In this document: positions 1 through 64,000 of the stretch, piece by piece
Layout of the letters: each line of letters starts with the position of its first letter
How positions within the stretch are numbered: position 1 is the stretch's first letter
Notes under the pieces: generated by a model
Told to the model about the DNA's origin: nothing
Databases searched by the model: none
What the model saw: the letters and a program-made list of their open reading frames with translations, nothing else
Assembly (NCBI GenBank): GCA_028818755.1
Contig: JAPPNF010000176.1
Location: 1-64,000, forward strand
Source of the DNA: Deltaproteobacteria bacterium
Lineage (GTDB): Bacteria > Desulfobacterota > Binatia > UBA9968 > JAJDTQ01
Length of the DNA stretch: 64,000 bases
Direction of reading: 5' to 3'
Made by a program: the position numbers and the translations under genes

Positions 1-61
1 AAAGGGGACATCTCTGCTTTGTCAAAAGGGGACATTTTGGCTTTGGTTTGACAGGGGATTT
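1..61. repeat. Short direct repeats at the left edge, possibly the end of a mobile element
   Basis: The core AGGGGACAT occurs near positions 3-11 and 28-36, and a degenerate AGGGGAT follows near 53-59. Each is accompanied by TTTG/TTTGACA-like flanks at about 25-bp spacing. Repeats built on GGGGACA are common at the ends of some insertion sequences (IS21-like elements come to mind), so this could be the tail of an element lying left of the window. No transposase is visible here, so this is only a suggestion. Confidence 0.3.
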
Positions 62-607
62 TTGCCCCCTCGTCCGCGCCGCTTGATGGTCCGTCCGCCG
101 GCGGGTTATGCTGAAACTTCCCGGACACAGCGGCGGCCAGGGCTGACCCGCCGGCCGCCACCCGACGAAATGGAGCGACTCGGCGACATCCTCGACCGCA
201 CCGTGCGCCGGCTGCCCCTCAGGCGGCGGCTCGACGACTACGCCCTCTGGGAGATCTGGGACGACACCGTAGGGCCGGCCGTGGCGCGCAACGCCCAGCC
301 CGAGAAGATCCGCAACGGCACCCTGTCCGTCAGGGTCCGCGCGCCCACGTGGATGCAGCAGCTCCAGTACATGAAGGACATCATGGTGGAGAAGCTCAAC
401 CAACGACTTGGACGCGAGGTGGTCACCAACATCTTCTTCGTGACGGGAGAGTTTCCCGCCGAAGCCCCGCGGGAAGACTCCGACTCCCCGGCCCCCGCGG
501 TGGACACGACGCGGCTGCCGGAACAGGAGCTGGGACGCATCGAAGACCCCGAGCTTCGAAACTGCCTGAGGCACCTGCTGCTGAATCACCTGCGGAAACG
601 GGGCTAG
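62..607 (+). CDS. DUF721 / DciA-like protein
   Basis: The protein has the DUF721 fold signature: a helix around residues 37-60 (ERLGDILDRTVRRLPL), then LWEIWDDTVGPAVARNAQP and a strand pattern GTLSVRVRAPTWMQQLQYMK ending near residue 125. DUF721 includes DciA, the loader/activator of the replicative helicase DnaB in most bacteria, and small proteins that accompany DNA-metabolism genes. The frame opens at a TTG (62). The more conservative start is the ATG at 170, which begins exactly at the conserved helix; the Arg/Pro-rich stretch before it may not be translated. The Pro/Glu-rich tail and the last helix are unremarkable. Its stop shares a CTAG palindrome with the stop of the convergent methyltransferase. 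Confidence 0.7.
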   Translation: MPPRPRRLMVRPPAGYAETSRTQRRPGLTRRPPPDEMERLGDILDRTVRRLPLRRRLDDYALWEIWDDTVGPAVARNAQPEKIRNGTLSVRVRAPTWMQQLQYMKDIMVEKLNQRLGREVVTNIFFVTGEFPAEAPREDSDSPAPAVDTTRLPEQELGRIEDPELRNCLRHLLLNHLRKRG

Positions 608-1329
608 CCTCCCAGCAACCCCCCCATCTCGTCCGTGTATTCGTCCTCGCGCCGGTAGATGACGAGCGGCGGCAGCACCGTCAGGCTCGTCCGGGCGCCC
701 TTGACGCCCTCGGCGAGGACCAGGGTAGCGGGAGTCTCGGCAAATGAATGCACGAACCGGACGCGCCTGGGCTCGAGACGGTGCTGGCGCAGGACCGCGA
801 ACAGCTCCACCGCTCGCTCCGACGGGTACACCAGGCACATCCCGCCGCGGTGGCGCAGCAGGTACGCGCCGGCGCGGACAAAGTCCGCAAGACCTCCTTC
901 CACCTCGTGCCGGGCGAGCAGCCGCTCGTGGTCGGGGTTGACCCGGCCGCTCCTGGGCGGCCGGTAGGGAGGATTGCACACCGCGACGCCGAAGCTCCGT
1001 GGCGGAAAATACTCTTCGACGGCGCGCACGTCTCCCCGGATCATGCGCACCCGCTCCTCGACGCCGTTCAGGACCGATCCCCGCTCTGCCCGTTCGACCA
1101 TGGCCTCCTGCAACTCGACGCCCACCACTTCCACCTCGCGGTTTAGCACCGCCAGAGACAAAGCAACGACCCCGTTTCCGGTTCCAAGGTCGACGATGCG
1201 CCCCCGCCCGCGGAGCTCCGGAAAGCGGGCCAGCAGCAGCGAGTCCAGCGTGAAACGAAACCCGGAGCGCCGCTGAACGACGGCGACGCGGCCGCCGAAC
1301 ACCCTGTCGGTGGTTTCACCTGTCTTCAT
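604..1329 (-). CDS. TrmN6-like tRNA1(Val) adenine N6-methyltransferase family
   Basis: This 241-aa class I SAM-dependent methyltransferase carries the SAM-binding motif VDLGTGNGVVAL (about residues 46-57) and the N6-adenine methylase signature NPPYRPP (about 119-125). The N-terminal part (GFRFTLDSLLLARF) is the typical TrmN6 opening, where an aromatic and a Asp/Ser-rich segment precede motif I. Family members methylate A37 of tRNA-Val in the cytoplasm, but close relatives modify other RNAs, proteins or small molecules, so the substrate is inferred. It starts at an ATG at 1329, divergent from the mla block, and converges on the DUF721 gene with a 4-bp overlap of stops. Confidence 0.75.
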   Translation of the reverse strand: MKTGETTDRVFGGRVAVVQRRSGFRFTLDSLLLARFPELRGRGRIVDLGTGNGVVALSLAVLNREVEVVGVELQEAMVERAERGSVLNGVEERVRMIRGDVRAVEEYFPPRSFGVAVCNPPYRPPRSGRVNPDHERLLARHEVEGGLADFVRAGAYLLRHRGGMCLVYPSERAVELFAVLRQHRLEPRRVRFVHSFAETPATLVLAEGVKGARTSLTVLPPLVIYRREDEYTDEMGGLLGG

Positions 1330-1383
1330 GGCAACATGCCGCCCGTGGAGCGCCGGTTCCAGGTCGTCGCGGCGGCTGAAAAC

Positions 1384-1410
1384 TTGTAAGGGTCCCCTGT
1401 TTACTATAGG
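1384..1410 (+). promoter_or_regulatory. Weak sigma70-like promoter candidate for the mla block
   Basis: TTGTAA (1384-1389) and TATAGG (1405-1410) lie 15 bp apart in the most AT-rich part of the 125-bp gap between the divergent methyltransferase and mlaE. Each box matches four of six consensus positions and the spacer is short, so this is a weak call. Confidence 0.25.
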
Positions 1411-1453
1411 TTGAGGCCTTGATGGGCTGCCCTATTTATCCCCTCCTCGCCGC

Positions 1454-2224
1454 ATGACCACGGTCCTCGCAAACATCGGCGGACGGACGCTCCGCATCGT
1501 GGCCGGCATGGGCGCGGGCGTGGTCTTCCTGGGCTCGGCCATAGCCTGGGCGCTCCGGCCCCCCGCCAAGATCCGCCTCATCATACAACAAATACGCGCC
1601 ATCGGAGTGGATTCGCTGCTGGTAGTGCTCCTGGCCGGCCTCTTCACCGGCATGGTGCTGGGGCTTCAGGGCTACTACAGCCTGCGGAAGTTCAACGCCG
1701 AGAGCTTCCTCGGGGCGGTGGTGGCACTGAGCCTGCTGCGGGAGCTGGGGCCGGTGCTGTCGGCCTTCATGGTCACCGGCCGCACCGGCTCGGCCATGGC
1801 CGCGGAGCTGGCGTCCATGAGGGTCACCGAGCAGATCGACGCCATGCACGCCATGGCCATCAACCCGGTCAAGTATTTGGTCTCGCCGCGCATCGTCGCC
1901 GGCGTCATCGCCATGCCGCTCCTCACCTGCATGTTCAACGTCATCGGCATCTACGGCGCCTACCTGGTCGGCGTCGGCCTGCTGGACCTGGGCTCGGGCA
2001 GCTACGTCTCGGGAATGGAACAGAGCGTGCAGCTTCGCGACGTGGTGGAAGGGCTCATCAAGTCCGCGACCTTCGGACTCATCATCTCCTCGGTGTGCTG
2101 CTACAAGGGGTTCCACGCGCTGCCCATGGCCACCGGCGTGGGCAAGGCCACCACCGAGGCGGTGGTGCTCTCGTTCGTCCTGATCCTGGTGTCGGACTAT
2201 ATCCTCACCTCGGTGATGCTCTAG
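1454..2224 (+). CDS. mlaE: MlaE-family ABC transporter permease
   Basis: The 256-aa protein is an MlaE/YrbE permease of the Mla phospholipid-transport system, acting in the inner membrane to move lipids between the inner and outer membranes. The diagnostic segment RELGPVLSAFMVTGRTGSA followed by AAELASMRVTEQIDAMHAM (about residues 96-134) is the family hallmark, and five to six hydrophobic segments surround it. Length is normal for the family (about 260 aa). It is the first of three mla genes: mlaF follows after a gap of about 40 bp and mlaD lies about 100 bp beyond that. No Shine-Dalgarno is obvious before the ATG. Confidence 0.92.
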   Translation: MTTVLANIGGRTLRIVAGMGAGVVFLGSAIAWALRPPAKIRLIIQQIRAIGVDSLLVVLLAGLFTGMVLGLQGYYSLRKFNAESFLGAVVALSLLRELGPVLSAFMVTGRTGSAMAAELASMRVTEQIDAMHAMAINPVKYLVSPRIVAGVIAMPLLTCMFNVIGIYGAYLVGVGLLDLGSGSYVSGMEQSVQLRDVVEGLIKSATFGLIISSVCCYKGFHALPMATGVGKATTEAVVLSFVLILVSDYILTSVML

Positions 2225-2266
2225 TGGCCTTTGGCAAGCAAGTCGCGGTCCGTTCCGGAGCCTTCC

Positions 2267-3004
2267 ATGATTGAGGTCATCGACATCCACAAGAACTTCG
2301 GCCACCAGGAGGTGCTCAAGGGCACCAACCTGACCATCGAGGACGGCGGCATCACGACCATCATCGGCGGCAGCGGCAGCGGCAAGACGGTGCTGCTCAA
2401 GACCATGATCGCGCTGCTGTTGCCCGACAGCGGGCAGATCCTGGTGGACGGCACGGACATCACCGGGCTGGGAGAGAAACCGCTGAACGAAGTGCGGGAG
2501 AAGTTCGGCTTTCTGTTCCAGGGGGCCGCCCTGCTGGACTCCATGACGATCTTCGACAACGTGGCCTTCCCGCTGCGGGAGCGCACCCGCCTCGGCGAGG
2601 ACGCCATCGCCGGCAAGGTGCTTGAGCGGCTGGACCAGGTGGGTCTCAAGGACATGGGATACAAGTACCCGGCGGAGGTGAGCGGCGGCATGAAGAAGCG
2701 CGCCGGATTCGCCCGGGCGCTGGTGACGGATCCGGAGATCGTGCTGTTCGACGAGCCCACCACCGGCCTCGATCCGCTGCTGGGCAAGAGCATCCACCGG
2801 CTCATCGCCGACATGCAGCGCCGCTTGGGCTTCACCGGCGTCATCGTGAGCCACGACATCCCGGAAGTCTTTACAATATCCCACCGCGTCGCTATGTTGG
2901 CCGACGGGGTGATCGCCGACCACGGCCCCACCGGGGAGTTCCTCGAATCGCCGAATCCGGCGGTGCAGCAGTTCCTGAAAGGCGAGACCCCGGACGTCGC
3001 CTAG
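2267..3004 (+). CDS. mlaF: MlaF-family ABC transporter ATP-binding protein
   Basis: This is the cytoplasmic ATPase that drives the MlaE permease. It has Walker A (GGSGSGKT), Q-loop (FLFQGAALLDSM), the signature VSGGMKKRAGFARAL, Walker B (IVLFDEPTTGLDP) and an H-loop (IVSHD). The MKKR after SGG is typical of the Mla/Mkl subfamily. The frame can be opened from a TTG at 2231, but the ATG at 2267 is preferred: it has a GGAG six bases upstream and begins at the conserved MIEVIDIHKNFG, giving 245 aa. The stop codon TAG is followed immediately by a dispersed palindromic repeat (3002-3050) that separates it from mlaD. Confidence 0.92.
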   Translation: MIEVIDIHKNFGHQEVLKGTNLTIEDGGITTIIGGSGSGKTVLLKTMIALLLPDSGQILVDGTDITGLGEKPLNEVREKFGFLFQGAALLDSMTIFDNVAFPLRERTRLGEDAIAGKVLERLDQVGLKDMGYKYPAEVSGGMKKRAGFARALVTDPEIVLFDEPTTGLDPLLGKSIHRLIADMQRRLGFTGVIVSHDIPEVFTISHRVAMLADGVIADHGPTGEFLESPNPAVQQFLKGETPDVA

Positions 3005-3050
3005 GAGCCTGTCCGAGTAGTCGAATTTCAGGGGCGACCTGCGGTCGCCC
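3002..3050. repeat. Dispersed repeat family B, copy 1, with hairpin
   Basis: The sequence TAGGAGCCTGTCCGAG begins at the mlaF stop codon and is followed by a perfect 8-bp hairpin GGGCGACC-TGC-GGTCGCCC (3032-3050). Related copies lie at 8041-8088 and 54146-54201. There is no T-tract after the hairpin, so it is not a classical intrinsic terminator. It may stabilise or attenuate the mlaF-mlaD transcript. Confidence 0.7.
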
Positions 3051-3102
3051 TAGTTCACCCGGCCAGGGCACGGAAAGGCGGCACCTCCCTGCCACGGGAC
3101 AC

Positions 3103-3561
3103 ATGATGAACCAGAGAGTCACGGAAATTGTCGTCGGCCTCTTCGTGGTGGCGGGGCTCCTCTGCCTCGGTTACCTCGCCATCAAGCTGGGCAAGCTCGA
3201 GGCTTTCGGCAACTCGGGCTACGTGGTCTACGCCGATTTCGCCAACGTGGCGGGACTGCGCCGGGGGGACTCGGTGGAGATCGCCGGCGTGGGCGTGGGA
3301 CGGGTCGACTCGTTGAGCCTCGTCGACGACCGCGCGCGGCTGGCGTTGCGCATCGACGAAGGGGTGGCCATCCAGGAGGACGCCATCGCTTCGGTCCGGG
3401 CCAGAGGACTCATCGGCGACAAGTTCATCGCCATCTCCCCGGGAGCGTCCGACCGGCTGGTTCCATCGGGCGGCAGGATACGCGAGACCGAATCGCCGCC
3501 CGACATCACCGACCTCATCGGCAAGATGATCGGCGGCAACGTGACGGAAGGCGCGCCCTAG
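3103..3561 (+). CDS. mlaD: MlaD-family MCE-domain lipid-transport protein
   Basis: The 152-aa protein has one N-terminal membrane anchor (about residues 8-27, VVGLFVVAGLLCLGYLAIKL) followed by a single MCE domain (about 38-120; ADFANVAGLRRGDSVEIAGV). MlaD forms a hexameric periplasmic ring over MlaE and holds lipid in transit. It matches the short MlaD form (about 150-180 aa) rather than the long multi-MCE proteins. It ends four bases before the MFS gene. No mlaC or mlaB gene is next to it, so those partners would have to be elsewhere. Confidence 0.92.
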   Translation: MMNQRVTEIVVGLFVVAGLLCLGYLAIKLGKLEAFGNSGYVVYADFANVAGLRRGDSVEIAGVGVGRVDSLSLVDDRARLALRIDEGVAIQEDAIASVRARGLIGDKFIAISPGASDRLVPSGGRIRETESPPDITDLIGKMIGGNVTEGAP

Positions 3562-3565
3562 AGGC

Positions 3566-4864
3566 ATGCCTTTCCGGGATTTAATCCAGGCCTGCCGCAG
3601 CCACCTCTCGTTCTACGGCTGGCGGATGGTGTTGGTGGGGTGTCTCTTCCGGTTTCTCGGAGGCGGCTTCCACTTCTACGGCTTCACCGTCTTCGTCTCG
3701 CCGTTGGAAAAGGACCTGGGCATCAGCCGCGCCGCCACCAACCTCATATTCGGTCTGGCCCGGGCCGAAGGAGCTGTCGAAGGCCCTCTCGCCGGATATC
3801 TCATCGACCGTTTCGGCCCGCGGCCCATCATGATGATCGCGGTCCTGTTCACCGGCCTGGGCTACGTCCTGTGCTCCTGGGTCGAGTCCTACTGGGCCCT
3901 CCTGGTCATCTACCTGGGGGTGGTCTCGCTAGCCTTCGGCGCCGGCTTCATGCACTGCCCGATGGTACTGGCCAATAGCTGGTTCTTCCGTTTCCGCGCC
4001 CGGGCCATGGCGCTGGTGAGCTGCTCCATCGGCATCGGCGGCGCCTTGCTGGCGCCGGTACTCGCCTACGTGGTCTATTACTACGGCTGGCGTTGGGGGA
4101 TGGTGTTCGCCGGCACGGTGTTCCTCGCGGCGGGGACGCCTTTGGCGGCCATGGTGCGCCGATCGCCCGAGGACATGGGGTTGGCGCCGGACGGAGACTA
4201 TTCCGCGCGCACATCTCAAACCCCGGACCGGCCGTCAGCCGGCGGCAAGGCGACGACCGAGCCCGACGTAGGCATCTGGGAGGCCCTTCGCGGCGCTCCT
4301 TTCTGGCTCCTGGTCGCTTCTACTCTCTTCCGGGTGCTGGGCCTCAGCACCGTCATCGTCAATTTCGTGCAGATCCTCGGCTGGAAAGGCGTGGGCCCGC
4401 TCGCGGCAAGTTGGTTCCTCGGCGTATTCGCGGCGCTGTCCCTTCCGACGCACCTCATAGTGGGCTGGCTGGCGGACCGGCTGGACAAGGCGAGGGTCAT
4501 GGCCGTCTGCATGCTGGTCGCGGCCGCCGCCCTCGTATTGCTCACCTACGTCCAAAACACGCTGTGGATCTGGCTCTTCCTTCCCCTGTTCTCCCTCGTG
4601 GAAGCCGTCTTTCCGGTGACTTGGGCCATGGTCGGGGAGTTGTACGGCCGCCGCAACTTCGCCAAGGTGCGCGGCAACATGGGCTTCTTCTACCAATGGG
4701 GCGGCATGATCGGACCCGCCGTGGCAGGCGCCATCTACGACGCGACCCTGAGCTACAAGCCCGCGCTCCTGGGGATGGCGGGCCTGTACGTGCTCTCGGC
4801 CATCCTCTATCTGCTGCTCGGCAGGACCCGGCTGGCGCGGATGCGGGCCGCCTCTTCCGGCTAA
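3566..4864 (+). CDS. MFS transporter
   Basis: This 432-aa protein has twelve predicted hydrophobic segments in two halves joined by a polar loop near residues 205-230 (SARTSQTPDRPSAGGK). The loop between TM2 and TM3 carries the MFS motif-A remnant GYLIDRFGPRPIM, and the second half repeats it as GWLADRLDKARVM. The layout resembles the oxalate/formate or monocarboxylate-type MFS carriers, but the substrate cannot be read from sequence. It follows mlaD by four bases, so it is probably cotranscribed, though a functional link to lipid transport is not evident. Confidence 0.82.
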   Translation: MPFRDLIQACRSHLSFYGWRMVLVGCLFRFLGGGFHFYGFTVFVSPLEKDLGISRAATNLIFGLARAEGAVEGPLAGYLIDRFGPRPIMMIAVLFTGLGYVLCSWVESYWALLVIYLGVVSLAFGAGFMHCPMVLANSWFFRFRARAMALVSCSIGIGGALLAPVLAYVVYYYGWRWGMVFAGTVFLAAGTPLAAMVRRSPEDMGLAPDGDYSARTSQTPDRPSAGGKATTEPDVGIWEALRGAPFWLLVASTLFRVLGLSTVIVNFVQILGWKGVGPLAASWFLGVFAALSLPTHLIVGWLADRLDKARVMAVCMLVAAAALVLLTYVQNTLWIWLFLPLFSLVEAVFPVTWAMVGELYGRRNFAKVRGNMGFFYQWGGMIGPAVAGAIYDATLSYKPALLGMAGLYVLSAILYLLLGRTRLARMRAASSG

Positions 4865-4870
4865 CACACC

Positions 4871-4954
4871 CGTTCGCCCTGAGCCCTTCGACAAGCCTGT
4901 CCTGAGCTTGTCGAAGGGCTCAGGACAAGCTTCGCGAAGCGAAGTCGAAGGGCG
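4871..4954. repeat. Dispersed repeat family A, long palindromic copy
   Basis: The segment contains CCTTCGACAAGC..GTCCTGAGCTTGTCGAAGG, an almost perfect palindrome, followed by AAGCGAAGTCGAAGG. The same words (TTCGACTTCGCTTCG, CTCAGGACGAACGG) recur between genes at 18859, 23734, 24742, 44083 and 55242. Together with 4955-5021 it fills the gap between the convergent MFS and DMT genes, where a bidirectional terminator role is possible. Confidence 0.75.
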
Positions 4955-5021
4955 CCGGACGGACTCATTCAATAACCGGTTAGCCCGGAGCCGCCATCCA
5001 CCCCCCAACCGGACCGCCGGT

Positions 5022-5885
5022 TCATCCTCCCAGCGAGATGGCCGCGGTGCCCGCGATGACGCAGATGGCGCCGACCACGGTCTGCTTGCTCACCTGCTCC
5101 AGGTCCCGCAGAAAGATCACCGTCCCCAGCAGCACCCACAACGGGCTGATGCCCACCAGCGGCGACACCGTGACCACGCTGCCGATGCCCAGCGCGGTGA
5201 TCACGAGCAGGATGCCGCAGGTCTCGGCCGCGCCCGCCGCGAAGAACGGAAGCATGGCGCGCCGGTCCCATACCAGCCGCTCGCGGCTGAACGGCGTGTA
5301 GACGAGAAAGCACACCAGCGAGACGATCCCCACCAGCGCGGCGAAGAACAGCGGCTCATGGGAAATCGACAACGCATAGCGGCGCATGGGATGGACGATG
5401 CCCGCCAGGAGCGCGGCGGTGAGGGGGAACAGGAACTCCCACCAGCGAAAGGACACCACCTCCGAGGCGGGCTTCCAGGTGATCAGCACGATGCCGCACA
5501 CCACCGAGACGACTCCGGCAAGGGTCACCAGGCTGGCGCTCTCGCCCAGCACGGTGATGGCCACGAACACCCCGAACATGGGATGCGTCGACCGGATGGG
5601 CCCGCTGCGGGAGGCGCCGACCCGGTGCACGCCGGTATAGGTGCACAGCCGGATGATGGGCTGGAGCATGCCCGCGACGATGAAGACGTAGACCGCCACG
5701 GTGTCGACCGACGGGATGCCGCCGGTGAGGAAGACCGCGGTCCAGGTGCTGACCGTGTGGACGATCAGCGATATCAGCGTCACCGTCTTGGGCGTGGAGT
5801 ACTGCATGCCCCGGCGGGAGGTCACCAGGACGCAGGCGTAGGAAAGCGAGGCGCAGAGCGCGATGACCTGGGGTGGTATGGACAT
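5022..5885 (-). CDS. EamA/DMT-family transporter
   Basis: The 287-aa protein has about ten hydrophobic segments arranged as two EamA repeats, beginning MSIPPQVIALCASLSYACVL. The first repeat ends with SLVTLAGVVSVVCGIVLI and the second with KQTVVGAICVIAGTAAISL, the usual last-helix pattern of the drug/metabolite transporter superfamily. These are inner-membrane carriers of small metabolites and the substrate is not predictable. It lies upstream of nothing obvious on its strand: DUF309 ends 22 bases before it and may be cotranscribed. Confidence 0.82.
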   Translation of the reverse strand: MSIPPQVIALCASLSYACVLVTSRRGMQYSTPKTVTLISLIVHTVSTWTAVFLTGGIPSVDTVAVYVFIVAGMLQPIIRLCTYTGVHRVGASRSGPIRSTHPMFGVFVAITVLGESASLVTLAGVVSVVCGIVLITWKPASEVVSFRWWEFLFPLTAALLAGIVHPMRRYALSISHEPLFFAALVGIVSLVCFLVYTPFSRERLVWDRRAMLPFFAAGAAETCGILLVITALGIGSVVTVSPLVGISPLWVLLGTVIFLRDLEQVSKQTVVGAICVIAGTAAISLGG

Positions 5886-5907
5886 GCGCGGCGCCCTCTC
5901 CCGCGGA

Positions 5908-6306
5908 CTACCCGCGGGAGCTCCCGGGGTCGCGCACCGGCTCGCCCTGCCTCGACAACCGCGGCATGCGCAGTTCGGGGGCCGCGCCGCCCTTGTCGCA
6001 CCACGCCTCGACGGCGGCCAGATCGGCCTCGACGTCCGAGAGAAACTCCGTCACGGCCACGCCCAGGCAGGCCGGACGGTAAGGCTCGAGCTTCCGCATG
6101 GCCGAGCGCCACAGCTTGATGGCGCCCTGGGGCACTTCCTGCTCCCACTTGAAGTAACCAGCGGCCACCTGAATAATACCCTGGTAGAAGTCGCGCTCGG
6201 GCCCGTGGTCCTCGAGCCAGAGTTCCTCCAGGGTCTCGTGGGACTCGTAGAAGAGCCCCTGATTGAACTCTTCGACGGCCTTGAGGAAGCGAGGGTCGTA
6301 TTCCAT
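5908..6306 (-). CDS. DUF309 domain-containing protein
   Basis: The 132-aa protein carries the DUF309 core FNQGLFYESHETLEELWLED (about residues 13-32) and then ERDFYQGIIQVAAGYFKW. Conserved His/Glu in ESHE sit in a small all-helical fold whose biochemical role is unknown. The frame is open far upstream, but the ATG at 6306 starts right at the conserved domain and leaves a 40-bp divergent gap to rlmD; upstream residues look like non-coding translation. The C-terminus is Arg/Pro-rich and not conserved. Confidence 0.8.
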   Translation of the reverse strand: MEYDPRFLKAVEEFNQGLFYESHETLEELWLEDHGPERDFYQGIIQVAAGYFKWEQEVPQGAIKLWRSAMRKLEPYRPACLGVAVTEFLSDVEADLAAVEAWCDKGGAAPELRMPRLSRQGEPVRDPGSSRG

Positions 6307-6346
6307 GACACTCGGGTTCGTAGCGCAGAACGTCTCCACAAGTCCA

Positions 6347-7651
6347 ATGGCGCACCTCCCCGCACTGACCATCGACTCCCTCACCCACGGCCCTTGGGGA
6401 CTGGGGCGCAGCGACGGCAAGGTCGTCCTGGTCCCGATGACCGCGCCGGGGGACCAGGTGACGGCGGAGGTGGTGGAGGAACACAAGCGCTACTCGGTAG
6501 CTCGGGCGGTGTCGCTCTTGCGGCCGTCGCCCGCGCGCCGGGCGGCGCCCTGCCCCTACGCCGGCGACTGCGGCGGCTGCTCGTGGCAGCATGTGTCCCA
6601 CGATGCCCAGCTACACGCCAAGCAGCAGAACGTCGCCGACGCCCTGGCCCGGGTAGGCGGGCTCAGGGACTTCGAGCTCCTGCCCATCGTGGCGGCCTCC
6701 GCCGAGTTCCACTACCGCCGGCGCATCACCCTTCACGTGGGCAACGGCCGCAGGCTGGGCTTTCACCACGCGTTTTCCCGGGACCTGGTGGAGATCGCCG
6801 GCTGCCTGATCGCCGATCCGGATGTGGACCGTAGCATCGGCCTGGCCGCCCAATGGGTGCGGCGCCTCGAAACGCCGGTCTCCAGCGTCGAGATCCTGAG
6901 CGCCGACCGGCCGGACGAGGTGGTCCTTTCGGCCGCCACCCGCCAACCCCTCCGGGGCTCCGACGCCCGCGCCTGCAAGGAAACCGTGGGCGGGCCTGTA
7001 GCGGGCATCGTGCTGGCCGGACCGGGCTGGCGCCGGCAATGGGGTGAAACCGCCCTCTCCTTCGTCGTGGACGGCGACCTCACCTTGCGGCACGACGCTG
7101 ACGCCTTCGCCCAGATCAATCCCGAGGGCAACCGGAAGCTGGTGGGCGAGCTGCTCTCGTGGGACGCCTTCGAGAAACGGGACAGCGTCCTCGAGCTCTA
7201 CGCCGGCGCCGGCAACCTGACGCTTCCCGTGGCCCGGCGGGTGCGACGCGTGACGGCGGTGGAAGCCGCCTGGAGACTCGTCCGGAACGGCAAGCGCAAC
7301 GCCCGCGACAACGGCCTCGACAACGTCCGCTGGCTCCGGCAGGACGCCGGCAAGGCCGTGGACGAGTTGGTCCGCCAGGACCGGCGGTTCACCACCGTGG
7401 TCCTGAATCCGCCCCGTACCGGAGCCAAGGAGGTGGCCCCCAAGCTTGCCGCCCTCGGCGCCCGCCGGATCCTGTACGTCTCGTGCAATCCGGCGACGCT
7501 GGCGCGTGACCTGCGGCAGCTCTCGGACCGGGGTTTCACGCTGCGGCGCGTCCGCCCGGTGGACCTCTTTCCCCAGACGTTTCACGTGGAGGCGCTCGCG
7601 GAGCTGATTCGCGCCGAACCTTCCCGGTCGCCTACCAAACCACACGATTAA
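6347..7651 (+). CDS. rlmD: 23S rRNA (uracil-C5)-methyltransferase, RlmD/TrmA family
   Basis: The protein (434 aa from the ATG at 6347) begins with a TRAM-like RNA-binding domain (GDQVTAEVVEEHKRYSVARAV), followed by a Fe-S cluster cysteine motif CPYAGDCGGCSW (C-x5-C-x2-C, about residues 64-75). The methyltransferase domain shows QINPEGNRKLV, SAM motif VLELYAGAGNLTLP, NPPRTGA, and the nucleophile motif YVSCNPATLARDL. RlmD methylates U1939 of 23S rRNA in E. coli; TrmA/RlmC relatives target other uridines, so RNA position is inferred. The upstream 28 codons of the open frame overlap the divergent DUF309 gene and are discarded. Confidence 0.85.
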   Translation: MAHLPALTIDSLTHGPWGLGRSDGKVVLVPMTAPGDQVTAEVVEEHKRYSVARAVSLLRPSPARRAAPCPYAGDCGGCSWQHVSHDAQLHAKQQNVADALARVGGLRDFELLPIVAASAEFHYRRRITLHVGNGRRLGFHHAFSRDLVEIAGCLIADPDVDRSIGLAAQWVRRLETPVSSVEILSADRPDEVVLSAATRQPLRGSDARACKETVGGPVAGIVLAGPGWRRQWGETALSFVVDGDLTLRHDADAFAQINPEGNRKLVGELLSWDAFEKRDSVLELYAGAGNLTLPVARRVRRVTAVEAAWRLVRNGKRNARDNGLDNVRWLRQDAGKAVDELVRQDRRFTTVVLNPPRTGAKEVAPKLAALGARRILYVSCNPATLARDLRQLSDRGFTLRRVRPVDLFPQTFHVEALAELIRAEPSRSPTKPHD

Positions 7652-7741
7652 AGCTTATTTACATAGAGTTACGGGGTATGTCTGACTAAACACTCGAACT
7701 GCTCCCAAGGCTCGAAAACGGCCTTTCCGGTTCTTTCAGGG

Positions 7742-7771
7742 TTGAGATAAGGGCTTCGACTGGTGTAGACT
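7742..7771 (+). promoter_or_regulatory. Sigma70-like promoter candidate
   Basis: TTGAGA (7742-7747) and TAGACT (7766-7771) are separated by 18 bp upstream of the 81-aa gene. The -35 box matches five of six positions and the -10 box four of six. The implied transcript start would lie very near the ribosome-binding site, which weakens the call. The rest of the 137-bp gap holds nothing recognisable. Confidence 0.3.
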
Positions 7772-7788
7772 GCTGCGGGGAGGAAGAA

Positions 7789-8034
7789 ATGACCCAGCCG
7801 AAGAAACGGGTAACTCCGAAGGTCACCATCATCGACAGCAACGGCGCCAGCCAGACCATCAACTACCTGCTCGAGGACCGAGACGAGCTCGAATGGCTGA
7901 TGGCCGTGGGGCGGAACAAGAACGGTGACATCTTCTTTTACGACACCGGCGGCGACATTCTCCACGACCTCGGAGCGCTGGAGTACGTGAAAGAGCGAAT
8001 CCTCAGGGACTACTTCGGCGAAATGGACGAATAA
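7789..8034 (+). CDS. Small hypothetical protein (81 aa)
   Basis: I do not recognise a named family. The 81-aa, acidic protein has a clear ribosome-binding site (GGGAGGAAG, ending two bases before the ATG) and codon use like its neighbours, so it is a real gene. The sequence reads as an N-terminal strand segment (PKVTIIDSNGASQTINYLL), an acidic helix (DRDELEWLMAVGR), a turn and strand (GDIFFYDTGGDILHDLG) and a C-terminal helix (LEYVKERILRDYF). It has no signal peptide, cysteines or membrane segment. It sits alone between rlmD and the convergent lgt gene. Confidence 0.7.
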   Translation: MTQPKKRVTPKVTIIDSNGASQTINYLLEDRDELEWLMAVGRNKNGDIFFYDTGGDILHDLGALEYVKERILRDYFGEMDE

Positions 8035-8040
8035 ATCCTC

Positions 8041-8088
8041 GGAGCCTGTCCGAGTGGTCGAATCTGTAGGGGCGACCTGCGGTCGCCC
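8041..8088. repeat. Dispersed repeat family B, copy 2, with hairpin
   Basis: GGAGCCTGTCCGAGTGGTCGAAT is followed by the same hairpin GGGCGACC-TGC-GGTCGCCC (8070-8088) as at 3032-3050. It lies between the convergent 81-aa gene and lgt, seven bases after the TAA stop. Confidence 0.7.
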
Positions 8089-8112
8089 TCAGGCGGACGG
8101 TCAAGGCGCGAT

Positions 8113-8901
8113 TCAACGCGCCGGCTTCGCCGAACGCCTGAACAGCATCCACAGGAACGCCGCTGCCGCCACGATCATGGCGGCGCTGAGATACTGCCCC
8201 CGGGACAATCCCCAGGCAAGCCCCAGATGGGCGTCGGGCTCGCGGAAGAACTCCACCGCGAACCGGACGACGCCGTAGCCGCCGATGAACGCCCAGGTGA
8301 CGACGCCGGGCAACCGGACCCGCGTCCCCAGCCACGCCAGGAACACCAGCAAAACCGCGCCTTCGAGAAACGCCTCGTAGAGCTGAGAGGGATGGCGCGG
8401 CAGCGGGCCGCCGCCCGGGAAGACCATGCCCCACGGCGCGTCGGTGGGGCGGCCGTACAACTCGCCGTTTATGAAATTGCCCAGCCGGCCGAGGCCCAAG
8501 CCCAAGGGCGCGGCCGCGAAGATGCAATCCGCCGCGGGATAGAACGGCAGCCTCTGATTGCGCACCCACAGCCACCCCGCCAGCATCGCCCCCAGCATGC
8601 CGCCGTGAAACGACATGCCGCCCTCCCAGAAAGCGAAGATCCGCAGCGGTTCAGCGAGATAGTAAGGGAGATTGTAGAAGATCACGTAGCCCAGCCGGCC
8701 GCCCAGCACGACTCCGATGGCGACGTAGCTGATGAACTCCGCAAGCTGTTCGTTGCTGAACGAGAGGTTTCTCTTGCGGGCCAGCCACCGGGCCACGAAA
8801 AAGCCGCCGACGAACCCGAAGATGTACATGAGGCCGTACCACCGCACCGCCAGGGGGCCGATCTGAAACGCGATGGGATCGATATTGGGAAAAGTCCACA
8901 C
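8113..8901 (-). CDS. lgt: Prolipoprotein diacylglyceryl transferase
   Basis: Lgt transfers a diacylglyceryl group from phosphatidylglycerol to the lipobox cysteine of prelipoproteins in the inner membrane. The signature GRLGNFINGELYGRPTD (about residues 131-147) and the flanking HGGMLGAMLAGW and RHPSQLYEAFLEG motifs are all present, with seven hydrophobic segments. The start is set at the GTG at 8901 (VWTFPNIDPIAFQIG), which has GGAG seven bases upstream; the longer open frame adds a Pro/Arg-rich stretch unlike any Lgt. The window itself encodes clients: MltA and the lipidated subtilase. Confidence 0.92.
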   Translation of the reverse strand: MWTFPNIDPIAFQIGPLAVRWYGLMYIFGFVGGFFVARWLARKRNLSFSNEQLAEFISYVAIGVVLGGRLGYVIFYNLPYYLAEPLRIFAFWEGGMSFHGGMLGAMLAGWLWVRNQRLPFYPAADCIFAAAPLGLGLGRLGNFINGELYGRPTDAPWGMVFPGGGPLPRHPSQLYEAFLEGAVLLVFLAWLGTRVRLPGVVTWAFIGGYGVVRFAVEFFREPDAHLGLAWGLSRGQYLSAAMIVAAAAFLWMLFRRSAKPAR

Positions 8902-8920
8902 TTCCCTGCTCCACGCGCGC

Positions 8921-9622
8921 TCAGCCCGCCGGCGTCCGGGTGCGCCGCCGCCTGATCCGCAACAGGATAAAACCGGCGAGAACGAGACCCGCGGCACCCG
9001 CGAACGCCGCGAGGCCGTAGTCCTCCGACAGTGGCGGCTCCTCGGTCCCGCTTTCGGAGGCGGCCGCGCTCGCTACCGACCCGTCGCCGAGCAGCGCTGC
9101 CACGAGCTCGCGGATGTCATCTTTGTACCAGTCTTTGAACCCGATGGCCTTGGCGATGACCTCGCCCTTGCGGCCGATCAACACGCTCACCGGCAGCCGC
9201 ATCACCCCGTACCGCCCGGCGATCTCGGCCTCCTTGTCCAGCAGCATCGGGTACGTCAGCTTCTGTTCCTCGGCGAACGCCCGAACCTGCTCGCCGGACT
9301 CCATGAAATTCACGGCGACGACCTCGAGCCCCTGGTCCCGGAACTCCCCGTACAGCCGCTCCATGGACGGCATCTCCAGGCGGCACGGGGGGCACCAGGT
9401 GGCCCAGAAGTTCAGCAGCACCAGCTTGCCGCGGAACGACGCGAAGTCGACGCGGTTCCCGGTCGCGTCCTCGGTGCTGAAGCCGGGAGATTCCACCAAC
9501 CCTTCCTGCACGAGGAACCCCTGCTTCTTCAGGCGGTCGCTTTCCACCGCAGCCAGGCCCGCGGGCCACAGGGCGACGAGGAACAGGGCAAGGAGCAGGT
9601 GTCGCATGAGCCTGTCAGCCAT
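8921..9622 (-). CDS. TlpA/ResA-like membrane-anchored thioredoxin-fold protein
   Basis: The 233-aa protein has an N-terminal signal/anchor (MRHLLLALFLVALWPAGLAA), a periplasmic thioredoxin-fold domain of the TlpA/AhpC-TSA type with the redox motif WCPPCRLE (about residues 76-83) in the context LVLLNFWATWCPPC, and a C-terminal membrane segment (AAFAGAAGLVLAGFILL) before a basic tail RIRRRR. Such proteins reduce disulfides in periplasmic apo-cytochromes or copper-binding oxidase subunits. It overlaps the end of ctaG by 8 bp, which supports a role in oxidase assembly. ATG at 9622 and 9607 are both possible starts. Confidence 0.8.
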   Translation of the reverse strand: MADRLMRHLLLALFLVALWPAGLAAVESDRLKKQGFLVQEGLVESPGFSTEDATGNRVDFASFRGKLVLLNFWATWCPPCRLEMPSMERLYGEFRDQGLEVVAVNFMESGEQVRAFAEEQKLTYPMLLDKEAEIAGRYGVMRLPVSVLIGRKGEVIAKAIGFKDWYKDDIRELVAALLGDGSVASAAASESGTEEPPLSEDYGLAAFAGAAGLVLAGFILLRIRRRRTRTPAG

Positions 9623-10628
9623 GACGCGGAACGGTCCCCAGCCCGCCGTCCCCTCCTTCGCCGGCGGCGTTCACCGCCTCGTCCTCGGCAATGAGCCTGC
9701 GGGCGATCAACACCAGTATGGGGACGATGTACATGTGACCGCTGACCCACATGATGCCGCCGCCCAGGGCCTGGTCCTGGATCGGACTCAACTTCTCGAG
9801 CACCGGGACAGCGGCGTAGAACGGGTAGAGGATCCGCTCGGGCAGGGAGATGGCCATGCCGAGCAGCGTGTTCTGGAGCGTCGCCGCCACAAGGTACACG
9901 ACCCTCGCCCCCAACGGCCGGGTGGGGCGGTAGAGCGGCGCCGCGTTGACGATGGGCCACCAGAAGAGCACCGCGGTACCGAAGAACAGCCAGTGCTCGA
10001 GGTCGTGCAGCCACCAGTATTCCAGCGCCGCCTGATAGAGCGCGGGGTGGTGCCAGCCCCAGAGATTCACCACGTACAGCGTCCAGGCCACGGGCATGAG
10101 GGTCAGCACGGACAGCGCCGAGCGGAGCGGAGCGCCGTCGCGGAACAGCCCGGCAAAGCGCTCCCGTACTCCGGCGGGGAGCCCCCACACCACCGCCGCG
10201 AAGGGATTGGCCAGCAGGATCCCCAGCGGCGCGATCATGAGCAGCAGGATGTGCTGCACCATGTGCATGCTGAGGCGTTCGGCGGCGAGACGGTCCACCG
10301 GCGAAACCAGCGCGGTGAAGAGCGCGGCGATGCCGGCGAGGTAGAGGGCCAGCCCGGACAGGGTGGCGGCGCCGTCGGCCTGGCGGCGCAGCCGAGACCA
10401 GCCCGTGAGATAGACGGCCGTGGCCAGCACCAGCACCAACAGGATGTCCACGCGGAAGTTCCAGGGGATCATCCCGAACACCAGCACCAGCGCGTCGAAC
10501 GGCAAGGGCTCGTCCGCGTGGCCGCCATGACCGTAGAGGGCCGCGGGCCATGACGCCGCCGCCAAGGCCAAGGCGGCCGCCTTCCACCCGAACCGCCCCC
10601 GCCCCGACCGCGTTGCCCCGGTCCTCAC
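9615..10628 (-). CDS. ctaG: CtaG-type cytochrome c oxidase assembly protein
   Basis: This polytopic membrane protein matches the caa3-type CtaG family: the central motif LSMHMVQHILLLMIAPLGI with paired histidines, then WGWHHPALYQAALEYWWLHD with further His/Trp, and GHMYIVPILVL near the end. Family members are needed for copper-site maturation of caa3 oxidase. The frame is open much further upstream, but those codons are antiframe to the 130-aa gene; the GTG at 10628 overlaps that gene's TGA (GTGA) and is followed by a signal-like helix (AALALAAASWPAALYGHGGHA), so it is preferred (337 aa). Confidence 0.8.
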   Translation of the reverse strand: MRTGATRSGRGRFGWKAAALALAAASWPAALYGHGGHADEPLPFDALVLVFGMIPWNFRVDILLVLVLATAVYLTGWSRLRRQADGAATLSGLALYLAGIAALFTALVSPVDRLAAERLSMHMVQHILLLMIAPLGILLANPFAAVVWGLPAGVRERFAGLFRDGAPLRSALSVLTLMPVAWTLYVVNLWGWHHPALYQAALEYWWLHDLEHWLFFGTAVLFWWPIVNAAPLYRPTRPLGARVVYLVAATLQNTLLGMAISLPERILYPFYAAVPVLEKLSPIQDQALGGGIMWVSGHMYIVPILVLIARRLIAEDEAVNAAGEGGDGGLGTVPRHG

Positions 10629-11017
10629 GGCACCCTCCAAAGGATGAAACCCCAGGAAGGCATCAGCGCCACCGTGCCGAGGAACCAGTACACGGCGGCG
10701 GGCGCCGTTGCCGGCCGCGCCTTGAGCCATCTCACGCAGAATTCGGTGACGATGACGCCCAGCAGTCCGCCCGCGGTGGAGAGCGCGAGAAGCGCCTTCA
10801 TGCCCTTGTCCGGATTCTCCCCGGAGATGCCTCCCAGCAGCACCATCAGGGCGATGATCCAGGCCGGCGCCGCGGCCGCGAGGCCCACGAGCCAGTACCG
10901 TTCGGGCTTGCCGAGGCGGTCCCGCAAGCACGCCGATGCCAGCGCACCCGCCAGCACACCGAATAGCCCGACCCAGATGGATAGCGTCACCACCGTTGGC
11001 CCTCTCGTCGTCGCCAA
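10625..11017 (-). CDS. Small four-helix membrane protein upstream of ctaG
   Basis: I do not recognise a named family. The 130-aa protein has four hydrophobic segments (about residues 10-28, 42-60, 76-93 and 107-126) connected by short polar loops (CLRDRLGKPERYW, SGENPDKGMK, KARPATAP). The start is a TTG at 11017; a GTG eight codons further in, at VTLSIWVG, is an alternative. It is translationally coupled to ctaG by a GTGA overlap, which suggests a partner in oxidase assembly or a small subunit-like protein. No metal-binding motif is visible. Confidence 0.65.
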   Translation of the reverse strand: MATTRGPTVVTLSIWVGLFGVLAGALASACLRDRLGKPERYWLVGLAAAAPAWIIALMVLLGGISGENPDKGMKALLALSTAGGLLGVIVTEFCVRWLKARPATAPAAVYWFLGTVALMPSWGFILWRVP

Positions 11018-11136
11018 GCCGGCTTGACACCGGCCCCCATACGAAATCTAACAGCCCGCACCGTGACTTGAAAGCACGTCCGGCGGGGCTTGCCGGTCAT
11101 GCCGTCTCCACGTAAGACAGGTAGATCGAGGCCGGC

Positions 11137-12357
11137 ATGCGCTTTTCCATCACCTCCCTGTTCGATCTTGGCGAGCTTCCCGCGGATCTCCGACGCTCCC
11201 TCGGCCTCGTGTACGCCTCCAGCCTCATCGTGATCATGGGCACCAACCTGGTCCAGCAGGTGCTGCCGGCCATGACCGAGCCCCTGGGCGTGACCGACGC
11301 GCAGATCGGGCTGGTGATCGCCGTCTACACCGCGCCGGCCATCGTGCTGGCGCCGCTGCTGGGCGTCGCCGCCGACCGTTACGGCCGCCGCCCGCTGTTG
11401 ATCGGCGGCCTGATCCTTTTCGGCGCGGCCGGGACCGCGGTAGCTCTCGCCCCCGACTTCAAATGGGTGCTGGTGTTGCGCACCGTTCAAGGGATCGCCT
11501 TCAGCGCCGTTATCCCCCTGACGATCGTGCTCATCGGCGACCTGCTGGAGGGGCGGCGCGAGGTGTCGGGACAGGGGCTCAAGGTGTTCATCGATCGGGT
11601 GGGTGAGCTCGTGCTGCCGCCGCTAGGCGGCGTCCTGGCCCTGATCGGATGGCGCTGGCCGTTCGTCACCTACATCGTCGCCATCCCCCTGGGGCTGCTG
11701 GTGATCCTGTGGATGCCGGAGACTCGGGGAACGGCTACGTTTTCAGCCAGCCAATACTTCAGGGACGTGTCTCGGGTGGTCCGCAATCCGCGGCTTCTGC
11801 TCGCGTTCGCCGCCGGCTTCCTGCGCTTTTTCCTGGACTACGCGTTCTTCACCTACCTGCCGCTGTTCCTGGTCCGGAGCCATGGCCTTTCCACCGCGGG
11901 CGCCGGACTGCTGAGGTCCTTCCACGCCCTCGGGGCCATGGTGACGTCGAGCCAGGCGGGTCGTCTGGCGGGCGCCTGGGACAAGGGGAACCTGGTGCTG
12001 TGCGCCTTCCTCGCCAGCGGGGTCGCGCTTCTGTCCATGGCCTTTGCGCCGGGAACAGGGACGATGATTCCGGTGCTGCTGCTTTACGGGGTCGCCAACG
12101 GCGTGATCTCTCCGATGCAGAAGAGCCTGCTGACGCAGAACGCACCCCTGGAAGTGCGCGGCGGCATCATCTCCCTGGACCGCCTGAGCCAGCAGATCGC
12201 CAAGACCGCCGGGGCGACCGGCATCAGCCTGCTGCTGGGGGTGGCGGAGAGCTCCACCCTGTTCTGGGTCATGGCGCTGCTCTCGTTCGTGAGCGTCGGC
12301 CTGATGGCGCCGCTGGCATGGAGCGGGAAGGACCGGGGTAAAAGTGCCCAGAGGTGA
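11137..12357 (+). CDS. MFS transporter
   Basis: The 406-aa protein has twelve hydrophobic segments and the MFS motif A GVAADRYGRRPLL between TM2 and TM3, characteristic of drug/H+ antiporters of the 12-TM class. The second half includes FAAGFLRFFLDYAFFTYLPLF and GVANGVISPMQKSLLTQNAP. Bacterial efflux of small molecules is likely, with unknown substrate. It is isolated on its strand, with the VOC gene 43 bases downstream. Confidence 0.82.
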   Translation: MRFSITSLFDLGELPADLRRSLGLVYASSLIVIMGTNLVQQVLPAMTEPLGVTDAQIGLVIAVYTAPAIVLAPLLGVAADRYGRRPLLIGGLILFGAAGTAVALAPDFKWVLVLRTVQGIAFSAVIPLTIVLIGDLLEGRREVSGQGLKVFIDRVGELVLPPLGGVLALIGWRWPFVTYIVAIPLGLLVILWMPETRGTATFSASQYFRDVSRVVRNPRLLLAFAAGFLRFFLDYAFFTYLPLFLVRSHGLSTAGAGLLRSFHALGAMVTSSQAGRLAGAWDKGNLVLCAFLASGVALLSMAFAPGTGTMIPVLLLYGVANGVISPMQKSLLTQNAPLEVRGGIISLDRLSQQIAKTAGATGISLLLGVAESSTLFWVMALLSFVSVGLMAPLAWSGKDRGKSAQR

Positions 12358-12400
12358 TGATACGGGCGAATAGTGGTATCAAACTACCCGGAGGACACCC

Positions 12401-12799
12401 ATGCCCAGGTACACTCGTGACCACATCCATCTCAGGAGCCGGGACCCCGAGGCCGCGGTGCAGTATTACCACGACATGTTCGGCGCGGAAATCGTCGAGA
12501 CCACCCAGACTGACGGACGTCCGCGGATCGACGTCGAGATCGACGGCCTGACCATCTGCATCGCCCAGGCGCTGCCCGACCAGGACCTCGCGCACGCGCC
12601 GGACCGGCGCTACATCGGCCTCGACCACTTCGGGCTGCAGGTGGAGGACCTCGACGAGGCCGCCGCGGACTTGAAGAGGCGTGGCGCCGAGTTCATCTCC
12701 GAGCCGCGCCTGCTCCGCCCCGGCCTCAAGATCGCCTTCGTGCGCGGTCCGGACGATGTCCGCATCGAGATCCTCGAAAGAACGAACAACGCCACTTAG
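12401..12799 (+). CDS. VOC (glyoxalase/dioxygenase) family protein
   Basis: The 132-aa protein is a single-module vicinal-oxygen-chelate protein: the first strand HIHLRSRDPEAAVQYYHDMF and the second half GLDHFGLQVEDLDEAAADL form the paired beta-alpha-beta units. Candidate metal ligands are His8 or His10 in the first strand, the His of DHFGL and the Glu of RIEILER near the C-terminus. Reactions in the family include isomerisation, epimerisation, dioxygenation and antibiotic sequestration, so the function is open. A good ribosome-binding site (GGAGG) precedes the ATG. It converges on the ornithine-cyclodeaminase-like gene. Confidence 0.8.
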   Translation: MPRYTRDHIHLRSRDPEAAVQYYHDMFGAEIVETTQTDGRPRIDVEIDGLTICIAQALPDQDLAHAPDRRYIGLDHFGLQVEDLDEAAADLKRRGAEFISEPRLLRPGLKIAFVRGPDDVRIEILERTNNAT

Positions 12800-12805
12800 G
12801 GCGGT

Positions 12806-13894
12806 CTACGCTTCCCGGTACTCGGCGCCGTCGATGGGGAGCTCGGTGCCGAGCCCCTTTTCCCTCGCGCGCTGGTAGAGCAACTCGCCGATGGCTTGGT
12901 CTCCCACGCCCCAGAAGGCGTTGTTCTTGTAGAAGCTGATCTGCTCCTCGGACGTGCGGCCCGGCACCTGACCGGCCAGCACCTCGCCCAGATCCCACAC
13001 GTCGTCCCAGGTGATGACGCCCTGCTGCACCGGGTCCCACAGCACCCCGGGCTCGTCCAGGATCTCCTGCCGCTTCGAGTTGCAGACGATGATGTCGCAG
13101 CGCCGGAGCGTCTCGTCGTCCACCTCGCGCCGCTTCTGCTGGATGAAGCCGCCGCGCATGAGGCCGATGTTGCTGGAGACGATGGAGCACAGGTGCACGC
13201 CGGGCTCCAGCCAGTTGCCGTCGAAGGTGGGCACGTTGGAGTTGGTCACGGACAACAGGATGTCCACGTCCTGGACCGCCTCGCGGTTGCTGGCGACCGG
13301 GCGCACCTCCATGTCCAGGAGCTCGGTCATCTTGGCGGCGAACCGCGTGCGGTTCTCCGGGTTGGGGCTGTAGACCCTGGCCTCTTCGATGCCGGGCACG
13401 ACGGCCTTGCACGCGAGAAGCTGGCACTCGGCCTGGGCCCTGGAACCGAGGACCCCTACCACCTTGGAGCTCTGGCGCGCCAGGTGCTTGATGCCCACGG
13501 CCGTGGAACACGCGGTCTGGACGTTGACCACGTTGTTGGCGTCGGGCAGCTCCTTGACCCGCAACTCTCCCAGCGTAATGCACTTCAACTCGGCGTTGTT
13601 GCCGTCGAACATCACCCGCACCGGACGGCTCCGGGTCTGGTAGGTCTGGATGCCGTTGTCGTGGATCATGACGTGCTCGCAGTGGGTCAGGATCCCCGTC
13701 ACGCCCGCGGAGTTGGGCGCCCCCTGGTGGACGGTGACGCGGGCGTTGGCAACCGAGTGTACGCGGCGACGGAGCGCCCCGAGTTCGCGGTTCTTCGCCC
13801 AGTCCATGTAGCCCCGCTCCATGGCGTCCACCGCCTCCTTCATGGTGATGAGTCCGGCCATGTCCTCCGGGCCGAGCAATAGTACCGATGCCAT
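12806..13894 (-). CDS. Ornithine cyclodeaminase/mu-crystallin family protein (paralog 1)
   Basis: The 362-aa protein has the family's N-terminal dimerisation region (MKEAVDAMERGYMDWAKN) and a Rossmann domain with VVGVLGSRAQAECQLLA (about residues 144-160). Conserved ACSTAVGIKHLAR and SVTNSNVPTFDGNWLEPGVH flank it. Family members use NAD(P) to deaminate ornithine, reduce ketimines or dehydrogenate N-alkyl amino acids. This subgroup is distinct from true ornithine cyclodeaminase, so the substrate is unknown. It is one of three paralogs in the window and the most divergent of the three. ATG at 13894 is preceded by GGAGG. Confidence 0.85.
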   Translation of the reverse strand: MASVLLLGPEDMAGLITMKEAVDAMERGYMDWAKNRELGALRRRVHSVANARVTVHQGAPNSAGVTGILTHCEHVMIHDNGIQTYQTRSRPVRVMFDGNNAELKCITLGELRVKELPDANNVVNVQTACSTAVGIKHLARQSSKVVGVLGSRAQAECQLLACKAVVPGIEEARVYSPNPENRTRFAAKMTELLDMEVRPVASNREAVQDVDILLSVTNSNVPTFDGNWLEPGVHLCSIVSSNIGLMRGGFIQQKRREVDDETLRRCDIIVCNSKRQEILDEPGVLWDPVQQGVITWDDVWDLGEVLAGQVPGRTSEEQISFYKNNAFWGVGDQAIGELLYQRAREKGLGTELPIDGAEYREA

Positions 13895-13933
13895 TGAAAC
13901 CTCCCTGGCGTCTAAGTTCGTTCCTCGGCGCCC

Positions 13934-15133
13934 TCAGTTGAGCGGCGCCGCTTCCCGTTTCAATAACAGATAAAGCCTTCCCGTGCTCTTCATGTACCCG
14001 GCCTGCTCCCCCGCCTCATCACCGCTCCCGAAATAGAGGTCCACCCGCGCCGGACCGCGGATGGCGGCGCCGGTGTCCTGGTTGAGAACGAACCGGACGA
14101 ACGGGCGCAAGCCCGCAAGCTCGCCGCGCTCGCCCACCACCGGCGTCTCGGTCTCGACGAACAGCAGCGCGCCCTTGGGGTAGAAACGGTGGTCCGTGGC
14201 GGCCGAGCGACCGGCGGTGAGCGGGACTCCCAAGCTTCCCAACGGTCCCTCCTCTCCCAATCGGAAGAAGACGTAGCGCTCGTTGCGCGCGAACAGCGCC
14301 TCGCGCTCCCCCGGGAACTCGGCGAGATACGCACGGATGCGCTGCATCGACATGGACTCGCGGTCGAGCTTGCCCTCGTCGATGAGGACCTTGCCGATAC
14401 TGGTGTAGCGCCTGCCGTTGGAGGCCGCGAAGTTGAGCGGCAGCTCGCGCCCGTCGGTCATGCGCAACAGTCCCGAGCCCTGGATGTGCAGGAAGAAGCG
14501 GTCCACCGGATCCCGCAGCCAGGCGATCTCGTAGCCCTTGTCCCTGAGGGTGCCCAGGACGTCGATGTCGTGGCGGGAATATCCGGCCGCCTTTCGAGCC
14601 CGGCCCCGGCGCCCCCGCAACTCGTCCGGCTCCCGGTATACGGGATAGCGGTGGTCGGAAGTCTCCACCGGGCTGGCGTCGATCACCGGCTGGTAGTAAC
14701 CGGTGAACAGGACATCGTCCAGCGCCGCGCTCCGGGGCGCCGGGAAGAAATCGAACCGTTCCGCCACCCGGTGGGGCCAGCCTCCGTCCGGTTCCGGCGG
14801 CTCGTCCAGGAGCGCCACGAACTCGGTAAGGGAAGCCCGGACGTCTTCCGCGGTCACCTTCCGGGGCCACTCGCCCAGGAGCCGCTCCCCGGGGACTGCG
14901 TCGAGGAACCGCAGGCTCTCCGCCACCGCCGCCCTCAGGGAGTTGAGATCGAGGTCGTCGCGGACCTCCCCGGGCGGCTCGGGAGTCGCGGACGGCGCAG
15001 GCGGCTGCACCGGCTGGCACGCGCCGAGCAGCGGAAGCGCCGCTAGAGCCATCAGCAGTATGCGCGCCGGTCGCAGGGCCGGAGCGTGTCCGCCCGGTCC
15101 GGCGGTTACGGATGAACGCCAAGTGAGCGGCAT
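13934..15133 (-). CDS. mltA: Membrane-bound lytic murein transglycosylase A
   Basis: MltA cleaves the MurNAc-GlcNAc bond of peptidoglycan, forming 1,6-anhydromuropeptides, at the periplasmic face of the outer membrane. A lipoprotein signal peptide (ILLMALAALPLLGAC, lipobox LGAC) gives lipidation by Lgt/LspA. The MltA domain shows GYYQPVIDASP, FFLHIQGSGLLRM and the C-terminal 3D region with DTGAAIRGPARVDLYFGSG, which contains the catalytic Asp (DLYFG). About 399 aa from ATG 15133, as usual for the family. It lies between two ornithine-cyclodeaminase-like genes with which it shares no obvious function. Confidence 0.9.
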   Translation of the reverse strand: MPLTWRSSVTAGPGGHAPALRPARILLMALAALPLLGACQPVQPPAPSATPEPPGEVRDDLDLNSLRAAVAESLRFLDAVPGERLLGEWPRKVTAEDVRASLTEFVALLDEPPEPDGGWPHRVAERFDFFPAPRSAALDDVLFTGYYQPVIDASPVETSDHRYPVYREPDELRGRRGRARKAAGYSRHDIDVLGTLRDKGYEIAWLRDPVDRFFLHIQGSGLLRMTDGRELPLNFAASNGRRYTSIGKVLIDEGKLDRESMSMQRIRAYLAEFPGEREALFARNERYVFFRLGEEGPLGSLGVPLTAGRSAATDHRFYPKGALLFVETETPVVGERGELAGLRPFVRFVLNQDTGAAIRGPARVDLYFGSGDEAGEQAGYMKSTGRLYLLLKREAAPLN

Positions 15134-15208
15134 GGCGTCAGGGCGCCGGTGGCCTGTGGCGCGCGAGAAGGACCGGCGGATGAGCCTCCATCCGCACGCC
15201 ACCGGGCG

Positions 15209-16297
15209 CTAGTCCCGGATATCCTGGGTGAACCACTCGGTGGGCAGCTCGCGGCCCATGCCCTTCTCCTTCGCCATCTGGTAGACCCGTCCGGCGCAGG
15301 CCGCGAACTGGAGCCCCTGGGTGCCGGCGTTGATGAAGAACGTGGTCTGCTCGGGGCTCGTGCGACCCGGCTTGCGGCCGGCCTTCACGTCCATGAAGTA
15401 GTGGAAGTAGTCGCCGGAATAGGCGTCCTGCGTGGGGTTCGGGATGCGCGCGATCTCGTCGGGCTGTCCGGCCACGTAGCCCACGTTTCCGTGGAGCCGC
15501 ACCATACCCTCGTCCATGGTCAGCACGGTGTTCCGCCCGAGCATGACCGAGACGTCGCAAGCCTCCACCGCGCGAGGGCCGATCTCGCAGGAGCGCACGC
15601 AGGTGATGTGGGCGCCGGGCTTGAGCCACTCGGGATCGTCGAACACCACCCGGGTGGAGTCCGTGCAGGCGGACACGATGTCCGCGCCGCGCACCACGTC
15701 CTCGGGGCTGTCCACGGCCGTCACCTTGAGGCCCAGGGTCTCGCTCATCTCGGCGGCATACGCCTCCCGGTTCGCCTTGGTGGGGCTGTACGCCCTTACT
15801 TCCTCGATGTTCCTCACCTCGTTGAACGCCATGAGGTAGGTCCGCGCCATGCCCCCGGAGCCGAACATGCCCACCACCGAGGCGTCCTCACGGGCCAGCT
15901 CCTTGGCGCCCAGCCCGGCGCAGCCCCCTACCCGCATGTGCTGGAGCACGCCGTCGTTGATGATGGCCAGGGGCTCGCCGTTGGCGACGCTGAACACCAT
16001 GATGAGCCCGCAGTAGTTGCCGGGCTCCATGCAGTACTTCTCCTCGGTGCCGCCCTCGGGCCAGTGGACCACGTCCGACTTCATACGGATGGCGAAGGTG
16101 CCGATGGTGCGGCTGGCCCCCTCCATGGTGCCCCAACGGTAGTAGCCGTCGGGACGCCCGCAGGGGAACCATACGTCGAGCCGCGGCCGGTACACCGCGT
16201 CGTTGCGGGCGAGGTCCTCATAGCCCGTCTCCAGCGCGTCGAGGCAGGCCTTCATGTCCATCAGCTCTTCCACTTCCTGGTTGTTGATCAGCAGCAT
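15209..16297 (-). CDS. Ornithine cyclodeaminase/mu-crystallin family protein (paralog 2)
   Basis: This 362-aa NAD(P)-binding protein has the family N-terminus (MLLINNQEVEELMDMKACL), a substrate-region YYRWGTMEGA, the lysine-containing segment FAIRMKSDV and the dinucleotide-binding motif VVGMFGSGGMAR (about residues 143-154). It ends with GTQGLQFAACAGRVYQMAKE and EWFTQDIRD, nearly the same ending as the gene at 53051-54148, so these two form one subfamily. The reaction is probably an NAD(P)-dependent imine or amino-acid conversion, with unknown substrate. It is divergent from the M24 gene across a 250-bp gap. Confidence 0.85.
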   Translation of the reverse strand: MLLINNQEVEELMDMKACLDALETGYEDLARNDAVYRPRLDVWFPCGRPDGYYRWGTMEGASRTIGTFAIRMKSDVVHWPEGGTEEKYCMEPGNYCGLIMVFSVANGEPLAIINDGVLQHMRVGGCAGLGAKELAREDASVVGMFGSGGMARTYLMAFNEVRNIEEVRAYSPTKANREAYAAEMSETLGLKVTAVDSPEDVVRGADIVSACTDSTRVVFDDPEWLKPGAHITCVRSCEIGPRAVEACDVSVMLGRNTVLTMDEGMVRLHGNVGYVAGQPDEIARIPNPTQDAYSGDYFHYFMDVKAGRKPGRTSPEQTTFFINAGTQGLQFAACAGRVYQMAKEKGMGRELPTEWFTQDIRD

Positions 16298-16394
16298 GCG
16301 GTGTTCCTTTCGGCGGTGGGTTTCGTCAAGCCATACTTCCTATACGATGGAACCCCTGTTGAAAAGCCACTCCCGCGGGCTTCCCTCCTCCGTC

Positions 16395-16414
16395 ATTCCC
16401 GCGGAAGCGGGGAT
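16395..16414. repeat. Dispersed hairpin repeat family C, copy 1
   Basis: ATTCCCGC-GGAA-GCGGGGAT forms a short hairpin in the 250-bp gap between the divergent paralog 2 and M24 genes. A related perfect copy is at 41126-41145. This word is widespread in bacterial intergenic regions. Apart from this and a weak promoter the gap shows nothing else. Confidence 0.6.
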
Positions 16415-16442
16415 CCAGGGTGGTGGAGGGGTGTCCGCGCAG

Positions 16443-16471
16443 TTGATGATCACGGGTGCGGCTTGTATGCT
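16443..16471 (+). promoter_or_regulatory. Sigma70-like promoter candidate for the 16.5-24.7 kb run
   Basis: TTGATG (16443-16448) and TATGCT (16466-16471) are spaced by 17 bp. Each matches four of six consensus bases. It lies 78 bases before the M24 gene, which begins a long co-directional series. Confidence 0.35.
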
Positions 16472-16548
16472 CTCAGGCCGACCGCCATACGGGACGAAGG
16501 CGCGGGTATGGCGATCTCGACAATCGTTCTAGCCATACCGAAAGCCCC

Positions 16549-17661
16549 ATGGACGCCGACATCATCACGAAGCAGCAGAACGCCATGAAGGACCGGGGCC
16601 TCGACGCCCTCATCGCCAGTTCTCCCGAAAACCTCGCCTACACCACTGGATTCGTGGTGCCGTCCCAGCTTCTCATGCGCTGGCGCCACGCCATGTGCAT
16701 CGTCGACCGCTCCGGGCACACGACCATGGTGACCATCGACATGGAGGAGACCACGGTCAAGGCCCACGCCGCCTTCGACGACATCCGGGTCTACCGGGAG
16801 TTCACCGACGACCCCATCGCGGAAGTCGCAGAGGCACTTAAGGACCGGGGCCTGGCGGGGACCCGGGTGGGCGTGGAGACGGACTATCTTCCGGCCCGGG
16901 ACTTCGCCACCCTGCGCGGCCTGCTGCCCGAGGCCGAGTTCGTGGCGGCGGACGAGGTCTTCGGCAAGCTCCGCCAGGTCAAGACCGCGCGTGAGATCGG
17001 CCTTCTCCGCTCCTTGAGCCGCATTACGGACGGGGCCATCGGCGGGACCCTGGCGCACGCGCGCCCGGGCATGACCGAGCTGGAGATGGCCGGCGAGCTT
17101 ACCGCCCGGATCTTCTCGGGCGGCGTGCAGGACTTCAAGCTCATGATCATCGCCTCGGGCGAGCGCAGCCAGTTCCCCAACGTCGGGCCCACCGACAGGG
17201 CGCTTCGCGACGGAGACCTGATCCGCATGGAGATATTCGGCGTCCTCGACGGCTACCACGCCGGAGTCTGCCGCACCGCGGTGGTGGGCGAGCCGACGGC
17301 GGAGCAGGCGCGCATCTGGGACAACCTGATCGAGTGCAAGTACCTGGTCATGGACCTCATCAGACCCGGGGCCCATGCCGAGGCGGTGTACCGGCGGTTC
17401 CTCGAGAAGTTCGACGAACTGGGACTGGAGCCCATCAGTTTCGTGGGGCACGGCATCGGCGTGTTCCTGCACGAGGAGCCCTACCTGGGTCGGTACGGCG
17501 AGGAAGTGCTGGAGGAAGGCATGGTGGTGGCCATCGAGCCGCTGGTCTACATCCCCGGTCGCATGGGGCTTCAGAACAAGGACATGCTGCTGGTGACCCG
17601 CGACGGCTGCGAACTCCTGTCGGACGCCACCGCCACCGACGAGCTGATCCGGGTCGGTTAG
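16549..17661 (+). CDS. M24-family (creatinase/prolidase-like) hydrolase lacking metal ligands
   Basis: The 370-aa protein has the creatinase N-domain (MKDRGLDALIASSPENLAYT) and a pita-bread catalytic domain. Comparison with classical M24 peptidases shows the ligand set is degraded: the first Asp motif reads RMEIFG, the second reads GYHAGVCRT (Asp replaced by Gly), the histidine in FVGHGIGVFLHEEP and the glutamate in VAIEPLVY are kept, but the last Glu is Lys in LQNKDMLLVT. Creatinase, which works without metal, has similar losses, so this is more likely a creatinase-type C-N hydrolase than an aminopeptidase. The ATG at 16549 starts the conserved region. The enolase-superfamily gene follows at 25 bp. 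Confidence 0.8.
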   Translation: MDADIITKQQNAMKDRGLDALIASSPENLAYTTGFVVPSQLLMRWRHAMCIVDRSGHTTMVTIDMEETTVKAHAAFDDIRVYREFTDDPIAEVAEALKDRGLAGTRVGVETDYLPARDFATLRGLLPEAEFVAADEVFGKLRQVKTAREIGLLRSLSRITDGAIGGTLAHARPGMTELEMAGELTARIFSGGVQDFKLMIIASGERSQFPNVGPTDRALRDGDLIRMEIFGVLDGYHAGVCRTAVVGEPTAEQARIWDNLIECKYLVMDLIRPGAHAEAVYRRFLEKFDELGLEPISFVGHGIGVFLHEEPYLGRYGEEVLEEGMVVAIEPLVYIPGRMGLQNKDMLLVTRDGCELLSDATATDELIRVG

Positions 17662-17686
17662 CAAGTCCCCGGCACGCGGAGGCCAC

Positions 17687-18844
17687 ATGAAGATCCAATC
17701 CATCGAGACCATCCCCGTCAGGCTTCCAACCCGCAGGGTCCACCAGTGGGCCAACCTCAAGACTCCCATCGGAGTCTACCTGCTGGTGAAGCTCACCACC
17801 GACGACGGACTGACGGGCCTGGGCGAGGCGCCGGCCCTGAAGGACTGGGGCGGCGACCACATGCGCTACTACGGCGAGACCCCCGCTTCCGTGGCCGGCG
17901 TGATCCGGGACATCCTGGAGCCCCACGTCGTGGGCGAGGACCCGCGCCGGATCGAGTGGATCCACATCCTCATGGACCAGGCCGTGAAGGGGTATCCGTA
18001 TTCCAAGGCGGCTATCGACATGGCGCTCCACGACGTGGCGGGAAAAGCGGCGGGAGTGCCGGCCTACCAGCTTCTCGGAGGGCTCTACCGGGAGTCCGTG
18101 CCGATCTCCCACAGCATCGGCCTCATGGACATGGACGAGGCCGTGGCCGAGGTGCGGCGGGTCCAGGCGGAAGGCATCAGGACCATCAAGCTCAAGGGCG
18201 GAGTGGAGCCCAGGCGGGACGTAGAGCTGCTGCGGCGCGTGCGCGAGGCCCTGGGGCCGGACATGAACCTCACGGTGGACGCCAACAATGGCTACAAGTC
18301 CGCCAAGGAGGCGGTCCGGACCACCAAGGCCATGGAGCCCTACAACATCCTCTACATGGAGCAACCGGTGGAGGGACTCGACGCCATGGCCGAGGTCACC
18401 CGGCGAGTGGACACGCCCGTCATGGCCGACGAGAGCGCCTGGACCACCTGGGACATCCTGGAGATCATCGAGAAGAAGGCCGCGGACATCATCTCCATCT
18501 ACAGCACCAAGCCCGGCGGCCTGCTCAAGGCCAAGAAAGTGGCCGCCATCGCCGAGGCCGCGGGGTTCCCGTGCAACGTCAACGGCTCGGTGGAGATGGG
18601 CGTGGGCAACGCCGCCAACGTCCACCTGGCCGCCTCCACCGCGGCGGCGAACCTCGCCTGTGTCATCCCCGTCACCACTCCGGACGCCGAAGCGACCGGA
18701 CGCATCGCCGGCATCTACTACAAGGACGACATCGTCACCGAGCCGTTCGATTTCGCCGACGGCGCGGTGAAAGTGTCGCACAAGCCGGGCTTGGGGGTGG
18801 AACTGGACGAGGAGAAGGTGGAGCAGTACCGGACGGACAAGTGA
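17687..18844 (+). CDS. Mandelate racemase/muconate lactonizing enzyme (enolase superfamily)
   Basis: The 385-aa protein has the enolase-superfamily N-terminal cap (MKIQSIETIPVRLP) and a TIM-barrel with candidate catalytic residues in order: the lysine of TIKLKGG (about residue 166), metal ligands Asp in TVDANNGY, Glu in MEQPVEG and Asp/Glu in ADESAW, and a second lysine in YSTKPGGLL. Lysines on both sides are the muconate-lactonizing-enzyme/dipeptide-epimerase/OSBS arrangement, not the Lys/His pair of mandelate racemase. It therefore probably racemises, epimerises or cycloisomerises a carboxylate. It lies between M24 and octopine-dehydrogenase-like genes. Confidence 0.85.
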   Translation: MKIQSIETIPVRLPTRRVHQWANLKTPIGVYLLVKLTTDDGLTGLGEAPALKDWGGDHMRYYGETPASVAGVIRDILEPHVVGEDPRRIEWIHILMDQAVKGYPYSKAAIDMALHDVAGKAAGVPAYQLLGGLYRESVPISHSIGLMDMDEAVAEVRRVQAEGIRTIKLKGGVEPRRDVELLRRVREALGPDMNLTVDANNGYKSAKEAVRTTKAMEPYNILYMEQPVEGLDAMAEVTRRVDTPVMADESAWTTWDILEIIEKKAADIISIYSTKPGGLLKAKKVAAIAEAAGFPCNVNGSVEMGVGNAANVHLAASTAAANLACVIPVTTPDAEATGRIAGIYYKDDIVTEPFDFADGAVKVSHKPGLGVELDEEKVEQYRTDK

Positions 18845-18858
18845 GAAGTCGGGAATAG

Positions 18859-18897
18859 CGTCCTTCGACTTCGCTTCGCTACGCTCAGGACGAACGG
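18859..18897. repeat. Dispersed repeat family A copy
   Basis: The words TCCTTCGACTTCGCTTCGCT and ACGCTCAGGACGAACGG are joined directly. The same composite occurs at 23734-23784. It lies in the 120-bp gap after the enolase-superfamily gene. Confidence 0.7.
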
Positions 18898-18964
18898 TGG
18901 CCAAGGTGCACGTCCCTTGCGTTGTACGAAACGCGGAGCAAACCATCAGGGAATCTTGTTGGCG

Positions 18965-20092
18965 ATGACCATCAGCAGAGTAGCTGTCCTCGGGGCGGGC
19001 AACGGCGGGTGCGCCACGGCCGCGGACCTCGCCATCCGCGGATTCGAGACCCGGCTCTATTCTCGTTCCGAAGAGACCCTGGAACCGCTGCGGCGACGTG
19101 GCGGCATCGAACTGGTGGAGGACGGGCAGGAGGCCCTTGGGCAGCCCGACCTCATCACCTCGGCGCTGGAAGACGCCGTGGCCGGGGCCGATCTCGTCAC
19201 CATTGCCGCACCCGCGGTAGCCCATGAGTTCATGGCCCGCGCCCTGGCGCCGCTCCTGACCGAGGACCAGATGGTGCACCTGAACCCGGGGCAGACCGGG
19301 GGCACCCTTCATTTCGTGCACGAGCTGCGGCGGGCGGGGTGCCGCATCCCCGTCCGGTGCTGCGAAACAGTCACGCTCACCTGCATCTGCCGCATGGCTG
19401 GACCGGCTCGGGTGGAAATCTACCGGCGCACCGCCAACCTCGGGTGCGCGGCGTTTCCCGCCGAATCGGCGCCGGATCTCCTGCCCGCTGTCGCCGGCGT
19501 ATTCCCCAACGTCGTACCAGCGGAGAACGTGCTGGACACGGGCCTGTCCAACATCAATGCCATCATGCATCCCGCCGGCATGGTCGGGAACGCCGGCTGG
19601 ATCGAGCAGCATCACGGGGACCTCCTGTTCTACCGGCAGGCCCTCTCGCCCTCGGTGGCGCGCATGATCCACGGCGTGGACCGGGAACGACTGGCCATCG
19701 TGCGCGCGCTGGGGCTTCGTCCGCGCACCTTCGTGGAGATCTTTCACGCCGCCGGGCTCACTTCCGACGCCGCCCTGGAAACCGGCGACATCTTCCAGGC
19801 CACGCAGGAGAGCGAGCCCAACAAGACCATCATCGCGCCCACGACCCACGATCACCGCTACGTACACGAGGACGTGGGCTACGGCCTCGTTCCCATGGCG
19901 GAGCTCGCGTCCCTGCTGGACATCGACACCCCGGTGATCGACGCGCTCATCACCCTGGCCTCGGAGATGAACGGCGTCGACTACCGCCGCACCGGCTTGA
20001 CCCTGGCCGGCATGGGACTGGAGGACGCCGACTCTGCCGCCCTTCGCCAGATACTCCAATCCGGATTCCCGGATTCGCAGGTTCACGCGTAG
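18965..20092 (+). CDS. NAD/NADP octopine/nopaline dehydrogenase family protein
   Basis: The 375-aa protein has an N-terminal Rossmann fold (ISRVAVLGAGNGGCATAADL, GxGxxG at about residues 10-15) and the C-terminal all-helical octopine-dehydrogenase domain (NINAIMHPAGMVGNAGWIEQ) with the conserved His-Pro. Family enzymes reductively couple an amino acid to a 2-keto acid, or the reverse, in the cytoplasm. In this catabolic setting, oxidative cleavage of an opine-like secondary amine is a reasonable guess. The ATG at 18965 is chosen because upstream codons belong to a poorly conserved extension. The stop TAG lies in a palindromic repeat. Confidence 0.85.
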   Translation: MTISRVAVLGAGNGGCATAADLAIRGFETRLYSRSEETLEPLRRRGGIELVEDGQEALGQPDLITSALEDAVAGADLVTIAAPAVAHEFMARALAPLLTEDQMVHLNPGQTGGTLHFVHELRRAGCRIPVRCCETVTLTCICRMAGPARVEIYRRTANLGCAAFPAESAPDLLPAVAGVFPNVVPAENVLDTGLSNINAIMHPAGMVGNAGWIEQHHGDLLFYRQALSPSVARMIHGVDRERLAIVRALGLRPRTFVEIFHAAGLTSDAALETGDIFQATQESEPNKTIIAPTTHDHRYVHEDVGYGLVPMAELASLLDIDTPVIDALITLASEMNGVDYRRTGLTLAGMGLEDADSAALRQILQSGFPDSQVHA

Positions 20093-20118
20093 GTCGGATT
20101 AGCGAAGCGTAATCCGAC
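20093..20118. repeat. Palindromic repeat after the octopine-dehydrogenase-like gene
   Basis: GTCGGATTA-GCGAAGCG-TAATCCGAC is a perfect 9-bp inverted repeat starting one base after the stop codon; the TAG of the stop is part of the wider repeat word GTAGGTCGGATTA. The same word is found between genes in many bacteria. Only one copy was noticed in this window. Confidence 0.65.
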
Positions 20119-20194
20119 AAGGTGTGGACGATGTCGGTCCGCGCCCTCTTTCGTCGTCTTTTATTCCCCGCCCCTTTGTTCTAACCTGACCGCC

Positions 20195-21169
20195 ATGCAC
20201 GCGGGCTTGTGTTTCGACGGCTTCTACTCGATCCAGGAGATGATCGAGCTGGCGCAACTCGCCGACGACATCGGCATGGACTCCATCTGGATGTCCGACC
20301 ACATCTGCTTCAGGGACTCCATCGCCTCGGCCATGGCGTTCCTCGCCAGGACCCCGCGCATCAAGGTCAACCCCGCTCCGCTCAGCCCCTACTCGCGCCA
20401 TCCCATGGTCACCGCCATGGCGCTGGTCACCATGGAGGAGTTCGCGCCGGGACGGGTAGCGGCCACCGCGGGCACCGCCAACCCCACGGCGCTCCGGGAG
20501 ATCGGGATCGAGGCCGAGCGGATGCTCAGGACCATGCGCGAGTACATGACCCTGCTGCGCCGGCTCCTTGCCGGCGAAACCGTGGAATTCGAGGGCGAGG
20601 TTTTCACCCTGCGCGGGGCGCAAATGGGGCTTACGCCGCGGACCGAAATCCCCATCTACATGACCGCGGTCCGGCCCGGGATGTTGCGCTTGGCCGGCGA
20701 GGTGGCCGACGGCGCGCTGCTGTCCGCGGGTTGCACCCCGGCGTACATCCGCCGTTGCGTCGACGAGGTGGAGGCGGGCGCCGCCCGGGGCGGAAAGCCG
20801 GCCAAGGGAGAAGTGGCCGGCTTCATCGCGGCCTCGGTCTCCGACGATCCGCGGGAAGCCATGGATGCCACCAAGACGTTCCTGGCCTACATCTTCCGCA
20901 ACAAGCATCACGCCGAGAACATCCGCCTCGGCGGCGGCAGCGTCGATCAGGACAAGCTCGCCGATGCCATCGGCCGGCGCGCGTGGGACGAGGCCAAGGA
21001 CCTCATCAGCGACGAGGTGGTCCACGCCCACTCGGTAACCGGGACCCCGGATCAATGCCGGCGGCGGCTGGACGAGTTCGTCCGGGGAGGCCTGGACCTC
21101 CCATTGCTCATGCCCCTGGGCACCCAGGAACAGCGCAGGCGGGTTGTGGAAATCGCCCGCGAAGACTAG
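20195..21169 (+). CDS. LLM-class flavin-dependent oxidoreductase
   Basis: The 324-aa TIM-barrel protein belongs to the luciferase-like monooxygenase/F420-dependent reductase superfamily: MHAGLCFDGFYSIQEMIELA and DDIGMDSIWMSDH at the N-terminus, FAPGRVAATAGTANPTAL in the middle and TGTPDQCRRRLDEFVRGGLD near the C-terminus, the usual cofactor-loop and helix pattern. It may use FMN or F420; the sequence alone does not decide. Likely roles are oxidative C-S, C-N or C-C cleavage of small substrates. It precedes the M20 amidohydrolase by 34 bp in the catabolic run. Confidence 0.85.
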   Translation: MHAGLCFDGFYSIQEMIELAQLADDIGMDSIWMSDHICFRDSIASAMAFLARTPRIKVNPAPLSPYSRHPMVTAMALVTMEEFAPGRVAATAGTANPTALREIGIEAERMLRTMREYMTLLRRLLAGETVEFEGEVFTLRGAQMGLTPRTEIPIYMTAVRPGMLRLAGEVADGALLSAGCTPAYIRRCVDEVEAGAARGGKPAKGEVAGFIAASVSDDPREAMDATKTFLAYIFRNKHHAENIRLGGGSVDQDKLADAIGRRAWDEAKDLISDEVVHAHSVTGTPDQCRRRLDEFVRGGLDLPLLMPLGTQEQRRRVVEIARED

Positions 21170-21203
21170 ACGGCTCTCTCTTCTTCATTATATTGGGGTT
21201 GTT

Positions 21204-22505
21204 ATGACACAAAATATAATGGAGCACCTGAAAGAGATCGCGCGCCGATCCGAGGGCAAATTGGCCGGGTTGACGGAAATTCGGCGCAGTCTGCACCGCC
21301 ACCCGGAGGCCGGCTGGACCGAGTTCCGCACCACCGGAATGGTGGTGAACCGGCTCCGCGAGTTGGGATATCGGGTGGAGACGGGAAAGGACTGCGTCCA
21401 TCCGGACGCGGTGCGCGGATGGCCGGAAGAGGCGGTGGTAAGCGAGAGCCGGGTCGCGGCCGGCGACCTGGCCAGGGACATCGAGATCCCCGGAGCCGTG
21501 GGCATCCTCGAACGGGGCGACGGCCCCACCGTGGCGCTGCGCTTCGACATGGACGCCACCGAAGTGTCCGAATCCACCGACTCCGCCCACCAGCCGGTGG
21601 CGCAGGGGTTCGCTTCCGGCAAGGCCGCGGTCATGCATGCCTGCGGCCACGACGCCCATGTCGCCATAGGCCTCGGCGCGGCCGAGCTTTTGGCCGAGGA
21701 CCCTGACTGGCGCGGCCGCGTCAAGCTGCTGTTCCAGCCCGCGGAGGAAGGCGGGCGCGGCGCCCATCCCATGGTGGAGGCCGGAGTGGTGGACGACGCC
21801 GATTACTTCGCCTGCCTGCACATGGGCGGACCCACGCTGCCGCTCGGAGAGGTAGCGCTGGAGGCCACCCACTTCCTTTCGTCGGTCAAGATGGAGGCAC
21901 GCTTCCGGGGCGTGGCCTCGCACGCGGGCGGCGCCCCGGAACGGGGACGCAACGCGCTGCTGGCGGCGTGCCAGGCCACCCTGGCGCTGCATTCCCTTCC
22001 CCGCAACGGCCAGGGCGCCACCTTCGTCAACGTCGGCGTGCTGAACGCAGGCACCGGCACCAACGTGGTGCCGTCCGGCGCCCACATGAAGTACGAGGTG
22101 CGGGGCGGCACGGACGAGATCTGCGAACTCATGGAGGAAGGCGCCCGGCGCTGCCTCGAGGGTGCGGCTACGCTCCAGGGGGTCGAGGTCGATACCGAGA
22201 TCACCGGCCGCACCATCGGCGCCAAGTCGGACGGCGAGATGAAGGACCACCTGGCCTGGGTGGCCGGATCATCTCCAGTCGATTTCCGCGTCCACGACGC
22301 CCGTCCCCTGGGCGGCGGCGAGGACGCCACCTACTTCATGCGCCGGGTCCAGGAACGCGGCGGCAAGTCCCTCTACTTCCTGCTGGGGGGAAGCACCCCC
22401 ACCGGGCACCACACCTCCACCTTCGATGTGGACGAGCGGGCGCTGGCCCACGGCGCGATGCTCATGGCCGGCATGGTGTTGCGGCTCACCGGGTCGGGCG
22501 CATGA
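21204..22505 (+). CDS. M20-family amidohydrolase, AbgA/HipO-like
   Basis: The 433-aa metallohydrolase strongly resembles AbgA, the subunit A of p-aminobenzoyl-glutamate hydrolase: RRSLHRHPEAGWTEFRTTG at the start, the metal site MHACGHDAHVAIGLG (about residues 147-161), the catalytic glutamate in FQPAEEGGRGAHPMVEAG, and a lid domain ending GRNALLAACQATLALHSL. It probably hydrolyses an N-acyl amino acid or amide. The ATG at 21204 is preferred to an upstream in-frame start inside the preceding gene. Its stop overlaps the next gene's start as ATGA, indicating translational coupling. Confidence 0.85.
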   Translation: MTQNIMEHLKEIARRSEGKLAGLTEIRRSLHRHPEAGWTEFRTTGMVVNRLRELGYRVETGKDCVHPDAVRGWPEEAVVSESRVAAGDLARDIEIPGAVGILERGDGPTVALRFDMDATEVSESTDSAHQPVAQGFASGKAAVMHACGHDAHVAIGLGAAELLAEDPDWRGRVKLLFQPAEEGGRGAHPMVEAGVVDDADYFACLHMGGPTLPLGEVALEATHFLSSVKMEARFRGVASHAGGAPERGRNALLAACQATLALHSLPRNGQGATFVNVGVLNAGTGTNVVPSGAHMKYEVRGGTDEICELMEEGARRCLEGAATLQGVEVDTEITGRTIGAKSDGEMKDHLAWVAGSSPVDFRVHDARPLGGGEDATYFMRRVQERGGKSLYFLLGGSTPTGHHTSTFDVDERALAHGAMLMAGMVLRLTGSGA

Positions 22506-23731
22506 CGGCGCCCGAGATCAAGGTAGACGAGGCGGCGCTGGTGGACCTCGCCAGCGAGTTGGTCAAGATCCCGAGCTTCTGTCCCGACGAGACCCCGGTA
22601 GCGCTCTTCCTGCGTGACTACCTCTCGGAACGCGGCCACGAGGTGATGCTGCAAGAAGTGGAGCCCGGCCGCCACCAGACCATCGCCACCCTCAAGGGCG
22701 CGGGCGGCGGCCCCAGCCTGATGTTCAACGGCCACATGGACATCAACTCCCTCACCCGTGGGGGCAAGCGCGATCCCTGGACGCCGGTGGTGGAGGGCGA
22801 CCGGCTCTACGGCCATGGCGTCCAGAACATGAAGGGTGGCGTCGCCGCCATGATCGAGGCGGCCGAGGCAGTCCGGCGCGCCGGCGTCAAGCTGCGCGGC
22901 GATCTGGTGCTGGCCTGCGTGGTGGGCGAGACCCAGGGGGGCGAAGGCACGCACTTCCTCATGGAGAGCGGCTTCCGCACCGACGCGGCGGTGCTGACGG
23001 AGCCCTTCGGCATCGGAAACCTCGTTACCGTGCACGGCGGCATCGTCCACTTCGCCGTGCACACCTATGGCGTCACCGGACACGTGAGCAAGATCGAGGA
23101 GACGGTGAACGCAGTGGGGCAAATGACCCGGGTCATCGAGGCGCTCCGGAGCGTCGAATTCACCTACACTCCCAGGGCCGACCTCCCTGCCCTGCCCCGC
23201 CTCAATGTCGGCAGCATCATCGGCGGCCGCGGCGAGGGTTACGTGCTAACCGAGCCGCCCTACGTGCCCGACCTCTGCACCATCATCGTGGACGTGCACT
23301 TCGTTCCGGGACAGAGCGCGGAGTCGGTCATCGCCGACGTGAGGCGCACCCTTGACCCACTGAAGGACGGCGACCCGGGCTTCGATTACGCCATCGAGAT
23401 CCCGCCGCCGGCCTACTTCAAGGGCTGCCGGCGGCTGGTCATGGACCCGCTGGACGTGCCCGCGGACGCCGCCATCGTCCAGGCGGTAGCCCGGAACCAC
23501 GAGAAGGTCACCGGCTCGCCGCCCAAGCTCATCGGCGCCCACCTGCCCATGTCCTACTCCGCCGGCGACAGCTGCTGGCTCTGGAAACACGGCATCCCCT
23601 GCCTCCACTACGGTCCCGGCGGCGGCTTCCTGGACCCCGGCCCGGACGGCAGCTACATCTTCATCAGCGAGATGGTGACGTGCGCGGAAGTGCTGGCGCA
23701 CACCGCAATGGACGTCTGCGGCACGGCATGA
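22502..23731 (+). CDS. M20-family peptidase/deacylase (ArgE/DapE type)
   Basis: The 409-aa protein has the M20 metal-site motif LMFNGHMDINS (about residues 75-85), a glycine-rich bridging motif GHGVQNMKGGVAA and an acid motif GETQGGEGTHFLME. In classical members the bridging motif reads DMKGG, so the metal-bridging Asp appears as Asn here; some relatives share this, and activity is probably kept but should be treated as uncertain. It could act on an N-acylated amino acid or peptide. It is translationally coupled to the preceding AbgA-like gene (ATGA overlap), so the two M20 enzymes may act in series. Confidence 0.82.
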   Translation: MTAPEIKVDEAALVDLASELVKIPSFCPDETPVALFLRDYLSERGHEVMLQEVEPGRHQTIATLKGAGGGPSLMFNGHMDINSLTRGGKRDPWTPVVEGDRLYGHGVQNMKGGVAAMIEAAEAVRRAGVKLRGDLVLACVVGETQGGEGTHFLMESGFRTDAAVLTEPFGIGNLVTVHGGIVHFAVHTYGVTGHVSKIEETVNAVGQMTRVIEALRSVEFTYTPRADLPALPRLNVGSIIGGRGEGYVLTEPPYVPDLCTIIVDVHFVPGQSAESVIADVRRTLDPLKDGDPGFDYAIEIPPPAYFKGCRRLVMDPLDVPADAAIVQAVARNHEKVTGSPPKLIGAHLPMSYSAGDSCWLWKHGIPCLHYGPGGGFLDPGPDGSYIFISEMVTCAEVLAHTAMDVCGTA

Positions 23732-23733
23732 GT

Positions 23734-23784
23734 GCGTCCTTCGACTTCGCTTCGCTGACGCTCCGCTACGCTCAGGACGAACGG
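23734..23784. repeat. Dispersed repeat family A copy
   Basis: The words TCCTTCGACTTCGCTTCGCT and CGCTACGCTCAGGACGAACGG recur here in the 60-bp gap between the second M20 gene and DUF6282, with a short internal duplication of GCTACGCT-like sequence. Confidence 0.7.
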
Positions 23785-23791
23785 AGAGCCG

Positions 23792-24718
23792 ATGAATACT
23801 GAGGCAGGAAACCCCGACTTCGACATCACCGGAGCGGTGGACCTGCATGTTCATTGCGGGCCGGAAGGGATCCCGCGGCGCTTCGACGCGGTGTCGCTGG
23901 CGCGGCACGTGGGTGAGACCGGTCTCGGCGGCGCCGTGCTCAAGTCGCACATGACCGCCACCGGGAGCTGGGCGCAGATGGCCCACGATGTCACCGGTGT
24001 GCGCCTGCACGGCTCGGTGGTGCTCAACCACTACGTCGGCGGTATCAATCCGGCGGCCGTCCGCGGCGCCCTGGGCCCATCGGCCGACGGCGAGCCCTAC
24101 CTCAAGGTGGTGTGGCTGCCTACGGTCCACGCGGGCGCCCATCTCACCGCGCGCCACCACGAAGGCGAGCGGTACGACATCCCGCCCGAGTGGTGCGGCG
24201 GCACGGTCTCGGCCCTGGCCCGGCCGACGGCCGAGGTGGAACCCATCAACGTGCTCGACACCGGCCTGCGCCCGCCACTCGACGAGATCCTCCGTATCGT
24301 CGCCCATAACGACCTAGTGCTGGCCACCGGACACGCGGGGCGGGACGAGGTGTTCTACTTAATGGAGCGGGCCGGCGTCCTCGGCGTCCGCAAGGTCATC
24401 GTCACGCATCCCTGCTACGATCCCCCGGCGATCGGGGTATCGGAGTTGGCGGAACTGGCCGCCGCCGGGGCCTACATCGAGCTGAGCTTCATCCTGGTGG
24501 ACTTGGGACTGGTATCGTTCGCGGAGACCGCGGCGATCCTGAGGCATGTGGGCGCGGAGCAAACGATCTTGTCGACGGACGTGGGCCAGGTGGACCGGGT
24601 AGCTCCAGCGGAAGGACTGGCGAAGCTCGGCGCCGGACTGCTCGCCGAAGGAATCCCGCGCAACGACGTCGATACCGCGATGAAACACAACCCCCGGCAC
24701 CTGATGTCGGCTCGCTGA
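23792..24718 (+). CDS. DUF6282 amidohydrolase-like protein
   Basis: The 308-aa protein looks like a compact metal-dependent hydrolase of the amidohydrolase superfamily. It has VDLHVHCGPEG (HxH metal motif, about residues 14-24), LKSHMTATG, LATGHAGRDEVFYLM, VIVTHPCYDPPAI and ILSTDVGQV, which supply the expected His/Lys/His/Asp ligands in order. This matches the DUF6282 family, whose substrate is not known. It is the last gene of the catabolic run and converges on the iron-containing alcohol dehydrogenase. Confidence 0.8.
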   Translation: MNTEAGNPDFDITGAVDLHVHCGPEGIPRRFDAVSLARHVGETGLGGAVLKSHMTATGSWAQMAHDVTGVRLHGSVVLNHYVGGINPAAVRGALGPSADGEPYLKVVWLPTVHAGAHLTARHHEGERYDIPPEWCGGTVSALARPTAEVEPINVLDTGLRPPLDEILRIVAHNDLVLATGHAGRDEVFYLMERAGVLGVRKVIVTHPCYDPPAIGVSELAELAAAGAYIELSFILVDLGLVSFAETAAILRHVGAEQTILSTDVGQVDRVAPAEGLAKLGAGLLAEGIPRNDVDTAMKHNPRHLMSAR

Positions 24719-24741
24719 CCCGGTCCTGCCCCACGAACCGA

Positions 24742-24854
24742 CCCGTTCACCTTGGGCGTAGCGTCAGCGAAGTCCAAGGCGCCCACCAACCCCGTTCGCC
24801 CTGAGCCCTTCGACAAGCCCAGGACAGGCGTAGCTTCAGCGAAGTCGAAGGGCG
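24742..24854. repeat. Dispersed repeat family A, compound copy
   Basis: Two degenerate copies (GGGCGTAGCGTCAGCGAAGTCCAAGG at 24754-24779 and CGTTCGCCCTGAGCCCTTCGACAAGCC.. to GAAGTCGAAGGGCG ending at 24854) fill the 150-bp gap between the convergent DUF6282 and Fe-ADH genes. The second resembles the 4871-4954 copy. Confidence 0.7.
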
Positions 24855-24869
24855 CCTGCTTGACAGCCC

Positions 24870-26042
24870 CTACCAGGCCATCTCCAGGCACTCCAGCACC
24901 TGCGACGCCGAGTGGATCTTCTTGGGGTTGTTGTGGGTGCTGATGTCGTCCAGGGCCGCCTCGGCCAGCGACGGCAGTGCGTCGCGCGGGATCTCCAGGT
25001 CCCGGAGCCGCAGCGGCAGTCCCATGTCGACGTTCATACGGTACACCACCTCGGGGGCCTCGGCCGCGGCCTTGAGGTCGTCGGGCTCGTTGACCCCCAT
25101 GACCCGGGCCATGCGCGCCATGGCGTCGGTGGTGCCGTCGAGGTTCCAGCGCATGGCGTAGGGCAGCATCAAGGCGTGGATGTTGGCGTGGGGCACGGTG
25201 AAGCGGCCGCCGATCACATGGACGATGCCGTGGTGAATGCCGGTCCAGGCGCTGTAGACCCCCAAGCTGGAAAGAGTTGCCGCCACCTGCATTTCGCCGA
25301 TGGCCTCCAAGTCGTTCATGTCCGCCACCAGCCGAGGCAGGTAGGTGGTAATGGGTCCGATGGCCGCCAGGCAGTAGGCTTGGCTCAGAATCTGGGTCTG
25401 GGTCGAGTATACGGCCTCCACGCAGTGCGCCAGCGCGTTCATTCCGGACGCCGCCAGGAGCTTGGGCGGGGCCGTCTGCGCCGCCTCCGGGTCCAGCATG
25501 ACCGTCCGCGGCGACATCTTGGGATCGGCCAGGATGAGCTTGTGGCCTCCTTCCGCCAGCCCCGCCGAATAGCTGTACTCGCCGCCGGAAAAGGTCGTCG
25601 GGATGGCGATGTGCGGCAGCTTGGGCGCCGGCATGGGCGGCACTTCCTTCTTGTCCGGCGGGATGAAGTGGGTGGCCAGATCCTTGAGCGGACGGCCTTC
25701 GGCGAGAAGCGCGGCCATGCCCTTTGCGGTGTCGATGGAGCTGCCGCCGCCGACGCTGACGAACGCGTCTGCGCCCGCATCGGCGGCCTGCTTCGCCGCC
25801 ACCCCGATGGAGTCCGTGGGCGAATGCGGCTGCACCGTGTCGAAGACTCCGACGCACATATCGCCCAGGGCCTCGCGCACCGCATCCAGCAAGTACGTCC
25901 TGGTGATGGAGGGCGACGTCACCACGAACACGCGCCCGGCGTCCAGGCGCCGGACCTCGTCGGCCAACTGCTTGACCACTCCCCGGCCGAAAACGATGCG
26001 CTCCACGCGCGGGTTGCTGTACTCGAACGCTGAAACCGCCAT
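24870..26042 (-). CDS. Iron-containing alcohol dehydrogenase
   Basis: The 390-aa protein is a group III dehydrogenase: an N-terminal dinucleotide domain with VSVGGGSSIDTAKGMA (about residues 96-111) and a C-terminal helical metal domain with candidate ligands in NALAHCVEAVY, GIHHGIVHVIGG and VPHANIHALMLPY. The opening (ERIVFGRGVVKQLADEV) is similar to maleylacetate reductases, which act in aromatic ring-cleavage pathways, but the family also includes alcohol and hydroxyacid dehydrogenases. The substrate is not settled. It stands alone between convergent DUF6282 and the DMT gene behind it. Confidence 0.85.
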   Translation of the reverse strand: MAVSAFEYSNPRVERIVFGRGVVKQLADEVRRLDAGRVFVVTSPSITRTYLLDAVREALGDMCVGVFDTVQPHSPTDSIGVAAKQAADAGADAFVSVGGGSSIDTAKGMAALLAEGRPLKDLATHFIPPDKKEVPPMPAPKLPHIAIPTTFSGGEYSYSAGLAEGGHKLILADPKMSPRTVMLDPEAAQTAPPKLLAASGMNALAHCVEAVYSTQTQILSQAYCLAAIGPITTYLPRLVADMNDLEAIGEMQVAATLSSLGVYSAWTGIHHGIVHVIGGRFTVPHANIHALMLPYAMRWNLDGTTDAMARMARVMGVNEPDDLKAAAEAPEVVYRMNVDMGLPLRLRDLEIPRDALPSLAEAALDDISTHNNPKKIHSASQVLECLEMAW

Positions 26043-26103
26043 CCTTCACCTCCTCGATGATCCGTAAGGTTTGGGATACCGCGCCGGGTTTGTCAACGAC
26101 CCC

Positions 26104-26991
26104 TCAGCCGCCGTGGCTAAGCACCCACACTCCGCCGACGATCAGGACCGCGGCCAGCCCGTCGCGCAGGGTCACGGTTTCCAGAGCCCGCAGAGTGAAG
26201 TGGGACATTACGAAGGTAATGAGCGGCGAGAGGCGCCAGATGGGCGCCACCAGGACAGCGGGCGCCAGCAGGAGCGCTTTGTAGGTGCACAGCGATGCGA
26301 TGGCTTCGGTGATACCCGCGATGGCGAAGAGTACCGCGCTGACGGCCGGGACTCTCTCCCGCCGAAAGGGATAGATACCCAGCGAAGGGCCTGCGGTGAA
26401 CAGGAACACCGTGGCGGTAATATGATTGACCAGCGTCCCCAGGGCTGGTACGGCAGCGGCCACCAGCCCCCATTTCTTGAAGATGGGATTGATCCCGAAC
26501 GCCAACGAGGACAGCAGCGGATACATGAAATAGACCAACCGGTTGGCGGACCCCTCCGCTTCCGGCGTGCTCCCGGTCAGCAACAGCACGCCGACCACGA
26601 TCACCACCACCCCGGCGCCGATCTCCCAACCCACATGTTCGCCCAGGAGCGCCCACCCGAGGAGTACTGTGATGAGCGGCGAGGAGTTCTTCACCGTGAC
26701 CGACTTGGAGGCGCCCACGCTATCGATGCCCAAGTTGAAAAAGACCTTCCCCAGGCAGGCGGCCACCCCCGTCAGCATGAAGGAAAGCAACGGAGGCCAG
26801 TCCAACACCATGAACTCCCCGCGCCACGCCGTCGCCACCAACAGGGTCGCCAGGGACCAGTACTGGATCATCATGGTCGCCATGCTGACGCTCGACCCCA
26901 CCAGGCCCTTCTTGATCAGAGCGGGAACCACGCCCCAGATGATGCCGGCGGCCAGGGCGTAGAGGATGGCTTCGGTAGTGTCGTCGATCAT
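26104..26991 (-). CDS. EamA/DMT-family transporter
   Basis: The protein (295 aa from ATG 26991) has ten hydrophobic segments in two EamA repeats. The first starts EAILYALAAGIIWGVVPAL and ends GAGVVVIVVGVLLLTG; the second covers FMYPLLSSLAFGINPIFKKW to DGLAAVLIVGGVWVL. It is an inner-membrane metabolite carrier with unknown substrate, and lies 61 bp upstream of the iron-containing alcohol dehydrogenase on the same strand, so the two may be cotranscribed. Confidence 0.8.
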   Translation of the reverse strand: MIDDTTEAILYALAAGIIWGVVPALIKKGLVGSSVSMATMMIQYWSLATLLVATAWRGEFMVLDWPPLLSFMLTGVAACLGKVFFNLGIDSVGASKSVTVKNSSPLITVLLGWALLGEHVGWEIGAGVVVIVVGVLLLTGSTPEAEGSANRLVYFMYPLLSSLAFGINPIFKKWGLVAAAVPALGTLVNHITATVFLFTAGPSLGIYPFRRERVPAVSAVLFAIAGITEAIASLCTYKALLLAPAVLVAPIWRLSPLITFVMSHFTLRALETVTLRDGLAAVLIVGGVWVLSHGG

Positions 26992-27116
26992 GGGATGGAC
27001 ACGCAAACGGATAGATGAAGGCGATGACAACGTCAATCACGCGGCACGTGCCGGAGGACAACACACCGCAACGCGCGGATTGATTCCCTGCCGGGCGGAT
27101 GCTACACGGGACCACC

Positions 27117-28568
27117 ATGAGCGACGTCCGTTTCATCGACACCACCGTGCGCGACGGCAACCAGAGCCTGTGGGCGCTGAACATGCGCACGGACGCCATG
27201 CTGGCAGTGGCGGAACACATCGACGAGGCGGGATTCGAGTCCGCCGAGTTCTTCGTCACGGTGATGTTCAAGAAGCTGGTGCGGGAGCAGAAGGAGGACG
27301 CCTGGGACTGGTTCCGGCTGGGGACGAAGCGGTTCAGGAAGACGCCGCTCAGGCTCCATGGCGGCCTCAAGATCATCGAGAAGATCCCGGTGTGCGTGTT
27401 CGAGCTGATGATCAAGCGGATCATGGACTACGGCATCACGCTCACGCGCACCTCCAACTCCTGGAACAACTACGACGAGTTCGACGTGGAGAAGACCGAG
27501 CTCAAGAAGCTCGGCATGGATACGGTGGTCAACCTCATCTACTCGGTGTCGCCGCGCCATACCGACGAGTACTACGCGCGAAAGGCGCGCGAGGCCGCGG
27601 CCATCAACCCGGTGCGGATCTGCTTCAAGGACGTGGGCGGGCTACTCACCCTGGAGCGGGCGCGCACGCTGATCCCCATCGTACTCGAGAACATCGGCGA
27701 CACGCCGGTGGAGTTCCACGCCCACTGCAACAACGGGTTGGCGCCCTTGTGCTACCTCGAGGCCGTGGACATGGGCATGACCACGCTGCACACGGGCATC
27801 CCGCCGCTGGCCAACGGCTCGGCGCAGCCGTCGATCTTCAACGTGGCGCGCAACCTCCGGGCCATGGGGCACAACCCGCTCATCGACGAGGAGGTGCTGC
27901 GGCCGGTGACGGAGAAGCTCCAGTACATCGCCCGGCGGGACAACCTGCCGGTGGGCCGGGTGGTGGAGTACGACGAGTCCCAGTACACGCACCAGGTGCC
28001 CGGCGGCATGATCTCCAACTTCCGCCACCAGCTCGCGCTCATCGACATGCGCGACCGGCTCGACGCCATCCTTGAGGAATGCGTCCGGGTGCGCGAGGAG
28101 TGGGGCTATCCCATCATGGTGACGCCGCTGTCCCAGTTCGTGGGCACCCAGGCCGCCATCAACGTCATCTGCGGCGAGCGCTACAAGGAGGTCACCGACC
28201 AAGCCATCCAGTACGCCCTGGGCTACTGGGGACGGGAAGGCGCCGAGTACATGGATCCCGAGGTCAAGGAAAGAATCCTTGGGCGGCCCCGCGCCAAGGA
28301 ATGGGAGCACTGGGAGCTGCCCGCGCCGTCCATCCAGGAAGTGCGCCGGCAGATCGGCGCCACCCATGTATCGGACGAGGAGTTCCTGCTCTGGGTCTTC
28401 GCCGGCGAGGAAGCGGTGAAGGCCCTGCCCGACGGCGACCGGCCGCGGGAATACCTGAACGCCGGCACCCCCCTGGTGCGGCTGGTGGGAGAGCTCACCC
28501 GCCAGGACAAGGCCAGCCACATCTACATCCGCAAGCCGGACTTCTCGCTGACCCTGGGGCGCGCTTGA
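27117..28568 (+). CDS. Carboxyltransferase/HMGL-like (pyruvate carboxylase subunit B-like) protein
   Basis: The 483-aa protein is a DRE-TIM-type enzyme resembling the carboxyltransferase domain of pyruvate carboxylase and oxaloacetate decarboxylase alpha: FIDTTVRDGNQSLWALNMRT at the start (DxTxRDGxQS), FKDVGGLL with the lysine that is carbamylated in the family, and EFHAHCNNGLA with the metal-binding His. There is no biotinyl motif (AMKM) at the C-terminus and no biotin carboxylase next to it, so it might work with a separate carrier or as a lyase. Other homologous subgroups include 2-isopropylmalate and homocitrate synthase-like lyases. ATG at 27117 is chosen over an upstream start. Confidence 0.8.
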   Translation: MSDVRFIDTTVRDGNQSLWALNMRTDAMLAVAEHIDEAGFESAEFFVTVMFKKLVREQKEDAWDWFRLGTKRFRKTPLRLHGGLKIIEKIPVCVFELMIKRIMDYGITLTRTSNSWNNYDEFDVEKTELKKLGMDTVVNLIYSVSPRHTDEYYARKAREAAAINPVRICFKDVGGLLTLERARTLIPIVLENIGDTPVEFHAHCNNGLAPLCYLEAVDMGMTTLHTGIPPLANGSAQPSIFNVARNLRAMGHNPLIDEEVLRPVTEKLQYIARRDNLPVGRVVEYDESQYTHQVPGGMISNFRHQLALIDMRDRLDAILEECVRVREEWGYPIMVTPLSQFVGTQAAINVICGERYKEVTDQAIQYALGYWGREGAEYMDPEVKERILGRPRAKEWEHWELPAPSIQEVRRQIGATHVSDEEFLLWVFAGEEAVKALPDGDRPREYLNAGTPLVRLVGELTRQDKASHIYIRKPDFSLTLGRA

Positions 28569-28601
28569 CTGGGTGGTGATAGTCTGTCGGGAAGTGTCGG
28601 A

Positions 28602-28805
28602 TCAGTTGAAGAAGGCCTTGATGACCAGACTGACGACGCCCGCCAGGACGATCGCCAACATGACCTCAACGCGGACCGAGCGGTACTCGATGCCCGTGAG
28701 GCGAGACTCGTATCCCGCGATCTCTTCAGCAGCCTCGCGGGCCTTGTCGTCCGGGGCGCCGGCGGCCTTGAGCGCTTCGTAGGTCTTGGAGAGCATCATG
28801 GCCAT
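28602..28805 (-). CDS. Small DUF1640-like coiled-coil/membrane protein (67 aa)
   Basis: The 67-aa protein reads as a short amphipathic helix (SKTYEALKAAGAPDDKARE), a linker helix (AAEEIAGYESRLTGIEYRS), and a single C-terminal membrane segment (VEVMLAIVLAGVVSLVIKAFF). This order resembles the end of DUF1640/CCDC90-type proteins. The frame is open much further 5' but those codons lie in a promoter region; an ATG at 28805 (or the second at 28799) is preferred. It converges on the lyase-like gene and has no annotated partner. Function unknown. Confidence 0.55.
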   Translation of the reverse strand: MAMMLSKTYEALKAAGAPDDKAREAAEEIAGYESRLTGIEYRSVRVEVMLAIVLAGVVSLVIKAFFN

Positions 28806-28885
28806 GCAACGAGTATAGCGATTCCCGGAGCACATGCAAAAGGAGACCCTGTCCCGCCGGGGTCGCGATCTCCGAATTCGCAAGA

Positions 28886-28912
28886 TTGACACGCACCCGC
28901 CGATCGGATAAT
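28886..28912 (+). promoter_or_regulatory. Sigma70-like promoter for the amidohydrolase pair
   Basis: A consensus TTGACA (28886-28891) and GATAAT (28907-28912, five of six) are separated by 15 bp, slightly short. It lies 60 bases before the GTG start at 28972 in the 165-bp gap after the small membrane protein gene. Confidence 0.5.
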
Positions 28913-28971
28913 CCCGAAAGACGGTCATCCGCCATCCGCGACCGCTCCATTCCATTCCAGGAGGGAACCAA

Positions 28972-30093
28972 GTGACCTCAACCAACCCGCGACGCATCAT
29001 CGACGGCGACGGACACGTAGTCGAAGACATTTCGGCCATCATCGACAACATGCCGCCGGAGTACATCGGCAAGACCTTCTCGGAGGCGCGCGCCAAGAGC
29101 CCGTTTCCGCCCATCGACCACCTGCACTCGGCCAACCGCCACTACGTCCCGGAAGGGGCCTTCGCCAACGTCGGGCCGGAGGGCTGGGAAGTGTTCCTGG
29201 AGGACGTGCGCATCGACGCCACGGTGCTCTACACCAGCGCCGGGCTGGCCTTCGGCAAGATCGTGAGCCGCGACTGGGCCATCGAGCTGGCGCGGGCCTA
29301 CAACAACTGGATCCACGAGACCTACGTGGCCCGGAGCCCGCGCTTTCAGGCCATGGGGCTGATCCCGCATCAGGAGCCCAAGGCCGCGGCCGAGGAACTG
29401 CGCCGGATGGTGGAGGAACTGGGCCTGTGCGGCGCCATGCTGCCGTCCACCGGCGCCAACATGCCCCACCTGGGCTCCGAGCGTTACTGGCCCATCTACA
29501 AGGAGGCGGAACGGCTGGGCTGCGCCATCGGCATCCACGGCGGCGCCCATGAGGGCATGCTCATGGACGACCTGACGCCGTACGCGCCGGTGAACGCCCT
29601 GGGCCACCCCATGGGGCAGATGATCTGCTTCGCGGGCATCATCTTCAACGGCGTCCTGGACAAGTTCCCGGGGCTGCGCATCGGCTTCCTGGAGGCGGGC
29701 TGCGCGTGGCTGCTCACCTGCCTCGAACGCTTCACCGGCTCCTGGGCGAGCCACGTGCAGTATGACCCGCGCGGCCGTTTTCTCGACCTCGGCGACGGCA
29801 TGAACTTGACCGACTACATCTGCAAGCACATCGACGAGGACCGCATCTTCGTGGGCGTCGAGGGCGACGAACTTTCCATCGCCGAGGCCGTGCGCGTGGT
29901 GGGCAACAAGCCGTTCCTGTTCTCGTCCGATTACCCCCATGAGGTGGATGCGGCCACCTGCAAGCACGAGCTGCAGGAGCTGGAGGAGAACGAGGAACTG
30001 AGCGACGACGACAAGGACGCCATCCTCTTCCGCAACGCCCAGCGCTTCTACCGGCTGGGCGAGGGAGCGGCGCAGACGGGAGGCCAACGGTGA
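28972..30093 (+). CDS. ACMSD-type amidohydrolase (COG2159), copy 1
   Basis: The 373-aa protein belongs to the decarboxylase/hydrolase branch of the amidohydrolase superfamily: the N-terminal metal segment DGDGHVVED (about residues 12-20) in place of the usual HxH, GIHGGAHEG, FAGIIFNGVLDKFPGLRI, and FSSDYPHEVDAATC as the last ligand region. Such enzymes cleave carboxyl or C-C bonds in aromatic-pathway intermediates. GTG start with GGAGGG upstream. The stop overlaps the start of the second copy (GTGA). A 3-hydroxyanthranilate dioxygenase gene lies 4 kb downstream, which fits but does not prove an aromatic role. Confidence 0.85.
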   Translation: MTSTNPRRIIDGDGHVVEDISAIIDNMPPEYIGKTFSEARAKSPFPPIDHLHSANRHYVPEGAFANVGPEGWEVFLEDVRIDATVLYTSAGLAFGKIVSRDWAIELARAYNNWIHETYVARSPRFQAMGLIPHQEPKAAAEELRRMVEELGLCGAMLPSTGANMPHLGSERYWPIYKEAERLGCAIGIHGGAHEGMLMDDLTPYAPVNALGHPMGQMICFAGIIFNGVLDKFPGLRIGFLEAGCAWLLTCLERFTGSWASHVQYDPRGRFLDLGDGMNLTDYICKHIDEDRIFVGVEGDELSIAEAVRVVGNKPFLFSSDYPHEVDAATCKHELQELEENEELSDDDKDAILFRNAQRFYRLGEGAAQTGGQR

Positions 30094-31178
30094 GCACGAT
30101 ACAAGATCAGACGGTGGTGGATGGCGACGGCCACGTGGTCGAGGACCACGAGGCCATCTGGCAGCGCATGCCGGAGGACTACCGGGTCAACAACTGGTCG
30201 GTGCGCAGTCCCTTCGGGCCCAACGACCACCTGCATTCGACCAACCGTCATTTCGTTCCCGAGGGCGCGTTCGCCAAGGTGGGGCCCGAGGGATGGATCG
30301 AGTTCCTGGAGGACGTGGGGGTCGAGAGCACGGTCCTCTACCCTTCCAACGGCCTCACCCTCGGCCGGGTGGTGAGCCGCGACTGGGCCATCGAGCTGTC
30401 GCGCGCCTACAATGACTGGATCCACGACGAATACACGGCGCGGAGCCCGCGCTTCCAGGCCGTGGGACTGATCCCGCTGCATGAGCCGGACGAGGCGGTG
30501 GCGGAGCTGAGGCGCATCGTCAAGGAGCTTCACTTCGCCGGCGCCATGCTGCCGGGGACCGGCGCGGCCCAACTCCAGAACCACCTGGGCGACGAGCGCT
30601 ACTGGCCCATCTACGAGGAGGCGGACCGTCTCGGCTGCGCCTTGGGCATCCACGGAGGCGTGCACGACAACATGGGCCTCGACGACATGAGCCCCTATGC
30701 ACCGGTGAACGCCCTGGGGCACCCGTTCGGACAGATGGTGAACTTCGCCGGCATCGTCTTCAACGGGGTCCTGGACCGCTACCCCAACGCCCGCTTCGGC
30801 TTCCTGGAGGCCGGGGCCGCGTGGTTCGTGAACTGCCTGGAGCGGTTCGAGCGCTCCTGGAGCAGCCACATCCAGTACGACCCCAGCGGGCGCTTCCTCC
30901 AGCTCAAGGACAACGAATCGGTCACCGACTACGTCCTCAAGCACGTGGACGCGGGCCGGATCTTCGTGGGCGTGGAGGGGGACGAGTTGACCCTGCCCTT
31001 CGCGGTGCGCATCGCGGGCAACAAGCCGTTCCTCTACTCGTCCGACTTTCCCCACGAGGTGAACCACGCCACGGCGAAGGAAGAGATCCACGAGCTGCGG
31101 GAAAACCCCAAGCTCACGGACGACGACAAGGCGGCGATCCTGCAAGGCAACGCCCGGCGCTTCTACAATCTAGGTTAA
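30090..31178 (+). CDS. ACMSD-type amidohydrolase (COG2159), copy 2
   Basis: This 362-aa protein is a tandem paralog of the preceding one: VDGDGHVVEDHEAIWQRMP at the start, the same YWPIYEEADRLGCALGIHGG and NALGHPFGQMVNFAGIVFNG in the middle, and YSSDFPHEVNHATAKEE at the end. Putative metal ligands are conserved in the same places. Its stop lies 18 bases before the MFS gene, so transporter and enzymes probably share a transcript. The tandem pair may form hetero-oligomers or process related substrates. Confidence 0.85.
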   Translation: MSTIQDQTVVDGDGHVVEDHEAIWQRMPEDYRVNNWSVRSPFGPNDHLHSTNRHFVPEGAFAKVGPEGWIEFLEDVGVESTVLYPSNGLTLGRVVSRDWAIELSRAYNDWIHDEYTARSPRFQAVGLIPLHEPDEAVAELRRIVKELHFAGAMLPGTGAAQLQNHLGDERYWPIYEEADRLGCALGIHGGVHDNMGLDDMSPYAPVNALGHPFGQMVNFAGIVFNGVLDRYPNARFGFLEAGAAWFVNCLERFERSWSSHIQYDPSGRFLQLKDNESVTDYVLKHVDAGRIFVGVEGDELTLPFAVRIAGNKPFLYSSDFPHEVNHATAKEEIHELRENPKLTDDDKAAILQGNARRFYNLG

Positions 31179-31196
31179 CGGCTCACCGGGCATTTC

Positions 31197-32474
31197 GTGG
31201 CGACGCGCCGCCAACCTCCCCTCTCTGTCCCCTTCTTCTACGGCTGGGTTGTCGTGGCGCTGACCTTCTGCGTCAACCTCACCGCCGCGGGCACGCGCTC
31301 CGCTGCAACGTTGCTGATCAAGCCGCTGGAAGCGGAGTTCGGCTGGGGCCGCGCCCTGGTTTCCGTGCCGGGCAGCATGAACCTGCTCCTGTTCGGTATC
31401 GGAGCGCCGGCCGCGGGCTGGCTGGTGGACCGCTACGGCGTCCGCCGGGTGGTGTATTATTCCCTGGGCATGGTGACCGCGGGCCTCTTGGCAACGGCCT
31501 TCATCCAGCAATGGTGGCAGCTCCTGCTGTTCTGGGGCCTGGTGGTGGGCGTTGGCACCAGCGCCACCCCCGTGCTGGCCGCGGCCGTCGCCAACCGCTG
31601 GTTCGTCAAGCACCGCGGCGTCACCATCGGCCTCCTCACCAACGGCAACGCCGCCGGCCAGATGGTCTTCCTACCCCTGCTTTCACTCGTCATCCTCGCC
31701 AGCGGCTGGCGCGGCAGCATGCTGTTCATGGGCGCCGTCGCCTTCGGCCTGATGGTGCTGGTGGGGCTGTGGATGCGCGACGACCCGGAGGACGTCGGCC
31801 TGGAGCGCTACGGACTGGCGGCCGGCGCGCAGACCGGTCCGGGCGCCGCGCCGGCGGAGCCGCCGGCATCCGCCACCCCCATTCGGGACGCCTTCCGCAG
31901 CCCCACGTTCTGGCTGCTGAGCGCCGGCTTCTTCGTCTGCGGCGTGACCGCCAACGGGCTCATCGGCCTGCACCTGATACCCCACGTGGTGGACGAGCTG
32001 GGCATCCCCTTCTTCACCGCCAGCCTGATCTTCGGCGTCATGGGCGGCATCAGCTTCATCGGCACCATCGGCGCCGGCTGGCTGGTGGACCGGGTGGATG
32101 CCCGCAAGGTGCTGGCCCTGGCCTACTTCCTGCGCGGCTGCGCGCTGTTCCTGCTGCCCTTCGTCGACACGCTGCCCGGGCTGATCGTGTTCGCAACGGT
32201 TTACGGCATCGACTGGTACGCCACCGGCCCCGCCACCACGGCCATTGCCGCGGACACCTTCGGCCGGCACGCGGTGGCGCGCATCTTCGGCTGGATCTTC
32301 CTGGCGCATCAGCTCGGCGCCAGTTCGGCGGGCAATATCGCCGGCATCGTGTACGATGTCTTCGGCGAGTACCAGTACGCGTTCCTCGCCGGAGCCACCA
32401 TGGCTATCATCGCCGCCGCCCTGGTGATGCAGATTTCGCCCAAGGCGCCACGGTTGAGCCCGGCGCCGGCGTGA
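31197..32474 (+). CDS. MFS transporter
   Basis: The 425-aa protein has twelve hydrophobic segments, motif A variant GWLVDRYGVRRVV in loop 2-3 and a second GWLVDRVDARKVL in the C-half. The segment FFYGWVVVALTFCVNLTAAG is typical of the oxalate:formate antiporter/monocarboxylate MFS group. It has a GTG start and follows the amidohydrolase pair by 18 bp, so a carboxylate substrate of those enzymes is a reasonable guess. Confidence 0.82.
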   Translation: MATRRQPPLSVPFFYGWVVVALTFCVNLTAAGTRSAATLLIKPLEAEFGWGRALVSVPGSMNLLLFGIGAPAAGWLVDRYGVRRVVYYSLGMVTAGLLATAFIQQWWQLLLFWGLVVGVGTSATPVLAAAVANRWFVKHRGVTIGLLTNGNAAGQMVFLPLLSLVILASGWRGSMLFMGAVAFGLMVLVGLWMRDDPEDVGLERYGLAAGAQTGPGAAPAEPPASATPIRDAFRSPTFWLLSAGFFVCGVTANGLIGLHLIPHVVDELGIPFFTASLIFGVMGGISFIGTIGAGWLVDRVDARKVLALAYFLRGCALFLLPFVDTLPGLIVFATVYGIDWYATGPATTAIAADTFGRHAVARIFGWIFLAHQLGASSAGNIAGIVYDVFGEYQYAFLAGATMAIIAAALVMQISPKAPRLSPAPA

Positions 32475-32529
32475 AGCGGGCCGAAGCAGTCGGTAAGCGT
32501 TCGCCAATTCGTTGAACACGGAGGCTTCC

Positions 32530-33543
32530 ATGCAACTACCGCCCATCGCCGCCACCACCATCGGCAGCTTTCCGCGGCCCCGGTGGCTGGCCAATGCCGT
32601 CCGCAGCACGGTCACCTTCAATCTCGAAGGGGAGCTGTTGGAGGAAGGCCTCGATGACGCCACCACCCTCGCCATCCGCGGCCAGGAGTTGGCGGGCCTC
32701 GACCTCGTCACCGACGGCGAGCAGCGGCGTCCCCACTTCATCGACCACATCCTGAACTCCATGGAAGGCGTGGACACGGTGAACCGCGTACCCAAGGGCG
32801 TCTACCGGCGGCGCGACGACGTACACCAGGTGCCCCGCGTATACGGTCCCATCACGCGCCGGACCCCGGCCGTGGTGGAGGACCTCCGGTTCGCGAAGGG
32901 GCGCACGGACCGCCCCGTGAAGATGGCGGTGCCCGGACCCATGACGGTGGTGGACAGCACCAGCGACGATCACTACGGCGGGGACGAAGCCGCCATGGCC
33001 ATGGACGTGGCCGCTGTCATCAACGCGGAGCTGCGGGACCTCCAGGCCGCAGGCGCCGACGTGGTGCAGATCGACGAGCCCGCCATGACCCGCTACCACG
33101 AGAAGGTGGCGGCCTACGGCGCCCGTGCCCTCGACCGCTGCATCGAGGGGATCACCATCCCCACCATCGTCCACTTGTGTTACGGCTACCCCGGCGGCAA
33201 GAGCCTGCAGCACGAGTACGAGTACCCGGAACTGTTCCCGCTGCTGCTCGAAACCGACATCGGCGGCTTCGCGGTGGAGTTCGCCCGCAGCCACTACGAC
33301 CCGGCGATCCTCGAGGTGTGCAAGGAGCGGCTCGTCATGTTCGGCGCCGTGGATCCCAGCGACGTGCCGGTGCCGCCGGTGGAATCGGTGGTGACACGTG
33401 TGCGCGACGCCCTGCGCTACCTGGAAGCGGACAAGCTTCTGCTGGCGCCGGACTGCGGCCTCATGACCGTGACCCGGGAGCTGGCCTTCGCCAAGGCCAC
33501 GCTGCTGGCGGACACCGCGGCCGAACTGCGGCGGACCCTGTAA
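32530..33543 (+). CDS. MetE C-terminal-like (cobalamin-independent methionine synthase family) protein
   Basis: The 337-aa protein matches the catalytic core of MetE: TTIGSFPRPRWLANAVRS at the start, QIDEPAMTRYHEK, the zinc-site pair in VHLCYGYPGG (His-x-Cys) and a third ligand in APDCGLMTVTRE. The N-terminal half of full-length MetE is missing, as in archaeal MetE and in 'core' paralogs that may methylate other thiols or use other donors. The ATG at 32530 has GGAGG upstream and is preferred to the TTG at 32512. No met or folate genes are adjacent. Confidence 0.82.
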   Translation: MQLPPIAATTIGSFPRPRWLANAVRSTVTFNLEGELLEEGLDDATTLAIRGQELAGLDLVTDGEQRRPHFIDHILNSMEGVDTVNRVPKGVYRRRDDVHQVPRVYGPITRRTPAVVEDLRFAKGRTDRPVKMAVPGPMTVVDSTSDDHYGGDEAAMAMDVAAVINAELRDLQAAGADVVQIDEPAMTRYHEKVAAYGARALDRCIEGITIPTIVHLCYGYPGGKSLQHEYEYPELFPLLLETDIGGFAVEFARSHYDPAILEVCKERLVMFGAVDPSDVPVPPVESVVTRVRDALRYLEADKLLLAPDCGLMTVTRELAFAKATLLADTAAELRRTL

Positions 33544-33565
33544 TCCCGGGAGTCTTTGCAAGACC

Positions 33566-34060
33566 ATGTACCGAGCCGTGAAACTTCCCGACCGCGTCGC
33601 GGGACGCCTGTATCTGGGCAGCATGCCGGGACGCTACGAGGTCTTCCAGGAGGCGTTGCAGGCCATTTCCGAGCATGGCATCACGCGGGTGGTCTGTCTC
33701 GTGCCGTCCGACGAGTTGCAGGACAAGTCGCCCCTCTACGCCCGCGCCGTGCGGGAGCAGCGGGTTCCGTGGGTGCACGAGAGCTTCCCCATCGAGGACT
33801 TCGAGGCGCCCGCGGACCGGGAAGCCTTCTGGGCTCTGACGCGGAGGGTCGCCGCACTGCTGGCCGCCGGAGAGACCATCCTCGTGCACTGCGCCGCCGG
33901 TATCGGCCGCACCGGCACCCTTGCGGTGTGCCTGCTGCTGGCACTGGGGCTGACCGCAACCGAGGCGCGCGCCGCGGTCAGGAGAGCAGGCTCCAGCCCC
34001 CAGACCGCAGCCCAAGAGGACCTAGTTCATTGGGCCGCCGGACTGGACCCGGCGGCCTGA
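33566..34060 (+). CDS. Protein-tyrosine/dual-specificity phosphatase family protein
   Basis: The 164-aa protein carries the Cys-based phosphatase loop VHCAAGIGRTGT (HCxxGxxR, about residues 110-121) and a general-acid region near SFPIEDFEAPAD. The N-terminus (RLYLGSMPGRYEVFQEAL) is typical of small bacterial dual-specificity/inositol-phosphatase-like enzymes. It sits 22 bp after the MetE-like gene and 70 bp before the dioxygenase gene. The substrate (protein phosphotyrosine or a small phosphoester) is unknown. Confidence 0.8.
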   Translation: MYRAVKLPDRVAGRLYLGSMPGRYEVFQEALQAISEHGITRVVCLVPSDELQDKSPLYARAVREQRVPWVHESFPIEDFEAPADREAFWALTRRVAALLAAGETILVHCAAGIGRTGTLAVCLLLALGLTATEARAAVRRAGSSPQTAAQEDLVHWAAGLDPAA

Positions 34061-34130
34061 AATCTTCCTTCCCCATCCGCATCATGGTAAGAGAAATCGA
34101 GCCCAAGCTGCCTGAAAGGGGGACACGAAG

Positions 34131-34649
34131 ATGAGCAGCATCACACCGCCTCTCAACTTCGCCAAGTGGATCGACGAGCACCGTCACCTGCTCAAGCCGC
34201 CGGTGGGCAACCAGGTGGTCTACAAGGACACCGAGTTCACGATCATGGTGGTCGGGGGACCCAACACCCGCAAGGACTACCACGTGGACGAGGGCGAGGA
34301 GTTCTTCTACCAGCTCGAAGGCGACATGACCCTCAGGATCATGGAGGACGGCGCGCCCCGGGACATCCCCATCCGCGCGGGCGAGATCTTCCTGCTCCCT
34401 CCCCTGGTGCCGCACTCGCCGCAGCGGCAGGCCAACACCGTCGGCCTCGTCGTCGAGCGCCAGCGGCGGGAAGGAGAGCTGGACTGGTTCCAGTGGTACT
34501 GCGACGACTGCAACGCAAAGATCTACGAGGAATCGGTGCAGCTCACCGACATCGTGACCCAGCTCCCGCCCATCTTCGAGCGCTTCTGGAGCAACGACGA
34601 CAACCGGAAGTGTGACGGCTGTGGATCGGTGATGGAGCCGGTCAACTGA
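34131..34649 (+). CDS. nbaC: 3-hydroxyanthranilate 3,4-dioxygenase
   Basis: The 172-aa cupin matches bacterial 3-hydroxyanthranilate dioxygenase: MVVGGPNTRKDYHVDEGEEF supplies the first iron ligands His and Glu, LPPLVPHSPQR the second histidine, and the C-terminal rubredoxin-like tail has WYCDDCNAKIY and RKCDGCGSVM with two CxxC pairs. The enzyme opens the ring of 3-hydroxyanthranilate with Fe(II), yielding the ACMS product that forms quinolinate or is decarboxylated. ACMSD-type genes are 3-5 kb upstream. Its stop overlaps a CTG that may start the next gene. Confidence 0.88.
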   Translation: MSSITPPLNFAKWIDEHRHLLKPPVGNQVVYKDTEFTIMVVGGPNTRKDYHVDEGEEFFYQLEGDMTLRIMEDGAPRDIPIRAGEIFLLPPLVPHSPQRQANTVGLVVERQRREGELDWFQWYCDDCNAKIYEESVQLTDIVTQLPPIFERFWSNDDNRKCDGCGSVMEPVN

Positions 34650-35242
34650 GCCGCGGGGCGGACGCACCCTACTCCAACCTCTACCGCGGGCTGGCCAACG
34701 CCCTGACCCTGGGGCGCTTCGTCGCCCCGGTTCCCTTCATCTACCTCATGCTGGAAAGCCACGGTGGGGCCTCTCGCTCCGCCGGCGCGCTGCTGTTCCT
34801 GCTCTATCTGCTGACCGCGTTCTCCGACCTGCTGGACGGGTACTTCGCCCGCAAGGCTGGCCCCGGCAGCGCCGGATGGGGCCGTCTGGACGTGTTGGCG
34901 GACGTATGGTTCAACGCCTCGGCCCTGCTGGCCGCGGCATGGCTCGGGTTGGTGGGCTACTGGGTGCCGCTGGGAGTGGTCGCCCTGGCGGCGCAATTCC
35001 TGCACCGGAACCGAAGTGCCACCGCCGGCCCGCCTGTACGGCTCCGGGAGGACCTTCCGGGAAAGGCAGCCGGCGTCATCTACTACCTGCTGGTGGGATT
35101 CGTGTCCCTTGGGGTCTGGCTCGACGGCGGCCGGTGGCTGCCCTGGGTCTCCTGGGCGGGTGATGCGGCCTTTCTCTACACCGCGCTCGTGTTCATGCGA
35201 AATCTGAGAAAGCGCCCGAGTCCACGGCAGGCACCCACCTGA
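34646..35242 (+). CDS. CDP-alcohol phosphatidyltransferase family protein, probable CTG start
   Basis: The membrane protein carries the catalytic motif SDLLDGYFARKAGPGS and GRLDVLADVW (D..DG..AR with later Asp pair), several hydrophobic segments and a basic tail. The first ATG is at 34748, but in-frame sequence upstream encodes the conserved family N-terminus LANALTLGRFVAPVPFIYLM and contains no ATG, GTG or TTG after the stop at 34613. A CTG at 34646 overlaps the dioxygenase stop (CTGA) and has GGAG (34634-34637) eight bases upstream, so it is the best start (198 aa). The enzyme would join a CDP-diacylglycerol-like donor to an alcohol in the inner membrane. Confidence 0.78.
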   Translation: MSRGADAPYSNLYRGLANALTLGRFVAPVPFIYLMLESHGGASRSAGALLFLLYLLTAFSDLLDGYFARKAGPGSAGWGRLDVLADVWFNASALLAAAWLGLVGYWVPLGVVALAAQFLHRNRSATAGPPVRLREDLPGKAAGVIYYLLVGFVSLGVWLDGGRWLPWVSWAGDAAFLYTALVFMRNLRKRPSPRQAPT

Positions 35243-35296
35243 TCGTCATCCCGTTCCCTGTCGAAGGCTTGCCCTTACCGCACCGGACCGCTCGGC

Positions 35297-35324
35297 TTGA
35301 CACGATTCCCTCTTTGTCTAGAAT
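35297..35324 (+). promoter_or_regulatory. Strong sigma70-type promoter for the subtilase gene
   Basis: A perfect TTGACA (35297-35302) and TAGAAT (35319-35324, five of six) are spaced by 16 bp in the AT-rich 157-bp gap. It is the best promoter seen in the window and points at the subtilase gene 75 bases downstream. Confidence 0.65.
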
Positions 35325-35334
35325 TGACGCTATT

Positions 35335-35365
35335 TTCCTTTAATAAAATTATTCCTTTAATAAAA
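35335..35365 (+). repeat. 14-bp direct repeat in the subtilase leader
   Basis: TTCCTTTAATAAAA occurs twice (35335-35348 and 35352-35365) separated by TTA, giving a 17-bp period. It lies just downstream of the predicted transcript start and upstream of the ribosome-binding site, and is strikingly AT-rich in this GC-rich genome. It could be a regulatory protein site or an RNA leader element. Confidence 0.6.
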
Positions 35366-35399
35366 CTGCTTCAATCGTTCGATTCCCGGGAGGAGATTC

Positions 35400-37829
35400 A
35401 TGTTCCGAATCGCTCGTGCAACACCGATGGCGGCCGCGCTGGCCGTAGTCGTGTCGATTGCGTCGACCATGGGGTGCGGCGGAGGAGAGAAAGCGACCCG
35501 GCCGATACCGCCGGCGCCGCCGCCGGTCGCCAGCCCCGGAGGCGCCCTCCCCTCCGATTACGACGGCGCCCGGCCCGATCCGGCCACGGCGCAACTCTAC
35601 CGCATCGACGACCGCGGCGTCGAGCGCCCCTACGCCTACGCCGGCCCGGCCGATCCGGTGCGGGTCGTCGTGGACGACAGCGGCGTCGACGTGCGCGCGC
35701 GCGCCATGACGGGAAAGATCGCCCTGGAACAGGCGCAGATGGCTTTCAAGGTCGACGCGCGGGACGCGGAGGCGTTCGGCGGCTGCACGCGGCAAGAGCG
35801 GTGTCGGGTTCACCTCATCGACTCCAGAGGCGACGAGGCGCGCCGCAACGAGCAGATCGCCGCGCTCGTGTACCGGCACGGCGGAGCCGACCGGGAAGGC
35901 GGCTGGCTGGTGTTCGACGAGGGGGCGCGGGACGGCGAGCAGTGGTGGGAAATCCCCGCCTTCGACGATGCCGAGAGCTACATGGTGCACGGGACATGGG
36001 TCGCGGGAGTCGCGGTCCAAACCGGCGAGACTCTGGCAAGCGGGACATCCTCGTTCGCCATCGTACCGTTTGCCGAAAAGATCGGCGGAGGAAGCCGGGA
36101 GGCCTTGGCGGCCTTGGAGCGGGAAGTGCAGGCCGCCAAGGACGCCGGGACCCTTTCGGACCTCGATCGAAGGCTCGCAGAGGAATGGAGGCGGTACTAC
36201 GCGCGGGGCGATGTCATCAACGCCAGCAAGGGGCGGCCCACCACCCACCAGCGGCTCGCGGACGTTCATGATGACCACCAGGCCATCTTCAGGTACTTGC
36301 ATGCGAACCGCCCCGGTCTGCGCCAGCGTTACGACGCCTACACCCAGAGCGAGGTGAGCCCCGCCCACCGGACCATCACCGTCTGGGCCGCGGGAAACGA
36401 ACGCGAGCACCTGGGCGACGAGGCGCGCGGGATGGAGACGCTGGGGCCCTACTACATCCCCGAACTGCGCGGACACACGGTGGTGGCCACCGCGCTCAAC
36501 ATCGGTCCCGGAACCGGCGAGACGCCGATGGAGCCGGCCGCCGGCAGCGATCCGGACGACGACCACCGCCCCATGGTGCCGGTGGACGCGAGCCGCCCCA
36601 GGCTGGCGCTCTACGCGCACCACTGCGGCGCGCTGCCGGATGACTGGGACGCGCTGACCCACGGGCGCCACTATTGCCTCGCGGCCCCGGGATGGCACCG
36701 CGTCGAAGACGGCAAGGGCAACGTACTGGAGGCCGGGGGGACCTCGTTCAGCGCGCCTTACGTCAGCGCGGTCATCGCGGAGATGATGTCGCGCTTCCGC
36801 GGCCAGGTGGGTGCCGGCGAGATCGTGCGGCGGCTCATGAACACCGCCGACAACAGCGGGGTCTTCGCCGACGTGGAGAGCTATGGCGCAGGGAGGATCG
36901 ACCCGCGGGCGGCGTTGAGCGCCCGCGGGCGGACGCGTACCGGAAGGGCCAGCCGCCAGGCGGCGATCGAAAACACCTACGTGCGGCTCCCGTCGGCCTA
37001 CGGCGACGCCGCGGAGTCCCTTGCCGGCGTCGGCGTGGCTGCCTTCGACGCCGACAACTTCCCGTTCTGGACCCGGTTCGGCACGCTGTTGCGCACCGGA
37101 GAAACACGGGAAACAACCGTCATCCCGACGCCCGGAACCGGGGACACCGACCGCTTCCAGTGCGGCGGAGTGCGCGACTTCGTCCCGGACGCGGTGTGCG
37201 CCGAAGGAGAGCCCGGACAGCCCTTCCGGGGGCTTGCCACGCCGAATGGTGCGGGTACCACGATGGGGCTCGCGCCGGGCTGGAGCGTGGCGGCGTTCGC
37301 GGAACCCGGCGGGAGGCTGGACGGCGAAAGCGGCGGCGCCCTCGCCATCGGGGGTGGCTCCGCGCTGATGGCGGTCGCAAGAGAGCTGCGCGGTTCCGTC
37401 GGAAAGAACACGGGATGGGGCTGGCACGCGCGGGTGAATCTGGCGGCGGACCTGCCCTATCGCCTGGACGGCGGCGAAAGCTCGATGATCACCCTGGGAT
37501 CGGCGCTGCTCTCGGCATGGTCGGCGGGAGTCGAGCGCAGTACCGGACTGGTGCGGAGCACTCTAAGCATCGAGCAACCCGCAAGGGCGGAGGCCGGCGC
37601 CGGCCGAATCCACATACCGGTGGGACGCACGCGCGACGGCGAGAGGCGATACGAGGAGCATGGCTTCGGCCTCGCGCCGAGCCGGCGGACCCTGGTGCTC
37701 AGCGTGATGCACGAGCAACCGCTTGGAAACGGCACGCTCGCGACGCGCATTTCGCACGCCATCCACCCCGGCCACCGGCCGGGACCGCCCGAGACCGCCG
37801 CCGGGATCGCCTGGTCGACGCGCTTTTGA
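35400..37829 (+). CDS. Lipidated S8 subtilase with autotransporter-like C-terminus
   Basis: The 809-aa protein has a lipoprotein signal peptide with lipobox STMGC (Cys26), an Ala/Pro-rich linker, and an S8 protease domain with candidate triad Asp93 (VVVDDSGVD), His197 (VHGTWVAGV) and Ser449 (GGTSFSAP), plus the oxyanion Asn333 (WAAGNE). The final about 300 residues are Gly/Ser/Arg-rich with alternating hydrophobics and end in Phe (WSTRF), as outer-membrane beta-barrels do. A lipidated S8 passenger with a barrel is the layout of NalP and SphB1 autotransporters, so surface processing of proteins is plausible. It has its own promoter and a strong ribosome-binding site. Confidence 0.8.
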   Translation: MFRIARATPMAAALAVVVSIASTMGCGGGEKATRPIPPAPPPVASPGGALPSDYDGARPDPATAQLYRIDDRGVERPYAYAGPADPVRVVVDDSGVDVRARAMTGKIALEQAQMAFKVDARDAEAFGGCTRQERCRVHLIDSRGDEARRNEQIAALVYRHGGADREGGWLVFDEGARDGEQWWEIPAFDDAESYMVHGTWVAGVAVQTGETLASGTSSFAIVPFAEKIGGGSREALAALEREVQAAKDAGTLSDLDRRLAEEWRRYYARGDVINASKGRPTTHQRLADVHDDHQAIFRYLHANRPGLRQRYDAYTQSEVSPAHRTITVWAAGNEREHLGDEARGMETLGPYYIPELRGHTVVATALNIGPGTGETPMEPAAGSDPDDDHRPMVPVDASRPRLALYAHHCGALPDDWDALTHGRHYCLAAPGWHRVEDGKGNVLEAGGTSFSAPYVSAVIAEMMSRFRGQVGAGEIVRRLMNTADNSGVFADVESYGAGRIDPRAALSARGRTRTGRASRQAAIENTYVRLPSAYGDAAESLAGVGVAAFDADNFPFWTRFGTLLRTGETRETTVIPTPGTGDTDRFQCGGVRDFVPDAVCAEGEPGQPFRGLATPNGAGTTMGLAPGWSVAAFAEPGGRLDGESGGALAIGGGSALMAVARELRGSVGKNTGWGWHARVNLAADLPYRLDGGESSMITLGSALLSAWSAGVERSTGLVRSTLSIEQPARAEAGAGRIHIPVGRTRDGERRYEEHGFGLAPSRRTLVLSVMHEQPLGNGTLATRISHAIHPGHRPGPPETAAGIAWSTRF

Positions 37830-37874
37830 CGAGCTTTCGCCTCGGATGCGGCCAGGAAGCCCTCGCCCGCTGTC

Positions 37875-39182
37875 TCACCGATCCCCGGTATACAGCTTCA
37901 GCGGCATGAGACAGGCCGCCGACAGCAAGACGAAGACTCCCGCCAGGATGAACACCGAGCCGGAACCGTAGTGGTCCGCCAGATACCCGGCGATGATCGG
38001 CGTGGGCAACACGGCGACCTGGGCGAGAACCGTGGTGAGCCCCTGGGACGACGCTTGTACATTGGCGCCTGAGACGTCGGAGATCACCGCGGTCATCACG
38101 TTCATCAGGGTGTAGAAGAAGGTGCCTATTGCGATGATGACGAGGGTCAGAGCCACCACGGGCGGTGCCACGGCAAGGAGCAAATACAGGACGCCCAAAA
38201 CCAACATGGATGGAACCAGCACCGGCTTCCGGCCGTAACGATCGGACAGATAGCCCAGGGGAGTCTGAGAGAAGATTCCCACGACGTGCAGCAGAAAGAT
38301 ATAGACCCCCAGCGCCGGGGGTGTGAAGTGAAGCTCTTCGACGAGATAGACGGGAAGAAAAGCGAGGATCACGACGCGGCCCATGGTAAGCAGGCCCCTC
38401 GACGCCGTTATGGCCATGAACGAGCCGTTCCCCAGCAACGCCATCATCTCGCGGAAGCGCGTGGTGCGTGACGGCAGTCTCGTGTCCTGCCTGAAAGCGC
38501 CGAGCAGACCGCGCAAGACCAGAAAGCCGAAGAGCACTCCCGGCACGATGTGCCACCAGAGGAATCCCTCCCAAGGCAGCACCGCGATCAGTACTCCCTG
38601 GGCCAACGGCGACAGGCTGTCGCTCACGGTGGCGCCGGTGCCGTGGACCGCGATGGCCGTCGCCCGGCGCTGAGGGAACTTGGAAGTGAGGGTGGCGGCG
38701 GCGGTGGGATGCCACAGCGCGGTACCGAAACCGATGAGCACGCTAGCGGTAAACGCTACCCAAAAACCGCCACGGCTGCCAAAGAGCAGATAGGCCACGC
38801 CCATCATCACCAGCGACGAGGCCAGGATCGCGTCTCGATGCCGGTACAGCGCATCTCCCAGCATGCCGCAAGGGAGGTTGAGGGTACCCTGCCCGAACTG
38901 CCGGGCCGCCGCCAGTGCCCCGTACTGAACTCCGCTGAGGCCCAGCCCTGCCTTGATGAACGGCTGGGCGACGGTGAACAACTGCTGGAACCAGTGGATG
39001 GCGATGTGTCCGCCGGTCACGACCCCCAGCAGGCGCACCTGGTCCCGCCCGAGGTCCCGAGCCTCGGCAGCAAGACGTTGGGCGCCGGAGCGGATGAACG
39101 ACGTAGGCCGTGAAGGCGTCACCGACGTGTCCCTTCCCTTCTCATCCTTTTCGTGGATGTCATGGTCCTGGCGGGATAGCAC
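37875..39182 (-). CDS. MFS transporter
   Basis: The 435-aa protein has twelve hydrophobic segments and the motif GYLSDRYGRKPVL in the second half. The first half reads ALYRHRDAIL where motif A is usually found. The segment VTGGHIAIHWFQQLFTVAQP at the N-terminus and GFGTALWHPTAAATLTSKFP are reminiscent of the fosmidomycin-resistance/Fsr-like drug-efflux group. GTG start at 39182 with an unconserved, charged first 45 residues, so the true start may be further in. The substrate is unknown. It converges on the subtilase gene 45 bp away. Confidence 0.8.
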   Translation of the reverse strand: MLSRQDHDIHEKDEKGRDTSVTPSRPTSFIRSGAQRLAAEARDLGRDQVRLLGVVTGGHIAIHWFQQLFTVAQPFIKAGLGLSGVQYGALAAARQFGQGTLNLPCGMLGDALYRHRDAILASSLVMMGVAYLLFGSRGGFWVAFTASVLIGFGTALWHPTAAATLTSKFPQRRATAIAVHGTGATVSDSLSPLAQGVLIAVLPWEGFLWWHIVPGVLFGFLVLRGLLGAFRQDTRLPSRTTRFREMMALLGNGSFMAITASRGLLTMGRVVILAFLPVYLVEELHFTPPALGVYIFLLHVVGIFSQTPLGYLSDRYGRKPVLVPSMLVLGVLYLLLAVAPPVVALTLVIIAIGTFFYTLMNVMTAVISDVSGANVQASSQGLTTVLAQVAVLPTPIIAGYLADHYGSGSVFILAGVFVLLSAACLMPLKLYTGDR

Positions 39183-39197
39183 GCACCGTGGTGCGCC

Positions 39198-40178
39198 TCA
39201 AACGGCTGCCTCTCCCCTCCCCCTCCGCGAGAACAGGTCCGCGTAGACCCGCGGCAGGAAGATCAGGCCGAAGGAGCCGTTGGCCAGCATGAAGGTGAGG
39301 TGGGCGGCGAGGCTGTAGGCGAGCAGGTCGGCCTCGGCGGCGTAGCCGCCGAAGAAGAAGATCCAGGCGGCCTGGGAGGTGCCGAGATGTGCCACGGTCA
39401 CGGGAAGCGCCGCCACGAGATATACGATGGGCAGGAAGGCCAGCAGCGGCAGTACCGGGATCTCGATGCCGAAGAATGTCAGCGCCTTGGCGTGCACCAA
39501 CAGCGAAAGGAAGAACACCGAACCCTTGATGCACAGGACGCCGAGGCTCTGTGGCAAGCGCACCTTCCGGAACGTCGACAGGAGCACGTTGCCGCCCGCC
39601 CGCCGTCCCAGGGCTCCGAGGCTCCCGCGGGCGATGCGGACGACGGCGATCCAGACCAGCGCCAGCAGCACCGGCAGCACGAAGAAGATGGCTGGCGTGC
39701 CCCCGGGAAAAGCCGCCGAGCCCACGGTGGCGAAGAAGAACAGGTTAGTGGCCTCCAGCAAAATGAGCAGGACCACCGTGCTCGTGATCTCTCCCAGCGG
39801 CGTGCGGAAGCGCCGGTTGAGGTAAAGCGCCAGCGCCGCCTGGGCGAGTTGCGTGTTGATGATGGAAACGATGTAGGTGGACGCCCGCACCGGCAACAGC
39901 TCCCGGTAGCGGATCGGTCCGTGAAACCAGCGGATCAGCAGCGTCAGCACCGCGGAATCCGCCACGAAGAAGCACAGCGAGAACGAGCCCATGACGGCGA
40001 AGAACGGCAGCAGCCGTGCGCCGGACACCGCCTCCCAGAAGGCCTCGAAGGGAATGCGCCAAAAGATGATGCCGAAGATGACGATGGTGAGCGCAACCGG
40101 GATGAGCCGCGCCCAAATGCTCTGCTCCCTTGGCGGGGCCGTAGCTTCGTTATTGATGGAGTCGTTCACGAACCTCAT
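39198..40178 (-). CDS. Lysylphosphatidylglycerol-synthase transmembrane region/flippase-like protein (UPF0104)
   Basis: The 326-aa integral membrane protein has about eight hydrophobic segments, of which YLVAALPVTVAHLGTSQAAW holds the conserved helix and polar patch of the UPF0104/DUF2029-type flippase-like family (often joined to glycosyltransferases or lysyl-PG synthases). Its likely role is moving a lipid or lipid-linked molecule across the inner membrane. It overlaps the start of the upstream epimerase-like gene by four bases (ATGA), which suggests coupled expression. Confidence 0.78.
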   Translation of the reverse strand: MRFVNDSINNEATAPPREQSIWARLIPVALTIVIFGIIFWRIPFEAFWEAVSGARLLPFFAVMGSFSLCFFVADSAVLTLLIRWFHGPIRYRELLPVRASTYIVSIINTQLAQAALALYLNRRFRTPLGEITSTVVLLILLEATNLFFFATVGSAAFPGGTPAIFFVLPVLLALVWIAVVRIARGSLGALGRRAGGNVLLSTFRKVRLPQSLGVLCIKGSVFFLSLLVHAKALTFFGIEIPVLPLLAFLPIVYLVAALPVTVAHLGTSQAAWIFFFGGYAAEADLLAYSLAAHLTFMLANGSFGLIFLPRVYADLFSRRGRGEAAV

Positions 40179-41068
40179 CCATGGCTACCGGCCAACAATC
40201 CGTCCAGCAGCTCGTCCACCGGCGTCAGCGGAAACGGCAGCAGCCGGCGTGTTTCCGTGGCGTCTCCGAGGTGCTCGTTGAACAGCGTGTCGAAGAGCGT
40301 CCGGTTCCACGCCCACCCCAGCCTGTCTCCCAGCGCCGCCGTCCCTTCCGCCAGCCACCCGGGCACGCCCACCACCACGGGCCGCCGCCCAAGGCGCGTC
40401 GCGGCCCGGTGCAGCAGATCCACGTACGTCAAGGTGTCCGGGCCCACCAGATCCAGGACGTGAACGGGCGGATCCTCCGCTCCGAGCGCCCATCGGATGG
40501 CGCCGGTCACATCCGCCAGCGCCACCGGCTGGACGCGCACCCTGCCGCCGCGCACGAGGGGCACCACCCTCTTTCCGGCCAGTTTGACAAGGGTCTGCGC
40601 GGAAGGGGTTCCCGCCCCTAGCACCATCGGGACACGGAACACCAGGGTCTCGAACCCCGCCCGGCGTATGGTCGACTCCGCCAGAGCCTTGGTGCGAAGG
40701 TACTCGTTGGATGCAAACAACTCCGCTCCCGGCGCGCTCAAATAAACGAACCGGGCGACGCCCGCCGCCTTCGCGGCGGTCACCACCGCGCGGGTGGTCT
40801 CGGTATTGGCGTCCTGAAGCCGCTCGCCGCTCCGAGGCTGAAGCGCACCGGCCAGATGCACCACGGCCGCAACGCCTTTCAGCGCATCCGCCAACGAGCC
40901 CGTGTCGCCATAGTCGACCTGGAGGACCGAAACCGGGAGCCCGTCAAGCGCGGCGGCCTGCGCGGTTCCTCTCACGAGGGCACACACCTGTGTCTGCCGC
41001 CCTTCTGTCAGACGGCGGATGAGCGCCTTGCCCAACACTCCATTTGCCCCGGTAATTGCGGTATCGAT
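40175..41068 (-). CDS. NAD-dependent epimerase/dehydratase-like (atypical SDR) protein, probable ATC start
   Basis: The nucleotide-binding motif ITGANGVLGKALI is split: TGANG lies upstream of the first ATG/GTG/TTG in frame (GTG at 41038), so the usual call would lack the Rossmann glycine motif. In-frame sequence back to the stop at 41095 holds no standard start, but ATC at 41068 has GGAG seven bases upstream and gives MDTAITGANGVLGK, a normal SDR opening. Later motifs are VVHLAGALQPRSGE, FVYLSAPGAEL and FRVPMVLGAG; the YxxxK is EYLRTK. It is an atypical SDR of the NmrA/YbjT type, possibly acting on NDP-sugars or quinones. Confidence 0.75.
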   Translation of the reverse strand: MDTAITGANGVLGKALIRRLTEGRQTQVCALVRGTAQAAALDGLPVSVLQVDYGDTGSLADALKGVAAVVHLAGALQPRSGERLQDANTETTRAVVTAAKAAGVARFVYLSAPGAELFASNEYLRTKALAESTIRRAGFETLVFRVPMVLGAGTPSAQTLVKLAGKRVVPLVRGGRVRVQPVALADVTGAIRWALGAEDPPVHVLDLVGPDTLTYVDLLHRAATRLGRRPVVVGVPGWLAEGTAALGDRLGWAWNRTLFDTLFNEHLGDATETRRLLPFPLTPVDELLDGLLAGSHG

Positions 41069-41125
41069 GACGAGACTCCAGACGGGGGAGAATCAGGTTC
41101 AGCCCCTCGGCCTCACCCCTCCTGG

Positions 41126-41145
41126 ATTCCCGCTTTCGCGGGAAT
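41126..41145. repeat. Dispersed hairpin repeat family C, copy 2
   Basis: ATTCCCGC-TTTC-GCGGGAAT is a perfect 8-bp hairpin in the gap between the epimerase-like gene and the aldo/keto reductase gene. It matches the 16395 copy. Confidence 0.65.
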
Positions 41146-41177
41146 GATGTTTTCGAACGCCGCGCCGGTGCGACCCT

Positions 41178-42416
41178 TCAGGCCAGCATCCGGTGCGTCG
41201 GACCCGTGAGTTTCGCCACCGGAAGCCCGTACGTGCACGCGCCCGCGCAGTCCTGGGTCGGACAGGTGAGACAGGCCGAGGCGCCCTCCCCGAGCAGCGC
41301 GTACTCGCTCCGGGCCAGCTTCTCGTCCTGGTAGTCACGGGCGTACATGCGGGTCCTGAGCACGTCGGCGATGGGAACGCCGTAGGGACAGGCGCCCTCG
41401 CAGTCGTTGCAGGCGTGGCGGCAGTAGGAGGCCCCGTTCATGCGCGCGTAGCCCTTGAGCAGCTCGAAGTCGCCCCGCGCTGCGGTGGTCCAGCCCGAGG
41501 CGCCCAGGTACTCCCCGATCGATCCGGTATCGGTCATGGATATGACCAGCGCGTGCACTTGGGGATTGGACAGCACCCAGCGGAATGCCGCCTGGGCATA
41601 AGTGGCGCCGTCCTTCTCGAAGGGACGCATGTCGTTGAGGCGGGCGCCCATGAGGGTCTTCATGGCGACCACGCCGACGTTCTTCGCCTTGGCCTTGTCG
41701 AGCACGCGCGGGAGATCGGGCTGGCGCGCGATGAAATCCCAGCCTTGGGTGAAACGTTCGTAGAACTTCGGGTCCTGGCCGAAGTTGTAGGCTACCAGGA
41801 TGACGTCCACCATGTCCCGGTCGAGGGCGTAGTCCAGGCACTGGATCAACCGGCCGGCGTGGCCGGACATGCCCGAGAAGCGGATCTTCCCCTGCCGCTT
41901 GGCCGCGGCGACGAACTCGTGCCACTCGGGGTTCTCGAGCCGGCCCACGTCGTTCACCGCGTGGGTGAAGTAGACATCCACGTAGTCGGTCTGCAACCGC
42001 CTCAGGCTGTTCTCCAGGGAGCGCATCATCGACTCCCTTCCCTCGGTGGAGCTGGTGTGGGTCTTGGAGGCGATGAAGACCCTGTCCCGCTTGCCCCGCA
42101 GCGCGTTGCCGATGGTGATCTCGGAATCGCCGCCGCGGTAGCTCTCGGCCGTGTCGAAGTAGTTGATGCCGCGGTCCAGCGCATCCAGCACCAGGTTCTC
42201 CTCGCCGGCGTCGAGCCGGCTGGAACCGAACGAAACGTCGGAAATGTTGAACCCAGTGCGTCCCAGAGGAACGTAGCGCTTCACCGTGGCCCGGGTCGCC
42301 GCCTTGGCCGGGGCGCCTCCGGTCAGGGGCAACAGTCCGGCCGCGACCCCCGCCATGGCGCCACGCCGCAAAAGCTCGCGCCGGCCCAGCTTTTCACCAT
42401 CGTCCGACTTCTTCAT
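41178..42416 (-). CDS. Tat-exported aldo/keto reductase with C-terminal Fe-S motifs
   Basis: The 412-aa protein opens with a twin-arginine signal (GRRELLRRGAMAGVAAGL) and an Ala-rich stretch before KRYVPLGRTGFNISDVSFGS. The AKR barrel carries the tetrad Asp and Tyr (FDTAESY), Lys (FIASKTHT) and His (VYFTHAV). After the barrel come cysteine clusters CRHACNDCEGACP and CLTCPTQDCAGACT, which suit two iron-sulfur clusters. Such fusions are found in predicted redox enzymes acting in the periplasm. No substrate is visible. It is downstream of livF by 160 bp on the same strand. Confidence 0.85.
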   Translation of the reverse strand: MKKSDDGEKLGRRELLRRGAMAGVAAGLLPLTGGAPAKAATRATVKRYVPLGRTGFNISDVSFGSSRLDAGEENLVLDALDRGINYFDTAESYRGGDSEITIGNALRGKRDRVFIASKTHTSSTEGRESMMRSLENSLRRLQTDYVDVYFTHAVNDVGRLENPEWHEFVAAAKRQGKIRFSGMSGHAGRLIQCLDYALDRDMVDVILVAYNFGQDPKFYERFTQGWDFIARQPDLPRVLDKAKAKNVGVVAMKTLMGARLNDMRPFEKDGATYAQAAFRWVLSNPQVHALVISMTDTGSIGEYLGASGWTTAARGDFELLKGYARMNGASYCRHACNDCEGACPYGVPIADVLRTRMYARDYQDEKLARSEYALLGEGASACLTCPTQDCAGACTYGLPVAKLTGPTHRMLA

Positions 42417-42579
42417 GGCGTCTCCTCTGTCCCTTCACGGGAAGATTCGCACGACAGCACGTTTCATTCAGTACACAGGAAAGAATATGAAATGTCCAAC
42501 GGAAGAGACCCCTCCTGGACCGCGGTCAAGCCCGGGGTGACGAATGCGAGGGCCGCCATACGCGATGCCGGGATGACGG
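42417..42579. other. Intergenic stretch downstream of livF
   Basis: The 163-bp gap between livF and the AKR gene contains GGGGTGACGAATG and GATGCCGGGATGACGGTCA, degenerate copies of intergenic repeat words, and no promoter or terminator that I can defend. Confidence 0.4.
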
Positions 42580-43302
42580 TCACTCCCCGGCCACGCCCAC
42601 CAGTGAGTTCAGCAGCGGCTCGTCGGCCGCCAGGGTGGCGCTGGCGCCGTCGTAGACGATGCGGCCGCGGTTCATGACCACGGTGCGCTCGGAGAACTCC
42701 AGGGCGATGCCGGTGTGCTGCTCCACCAGGATGATGGTGAGCCCTTCCTGGGAGCGCAACGTATGCATGGCCTCCACCAGTTGTTCGATGATGACCGGCG
42801 CCAGCCCCTCAGTGGGCTCGTCCATGAGCAGCACCGAGGGGTTGCACACCAGCGCCCGGGCGATGGCGAGCATCTGCTGCTCGCCGCCGGAGAGCTGGTT
42901 GCCCTTGTGGTGGCGGCGCGCCGCCAGTTGCGGGAACAGCTCGAAGACCCGCTCGAAGGTCCAGCCGCCGGCCCGGCGCGCCACGGCCAGGTTCTCATGC
43001 AGGCTCAGTGACGGAAACACTTCGCGTTCCTGGGGAACGTGCCCCAGGCCGGCGCGCACGCGGTCGTAGGTCCTGGCACTGGAGATGTCGCGGCCCGCCA
43101 GCTCGATACGTCCGGAGTGCAGGGTCGTGTAGCCCATGACGGTCCCCAACAACGTGGTCTTGCCCACGCCGTTGCGGCCGATGATGCTCAGGCGTTCGCC
43201 GCGGCCGAGGGCAAGGTCGATGTCCTCCAGGACGACGGTCCTGCCGTAGCCGGCGTTGACCGAAACGAGGTCCAGCGCCTTGTCCCGGACTGCCTCGCTC
43301 AA
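42580..43302 (-). CDS. livF: LIV-type ABC transporter ATP-binding protein (LivF)
   Basis: The 240-aa ATPase has Walker A (GRNGVGKTTLLGTVMG), the LivF-typical LGHVPQEREVFPSLS, signature QLSGGEQQMLAIARAL, Walker B (LLMDEPTEGLAP) and H-loop (VEQH). It powers uptake of branched-chain amino acids, amides or aromatic acids together with LivG/H/M. A TTG start overlaps the stop of livG (TTGA). Length is normal for the family. Confidence 0.9.
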   Translation of the reverse strand: MSEAVRDKALDLVSVNAGYGRTVVLEDIDLALGRGERLSIIGRNGVGKTTLLGTVMGYTTLHSGRIELAGRDISSARTYDRVRAGLGHVPQEREVFPSLSLHENLAVARRAGGWTFERVFELFPQLAARRHHKGNQLSGGEQQMLAIARALVCNPSVLLMDEPTEGLAPVIIEQLVEAMHTLRSQEGLTIILVEQHTGIALEFSERTVVMNRGRIVYDGASATLAADEPLLNSLVGVAGE

Positions 43303-44081
43303 CGCCGGCCTCCGTGCAACTCGGCGTTCTCGCCGAGATAGACCTCCTGCACGCGCGGGTCCGAGCCCACCTCGGCGGGAGCGCCCTCGGTGAGGATCGC
43401 GCCCTGGACGAGTACCGTCACCCTCTGGGCGAAGCGGAACACGATATCCATGTCGTGCTCGATCATCAGGATCGCCATGGACTCGGGAAGCGCCTCCACT
43501 GCCTCCAGCAGCACGTGGCTTTCCGCGGAAGGGACACCCGCGGCAGGCTCATCCAGCAGCAGCACGGTAGGGCGAAGGCCCAGCGCGATGGCCAGCTCCA
43601 CCAGCCGCTGCCGGCCGTAGGGAAGCTCGCGCACCCGTTGCCGGGCATCGCCGTCGAGCTTCACGGATTCGAGCAGATCCATGCCTTCGGCTATGACATC
43701 GGCACGGGCGTCCGCGCGCCGCCACAGCTTGGCCGAGAGGGCGCGCCGCTCGCTGATGGCCATGCACACGTTCTCCAGCACGCTCAAGCCGCGGAACAGC
43801 GTATTGATCTGGAAGGTGCGCGCCAGCCCGTGCTTGACCCTGCGAGCCTGGGGCCAGTGCGTAACATCTTCACCGCCCAACAGGATTGTGCCGCCGGACG
43901 GCTCGACGGTGCCGGTGATGAGGTTCACCAGGGTCGTCTTGCCGGCGCCGTTGGGGCCGATGAGGGCATGCCGCGCGCCCGGCCGCAACGCCATGGAGAC
44001 CCGGTCCGCCACCACCAGGGCGCCGAAGCTCTTGCACAGGTCCTTGACCTCCAGCAGGGGTGCGTTCCGATCCATTGCCAT
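43299..44081 (-). CDS. livG: LIV-type ABC transporter ATP-binding protein (LivG)
   Basis: The protein (260 aa from ATG 44081) has Walker A (GPNGAGKTTLVNLITG), the LivG-typical GLARTFQINTLFRGLSVLEN, a degenerate signature ELPYGRQRLVELAIAL, Walker B (VLLLDEPAAGVPS) and H-loop (MIEHD). A longer frame reaches back to a TTG inside a dispersed repeat, so the ATG at 44081 or 44075 is preferred. It lies between livM and livF in the transporter operon. Confidence 0.9.
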   Translation of the reverse strand: MAMDRNAPLLEVKDLCKSFGALVVADRVSMALRPGARHALIGPNGAGKTTLVNLITGTVEPSGGTILLGGEDVTHWPQARRVKHGLARTFQINTLFRGLSVLENVCMAISERRALSAKLWRRADARADVIAEGMDLLESVKLDGDARQRVRELPYGRQRLVELAIALGLRPTVLLLDEPAAGVPSAESHVLLEAVEALPESMAILMIEHDMDIVFRFAQRVTVLVQGAILTEGAPAEVGSDPRVQEVYLGENAELHGGRR

Positions 44082-44082
44082 T

Positions 44083-44127
44083 GCGTCCTTCGACAAGCTC
44101 AGGACTCGCTACGCTCAGGACGAACGG
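44083..44127. repeat. Dispersed repeat family A copy inside the liv operon
   Basis: GCGTCCTTCGACAAGCTCAG and CTACGCTCAGGACGAACGG abut here. Read on the minus strand it encodes the last nine residues of LivM (SVRPERSES) and supplies its stop, so the repeat has extended the livM coding frame. Confidence 0.75.
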
Positions 44128-45112
44128 AAGGAGTATCCTCACGGACAAGCCACGCGCGACAGCGTTCCGCCAGCCCCAGCATCCCCTCCGGGGCATACAG
44201 GATGGTGGCCACCAGCAGCGATCCGATGCCGAAGAGCCAGTACTCGGGACTGAGCTTGGCGAGCTGGTCCTGCAGGATCATGTATACCGGCGCGCCGATG
44301 AACGCGCCGTAGAGCCGGCCGGTGCCGCCCAGGATCAGCATGATCATCACGTCGCCGGACCGTTCGAAGCTGAGCACGTCCAGCGCCACGAACTCGGTGG
44401 TCTGCGCCAGCAGGGCGCCGGCGATGCCGGCCATGACCGCGGCGATGGTGTAGATCCGCAGCATCTGGCGGTAGACGGGGGCGCCGACGGCGTGCATGCG
44501 CCGCTCGTTCTCGCGGATGCCCCGCAGCGACTGGCCGAAGGAGGAATTCACGATGGCCCTGGCGGCGAGGAAGACCACGAACAGCACCGCCAGCGCGTAC
44601 AGGTACGCGGTCTGGCCGTAAAGGTCGAATTCGAAGGTCCCCAGGAGGGGCTCCATCACCACGCCTTGCAGGCCGTCGTCGCCGCCGGTCCAGTGTTCCT
44701 GCTCGTTGGCCAGCTCCTGCAGCAGGATGGTGACGGCCAGCGTGAGCATCAGCAGGGTAAGTCCGCGGGTGTAGAGGATGACGGCGCCGCACACGAAGCC
44801 CACCACGCCCGCCACCAGGCCGGCGATGAGCAACCCGCTGATGGGCTCGCTCCAGCCCACATGCGCCGACAGGATGCCGGCGGTGTACGCCCCGGTGCCG
44901 AACAGCGCCGCGTGTCCCAGCGAGACGATGCCGGCGTAGCCCAGGATCAGGTCCAGGGACATGGCGAAGAGCACCATGATGAGGATCTGGGAGCCAAGCT
45001 GCAGATAGTCCGGGAACAGGAAGAAACCCGCCCCCGCGGCCAGCCAGGGCAGCAGCTCGGCGGGACGGATGGCCGCGGTTCGCAGCGGGTTGCGGTACGG
45101 TGCTTCTTCCAT
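44099..45112 (-). CDS. livM: LIV-type ABC transporter permease (LivM)
   Basis: The 337-aa permease has around ten hydrophobic segments and the signature MSLDLILGYAGIVSLGHAAL of LivM, followed by FGTGAYTAGIL and RGIRENERRMHAVGA. It forms the translocation channel with LivH. The last residues SVRPERSES come from a dispersed repeat and have no family counterpart. It lies 39 bp downstream of livH. Confidence 0.9.
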   Translation of the reverse strand: MEEAPYRNPLRTAAIRPAELLPWLAAGAGFFLFPDYLQLGSQILIMVLFAMSLDLILGYAGIVSLGHAALFGTGAYTAGILSAHVGWSEPISGLLIAGLVAGVVGFVCGAVILYTRGLTLLMLTLAVTILLQELANEQEHWTGGDDGLQGVVMEPLLGTFEFDLYGQTAYLYALAVLFVVFLAARAIVNSSFGQSLRGIRENERRMHAVGAPVYRQMLRIYTIAAVMAGIAGALLAQTTEFVALDVLSFERSGDVMIMLILGGTGRLYGAFIGAPVYMILQDQLAKLSPEYWLFGIGSLLVATILYAPEGMLGLAERCRAWLVREDTPSVRPERSES

Positions 45113-45151
45113 GTGAACGCGTTTTCCTGCGCGGCGCGGCGATGCGGACAG

Positions 45152-46012
45152 CTATCGGGCGTAGAACCCCTGCGGGCGCCACAGGAGCAGGATGATGGTC
45201 ACCGCGAAGATGAAGAAAGCGCCGAAAGCCGGCAGATAATACTTGCCCGCGGTGTCCACGATTCCGAGGATCAGGGACGCCGCGAAGGCCCCCCGCAGGC
45301 TCCCGAGACCGCCCACGGCCACCACGATGAGAAAATAGACGAGGTATTCCAGCGCGTAAGTGGGCGTCAGCCCGAGAATCTCCGTGCCCAGCGCGCCCCC
45401 CAGCGCCGCCAGCGCGCTCCCGAGCGCGAACGTCAGCGTGAACAGCCGCCGGATGTTGATGCCGACGGTCTCGGCCATGCGCTGGTTGTCCACCGCGGCG
45501 CGCACCTTGGCTCCCAGCAGTGTTCGCTCGAACCCGTACCAGAGGCCGATGACGGTCACGAAGCTCACCAGGATGATGAACGTGCGGTAGGTGGGGAAGC
45601 GCCGAAAACCCAGGTCGACCTGCCCCTTGAGATAGAGCGGCACGTCGAGTTGCACGTTCAGCGGACCCCACAGGAAGGTGCACACGGCGATGCCCATGAA
45701 CACCAAGCCGATGGTCAGGAGGACCTGCTGCAGTTCGTCGGCGCCGTAGAGGCGGCGGTAGAGCAGGCGTTCCAGCACGATGCTTATGAGCGCCACGGCG
45801 ACACAGGCCAGCGGCGCGCCCAGCAGGAAGGGCACTCCCCACTCCCGGACGAAGGAGACCGCGATGTACCCGCCGAGCATGGCGAACATGCCGTGGGCGA
45901 GGTTCACGAACCCCATGAGGCCCATGGTTACCGAGAGCCCCACCGAGATGATGAACAGGATCATTGCGAACGCGAGGCCGTCGAACGCAATGCTGACGAG
46001 GGAGTTGATCAC
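45152..46012 (-). CDS. livH: LIV-type ABC transporter permease (LivH)
   Basis: The 286-aa permease has about eight hydrophobic segments and the LivH signature GLSVTMGLMGFVNLAHG near residue 25, with the second conserved segment VGGLGSLRGAFAASLILGI. GTG start at 46012. It pairs with LivM. A gap with a large hairpin separates it from the substrate-binding protein gene, a common arrangement that lets the binding protein be made in excess. Confidence 0.9.
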   Translation of the reverse strand: MINSLVSIAFDGLAFAMILFIISVGLSVTMGLMGFVNLAHGMFAMLGGYIAVSFVREWGVPFLLGAPLACVAVALISIVLERLLYRRLYGADELQQVLLTIGLVFMGIAVCTFLWGPLNVQLDVPLYLKGQVDLGFRRFPTYRTFIILVSFVTVIGLWYGFERTLLGAKVRAAVDNQRMAETVGINIRRLFTLTFALGSALAALGGALGTEILGLTPTYALEYLVYFLIVVAVGGLGSLRGAFAASLILGIVDTAGKYYLPAFGAFFIFAVTIILLLWRPQGFYAR

Positions 46013-46078
46013 GGAGAACGACTTGTCATGCTTAGGTCACCTGCAGGCGTGACCGGCGGGTTGCGTGCGGATGTGGAT

Positions 46079-46108
46079 GCGCCGCCCCGTGCTGTCACGG
46101 GGCGGCGC
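46079..46108 (-). terminator. Hairpin between the binding-protein and permease genes
   Basis: A 13-bp perfect inverted repeat GCGCCGCCCCGTG-CTGT-CACGGGGCGGCGC sits 18 bases after the binding-protein stop. There is no following U-tract, so it is more likely an attenuator or 3-prime stabiliser than a full terminator. It would favour higher expression of the binding protein than of the downstream permeases. Confidence 0.55.
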
Positions 46109-46125
46109 GTTCTCCTGGTTACCGG

Positions 46126-47316
46126 CTACTTCTTCTTCTCCAGTTCCTTCCAGGGATCCTTCACCATTTCGAGAGTCGCGGTCTCGATGTTGGCGAGGGC
46201 GTCCCCGCGCTTCTCGACCTTGCGAAGGTACTGATTCTGGACGATGTCTCGGGTCTCGGGATCGATCATGATGGGACCACGCGGGCTCGCGAACTTCCAG
46301 CCCTTCAACACGGCGATGGCCTTGTCGGCGTCGATCTTGCCGTCGAGCTTCCGCACCACCTCGTGGATGGCCGCCATGCCGTCGTACCCCTGCACGCTGA
46401 AGAAATCCGGCGTGCTGTCGGCACCGTAGGCATCCTTCCACGCCTTCACGAAGGCCTTGTTCTCGGCCCGGTCGCCGGCCGCGGAGTAGTGGTGCATGGT
46501 GACGACGCCCAGCGGAACCTGTCCCATGTTGGGCAGCTCCGAATCCTGGGTGATGTCTCCAGGGCCGATGAGCTCGATGCCGGCCGCCCTCATGCCGAGA
46601 TCATCGTAGGTTTTCATGACGCCGGTGGCCCACTTGCCGGCCGGAATGAACACGTAGAGCGCATCCGGCTTGGCGTCCTTGACCGACTGCAGGAACGGCG
46701 TGAAGTCCGGAATCTTCGGGAACGGAAACGGAATGTCGGCCACGATCTTCCCGCCGGCGGCGGTGAACGCCTTGGTGAACGCGTTCTTGCTGTCCTTGCC
46801 GGGCGAGTAGTTGGCGTAGGCCACGGCCGCGGTACGGATCTTCATCTTGTCGTAGGCGTACTTGCCGAGCGGGTAGGCCGCCTGCCACATGGTGAACGAC
46901 ACCCGTGCCGTGTACGGAGACCTGGTGGTGATGGCCGCGGTCCCGGCGTTCATGATGAGCAGCGGCACCTTGGCCTTGCGCGTTACGTCCGAGATGGCGA
47001 AAGCGTTGTTGGAGTAGACCACGCCGGCCACGATGTCCACCTTGTCACGGGTGATGAGCTCGGTGGCAAGCCGCTTGGCCACGTCCGGCTTGGGCCCGGT
47101 GCTGTCCCGCTTGATGATCTCGATCTTGTGCCCGCCGGTGCCGTCGGCGTGGAGCTTCTGGTACAGCTCGAAGCCACGGTCTACCTGCTGCCCCAGTTGG
47201 GCGTTGGGGCCCGAGTAGGGAAGAATGATGCCGACCTTGACGGTCTCCGCCGATACCGTCCCGGCTGCCATCAACAAAGCCAGAAATGATGCGGCGAAAA
47301 ACGTGAGTTTTTTCAT
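46126..47316 (-). CDS. LIV-type ABC transporter substrate-binding protein
   Basis: The 396-aa protein has a signal peptide (MKKLTFFAASFLALLMAAGT ending VSA) and a periplasmic-binding-protein type I fold of the LivK group: TVKVGIILPYSGPNAQLGQQ, DVAKRLATELITRDKVDIV and GVVYSNNAFAI. It captures a ligand, which in this family can be a branched-chain amino acid, urea, amide or aromatic acid. The gene has a strong ribosome-binding site (GGAGGAGG) and is divergent from the TenA-like gene. It is the first gene of the importer operon. Confidence 0.88.
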   Translation of the reverse strand: MKKLTFFAASFLALLMAAGTVSAETVKVGIILPYSGPNAQLGQQVDRGFELYQKLHADGTGGHKIEIIKRDSTGPKPDVAKRLATELITRDKVDIVAGVVYSNNAFAISDVTRKAKVPLLIMNAGTAAITTRSPYTARVSFTMWQAAYPLGKYAYDKMKIRTAAVAYANYSPGKDSKNAFTKAFTAAGGKIVADIPFPFPKIPDFTPFLQSVKDAKPDALYVFIPAGKWATGVMKTYDDLGMRAAGIELIGPGDITQDSELPNMGQVPLGVVTMHHYSAAGDRAENKAFVKAWKDAYGADSTPDFFSVQGYDGMAAIHEVVRKLDGKIDADKAIAVLKGWKFASPRGPIMIDPETRDIVQNQYLRKVEKRGDALANIETATLEMVKDPWKELEKKK

Positions 47317-47360
47317 GGCGATACCTCCTCCTGGATTGGCGCCTTACGACGCTGGTGGGG

Positions 47361-47390
47361 ATATTAACACTCCTTCAGACGGCACGGCAA
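47361..47390 (-). promoter_or_regulatory. Promoter candidate for the LIV operon
   Basis: On the minus strand TTGCCG (47390-47385) and TAATAT (47366-47361) are separated by 18 bp. Each matches four of six positions. It lies about 45 bases before the ATG of the binding-protein gene in the 190-bp divergent gap. Confidence 0.35.
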
Positions 47391-47432
47391 CGGCTCGTTG
47401 ATCTCCTGCCGGCTCGGCGGTGCCATGCCGGA

Positions 47433-47461
47433 TTGGCATTTCCCGGCAAAGCCGATAGCTT
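47433..47461 (+). promoter_or_regulatory. Promoter candidate for the TenA-like/CoxL/UbiD run
   Basis: TTGGCA (47433-47438, five of six) and TAGCTT (47456-47461, three of six) are spaced by 17 bp, back-to-back with the LIV promoter candidate. The divergent promoters could share regulators. Confidence 0.3.
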
Positions 47462-47507
47462 TAGGCGTGCCATCGGCACCAACCATTCATGACAGGGAGA
47501 CATCAGC

Positions 47508-48191
47508 ATGGACAGCCAACCCCTTTCCGCCGACGAGTTCGTCGAGCAGCTCAAGAAGGAGATCGCGGTATTTCCCAAGCTGCGCATCAATCACCCGTTC
47601 GTGAAGGCTATATGCGACGGTACCGCCTCGATGGACCACATCCGCACCTGGGCCGTGCAGGACTACCAGTTCCGCGTGGCAGTGCCGCGTATCGCCCTGC
47701 TCCGCTACGTGGCGTGCAGCGATCCCGAGTTCGCTCCCAAGCTGTTCGAAGTGGCCGAGGAGGAAACCCGCGGCCTCTTGCCCGGCGCCTCCGGCCATCC
47801 CGACATGTTCGTGGAGTTCGCCGAGGCCATCGGCCTCAAGCGCGCGGACCTGGAGAACGCCTCGCTGCTGCCGGCCACCGCGGCGCACCTGTACTTCGCC
47901 GAACTGGTGATCCATACGCAGCCGTGGTTCGTGGTGATGGCAGCGCAGATGGGCGCCGAGGGGACCTTCGGTCCGGCCGCGGCGGCACTGGGAAAGGGGT
48001 TCATCGACAGCTACGGCATGACCCCCGAGTCGGTGCGCTTCTTCACAGTCCACGTGGAGGCGGACGAAGAGCACGGCACCTTGGCGGAGGATATCGGACG
48101 CCGTTACCTCACCTCGCCAAACCTCCAGCAGCAGACGCGGGAGGTCATGTTCCGGCGCATGGAGCTGCTCTACGACATCTGGACGATCTAG
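47508..48191 (+). CDS. TenA/PqqC-like heme-oxygenase-fold protein
   Basis: The 227-aa all-helical protein shows the fold and residue pattern of the PqqC/TenA or HDO family: MDHIRTWAVQDYQFRVAVPR, EVAEEETRGLLPG, and VHVEADEEHGTLAED, with several Glu/His suitable for a diiron site. Members include the PQQ cofactor oxidase, thiaminases and diiron oxygenases. Neither pqq nor thi genes are adjacent, so a diiron oxygenase role is equally possible. A GGGAG ribosome-binding site precedes the ATG. It begins the run divergent from the LIV operon. Confidence 0.75.
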   Translation: MDSQPLSADEFVEQLKKEIAVFPKLRINHPFVKAICDGTASMDHIRTWAVQDYQFRVAVPRIALLRYVACSDPEFAPKLFEVAEEETRGLLPGASGHPDMFVEFAEAIGLKRADLENASLLPATAAHLYFAELVIHTQPWFVVMAAQMGAEGTFGPAAAALGKGFIDSYGMTPESVRFFTVHVEADEEHGTLAEDIGRRYLTSPNLQQQTREVMFRRMELLYDIWTI

Positions 48192-48237
48192 CGGCCGGCA
48201 TGGCCGCCGACCCTATGCCACGGACCCGGATGAAGCC

Positions 48238-50643
48238 ATGAAGGATCAGGGCGCCACGCGTCACATGGGGCGCAGCATTCCCATGCGGGAAGCGGAACCG
48301 CTGCTTCGGGGGCGCGGAACCTACGTCGGCGACCTGCGGCTTCCGGGGATGCTCCACGCCGCGGTGCTGCGCAGTCCCCACGCCCATGCCGGAATCCGCG
48401 CCGTCGACGCAAGCAGCGCTCTCGCGACGCCGGGCGTCGTGCGGGTCCTTACCGGAGAGGATATCCGGGAGGCCATCGAACCCTTTCCTCCGAGCTTCGA
48501 GTTCCATCCGGCGCCGTGGCTCCAGGCGATCAAACCCGTGCTCAAGGGGCCGCGGGCGCGGGTGCTGGCCTTGGGCAAGGTGCGCTACGTGGGCGAGCCG
48601 GTGGCCATGGTGGTGGCCGAGGACCGCTACGTGGCCGAGGATGCGCTCGACGGCATCGCGGTGGAATACGAGGAGCTTCCGCCGGTGGTGGACCCGGAGG
48701 CGGCGCTGGAACCGGATGCGGTGCGGATTCACGAGGACGCCGACGACAACGTGGTGTTTCACTTCAGCATCGCCAAGGGCGACGTGGAACGGGCACTGGA
48801 GAACGCGCCCCACCGCATCGAGGAACGGCTGCACCACCGCCGCCACGGCGGCATCCCCATGGAGGGAAGAGGCGTCGTGGCCATGGCCGAGGTCAAGCCG
48901 CGCCGGCTGACCGTGTGGTCGTCCACCCAGGTTCCTCATAGCGTGCGCCGGCAGATCGCCGTCCAGCTCGGCATGGCGGAGGAGACTATCCGGGTGGTGG
49001 CGCCCCACGTGGGCGGCGGTTTCGGGCCCAAGGTGCTGGTCTATCACGAGGAAGTGCTGGTGCCCTACCTCGCCCTGGAGCTAGGGCGGCCAGTGCAGTG
49101 GATCGAGGACCGCCGGGAGCATTTCATCAGCACGGCCCACGCCCGGGACCAGATCCACTACGTGGAGCTGGGGTTCGACGATGACGGCAGGATTCTCGGC
49201 CTGAAGGACCGCTTCCTGCTGGACAACGGCGCTTACAACCCCATGGGACTCACCGACGCCTACAACACCTCTGCCCACCTGCAGGGACCTTACCGCGTCC
49301 CGAGCCTTGCGGTCACGGGCACCTGCGTGGCCACCAACAAGGTGCCCAACGCCCCCTACCGGGGAGCCGGACGTCCCGAGGCGGTGTTCGTGATGGAGCG
49401 CTGCATCGACCGCATCGCCGGGGAGCTGGGCCTCGACCCGGCCGAGGTGCGCTTCCGCAACTTCGTGCAGCCCGAAGAGATCCCCTACGACGCCGGCGTC
49501 CTCTACCGCGACGGCATGCCGGTGCGCTACGACAACGGCGACTTTCCCGGTACTCTCGCGAAGGCCCTGGACACCTGCCGCTACGACCAGGTGCGCGCGC
49601 GCCAGGAGGAGGCCGCGCGGGACCGGGAAGACGCCCGCGCGGGTGAGCCCGCCCGCGACGGCCGCTACGTGGGAGTGGGCATCGGCTTCTACACCGAGGG
49701 GACCGGCGTCGGCTCCTTCGAGGGCGCCCGCGTGGAGGTGGACTCCTCCGGGAAGCTGCTGGTGTCAGTGGGCGCCAGCGGCCACGGCCAGGGGCACGAG
49801 ACCGTGTTCGCGCAGCTCACCGCCGACCTCTGGGGCGTGTCGCCGGAAGACGTCACGGTGGTGGGAGGCGACACCGACGCCATTCGTTACGGCGTCGGCA
49901 CCTTCGCCAGCCGCAGCACGGTCAATGCCGGAACCGCCATCCACGAAGCCACCCGCCGCCTCAAGGACAAAGTGTTCGAGCTGGCCGGCCACCTGCTGGA
50001 AGCCAACCCGGATGATCTGACCACGCGGGACGGCCGGGTCTTCGTGGCGGAGCGGCCGGACCACGGCGTATCCCTGGTCGCGCTGGCGGGCGCCGCGGTG
50101 CCGGGCTGGGCCTCGAAGCTGCCCGAGGGCATGGACCCCAGGCTGGAGGCTACCTACTACTACGTGCCGCAAACCGTGACCTGGGCCCACGCGGCCCACG
50201 TGGCGGTGGTGGAGGTGGACGCGGGCACCGGGGAAGTGAAGCTCTTGGACTACGCGGTGGCCCACGACTCCGGTCCGGCCATCAACCCCCTGTTCGTCGA
50301 GGGCCAGGTGCGCGGCGGCGTCGCCCAAGGCATCGGCGGCGCGCTCTACGAGGAGTTCGTCTACGACGAGCTGGGGCAGCTTCTGACTGGCACCTTCCTC
50401 GACTACCTGCTGCCGAGTTGCGGCGAGGTGCCGGACATACGTCAGGTGCACCTCGAGACCCCCTCCCCGCTCAATCCGCTGGGCCTCAAGGGCATCGGCG
50501 AAGGCGGCGCCATCGCCCCGCCGGTGGCCGTGGCCAACGCCGTGGTGGACGCGCTGCGACCCCTCGGCGGAATTGAGATCTCCGAAACCCCTGTCACGCC
50601 CGAGCGGGTGCTGGCGCTCCTGAGGAAGCACCGCGGCGGATAG
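48238..50643 (+). CDS. CoxL/xanthine-dehydrogenase-family molybdopterin-binding subunit, orphan
   Basis: The 801-aa protein is the large Mo-cofactor subunit of a molybdenum hydroxylase: YVGDLRLPGMLHAAVLRSP (a/b hammerhead), VVAPHVGGGFGPKVLVYHE, the active-site loop APYRGAGRPEAVFVMER that matches form II CoxL (AYRGAGR) rather than the CO dehydrogenase AYRCSFR, and the catalytic Glu region LKGIGEGGAIAPP. The FAD (CoxM) and iron-sulfur (CoxS) subunits are not adjacent. It likely oxidises an aromatic, heterocyclic or aldehyde substrate, not CO. A hairpin (50658-50676) follows the stop. Confidence 0.85.
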   Translation: MKDQGATRHMGRSIPMREAEPLLRGRGTYVGDLRLPGMLHAAVLRSPHAHAGIRAVDASSALATPGVVRVLTGEDIREAIEPFPPSFEFHPAPWLQAIKPVLKGPRARVLALGKVRYVGEPVAMVVAEDRYVAEDALDGIAVEYEELPPVVDPEAALEPDAVRIHEDADDNVVFHFSIAKGDVERALENAPHRIEERLHHRRHGGIPMEGRGVVAMAEVKPRRLTVWSSTQVPHSVRRQIAVQLGMAEETIRVVAPHVGGGFGPKVLVYHEEVLVPYLALELGRPVQWIEDRREHFISTAHARDQIHYVELGFDDDGRILGLKDRFLLDNGAYNPMGLTDAYNTSAHLQGPYRVPSLAVTGTCVATNKVPNAPYRGAGRPEAVFVMERCIDRIAGELGLDPAEVRFRNFVQPEEIPYDAGVLYRDGMPVRYDNGDFPGTLAKALDTCRYDQVRARQEEAARDREDARAGEPARDGRYVGVGIGFYTEGTGVGSFEGARVEVDSSGKLLVSVGASGHGQGHETVFAQLTADLWGVSPEDVTVVGGDTDAIRYGVGTFASRSTVNAGTAIHEATRRLKDKVFELAGHLLEANPDDLTTRDGRVFVAERPDHGVSLVALAGAAVPGWASKLPEGMDPRLEATYYYVPQTVTWAHAAHVAVVEVDAGTGEVKLLDYAVAHDSGPAINPLFVEGQVRGGVAQGIGGALYEEFVYDELGQLLTGTFLDYLLPSCGEVPDIRQVHLETPSPLNPLGLKGIGEGGAIAPPVAVANAVVDALRPLGGIEISETPVTPERVLALLRKHRGG

Positions 50644-50657
50644 ACGCCACGGTCACG

Positions 50658-50676
50658 GGCGGGTTGGAAACCCGCC
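50658..50676. repeat. Intergenic hairpin after the CoxL-like gene
   Basis: GGCGGGTT-GGA-AACCCGCC is a perfect 8-bp hairpin 15 bases after the stop. There is no T-tract, so read-through into ubiD is likely. Confidence 0.55.
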
Positions 50677-50752
50677 GCTACAAGTCCCAACGACCCGTGG
50701 AGGAACCGCCAACTTGCGGCAGGGGTACCCGCGTGTTAAGCCACCCGTCACT

Positions 50753-52159
50753 ATGGCAACGTCAAGCAACGGAATGGGACAGACCCTCGGCGAGGCCATC
50801 GCCTTTCTGGAGGACAACTATCCGGACGAGGTCATCCGGGTCGACCGCGAGGTGGATCCGGTCTTCGAGGTCACCGGGATCCTGGCCAAGCTGGAGCGGC
50901 AGCAGCAGTTCCCGTGCGTGATCTTCGAGAACGTCAAGGGCTCCTCCATCCCGCTGGTCACCAACATGCACGCGAGCTTTCCGCGGCTGGCCATGGCCAT
51001 CGGGCTGCCCTACGACGCCACCCCCGCGGACTTCATTCACGAGTACGGCAGGCGCGAGGCGAACCCGGTGCCGCCGGTGGAGGTGGAGAGCGGGCCGTGC
51101 CAGGAGGTGGTGCTCACCGGCGACGACGTGGACGTCTCCATGTTCCCGATCCTCCAGTACCACGAGATGGACGCCGGCCGTTACATCACGCTGGCGTTCG
51201 ACGTCATGAAGGAGCCGGACACCGGCATCCGCAACGCCGGCATCTACCGGTTGCAGCTCAAGGGCAGAAACCGCTTCGGGATCCAGATCTCGGAAACCGC
51301 ACACGGTCACTACATCCTCAAGAAGAACAAGTCCCGGGGCCTGCCCACGCAGATGGCCGCGGTCATCGGCGGCCACCCGGCCATGAACATCGGCAACCTG
51401 AGCTTCACCTCCATCGACACCGACGAGTTCAGCATCGCCGGCTCCATGCTGGGCCGGCCGGTGGAGTTGGTGAAGTGCAAGACCATCGACGTCGAGGTGC
51501 CGGCCACGGCCGAAATCGTGCTTGAGTGCGAGATCCACCCCACCGAGATGGAGGAAGAGGCGCCCTTCGGCGAGTATCCGGGCACCTACGGCCCTCAGCG
51601 CATCAACCCGGTGGTGTACGTGAAGGCCATCACCATGAAGAAGAACGCGCTCTACCAGAGCTCGTTCGTGGGGCACGCCGACAACCTGCTGCTGTCGGGG
51701 GTGACGCGGAACAGCTACATCTACCACACCTGCCGCATCGCCAGCGCCGGGGTGAAGGCGGTCTACGTGCCGCCCTGCGGGCGTTCCCGCTACATCTGCT
51801 ACATCCAGATGGAGTCCATGATCGACGGCGACGCCAAGAACGCGGCCATGGCCGCCTTCGCCGCCGATCCGTTCCTCAAGTTCGTCATCTGCGTGGACGA
51901 CGACGTGGACATCAGCAACGACAGCGACGTGATGCACGCCATCGCCACCCGCGTGCGCGCGGACCGCGACGTGTTCATGATCACCCACTCCCGTGGGTCC
52001 CCGCTTGACCCGGCGTCCTACGACCCGGCCGGCGGATCCCACCTGGTCACCAAGGTCGGCGTGGACGCCACCCGCAAGTCCGATTACCCGCTGGAGATCA
52101 AGGTCCCGGGGACGGACGGCATCGACCTGTCGAAGTATTTCGGCGCGCGTTTCAAGTAG
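50753..52159 (+). CDS. UbiD-family decarboxylase
   Basis: The protein (468 aa from ATG 50753) belongs to the UbiD family of prenylated-FMN-dependent (de)carboxylases. Visible features include TLGEAIAFLEDNYPDEVIRV at the N-terminus, TNMHASFPRLAMAIGLP, QISETAHGHYILKKN and EAPFGEYPGTYGPQ, the region that binds prFMN and holds the Glu-Arg-Glu active site. The family reversibly decarboxylates aromatic or alpha,beta-unsaturated acids. UbiX, which makes the cofactor, is not adjacent. Position after the molybdoenzyme gene suggests sequential steps. Confidence 0.88.
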   Translation: MATSSNGMGQTLGEAIAFLEDNYPDEVIRVDREVDPVFEVTGILAKLERQQQFPCVIFENVKGSSIPLVTNMHASFPRLAMAIGLPYDATPADFIHEYGRREANPVPPVEVESGPCQEVVLTGDDVDVSMFPILQYHEMDAGRYITLAFDVMKEPDTGIRNAGIYRLQLKGRNRFGIQISETAHGHYILKKNKSRGLPTQMAAVIGGHPAMNIGNLSFTSIDTDEFSIAGSMLGRPVELVKCKTIDVEVPATAEIVLECEIHPTEMEEEAPFGEYPGTYGPQRINPVVYVKAITMKKNALYQSSFVGHADNLLLSGVTRNSYIYHTCRIASAGVKAVYVPPCGRSRYICYIQMESMIDGDAKNAAMAAFAADPFLKFVICVDDDVDISNDSDVMHAIATRVRADRDVFMITHSRGSPLDPASYDPAGGSHLVTKVGVDATRKSDYPLEIKVPGTDGIDLSKYFGARFK

Positions 52160-52251
52160 CGCGTACGGGCTTGCGGCCGGGCACGCCCACGGCCCTGCCA
52201 AGCGACACCGCCACCGCAATGAAGCCAGACCCGTATGGTCCGGGACCCGCC

Positions 52252-53070
52252 ATGCTGATCGACGCCCACGCCCATCTCGATCACTACGACGACCCGCAGG
52301 AGGCGCTGACGCGTATCGAGGACCGGCGCATCCTTACGCTGGCCAACGCCATGGACCCCGACTCGTACCGGCGCAATCTCGCGCTGGCGAAAGACTCGGC
52401 TTTCGTCCTTCCCAGCTTCGGCGTTCATCCCCGGCGGGCGACCGAACACTCCCGCAATCTGTCGGACCTGCGGCCGATGGCGGAGCAGAGCCCCATGCTC
52501 GGCGAACTGGGGCTCGACTTCCACTGGGTACGGGACACGGAAACGTATCCGCACCAGATCCGGGTTTTCGAGTTCCTGATCCGGGAGGCAGCGGAGCGGG
52601 ACAAAGTCGTCAACCTGCACACCAAGGGCGCCGAACGCCGCATCCTCGATACCCTGCGTGCGTTCGGCGTGAAGAAGGCCATCATCCACTGGTACTCCGG
52701 ACCCATGGACGTGCTCGACGAAATGATCGGCGAAGGGTACCTCTTCACCGTGGGGGTCGAAGTGTTGTATTCGGAGAAGATACGGGACGTGGCGCGGGCC
52801 GTGCCGCCCCGGCAACTGCTTTCCGAAACCGACAATCCCGGCGGCCACCGCTGGCTCGCGGGCGAGGTGGCGCCGCCGGATATCATCGCCGACGTGGTGG
52901 CCGAGGTGGCGCGGCTCAAGGGGCTGCCCCCGGAGAAGATGGAGGCCGTGATCCAGGCTAATTTCCTGAGGCTCATCAGCGGCGATCCGAGGCTCGCGGG
53001 AGCGCAGGCACTACTGGAACGACAGAACGACAACGCAACAAGGAGGAGCAATGCTGTTTCTGACCAATGA
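52252..53070 (+). CDS. TatD-family metal-dependent hydrolase
   Basis: The 272-aa protein has the TatD pattern: LIDAHAHLDHYDD (HxH), SFGVHPRRATEHS, MLGELGLDFHWVRDTE, VVNLHTKGAE, KAIIHWYSGPMD and LLSETDNPGGHR, with all expected His/Glu/Asp metal ligands. TatD homologues are deoxyribonucleases or phosphodiesterase-like hydrolases, but with a catabolic neighbourhood a small-molecule role is possible. The open frame extends upstream (52171 or 52219), but the ATG at 52252 starts the domain. Its stop overlaps the next gene by 20 bp. Confidence 0.82.
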   Translation: MLIDAHAHLDHYDDPQEALTRIEDRRILTLANAMDPDSYRRNLALAKDSAFVLPSFGVHPRRATEHSRNLSDLRPMAEQSPMLGELGLDFHWVRDTETYPHQIRVFEFLIREAAERDKVVNLHTKGAERRILDTLRAFGVKKAIIHWYSGPMDVLDEMIGEGYLFTVGVEVLYSEKIRDVARAVPPRQLLSETDNPGGHRWLAGEVAPPDIIADVVAEVARLKGLPPEKMEAVIQANFLRLISGDPRLAGAQALLERQNDNATRRSNAVSDQ

Positions 53071-54148
53071 GCACATCCAGGAAGTCCTGGACATGAAGAC
53101 CTGCCTTGACGCCATGGAGGATGCCTACCGCGACCTCTCGAAGAACGAGGCGGCGTACCGGCCGAGGATCGACTTCTACGTGCCGCAGGAGCCCCACTAC
53201 TATCGCTGGGGCACCATGGAGGGGGCCACCCGGTCGCTGGGCTATCTGGCCATCCGCATGAAGTCCGACATGCTCGTCTGGGAGAAGGACGGAGAGTTCG
53301 AGACCGAGGACAAGTACTGCATCGAGCCGGGCACCTACTGCGGTCTCATCTTCCTCCTGAGCGTGCGCAACGGCGAGCCGCTGGCGTTGATGAACGACGG
53401 CTACCTGCAGCACATGCGGGTGGGAGCCTGCGCCGGGCTCGGGGTCAAGTACCTCTCCCGCCCGGACTCCAAGGTGGTGGGGATGCTGGGCTCGGGCGGC
53501 ATGGCGCGGACCTACACCCAGGCCATCCACGAGGTGCGGGACATCGAGCTTCTGCGTGTGTTCAGCCCCACCAACGCCAACCGGGAAGCATTCGCGGCGG
53601 AGATGCGCGAGCAACTGGGCCTGAACGTCGAGACCTGCGACACCGCGGAGGCGGCCTGCCGAGGCGTCGACATCATCGCGATGGCCACGGACTCTCTGGT
53701 CCAGGTGATGAAGCCGGAATGGGTGGAGCCCGGCATGCACATCACCAACGTCCGCTCCAACGAGGCCGGGCCGGACATCCTGGCCAAGTGCGACCTGCAG
53801 GCGCGCCTGGGAGCCTCCACGCTGGTGCTGGACAATCCTCCGGCGGGAACCATCCACGGCTCCGACGGAATGTTCGCCTACATCGCCGGCACCGAGGAAG
53901 AGCGGAGCAAGATCCCGCCCTCCCCCATCCGCGAGATCGACAACAAGAATATCGGCACCATCCCCGACCTGATGGCAGGCCGGTGGCCGGGAAGGACCAG
54001 CGACCGGCAGGTGACGTTCCTCAACAACCAAGGCACCCAGGGCCTCCAGTTCGCCGCGGTGGGGGGCACCGTCTACGAGGCGGCAAAGGCCAAGGGGTTG
54101 GGACATCCGCTGCCGCGGGAGTGGTTCCTCCAGGACATCCGCGACTAG
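53051..54148 (+). CDS. Ornithine cyclodeaminase/mu-crystallin family protein (paralog 3)
   Basis: The 365-aa protein is closest to paralog 2: MLFLTNEHIQEVLDMKTCLD at the start, YYRWGTMEGATRSLGY, LQHMRVGACAGLGVKYLSRP, NAD-binding VVGMLGSGGMARTYTQA and the shared ending GTQGLQFAAVGGTVYEA...EWFLQDIRD. It should bind NAD(P) and act on an amino or imino acid. It overlaps the TatD-like gene by 20 bp. The stop TAG is part of a repeat family B copy. Confidence 0.85.
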   Translation: MLFLTNEHIQEVLDMKTCLDAMEDAYRDLSKNEAAYRPRIDFYVPQEPHYYRWGTMEGATRSLGYLAIRMKSDMLVWEKDGEFETEDKYCIEPGTYCGLIFLLSVRNGEPLALMNDGYLQHMRVGACAGLGVKYLSRPDSKVVGMLGSGGMARTYTQAIHEVRDIELLRVFSPTNANREAFAAEMREQLGLNVETCDTAEAACRGVDIIAMATDSLVQVMKPEWVEPGMHITNVRSNEAGPDILAKCDLQARLGASTLVLDNPPAGTIHGSDGMFAYIAGTEEERSKIPPSPIREIDNKNIGTIPDLMAGRWPGRTSDRQVTFLNNQGTQGLQFAAVGGTVYEAAKAKGLGHPLPREWFLQDIRD

Positions 54149-54201
54149 GAGCCTGTCCGAGAAGTTGAGTATGGCCAAGGTAGGCGCGACCCGCCGGTCG
54201 C
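54146..54201. repeat. Dispersed repeat family B, copy 3
   Basis: TAGGAGCCTGTCCGAGAAGTTGA begins at the stop codon of paralog 3, as in copy 1 at mlaF. A degenerate hairpin GCGACC-CGCC-GGTCGC (54186-54201) follows. It fills most of the 82-bp gap before mutY. Confidence 0.65.
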
Positions 54202-54230
54202 CCCTACCGGAGTCCACCACAACGCGGTGA

Positions 54231-55301
54231 ATGTTTGAACCCGGTCACTCCTCCAAAGTGCGGACACGCATGCGCGCCGCGCTGGTGCGCTGGTATGACC
54301 GCAACAAGCGCGACCTGCCCTGGCGGAAGACGCGCGACCCCTATGCCATCTGGGTCTCCGAGACCATGCTCCAGCAGACCCAGGTGGCGACGGTGCTGCC
54401 CTACTATCGCCGTTTCATGGAGGCGTTTCCGTCGGTAGAGGCCTTGGACCGGGCGCCGCTGGACACGGTCCGCAGCGTGTGGAGCGGCCTGGGATACTAC
54501 CGGCGGGCCGCCAACCTGAAGCAGGCGGCGCGCCTCCTGATGAGCCGGCACGGCGGCCGGCTGCCGGCCGACTACCAGGCGCTGCTACGTCTTCCGGGTA
54601 TCGGCAGGTACACGGCCGGCGCGGTCATGAGCATCGCCTTCGGCCGCCCCTGCGCTGCGCCGGACGGCAACGTGCGGCGCGTCTACGCCCGCCTGCTGGG
54701 CCTGCGGGACCCGAAACAGATCGACGCGGCGGCCGAACAGATGGTGTCCCGATCCCGTCCCGGGGACTTCAATCAGGCCGTCATGGAACTAGGCGCCACC
54801 GTTTGTCTCCCCGCGGCGCCGCTGTGCGAACGCTGCCCGTTGATCCATTGGTGCCGGGCGCGGGCGTCCGGCGCCTTCGACGTGCCGCGCCGGCAGCCCG
54901 CGCGGACGAAGGCAGTGGAATGGCCGCTGGTCTTGGTGGAGTCGCGATCCCGGATTCTGCTCCACCGCCGCCCGGAGGGCGGCCTTCTGGCGGGCCTTTG
55001 GGAGCTGCCGAGGCCGGAGACCCTGCCGACCGGCATCTTCGACGAAACGCTTCGCCGATCGGAGCCCGTGACGGTCATCCGCCACGCGATCACGGATATG
55101 CGCATCACCGCGCCAGTCTACGTGCTGCGGCGGAAGGTTTCAGTCAAAGGAGCGGCGTGGCGTTGGGTGTCCTTCGACGATCTCTCCGCCCATCCCCTTT
55201 CCTCGCTCAGCACCAAGGCCGTCCGCGTGGCGGAGCGCCATCTGAGCGTAGCGAAGCGAAGTCGAAGGGCGCCGACACAATTGATCAGGGAGGCTCGATG
55301 A
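54231..55301 (+). CDS. mutY: A/G-specific adenine glycosylase
   Basis: MutY removes adenine mispaired with 8-oxoguanine. Visible are the catalytic Glu in WVSETMLQQTQVATVLPYY, the helix-hairpin-helix LRLPGIGRYTAGAVM, the catalytic Asp region APDGNVRRVYARL, the four-cysteine [4Fe-4S] motif CLPAAPLCERCPLIHWC (C-x6-C-x2-C-x5-C) and a C-terminal NUDIX-like domain that recognises 8-oxoG. Length 356 aa is normal, but the last residues (SVAKRSRRAP and after) come from a dispersed repeat and may be an added tail. ATG at 54231 or 54270. Confidence 0.92.
   Translation: MFEPGHSSKVRTRMRAALVRWYDRNKRDLPWRKTRDPYAIWVSETMLQQTQVATVLPYYRRFMEAFPSVEALDRAPLDTVRSVWSGLGYYRRAANLKQAARLLMSRHGGRLPADYQALLRLPGIGRYTAGAVMSIAFGRPCAAPDGNVRRVYARLLGLRDPKQIDAAAEQMVSRSRPGDFNQAVMELGATVCLPAAPLCERCPLIHWCRARASGAFDVPRRQPARTKAVEWPLVLVESRSRILLHRRPEGGLLAGLWELPRPETLPTGIFDETLRRSEPVTVIRHAITDMRITAPVYVLRRKVSVKGAAWRWVSFDDLSAHPLSSLSTKAVRVAERHLSVAKRSRRAPTQLIREAR
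55242..55272. repeat. Dispersed repeat family A copy inside mutY 3-prime end
   Basis: CTGAGCGTAGCGAAGCGAAG and TCGAAGGGCGCC are joined here and translated as part of the MutY C-terminus (SVAKRSRRAP). Confidence 0.65.
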
Positions 55302-55369
55302 CGCAGGAAGAAACGGATCAGGCCTTCTCGGCCGCCCGTAGCGCCATTGAAGCGGCTCGCAACGAATGA
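55298..55369 (+). CDS. Possible 23-aa small protein coupled to mutY
   Basis: An ATG at 55298 overlaps the mutY stop (ATGA), preceded by AGGGAGG, and opens a 23-codon frame (MTQEETDQAFSAARSAIEAA..) ending one base before the convergent glycosyltransferase stop. The peptide is a plausible amphipathic helix with no known match. It may be a genuine microprotein, a truncated relic or chance; the coupling and ribosome-binding site are its only support. Confidence 0.35.
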   Translation: MTQEETDQAFSAARSAIEAARNE

Positions 55370-55370
55370 A

Positions 55371-56082
55371 CTATCGATGCAACCGCCGGCGCATCCAGGC
55401 GTAGGTTCGGGGACGGCTGACGCGGAGTCCACGGGAGGCCTCCAGGTCCCGGCGAAGCCGCTCGACGTCGTCGGCCACGTCGACATCGTACGTGCCGGCC
55501 ACCGTCCCGACCCGAAGCTCCAGTTCTCGGGCCCTTGCCAGGGTTTGCTCCAGCACCGACGCCGTGCTCCAGGCGATGCCGCCGAACAGCCCTTCCCGCG
55601 GCCGGCCGAGGCCGATCAGGTAATAGCCTCCGTCGTCCGCCGGGCCGAGGACCAAGTCGTTTCGATCCCCTTCGAGAGCGTCGAACGCCTGCCCGACCGA
55701 AGCCGTGCTCAAGCCGGGAATGTCGCTGCCCACGAGCACCACCTGACGGTAGCCCGTGTGACAGAGGTCGACGAACACCGCGTGCATACGCGCCCCCAGG
55801 GAGCCGCCCCGTTGCGGAAGGAGCGCAACACGGTGTTCGGGAAGTCGCTGGAAATAGTCCCGGCTGCGCTCCGCGTAGGCCACCCAGGTATCCCACCGTT
55901 CCGACGGCACCAAGTCGTCCAGCACGTCCCGCAGAACGCATTCGTAGAACTCCGCCGCTTGACGGGGCGCCAGCGGCGGGCACAAGCGGGTCTTGACCTT
56001 GCCGGGTTCCGGCGCCCGCGCCATGACGGCCAGGGCCGGTTTGAGCGGTGCGGCGGAACCCGCGGCCGTGTCTTTGTGCAAG
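55371..56082 (-). CDS. TIGR04282-family arsenosugar-biosynthesis-like glycosyltransferase (DUF2064)
   Basis: The protein carries the DUF2064/TIGR04282 core: LAVMARAPEPGKVKTRLCPP, VVLVGSDIPGLS and NDLVLGPADDGGYYLIGL, a nucleotide-sugar-binding GT-A fold resembling MobA-like nucleotidyltransferases. The first ATG in the core is at 56024 but would remove a beta-strand, so a TTG at 56082 (LHKDTAAGSAAPLKP) is preferred. The open frame continues further but those residues overlap the divergent DUF547 gene. Members were named for arsenosugar pathways, and no arsenic genes are seen here, so the substrate is unknown. Confidence 0.78.
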
Positions 56083-56229
56083 TTGCGGGATGTTCGGGAA
56101 CGGGAAGGCCGTCCCTTCGCGGAATTTACGTGCGCCACCAAATCAACTATAAATGATCGCGCTCTCGAAATCGCGCTCCTGCCGCTTGGGATCGCCGGAC
56201 GGGCCACAGGGACTTCCGAAACGGACTTC

Positions 56230-57075
56230 ATGCGCAACTCTTGGAAAATTGCGCCGGCCATCGCGCTTGCATACTGCCTCACGGGCGACCCGGCGCTGGC
56301 GGCGCCCGCGGCCGAGCTCTGGCCGCGGTGGCAGAAGCACGATGCGGCCGACACCCGCGCCATCGACCATTCGGCGTGGGGGGCGTTCCTCGGGAAATAC
56401 CTGGCGGCGCCGCATCCGTCCGGGGTGAACCGGCTTCGCTATGGCGGCGTGACCAAGGAGGACAAGGCCGCCCTCGACGGCTACGTCGCGCGCCTGGAGA
56501 AGATCCCCATATCCACCTACGGCCGCAACGCCCAGCAAGCCTACTGGATCAATCTCTACAACGCCCTGACCATCAAGGTGGTGCTGGAGCATTTCCCGGT
56601 GGAGTCCATCAAGGACATCAACCTTTCCTCCGGATTGTTCGGAGGACTCTTCGGCGGCGGCCCGTGGAAGGCCAGGCTGGTGACGGTGGAAAGCGAGAAG
56701 ATCTCGCTGGACGATATCGAGCATCGCATCCTGCGGCCCATCTGGCGGGACAACCGGGTCCACTACGCGGTCAACTGCGCCAGCATCGGCTGCCCCAACC
56801 TGCAAGCCGAGCCCTTTACCGCCGGGAACCTGGAGCGGCTGCTGGACGGCGGCGCCCGGGAATACGTCAACCACACCAGGGGCGCGGCGTTCGAGGACGG
56901 GCGGCTGCGCGTATCGAGCATCTACGACTGGTTCCAGGCCGACTTCGGAGGCAACACGAAGGGCGTGGTCGAGCACCTCAGGCAGTACGCCGAGCCGCCG
57001 CTGCGAAAACGCCTGGAAGGCTATAACGGCAGCCTGGACCACCACTACGACTGGAGCCTGAACACCGGCCGGTAG
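56230..57075 (+). CDS. DUF547 domain-containing secreted protein
   Basis: The 281-aa protein has a signal peptide (IAPAIALAYCLTGDPALAAP, cleavage after ALA) and a DUF547 domain: RNAQQAYWINLYNALTIKVV, VHYAVNCASIGCPNL with a conserved cysteine, and RVSSIYDWFQADFGG. DUF547 proteins occur in many bacteria, often next to DedA/TVP38 or oxidoreductase genes, and have no firm function. The start at 56230 matches the signal peptide; upstream in-frame codons belong to the divergent region. It is probably cotranscribed with the two genes downstream. Confidence 0.82.
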   Translation: MRNSWKIAPAIALAYCLTGDPALAAPAAELWPRWQKHDAADTRAIDHSAWGAFLGKYLAAPHPSGVNRLRYGGVTKEDKAALDGYVARLEKIPISTYGRNAQQAYWINLYNALTIKVVLEHFPVESIKDINLSSGLFGGLFGGGPWKARLVTVESEKISLDDIEHRILRPIWRDNRVHYAVNCASIGCPNLQAEPFTAGNLERLLDGGAREYVNHTRGAAFEDGRLRVSSIYDWFQADFGGNTKGVVEHLRQYAEPPLRKRLEGYNGSLDHHYDWSLNTGR

Positions 57076-57105
57076 CGGCGCCGACAATCCCAGGAGACAT
57101 CCTTC

Positions 57106-57804
57106 ATGAACCAACGGATCGTCAAGATAGCAGTGGTCGTGCTGGTCGCAGCCCTCATCGCCGCATTCTTCATCTTCGATCTCGGCAGCTACTTCAACCT
57201 GGAGTTCATAAAGGCTCAGCGCGACGCCTATCAGGCCTACTACCAGCAGAACCCGGCCGTCACCATCGCGGCGTACGCCGCCGTCTACATCGCTGTGACG
57301 GCGCTCTCGCTTCCGGGCGCCGCCATCATGACCCTGCTGGGCGGCGCGCTCTTCGGGGTCATCACCGGCACCATCATCGTTTCCTTCTGCAGCACCATCG
57401 GCGCCACACTGGCGTTCCTGGTGGCGCGCCTCCTTTTGCGAGACAGCATCCAGAGCAAGTTCGGAGACAAGCTGGAGACCATCAACAACGGCATCGCCAG
57501 GGAGGGCATGTTCTACCTCTTCACCATGCGGCTGATCCCGGCGATCCCCTTCTTCGTCATCAATCTCGTCATGGGGCTCACGCCCATCCGCACGGTGCAG
57601 TTCTTCTTCGTGAGCCAGCTCGGGATGTTTCCCGGCACCATCGTCTTCGTCAACGCCGGCACCCAATTGGCCCAGATCGATTCCCTGGCGGGCATCCTCT
57701 CGCCCACGCTGCTGCTCTCGTTCGTGCTGCTCGGACTGTTTCCGCTCATCGCCAAGAAGTCCATCGAGCTGGTCAACAAGAGAAGGCAGGCGAAGGCGTC
57801 GTAG
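57106..57804 (+). CDS. TVP38/TMEM64-family membrane protein
   Basis: The 232-aa protein has a single N-terminal anchor (VVVLVAALIAAFFIFDLGSY), then the family signature TALSLPGAAIMTLLGGALFG and the downstream segment FTMRLIPAIPFFVINLVMGL, as in the DedA-like SNARE-associated proteins YdjX/TVP38. These membrane proteins are proposed lipid or undecaprenyl-phosphate transporters. It lies between DUF547 and an FAD oxidoreductase, an arrangement that recurs in nature and suggests a joint role. Confidence 0.88.
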   Translation: MNQRIVKIAVVVLVAALIAAFFIFDLGSYFNLEFIKAQRDAYQAYYQQNPAVTIAAYAAVYIAVTALSLPGAAIMTLLGGALFGVITGTIIVSFCSTIGATLAFLVARLLLRDSIQSKFGDKLETINNGIAREGMFYLFTMRLIPAIPFFVINLVMGLTPIRTVQFFFVSQLGMFPGTIVFVNAGTQLAQIDSLAGILSPTLLLSFVLLGLFPLIAKKSIELVNKRRQAKAS

Positions 57805-57855
57805 CGCGGCCCGCAAGCACTGCCGCCCACACGGAAGGAACGGGAGAACCGACTC

Positions 57856-59385
57856 ATGCGCAATATTCCGCAACTGTCGCCGCAGGATGAATACAACCAG
57901 GTGCTGGGCTCCAACACGCACCCCGCGGACTGGACCAATCCCACGCCGGCCGACCGCTACAACCTGGTTGTGATCGGCGCCGGCACGGCCGGGCTGGTGA
58001 CCGCGGCGGGCGCCGCCGGCCTGGGCGCCAAGGTGGCCCTCATCGAGCGCCACTACCTGGGCGGAGACTGCCTGAACGTGGGTTGCGTCCCGTCCAAGTG
58101 CATCATCCGCTCGTCACGCGTAGTGGCCGAGATCCGCGAAGCCGAGCTGTTCGGCATCGGCTGCCCGGACAACGTCCAGGTGGACTTCGCCGCCGTCATG
58201 GAACGCATGCGCCGGATCCGCTCCCACATCAGCCATCACGACTCGGTGAAACGCTTCTCCGACCTGGGAGTCGACGTGTTCCTGGGCGATGCCAGCTTCA
58301 CCGGCTCTAACACCGTGGAAGTGGACGGCCAATCCCTGCGCTTCAAGAAGGCGGTCATCGCCTCCGGCGCCCGGGCGGTGGCGCCGCATCCGCCCATCGA
58401 GGGGATCGAGGAGGCGGGCTACCTCACCAACGAAACCGTGTTCTCCCTCACCCAACGCCCGGAACGGCTGGCGGTCATCGGCGCCGGGCCCATCGGCTGC
58501 GAGCTGGCGCAGACCTTCCAGCGCCTGGGCTGCCAGGTGGTGCTGTTCCACAACGGCGACCACATCCTCAACCGCGAGGACGCCGACGCCGCGGACATCG
58601 TCCAACAGCAGTTCCTGCGGGAGGGCATTCAACTGGTGCTCAACAGCGCCCTTACCCGCGTGGCCACGGAAAACGGCCGCAAGGTGGTCCATTACGAGGC
58701 AGGCGGCAACGCGGACTCGGTGACCGTGGACGAGATCCTGGTGGGGGCCGGGCGCGCGCCCAACGTGGACGGCCTGAACCTCGAAGGCGTCGGCGTCGAG
58801 TTCCACCCGTTCCGCGGCGTAGTGGTCAACGACTACCTGCAGACCACCAACTCGCGCATCTTCGCGGGCGGCGACGTCTGCATGGACTGGAAGTTCACCC
58901 ACGCGGCCGACGCGGCCGCGCGCATCATCATCCAGAACGCCCTCTTCTACAAGAGCAAGAAGTTGAGCTCGCTGATCATGCCGTGGGCCACCTACACCGA
59001 CCCGGAGATCGCCCACGTGGGCATGTACGAGCGCGACGCCGAGAGCCAGGGCGTCGCCATCGACACCTACACGCGGGAGCTCAAGGAGGTGGACCGGGCG
59101 CTGGCCGACGGCGAGGAGGAGGGCTTCGTCAAGATCCACGTTGCGAAGGGCAAGGACAAGATCGTCGGCGGCACCATCGTCGCCCGGCACGCCGGCGAGA
59201 TGATCAGCGAGATCACCCTGGCCATGGCCGGGAAGGTCGGCCTCGGCACCATCGCCAACGTCATCCACCCCTACCCCACCCAGGCCGAAGCCATCAAGCA
59301 AACCGGCGATGCCTTCAACCGCACCCGGCTGACGCCCACGGTCAAGAAGATCTTCCAGCGCTGGCTGGCGTGGAACCGGCGGTAG
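57856..59385 (+). CDS. FAD-dependent pyridine-nucleotide-disulfide oxidoreductase (MerA/Lpd-like)
   Basis: The 509-aa flavoprotein has the FAD motif VVIGAGTAGLVTAAGAA, the redox disulfide GGDCLNVGCVPSKC (Cys-x4-Cys, about residues 74-79), an NAD-binding LAVIGAGPIGCELAQTF and the C-terminal active-site His/Glu in HPYPTQAEA. It resembles mercuric reductase but ends at WLAWNRR without the C-terminal Cys-Cys pair and without an NmerA domain, so mercury reduction is unlikely. The pairing with TVP38/TMEM64 is recurrent. Its physiological disulfide substrate is unknown. Confidence 0.85.
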   Translation: MRNIPQLSPQDEYNQVLGSNTHPADWTNPTPADRYNLVVIGAGTAGLVTAAGAAGLGAKVALIERHYLGGDCLNVGCVPSKCIIRSSRVVAEIREAELFGIGCPDNVQVDFAAVMERMRRIRSHISHHDSVKRFSDLGVDVFLGDASFTGSNTVEVDGQSLRFKKAVIASGARAVAPHPPIEGIEEAGYLTNETVFSLTQRPERLAVIGAGPIGCELAQTFQRLGCQVVLFHNGDHILNREDADAADIVQQQFLREGIQLVLNSALTRVATENGRKVVHYEAGGNADSVTVDEILVGAGRAPNVDGLNLEGVGVEFHPFRGVVVNDYLQTTNSRIFAGGDVCMDWKFTHAADAAARIIIQNALFYKSKKLSSLIMPWATYTDPEIAHVGMYERDAESQGVAIDTYTRELKEVDRALADGEEEGFVKIHVAKGKDKIVGGTIVARHAGEMISEITLAMAGKVGLGTIANVIHPYPTQAEAIKQTGDAFNRTRLTPTVKKIFQRWLAWNRR

Positions 59386-59459
59386 GAGAGCTGCAATGCC
59401 GCGTAGGTTTCCAGGACATGACGATAACCGTCGTTCCTCGGGCTGTCGGGGCCTTGCAG
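59386..59459. other. Junction between core genome and the IetAS unit
   Basis: This 74-bp gap separates the converging flavoprotein and subtilase genes. It contains no T-rich terminator and no tRNA or integrase scar. A short inverted pair AGCTGCAA (59389-59396) and TTGCAGCT (59454-59461) spans it, which may be chance. Confidence 0.4.
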
Positions 59460-62048
59460 CTACGCCTCCGACTGTGCTCGTACACGCGTAGCATGAAGGA
59501 TGGTCCTGACCTCATCGTAGATGTCTATGTCAAGTCCTGTGGCAACCTCCAACGTTGTGACAAGTGCGTATGGAACCTCAGCCTCCAGAGTCCCCGCATC
59601 GGCTCTACAACTCACCTGGATCTCGAGATTGGCACCTGCGACAAACACGCCCGCCTCGTCACCCTCAAGGATCTCGTGCTGTAACGTACCACGTTGAACC
59701 GCCTGCCAATCCGCTTGCCTCCGCCTGACGCGAAGCGCATCCATCGGAGGTGAGAACCAGAGATGTCCCCTACGCCAAGCTTGGTGTCGCGGGTTGACCG
59801 GAGACAACCAACCGAGCGTGATAGTAAGCCGTCGATGGCCACGCTCACCGCTTAGGGAGGGTGGCAATGGAAAGCGATGAACGTGAGATTCATCCCGTCT
59901 CAGCGTCCCTCCGCCAATAGCTGTTACACGTTGAGCTGTACATTCTCGAACTCGATCGGCGTCCACGGTGCCGTAACCGAGTAACCGCGTAACGTATTCT
60001 TTGAATTGTCGACTGTTGTTCTTGTCCTTCAGTATATTTGTCAGTACCGTACCCGCTTCTCCCCAGTCTGCACCATGCGCGACCAGCGCTTTCAGCCACA
60101 CAGCGCGGGGAAGGCTATCGATAATTTCGCCTCCCGGTTCATGACGAAGCTCCTCGGTAACGTTGTACAGGAAACCACAGGCACGACTCACCAGAGCTGT
60201 TGCGTTGCTTGTGCCCCTTGAGTAGCGCACGCCGTCTCTTTCACCGGGAACCCGCCCTGGGGAAGCAACCAACTGACCCGGCGCACCCGATTGGTCGTAG
60301 ATGTCGAAGCCTTCTCGATGGTCGCCGTTGACGGAGGTATCCCGCACAGCGACTCGCCCACCTGGTGCCAATATATCTGGTTTGATACCACGCCGATGCC
60401 CCATGCCTTGTGCGTTTATCGGGCTGGGAAGACCATCGGCGGTATATGGGTCGATCCATCCGGGCGGGAGTGGTCCCTTTGAAGCGTCATGATGAGCCGA
60501 TGCCACGGTTAGAACATTAACTGCCTCCGCTGGCGACAGGAGGCGTCTATGCCGAGCATCGGCCGCAACGGACCGAATTACTCGCTCCTGAACTCCGTCA
60601 AACAAAGACGGATCTGTTTGGGGTAACGCCGAGTAGTCAATCGCTCCAACGTGATTGCCTGCGCTGACGACGAATAGAACCTGATAACGCCAGGATAGCC
60701 AATCCAGCAAACGCGCCAAAGGACTCATCATATGATCGAATGGGCGATCCCGGACGCCAATTGACAAGTTTATGACAGCCACCTCCGGCGCGACAGCAGG
60801 TTCATCGCCTTCCATATCGAACAAACGACGAACGGCCCGGTGGACTAGGTCTACTACGAGTGTTCTTTCGGGTACCGTCTCGGCTTGATTGACCCAATCC
60901 CGTGAATCCTGTTGAAGTATCGGGCGGACATAGAGTGGCCTCGGAAAGACCTCGTCCTGCTGAGCCATATCGCCATGGAGAATAAGAGAGGCCATGGCCG
61001 TACCATGCCGACGCGTTGAAGCCGGATAATCCGATTCAAACCCGTCGGGATCGTCGACGATGAGGCGTCCCGTCAGCCGCCGATGTTCCTGTAAGGGAAG
61101 TCCATCCAACAGCGCCACCACAGGACGTCCCACAGCTTCTACGTCAGGCAACTCTTGTTCGTCTTGCGCTTGAACGAAGTCCGGCAACGAGGACGACATT
61201 TGCCCGCTAGCCCGAAAGAACTGGATTTGTTCGCACTGGACGAGACGTATTTGTCTGTCGATTGACTCAAGAAGAGGACGGATCTCGGCCACGGGCAAAC
61301 GGACCAGAAGTGCGTGATAGGCGATGTCCTCGATGTTCGACTCAGTGACAATCTGGCCACCTAGCGCTTCCACAAGCTCGGATACCTGATTCCGAGCGGT
61401 TTGGCGCTGTCCTGCAGCCTGCCGGGGCCAGAGTTCGATCTCGCAGGGCACGACTTCCTCGCCGTGTTCGACGCGTTCTCGCCAGTCGTCGAGTACCCCC
61501 GTCTCCTGAAGACGATCCAAGACTCCCCAGTGCCGCACGTCATGTAGTTGTTGAAACAGTTGGTTCCATTTCGCCAGACCGTCATCCAGCTTTTGTCCAG
61601 ATCGCCATCTCTCCCAAAGAGAAAGCATCTGTCTGAGAGCTTCCTGATCGACGAAGACCATGAATATACGGGCTCGAAGAGCCTTATTGGGTCTTGGTTC
61701 ACCGCTATCTGCCAAAGCGAAGAAGTCGTCGTCAGGGGGGATTTCCTCACCTTCGACCTCGGCAAGCCACTCCATCCCAGGAACCTTCTCCACAGCACGA
61801 ATGAAGTTCTCGACCGTACCTATGGTCTCCAAGACGACAACTTCCTCCGGGATAAGCTCCCGAGCCTCCATCTGAAGCCGTGTCCGTTTCTCCTCGAATG
61901 CCCGTTGCAATCGCTCAAACCGGGGAGACATTCTCTCAACCTGTCGCTCAAGGCTCGGGTGATGGAACTTACCACCGCCACCACCCCGTTTTCGGCGCGG
62001 TGAGGGCTGTCCGGGAGTCGGAAGAATCAGGAGAGGCCGTTCAGGCAT
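59460..62048 (-). CDS. ietS: Large S8 subtilisin-like protease, IetS type
   Basis: The 862-aa cytoplasmic protease (no signal peptide) has an N-terminal region starting ERPLLILPTPGQPSPRRKRG and a helical stretch with VVLETIGTVENFIRAVEKV. The S8 domain has triad Asp315 (VVALLDGLP), His348 (RRHGTAMASL), Ser614 (RGTSNATAL) and oxyanion Asn465 (SAGNH), followed by a long beta-rich C-terminal part. It starts at the ATG 62048, overlapping the AAA+ gene by 8 bp. This gene pair matches IetA/IetS, where the protease acts as toxin or effector and the ATPase as its antitoxin or regulator. Base composition is visibly lower in GC than the flanks. Confidence 0.82.
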   Translation of the reverse strand: MPERPLLILPTPGQPSPRRKRGGGGGKFHHPSLERQVERMSPRFERLQRAFEEKRTRLQMEARELIPEEVVVLETIGTVENFIRAVEKVPGMEWLAEVEGEEIPPDDDFFALADSGEPRPNKALRARIFMVFVDQEALRQMLSLWERWRSGQKLDDGLAKWNQLFQQLHDVRHWGVLDRLQETGVLDDWRERVEHGEEVVPCEIELWPRQAAGQRQTARNQVSELVEALGGQIVTESNIEDIAYHALLVRLPVAEIRPLLESIDRQIRLVQCEQIQFFRASGQMSSSLPDFVQAQDEQELPDVEAVGRPVVALLDGLPLQEHRRLTGRLIVDDPDGFESDYPASTRRHGTAMASLILHGDMAQQDEVFPRPLYVRPILQQDSRDWVNQAETVPERTLVVDLVHRAVRRLFDMEGDEPAVAPEVAVINLSIGVRDRPFDHMMSPLARLLDWLSWRYQVLFVVSAGNHVGAIDYSALPQTDPSLFDGVQERVIRSVAADARHRRLLSPAEAVNVLTVASAHHDASKGPLPPGWIDPYTADGLPSPINAQGMGHRRGIKPDILAPGGRVAVRDTSVNGDHREGFDIYDQSGAPGQLVASPGRVPGERDGVRYSRGTSNATALVSRACGFLYNVTEELRHEPGGEIIDSLPRAVWLKALVAHGADWGEAGTVLTNILKDKNNSRQFKEYVTRLLGYGTVDADRVRECTAQRVTAIGGGTLRRDESHVHRFPLPPSLSGERGHRRLTITLGWLSPVNPRHQAWRRGHLWFSPPMDALRVRRRQADWQAVQRGTLQHEILEGDEAGVFVAGANLEIQVSCRADAGTLEAEVPYALVTTLEVATGLDIDIYDEVRTILHATRVRAQSEA

Positions 62049-63051
62049 CTCTGCCCTCCGACGGCGCTTTACTGAGACTGGTAGCGGAGGGCTGGTTCCG
62101 CCACTGGTTGATCCGCTCGGCTACGATGGCATGCAAATCGCCTTCGGGAAGTGTCAGCACGTATTGACGCTGCACGTCGAGCGCGAACTGCTCCAGTTCA
62201 GAGAAGCTCAGTCCCTTGAGAACCTTCGCCAGGGCAGCCGGTTTATGCCCCAAACCCTCACCAAGACGCTTTTCGAAACGACAGAACCACTCTTCTGCCA
62301 GCGCAGAAGTGGGCGCCGGAAGGTTCAACCGCACCTGGAAGCGACGCCAAACGGCCCTGTCCAACAGTTCAGGGTGATTTGTCGCCGTTACGACCACGAC
62401 GTGACTTGGTAGGTCGTCGATCTGGAGCAGAAGGGAACTAACAACACGCTTGATTTCTCCTGTTTCGTGAATGTCGCCTCGCTCCTTTCCAACCACGTCG
62501 AACTCATCAAAGAACAAGACACATCGGCGCGTACGCACTTCGTCAAAGAGTCGCGAAAGTCTCACCGCAGTCTCTCCAAGGTAGCTGGCGATTACCGACT
62601 CGTAGCGCACGGCAAACAACGGAACGGCGAGCTCAGTGGCGAACACCTCGGCTAGCGAGGTCTTTCCATTTCCGGGCGGCCCGGTGAGAAGCACGCGGTG
62701 TCTAGGCTCGAGATTGTGCGCACGCAAGAGGTCGGCACGCTGGAACTCTTCGACCAACTCTGCGGCCGCCCTCGTTACGTTAGGGGGAAGAACAAGATCC
62801 CCTAACCGTCGTTCGGGAGATATCTGATGAAACGAATCAGTTGACGGTCCGTTGCGACCTACTGGAGATGTCGGGGCGTGAGAGTTCCCCGGGACACCCA
62901 CGTTGAGGTGTGCTGCCAAACGGTCAGCAAGGACATGGTGCTGCTTCGCGCGTTCTTCCGCAACAAGGGCTTCCAGAGACTTCCTGAATAAGGGGTGGTC
63001 TCCCTTGGCACCTGCGCGCACAAGGTCAAGCAACAAGTCAGCGCGGGCCAT
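62041..63051 (-). CDS. ietA: AAA+ ATPase, IetA type
   Basis: The 336-aa ATPase has an N-terminal helical region (ARADLLLDLVRAGAKGDHPL), a Ser/Pro linker, and one AAA+ module: Walker A GPPGNGKTS (residues 124-132), pore-loop segment SYLGET, Walker B CVLFFDEFD (177-185), sensor 1 in VTATN (Asn225) and arginine finger WRRF (236-237). It is the upstream gene of a two-gene operon with IetS. In the Ti plasmid this order has the ATPase as antitoxin, followed by the protease. Start at ATG 63051 with a strong AAGGAGG at 63061-63067, preferred to the further upstream frame. Confidence 0.82.
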   Translation of the reverse strand: MARADLLLDLVRAGAKGDHPLFRKSLEALVAEERAKQHHVLADRLAAHLNVGVPGNSHAPTSPVGRNGPSTDSFHQISPERRLGDLVLPPNVTRAAAELVEEFQRADLLRAHNLEPRHRVLLTGPPGNGKTSLAEVFATELAVPLFAVRYESVIASYLGETAVRLSRLFDEVRTRRCVLFFDEFDVVGKERGDIHETGEIKRVVSSLLLQIDDLPSHVVVVTATNHPELLDRAVWRRFQVRLNLPAPTSALAEEWFCRFEKRLGEGLGHKPAALAKVLKGLSFSELEQFALDVQRQYVLTLPEGDLHAIVAERINQWRNQPSATSLSKAPSEGRDA

Positions 63052-63119
63052 TTTGAGTAACCTCCTTCGAATGAGGGTGACCATTGCGAGATCAACCGTG
63101 TACCCCGCAGATCAGTCAT

Positions 63120-63150
63120 TGCCCCACCCAAGCTCCCGAAATGTGGGGCA
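63120..63150. promoter_or_regulatory. Inverted repeat upstream of the IetAS operon
   Basis: TGCCCCAC (63120-63127) and GTGGGGCA (63143-63150) form a perfect 8-bp inverted repeat with a 15-bp spacer, 69-99 bases upstream of the ietA start. It could be an operator for autoregulation, as in toxin-antitoxin units, or a leader hairpin. No convincing -35/-10 pair was found nearby. Confidence 0.45.
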
Positions 63151-63413
63151 GCCCCATCTCGATTTTCTTGGCAAACGCGCACCTTAATCCGCCGCTACGG
63201 TGATCAGCAGGCTGCAATCGATTCTCAAGTAGTGGTCCGATAACCCCGTTGAGGCCTCACCATCCACCTACCTCAGCGACAATCGACCAAACCTTGGCTA
63301 GCTACACGATAACAAACGACTCGACCGTTGTTTAGCCGTGTGCAGTTTGGCCCTTGGCATTCTCATGCTTCGCCAAGTCTGTCACCCTCAAACGGCTGAT
63401 CGCGTCCGATCGC
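63151..63413. other. Gene-poor stretch between ietA and the nitroreductase-like gene
   Basis: About 260 bp (360 bp counting to the ietA start) without a credible gene. The visible features are an imperfect hairpin between GGCTA (63296-63300) and TAGCC (63333-63337) with AAACGAC/GTTGTTT-like arms inside, and AT-rich patches. No tRNA, attachment site or transposase fragment was recognised. Confidence 0.4.
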
Positions 63414-64000
63414 CTATTTCGCCTTCAACCGCCGTCCCAGCGCAACCAGGAACATGACGCTCTTGCCGGCGGCGTGGGGGGAAAAGAAGCCGGTGACATC
63501 GTCGTCGAAGAAGGTGAGGCCCGAGGCGCCGAAGCCGTGAGCGTAGGCCGCCAGGTAGAGGCGGCCGGCGGTGACGGCGGCCTCCATCTGGGCCAGGCGG
63601 TAACCGCGGTTGCCGTAGCGCGCCAGCACCGGCTCGAGGTCGGCGAGGAAGTAGACGTTGACGCTGGCATCGTGGGGGATCTCCTGGCCCAGGCCGAGAA
63701 AGCCGGCCTCCCTGCGGAACTCCCCTTCCTTCAGCAGCTCCAGGCGCGCCCGTTCACGGTCCAGCGCATAGGTGCCGGGAGCCGTGCCGTCCACGTGGTT
63801 GACGATGAGGTAGAGCTGGTTGAGCGGCCGGGAACCGTCGGGGTCCGCGTCCGTGGCGACGCCGCGCGTGGCGTGGTGCAGCGCGTTGGACAACTGGGCG
63901 AAGGTGATGGCTTCGTGAGAGAAACGCCGGGTCGAGCCACGACGCACGATCACCTGCTCGATACTGTTCGTGGGGAGCGATTCCGCCGGGGCCATCTCCA
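63414..64000 (-). CDS. Nitroreductase/SagB-ThcOx-type protein, partial at the right edge
   Basis: The frame runs off the window edge on its 5-prime side. The visible 195 residues include VIVRRGSTRRFSHEAITFAQ (the RRS/T-RRF FMN-binding opening of SagB-type nitroreductases), LAQMEAAVTAGRLYLAAYAHG and FLVALGRRLK at the C-terminus. An internal ATG at 63995 exists, but its context (GGAG directly abutting) and the preceding open frame suggest this is the C-terminal half of a longer tandem nitroreductase. FMN-dependent dehydrogenation or reduction is likely; the substrate is unknown. Confidence 0.75.
   Translation of the reverse strand, partial: EMAPAESLPTNSIEQVIVRRGSTRRFSHEAITFAQLSNALHHATRGVATDADPDGSRPLNQLYLIVNHVDGTAPGTYALDRERARLELLKEGEFRREAGFLGLGQEIPHDASVNVYFLADLEPVLARYGNRGYRLAQMEAAVTAGRLYLAAYAHGFGASGLTFFDDDVTGFFSPHAAGKSVMFLVALGRRLKAK

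What the first reader, a model, noticed from the sequence alone, without database searches (positions are those of the whole stretch)
59460..63051. Two-gene AAA+ ATPase/subtilase unit matching IetAS toxin-antitoxin or defence systems
An upstream AAA+ gene (Walker A GPPGNGKT, Walker B FFDEFD) overlaps by 8 bp a large cytoplasmic S8 protease with a complete triad (Asp315, His348, Ser614). Established knowledge: ietA/ietS on the Agrobacterium Ti plasmid pTiC58 were reported as a toxin-antitoxin pair giving plasmid stability, and the pair is also listed among anti-phage systems. Here it sits in a chromosomal-looking context without a plasmid or prophage gene beside it, at a composition break. The trigger, the protease target and how the ATPase restrains it are not understood, so a divergent copy outside Rhizobiales would be informative.
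Basis: partly seen in the sequence, partly recalled or inferred. Interest (0 to 1): 0.75.

Follow-up and report, generated by a model that had tools for sequence, protein, structure and literature searches.

The report
Protease-ATPase defence pair, solo copy
The two genes are a genuine member of a known bacterial defence and toxin-antitoxin family (IetAS: a killer protease held in check by an ATPase), and its relatives often sit inside DNA-modification defence operons, which suggests a role as their emergency back-up.

Summary
In detail: ietA (62041-63051, -) overlaps ietS (59460-62048, -) by 8 bp, with intact Walker motifs and Asp315/His348/Ser614. PADLOC places both proteins in IetAS (1038.6 and 485.4 bits); both fall below NCBIfam's cut-offs, so this is a sister subfamily. 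In seven same-genus genomes the flanking genes are neighbours without the pair: a 4.04-kb, 57% GC insertion. Copies outside Rhizobiales are not rare, and others have tested some. Beyond the finding: (1) chromosomal relatives often lie inside modification-defence operons (BREX, DUF499/Hma-type, type I and III R-M): 20 of 35 loci counted against 1 of 16 hand-picked control stretches; the two closest relatives are of this kind. (2) IetS-type proteases share a short N-terminal motif (11 of 13 proteins not used to write it; 0.15 in shuffled N-termini), a candidate tethered inhibitor or IetA handle. Best reading: a latent suicide protease restrained by IetA, often carried as a back-up effector; the window copy stands alone. 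Trigger and target remain unknown.

The parts
62041..63051 (-). ietA-like gene, 336-aa AAA+ ATPase (predicted antitoxin/regulator)
   Evidence: PADLOC IetA PDLC04232 485.4 bits over 1-324; Pfam AAA; best solved chains are NSF and p97
59460..62048 (-). ietS-like gene, 862-aa S8 protease (predicted toxin/effector)
   Evidence: PADLOC IetS PDLC04233 1038.6 bits over 1-854; Pfam Peptidase_S8
62041..62048 (-). 8-bp gene overlap, suggesting translational coupling; the same -8 spacing is seen in L012, L013, L201, L202, L205, L206, L207 and L224
62013..62048 (-). codons 1-12 of ietS: conserved N-terminal motif MPERPLLILPTP, followed by a Gly/Arg-rich stretch
61104..61106 (-). catalytic Asp315
   Evidence: sequence; invariant
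61005..61007 (-). catalytic His348
   Evidence: sequence; invariant
60654..60656 (-). Asn465, putative oxyanion-hole residue
   Evidence: sequence; invariant; role recalled from the S8 family
60207..60209 (-). catalytic Ser614
   Evidence: sequence; invariant
62659..62682 (-). IetA Walker A (residues 124-131)
   Evidence: G124, P126, G127, G129, K130, T131 invariant in 33 rows
62572..62586 (-). IetA putative pore loop 1, SYLGE (residues 156-160)
   Evidence: L158 and G159 invariant, residue 157 Y/F/L in 33 rows; role recalled from classic AAA+ proteins
62497..62514 (-). IetA Walker B FFDEFD (residues 180-185)
   Evidence: D182 and E183 invariant in 33 rows
59386..63423 (.). 4.04-kb inserted stretch absent from the same place in seven same-genus genomes; ietAS are the only genes recognised in it
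57856..59385 (+). left flank gene, pyridine-nucleotide disulphide oxidoreductase, conserved neighbour
63414..63995 (-). right flank, C-terminal part of a nitroreductase-family gene (whole ORF 550 aa, L010:3415-5067), conserved neighbour

Best explanation
An IetAS module acquired by horizontal transfer. IetS is a cytoplasmic subtilase that is dangerous to its own cell. IetA, a probably ring-forming AAA+ ATPase encoded just upstream with overlapping reading frames, keeps it latent. When infection, or sabotage of a partner defence, disturbs IetA or its complex, IetS is released, cuts host or phage proteins and stops the infected cell. Shown here: family membership, gene pairing and order, intact active sites, insertion relative to sister genomes, and recurrent placement of relatives inside modification-defence operons. 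Shown by others for relatives: protease toxicity, neutralisation by the ATPase, and anti-phage activity of IetAS. Inferred: the latent-protease cycle in this copy, ring formation and pore loop, that the conserved N-terminal peptide of IetS is a tethered inhibitor or IetA handle, and the back-up role. The window copy stands alone, so here the likely roles are general abortive defence plus self-maintenance.
For: PADLOC IetS/IetA near full-length matches. Invariant D-H-S plus Asn, and Walker and WRRF residues. Pairing A then S: 29 of 30 rows, 28 of 29 loci, sets overlapping. Insertion with seven empty sites in the genus and foreign GC. Chromosomal relatives lie in a same-strand gene run with BREX, DUF499/Hma, type I or type III R-M genes in 20 of 35 loci counted, against 1 of 16 control stretches. 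L012 and L013, the closest relatives, lie beside DUF499/HmaC genes, and the window groups with them (100/99). Conserved IetS N-terminal motif, 11 of 13 proteins not used to write it. Passages from papers: toxin/antitoxin tests and anti-phage synergy experiments with IetAS.
Against: No experiment on this copy. No structure could be predicted. No other defence gene was recognised beside the window copy, and its genome gave no DUF499 or PglZ match, so the back-up reading cannot apply to it in cis. Plasmid relatives show no such embedding under the same labels (0 of 10; one, L068, has an annotated restriction endonuclease about 3.5 kb away), which fits plain addiction. The SGI1 pair gave no post-segregational killing from its own promoter. 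L201, L204, L223, L227 and L228 had no counted partner, and 10 of 16 loci of other subfamilies had none.
Confidence: 0.62

Rival explanations
1. A plain addiction module: ietAS persists because loss of the pair frees IetS and kills the cell, with no role against phage.
For: The pTiC58 pair is described as a plasmid stability system (cited in PMC5006074 and PMC8562856). Ten plasmid relatives lie among conjugation, mobilisation, TA, transposase or unrelated genes and carry none of the R-M/BREX labels used. SgiAT and mycoplasma pairs behave as TA.
Against: Many chromosomal relatives are packed inside BREX, DUF499 and R-M operons, and anti-phage synergy of IetAS is reported. A solo addiction module would not be expected to recur between modification and restriction genes.
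Confidence: 0.2
2. IetA and IetS form a split ATP-dependent protease: IetA unfolds substrates through its pore and feeds them to IetS, so the ATPase activates rather than restrains.
For: IetA keeps a Y/F/L-L-G pore-loop-like motif and arginine-finger residues; best solved chains are NSF and p97; pairing is near-obligate.
Against: In JCVI-syn3A, loss of the ATPase alone is lethal and loss of the protease alone is harmless. In SGI1 and mycoplasma pairs the ATPase neutralises the protease. Both roles could still hold at different times.
Confidence: 0.13
3. A neutral, decaying hitch-hiker without function in this genome.
For: Foreign composition, lone insertion; a same-genus genome (G001) keeps only a 74-codon IetS remnant, next to ORFs that look like transposases by eye.
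Against: Both frames are open and full length, with the invariant catalytic residues present and the -8 spacing shared with relatives.
Confidence: 0.05

Closest known systems
IetAS (PADLOC IetA PDLC04232 / IetS PDLC04233)
   Same: Near full-length profile matches for both proteins, same gene order, overlapping genes, D-H-S triad
   Different: Stand-alone intergenic insertion; below the NCBIfam curated cut-offs (IteS 74 of 900 bits, IteA 209 of 510 bits)
ietA/ietS of Ti plasmid pTiC58 and SgiAT of SGI1
   Same: AAA-ATPase and subtilase; ATPase named antitoxin, protease toxin in the SGI1 tests read
   Different: Those are on a plasmid and an integrative island; their sequences were not fetched here, so identity to them was not measured
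AAA-ATPase/subtilase pairs of mycoplasmas and JCVI-syn3A
   Same: Chromosomal pair, same order, protease toxic without ATPase
   Different: Protease 757 aa (M. mycoides subsp. capri) against 862 aa; no defence-operon context mentioned in the passages read
Back-up effectors of BREX and BREX-related systems (PMC12839542)
   Same: Genes inside or directly beside BREX and DUF499 core loci, proposed as auxiliary or suicidal back-ups
   Different: Part 1 of 2 of the section read lists nucleases; the words subtilisin, subtilase and IetA are absent from its main text
PrrC in the EcoprrI type I R-M locus (recalled)
   Same: A toxin nested in a type I R-M operon, woken by anti-restriction
   Different: PrrC is a tRNA nuclease; guarding by IetAS is untested
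Bacillus intracellular subtilisins with an inhibitory N-terminal LIPY/F extension (recalled)
   Same: Cytoplasmic subtilases; two intracellular serine protease entries rank 1st and 3rd among solved chains (7xr8, 7y6m, weak E 3e-5 and 4e-5)
   Different: No demonstrated inhibition by the IetS N-terminus; motif letters differ

Membership tests
IetAS | AAA+ protein of the IetA profile family | tested here: met
   PDLC04232 E 2e-146, residues 1-324
IetAS | S8 protease of the IetS profile family with complete catalytic residues | tested here: met
   PDLC04233 E 0, residues 1-854; D315, H348, N465, S614
IetAS | Adjacent genes, ietA upstream of ietS, same strand | tested here: met
   8-bp overlap; same order in relatives
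IetAS | Phage defence or toxin-antitoxin activity | not testable with these tools
   Known for relatives only
NCBIfam IteS/IteA equivalogs (NF042956, NF042959) | Score above the curated cut-off | tested here: not met
   74.4 of 900 and 209.4 of 510 bits; so not an equivalog, a sister subfamily
Back-up effector inside a modification-defence operon | Located in a gene run with BREX, DUF499 or R-M genes | tested here: not met
   None recognised beside the window copy. Met by 20 of 35 relatives counted
Prophage or plasmid gene | Phage or plasmid genes beside it, or phage homologues | tested here: not met
   No match in 50,697 phage records at E 1e-5; flanks are genes shared by the genus. Relatives do occur on 81 plasmid records and IMG/VR contigs
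Intracellular subtilisin | N-terminal extension that blocks the active site | not testable with these tools
   A conserved N-terminal motif exists; docking could not be modelled

The most novel reading that the evidence does not exclude
IetAS is a portable proteolytic fail-safe of DNA-modification defences. The ATPase-protease pair is slotted among the modification and restriction genes of at least four kinds of system (PglXI-type BREX, DUF499/Hma-type, type I and type III R-M). It stays latent while the partner machinery is intact and fires when a phage disables it. A conserved peptide at the extreme N-terminus of the protease is the built-in safety catch or the handle IetA holds. The window copy is a freed, stand-alone relative of such a fail-safe.
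Probability: 0.35. Interest if true: 0.8.

Novelty: new member of a known kind. Interest (0 to 1): 0.52.

Why it matters
IetAS is widely annotated, but three papers whose passages were read still call its mechanism unknown. If it recurs as a back-up inside R-M and BREX operons, the trigger question becomes concrete: test it with phages that carry or lack anti-restriction proteins. It would add a protease to a back-up class that the part of PMC12839542 read here describes as nucleases (section 35, part 1 of 2). The conserved N-terminal motif gives a small, assayable handle on how the protease is kept off. The window copy is a minimal two-gene version without partner genes, useful as the stand-alone comparison.

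Tried and rejected
Rejected. Prophage origin: no phage-record match. Transposon origin: no repeats pairing the two ends of the insert among those listed (14 bases or more), and no recombinase recognised in it (ORF list; the small overlapping ORFs were not searched against a library). Remnant of a larger defence operon in the window: no credible match of 23 labelled proteins to the insert's edges (best E 0.032). IetA with other effectors: of the eight IetA-like loci without an IetS profile hit, four (L110, L113, L117, L119) have an S8 gene next (read by eye) and four (L101, L111, L115, L116) show none. One search looked at 51 loci: L012, L013, all 21 and the best 28 of the 80; some are the same contig twice, and the 52 weaker AAA loci were not examined. 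In it L092, L093 and L097 hold only a piece of IetS, and the three loci with IetS but no IetA (L076, L079, L088) start within 364 bases of a contig end.

Results against my reading, and limits. One search's 30 rows include the window's own copy (L023) and one place twice (L024, L032). One search's 29 loci are those's 31 places other than the window's own and G098:C444, for which no locus was given; 15 of them repeat genomes already. N-terminal motif: the pattern was written after seeing the N-termini printed; the 13 test proteins are homologues of one another, so the binomial value is not a true probability; in the 43 proteins of the tree set the pattern fits 32, the 11 misses showing a near variant with the second hydrophobic residue shifted. 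Embedding counts rest on longest-ORF gene calls, blastp labels (E 1e-5) taken from PADLOC hits in the same data, and gaps of at most 200 bases. Counted as embedded: 7 of 9 (L201-L209), 7 of 10 (L223-L231, L234), 6 of 16 (L235-L250). L238 is weak (DUF499 label E 4e-13, three genes away). L205 and L206 are near-identical. A Schlafen label on a 147-aa ORF beside L201 was not counted. L242 and L247 have R-M genes nearby on the other strand and were not counted. Left out: G363 (short contig) of the first set; L216, L232 and L233 (contig ends) of the second; G436, G103, G370 and G098:C444 of the third; and L012 and L013, chosen by similarity, which would make 22 of 37. Control stretches were picked by me at round coordinates, not at random; any label anywhere in the 16 kb counted. 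The positive one (L264) overlaps the end of the BREX locus of L224. Some BREX, HsdM and HsdS labels come only from blastp to labelled relatives, not from PADLOC directly. Viral-contig neighbours (L071, L072, L073, L087) were not counted. The BREX type was not formally assigned; PglXI is called Type-3 specific (as BrxXI) in PMC12839542. On the tree, L072 and L087 were labelled embedded; the label needs 10 changes, at least 8 on starred branches, and is somewhat clustered (8 of 500 shuffles as low); L235 and L073 are long branches.

Structure prediction of both proteins was planned to test N-terminal docking and was not available. Searches of the paper library for IetAS with BREX or R-M nesting gave no description in what I read; not every listed paper was opened, and the library holds no bioRxiv and few subscription papers.
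Full report
1. What is there. The window holds an 862-aa S8 protease gene (59460-62048, -) and, upstream, a 336-aa AAA+ gene (62041-63051, -), overlapping by 8 bp. Pfam finds Peptidase_S8 and AAA. PADLOC gives IetS PDLC04233 1038.6 bits and IetA PDLC04232 485.4 bits, almost full length. NCBIfam's IteS/IteA models match but far below their cut-offs (74.4 of 900, 209.4 of 510). The pair therefore belongs to IetAS but to a different subfamily from the NCBIfam reference proteins. No solved chain matches the protease alone at E 0.1, nor a 20-row profile at E 0.001; a 24-row profile finds weak hits with intracellular serine proteases 7xr8 (E 3e-5) first and 7y6m third. The ATPase resembles NSF and p97.

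2. Catalytic equipment. Asp315, His348, Asn465 and Ser614 are invariant in 20 and 24 rows. IetA keeps Walker A, Walker B, the WRRF stretch (arginine fingers, recalled) and a Y/F/L-L-G pore-loop-like motif in 33 rows. Ring formation and a pulling pore are inferences from the family.

3. How it arrived. Of nine genomes of the genus, the window's own included, eight hold the left flank gene and eight the right; the ninth, 76% complete, lacks both. In the seven others the two genes are neighbours with 23, 83, 175, 280, 952, 952 and 1035 bases between them, the three long gaps carrying an ORF of about 294 aa that looks like an outer-membrane protein by eye. None of the gaps holds ietAS. Similarity to the window stops at about 59385 and resumes at about 63423, so the insert is about 4.04 kb, with GC 0.569 against 0.668. 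No recombinase was recognised in it and no paired end repeats were listed. Of the 57 other genomes one has an IetS trace: G001, a 74-codon remnant near transposase-like ORFs, at another place.

4. Pairing. In 29 of 30 rows and 28 of 29 loci the two genes lie next to each other in the order A then S; the sets overlap. The exceptions are a contig that begins 120 bases before ietS (L025) and a broken ietA (L197). Of 51 loci examined, four show an IetA-like gene without a protease next to it.

5. Distribution. IetS of this profile occurs in 17 of 395 genomes of the phylum, the own one included, in 15 of 389 of one class at a stricter cut-off, two of them seen before, on 81 plasmid records and on 21 IMG/VR loci, and in no phage record at E 1e-5. 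The two named relatives found by a close search are a Gammaproteobacteria MAG (70% identity) and an Acidobacteria MAG (62%).

6. Context of relatives. Both of these have a DUF499/HmaC gene upstream, one with a pAgo-like gene before it and one with an OLD-like ATPase between. Nine loci from the phylum draw were then read with wide flanks. Four are BREX loci of the PglXI kind: pglXI, ietA, ietS, brxHI, with brxC seen upstream in three and pglZ and brxA downstream in three; in L202 brxC was not seen in the stretch and L205 is cut by its contig end. One is PglZ-like (weak), brxL, ietA, ietS. One is a type I R-M operon: hsdM, PDC-S02, hsdS, ietA, ietS, hsdR. One is type III R-M: mod, ietA, ietS, res. 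Two had no counted neighbour. Ten further loci from the class draw served as a test: seven fit (one BREX-like with brxHI-like, pglZ and brxA; hsdM-ietAS-hsdS; HmaB-DUF499-ietAS-helicase; three type III R-M loci; hsdM-ietAS at a contig end). Of sixteen loci of other subfamilies, six fit. Together 20 of 35, against 1 of 16 control stretches, that one overlapping a BREX locus end (one-sided Fisher p 0.0005). For the third set alone the difference is slight (6 of 16, p 0.04). Gaps to the counted neighbours range from -40 to +142 bases and many are within 10. Ten plasmid loci carry none of these labels, though one has an annotated restriction endonuclease some 3.5 kb away.

7. Tree. On a 43-row IetS tree the window is sister to L012, then L013 (both forks 100/99), with L207, L227 and L228 next. 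Embedded and solo copies are mixed, with at least 8 changes on starred branches. L208 (type I R-M) and L226 (DUF499) are sisters (98/95), so the module has changed host operon. The window copy is best read as a stand-alone relative of DUF499-linked copies; which state was ancestral is not shown.

8. A conserved N-terminal peptide. IetS proteins only about 20% identical to the window's begin with a similar short stretch (MPERPLLILPTP here; HLLL, HIFL, PLLF elsewhere), then a flexible-looking linker. A pattern [HP]-hydrophobic-x-hydrophobic, written after seeing the N-termini, was found in the first 20 residues of 11 of 13 other proteins; shuffled N-termini give 0.152 and internal windows 0.070. 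In the 43-row set it fits 32, the misses being a shifted variant. Since cytoplasmic subtilases of Bacillus are held off by an N-terminal extension (recalled), the motif may be a tethered inhibitor; it may equally be the part IetA grips. Neither was tested.

9. Mechanism and literature (passages seen unless said otherwise). In SGI1, S025 (subtilase) is toxic and S026 (ATPase) neutralises it in E. coli, without post-segregational killing from the native promoter (PMC5006074). In JCVI-syn3A, loss of the ATPase alone is lethal and loss of both is viable (PMC6755753). Mycoplasma pairs were confirmed as TA (PMC8562856). Experiments showing anti-phage synergy of Zorya II with IetAS are described in PMC13427033. 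Three papers call the IetAS mechanism unknown. PMC12839542 describes back-up effectors of BREX and DUF499 systems; the part of section 35 read (1 of 2) lists nucleases, and its main text does not contain subtilisin, subtilase or IetA. The founding paper (J Bacteriol 2009) is not held. The discovery of IetAS as a defence system in 2020 is recalled.

10. Verdict. The finding is real and correctly named. The window copy is a new member of a known kind, standing alone in an inserted stretch. The larger pattern among relatives, a protease-ATPase pair recurrently placed inside modification-defence operons, was found here by comparison and is the part worth following.

Noticed in passing
L205 and L206: Nearly identical IetS proteins (tree branches 0 and 0.0022) inside BREX operons in genomes of two different families, suggesting recent transfer of the whole operon.
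   Followed up: partly
L014 / L060 (G001): A 74-codon IetS 3' remnant near transposase-like ORFs in a same-genus genome, at a place different from the window's site; no IetA trace in the 13 kb searched.
   Followed up: partly
window 59386-63423 and L053-L059: The spot between the oxidoreductase and the nitroreductase-family gene is variable in the genus: 23 to 1035 bases, three genomes with an outer-membrane-protein-like ORF (by eye), two with self-complementary repeat sequence, one with ietAS.
   Followed up: partly
G000:C158:4738-6693 and G000:C23:5848-7800: The window's genome holds two strong type I R-M methyltransferase matches of near-equal score elsewhere; neither contig has an IetA match.
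   Followed up: no
L202:1067-2968: A Schlafen/AlbA_2-domain protein lies directly upstream of pglXI-ietA-ietS in one BREX locus, so two putative back-up modules may be stacked.
   Followed up: no
L068 (Klebsiella michiganensis plasmid): ietA and ietS are both split into several short frames, a decayed copy on a plasmid typed as conjugative; described only.
   Followed up: no
window 62041-62048 and relatives: The -8 bp ietA/ietS spacing is shared by several distant chromosomal relatives, while rhizobial plasmid copies overlap by up to about 110 bases if the first ietS start is taken.
   Followed up: partly
NCBIfam NF042956 and NF042959: NCBIfam spells the names IteS and IteA, while PADLOC and the papers read use IetS and IetA.
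   Followed up: no
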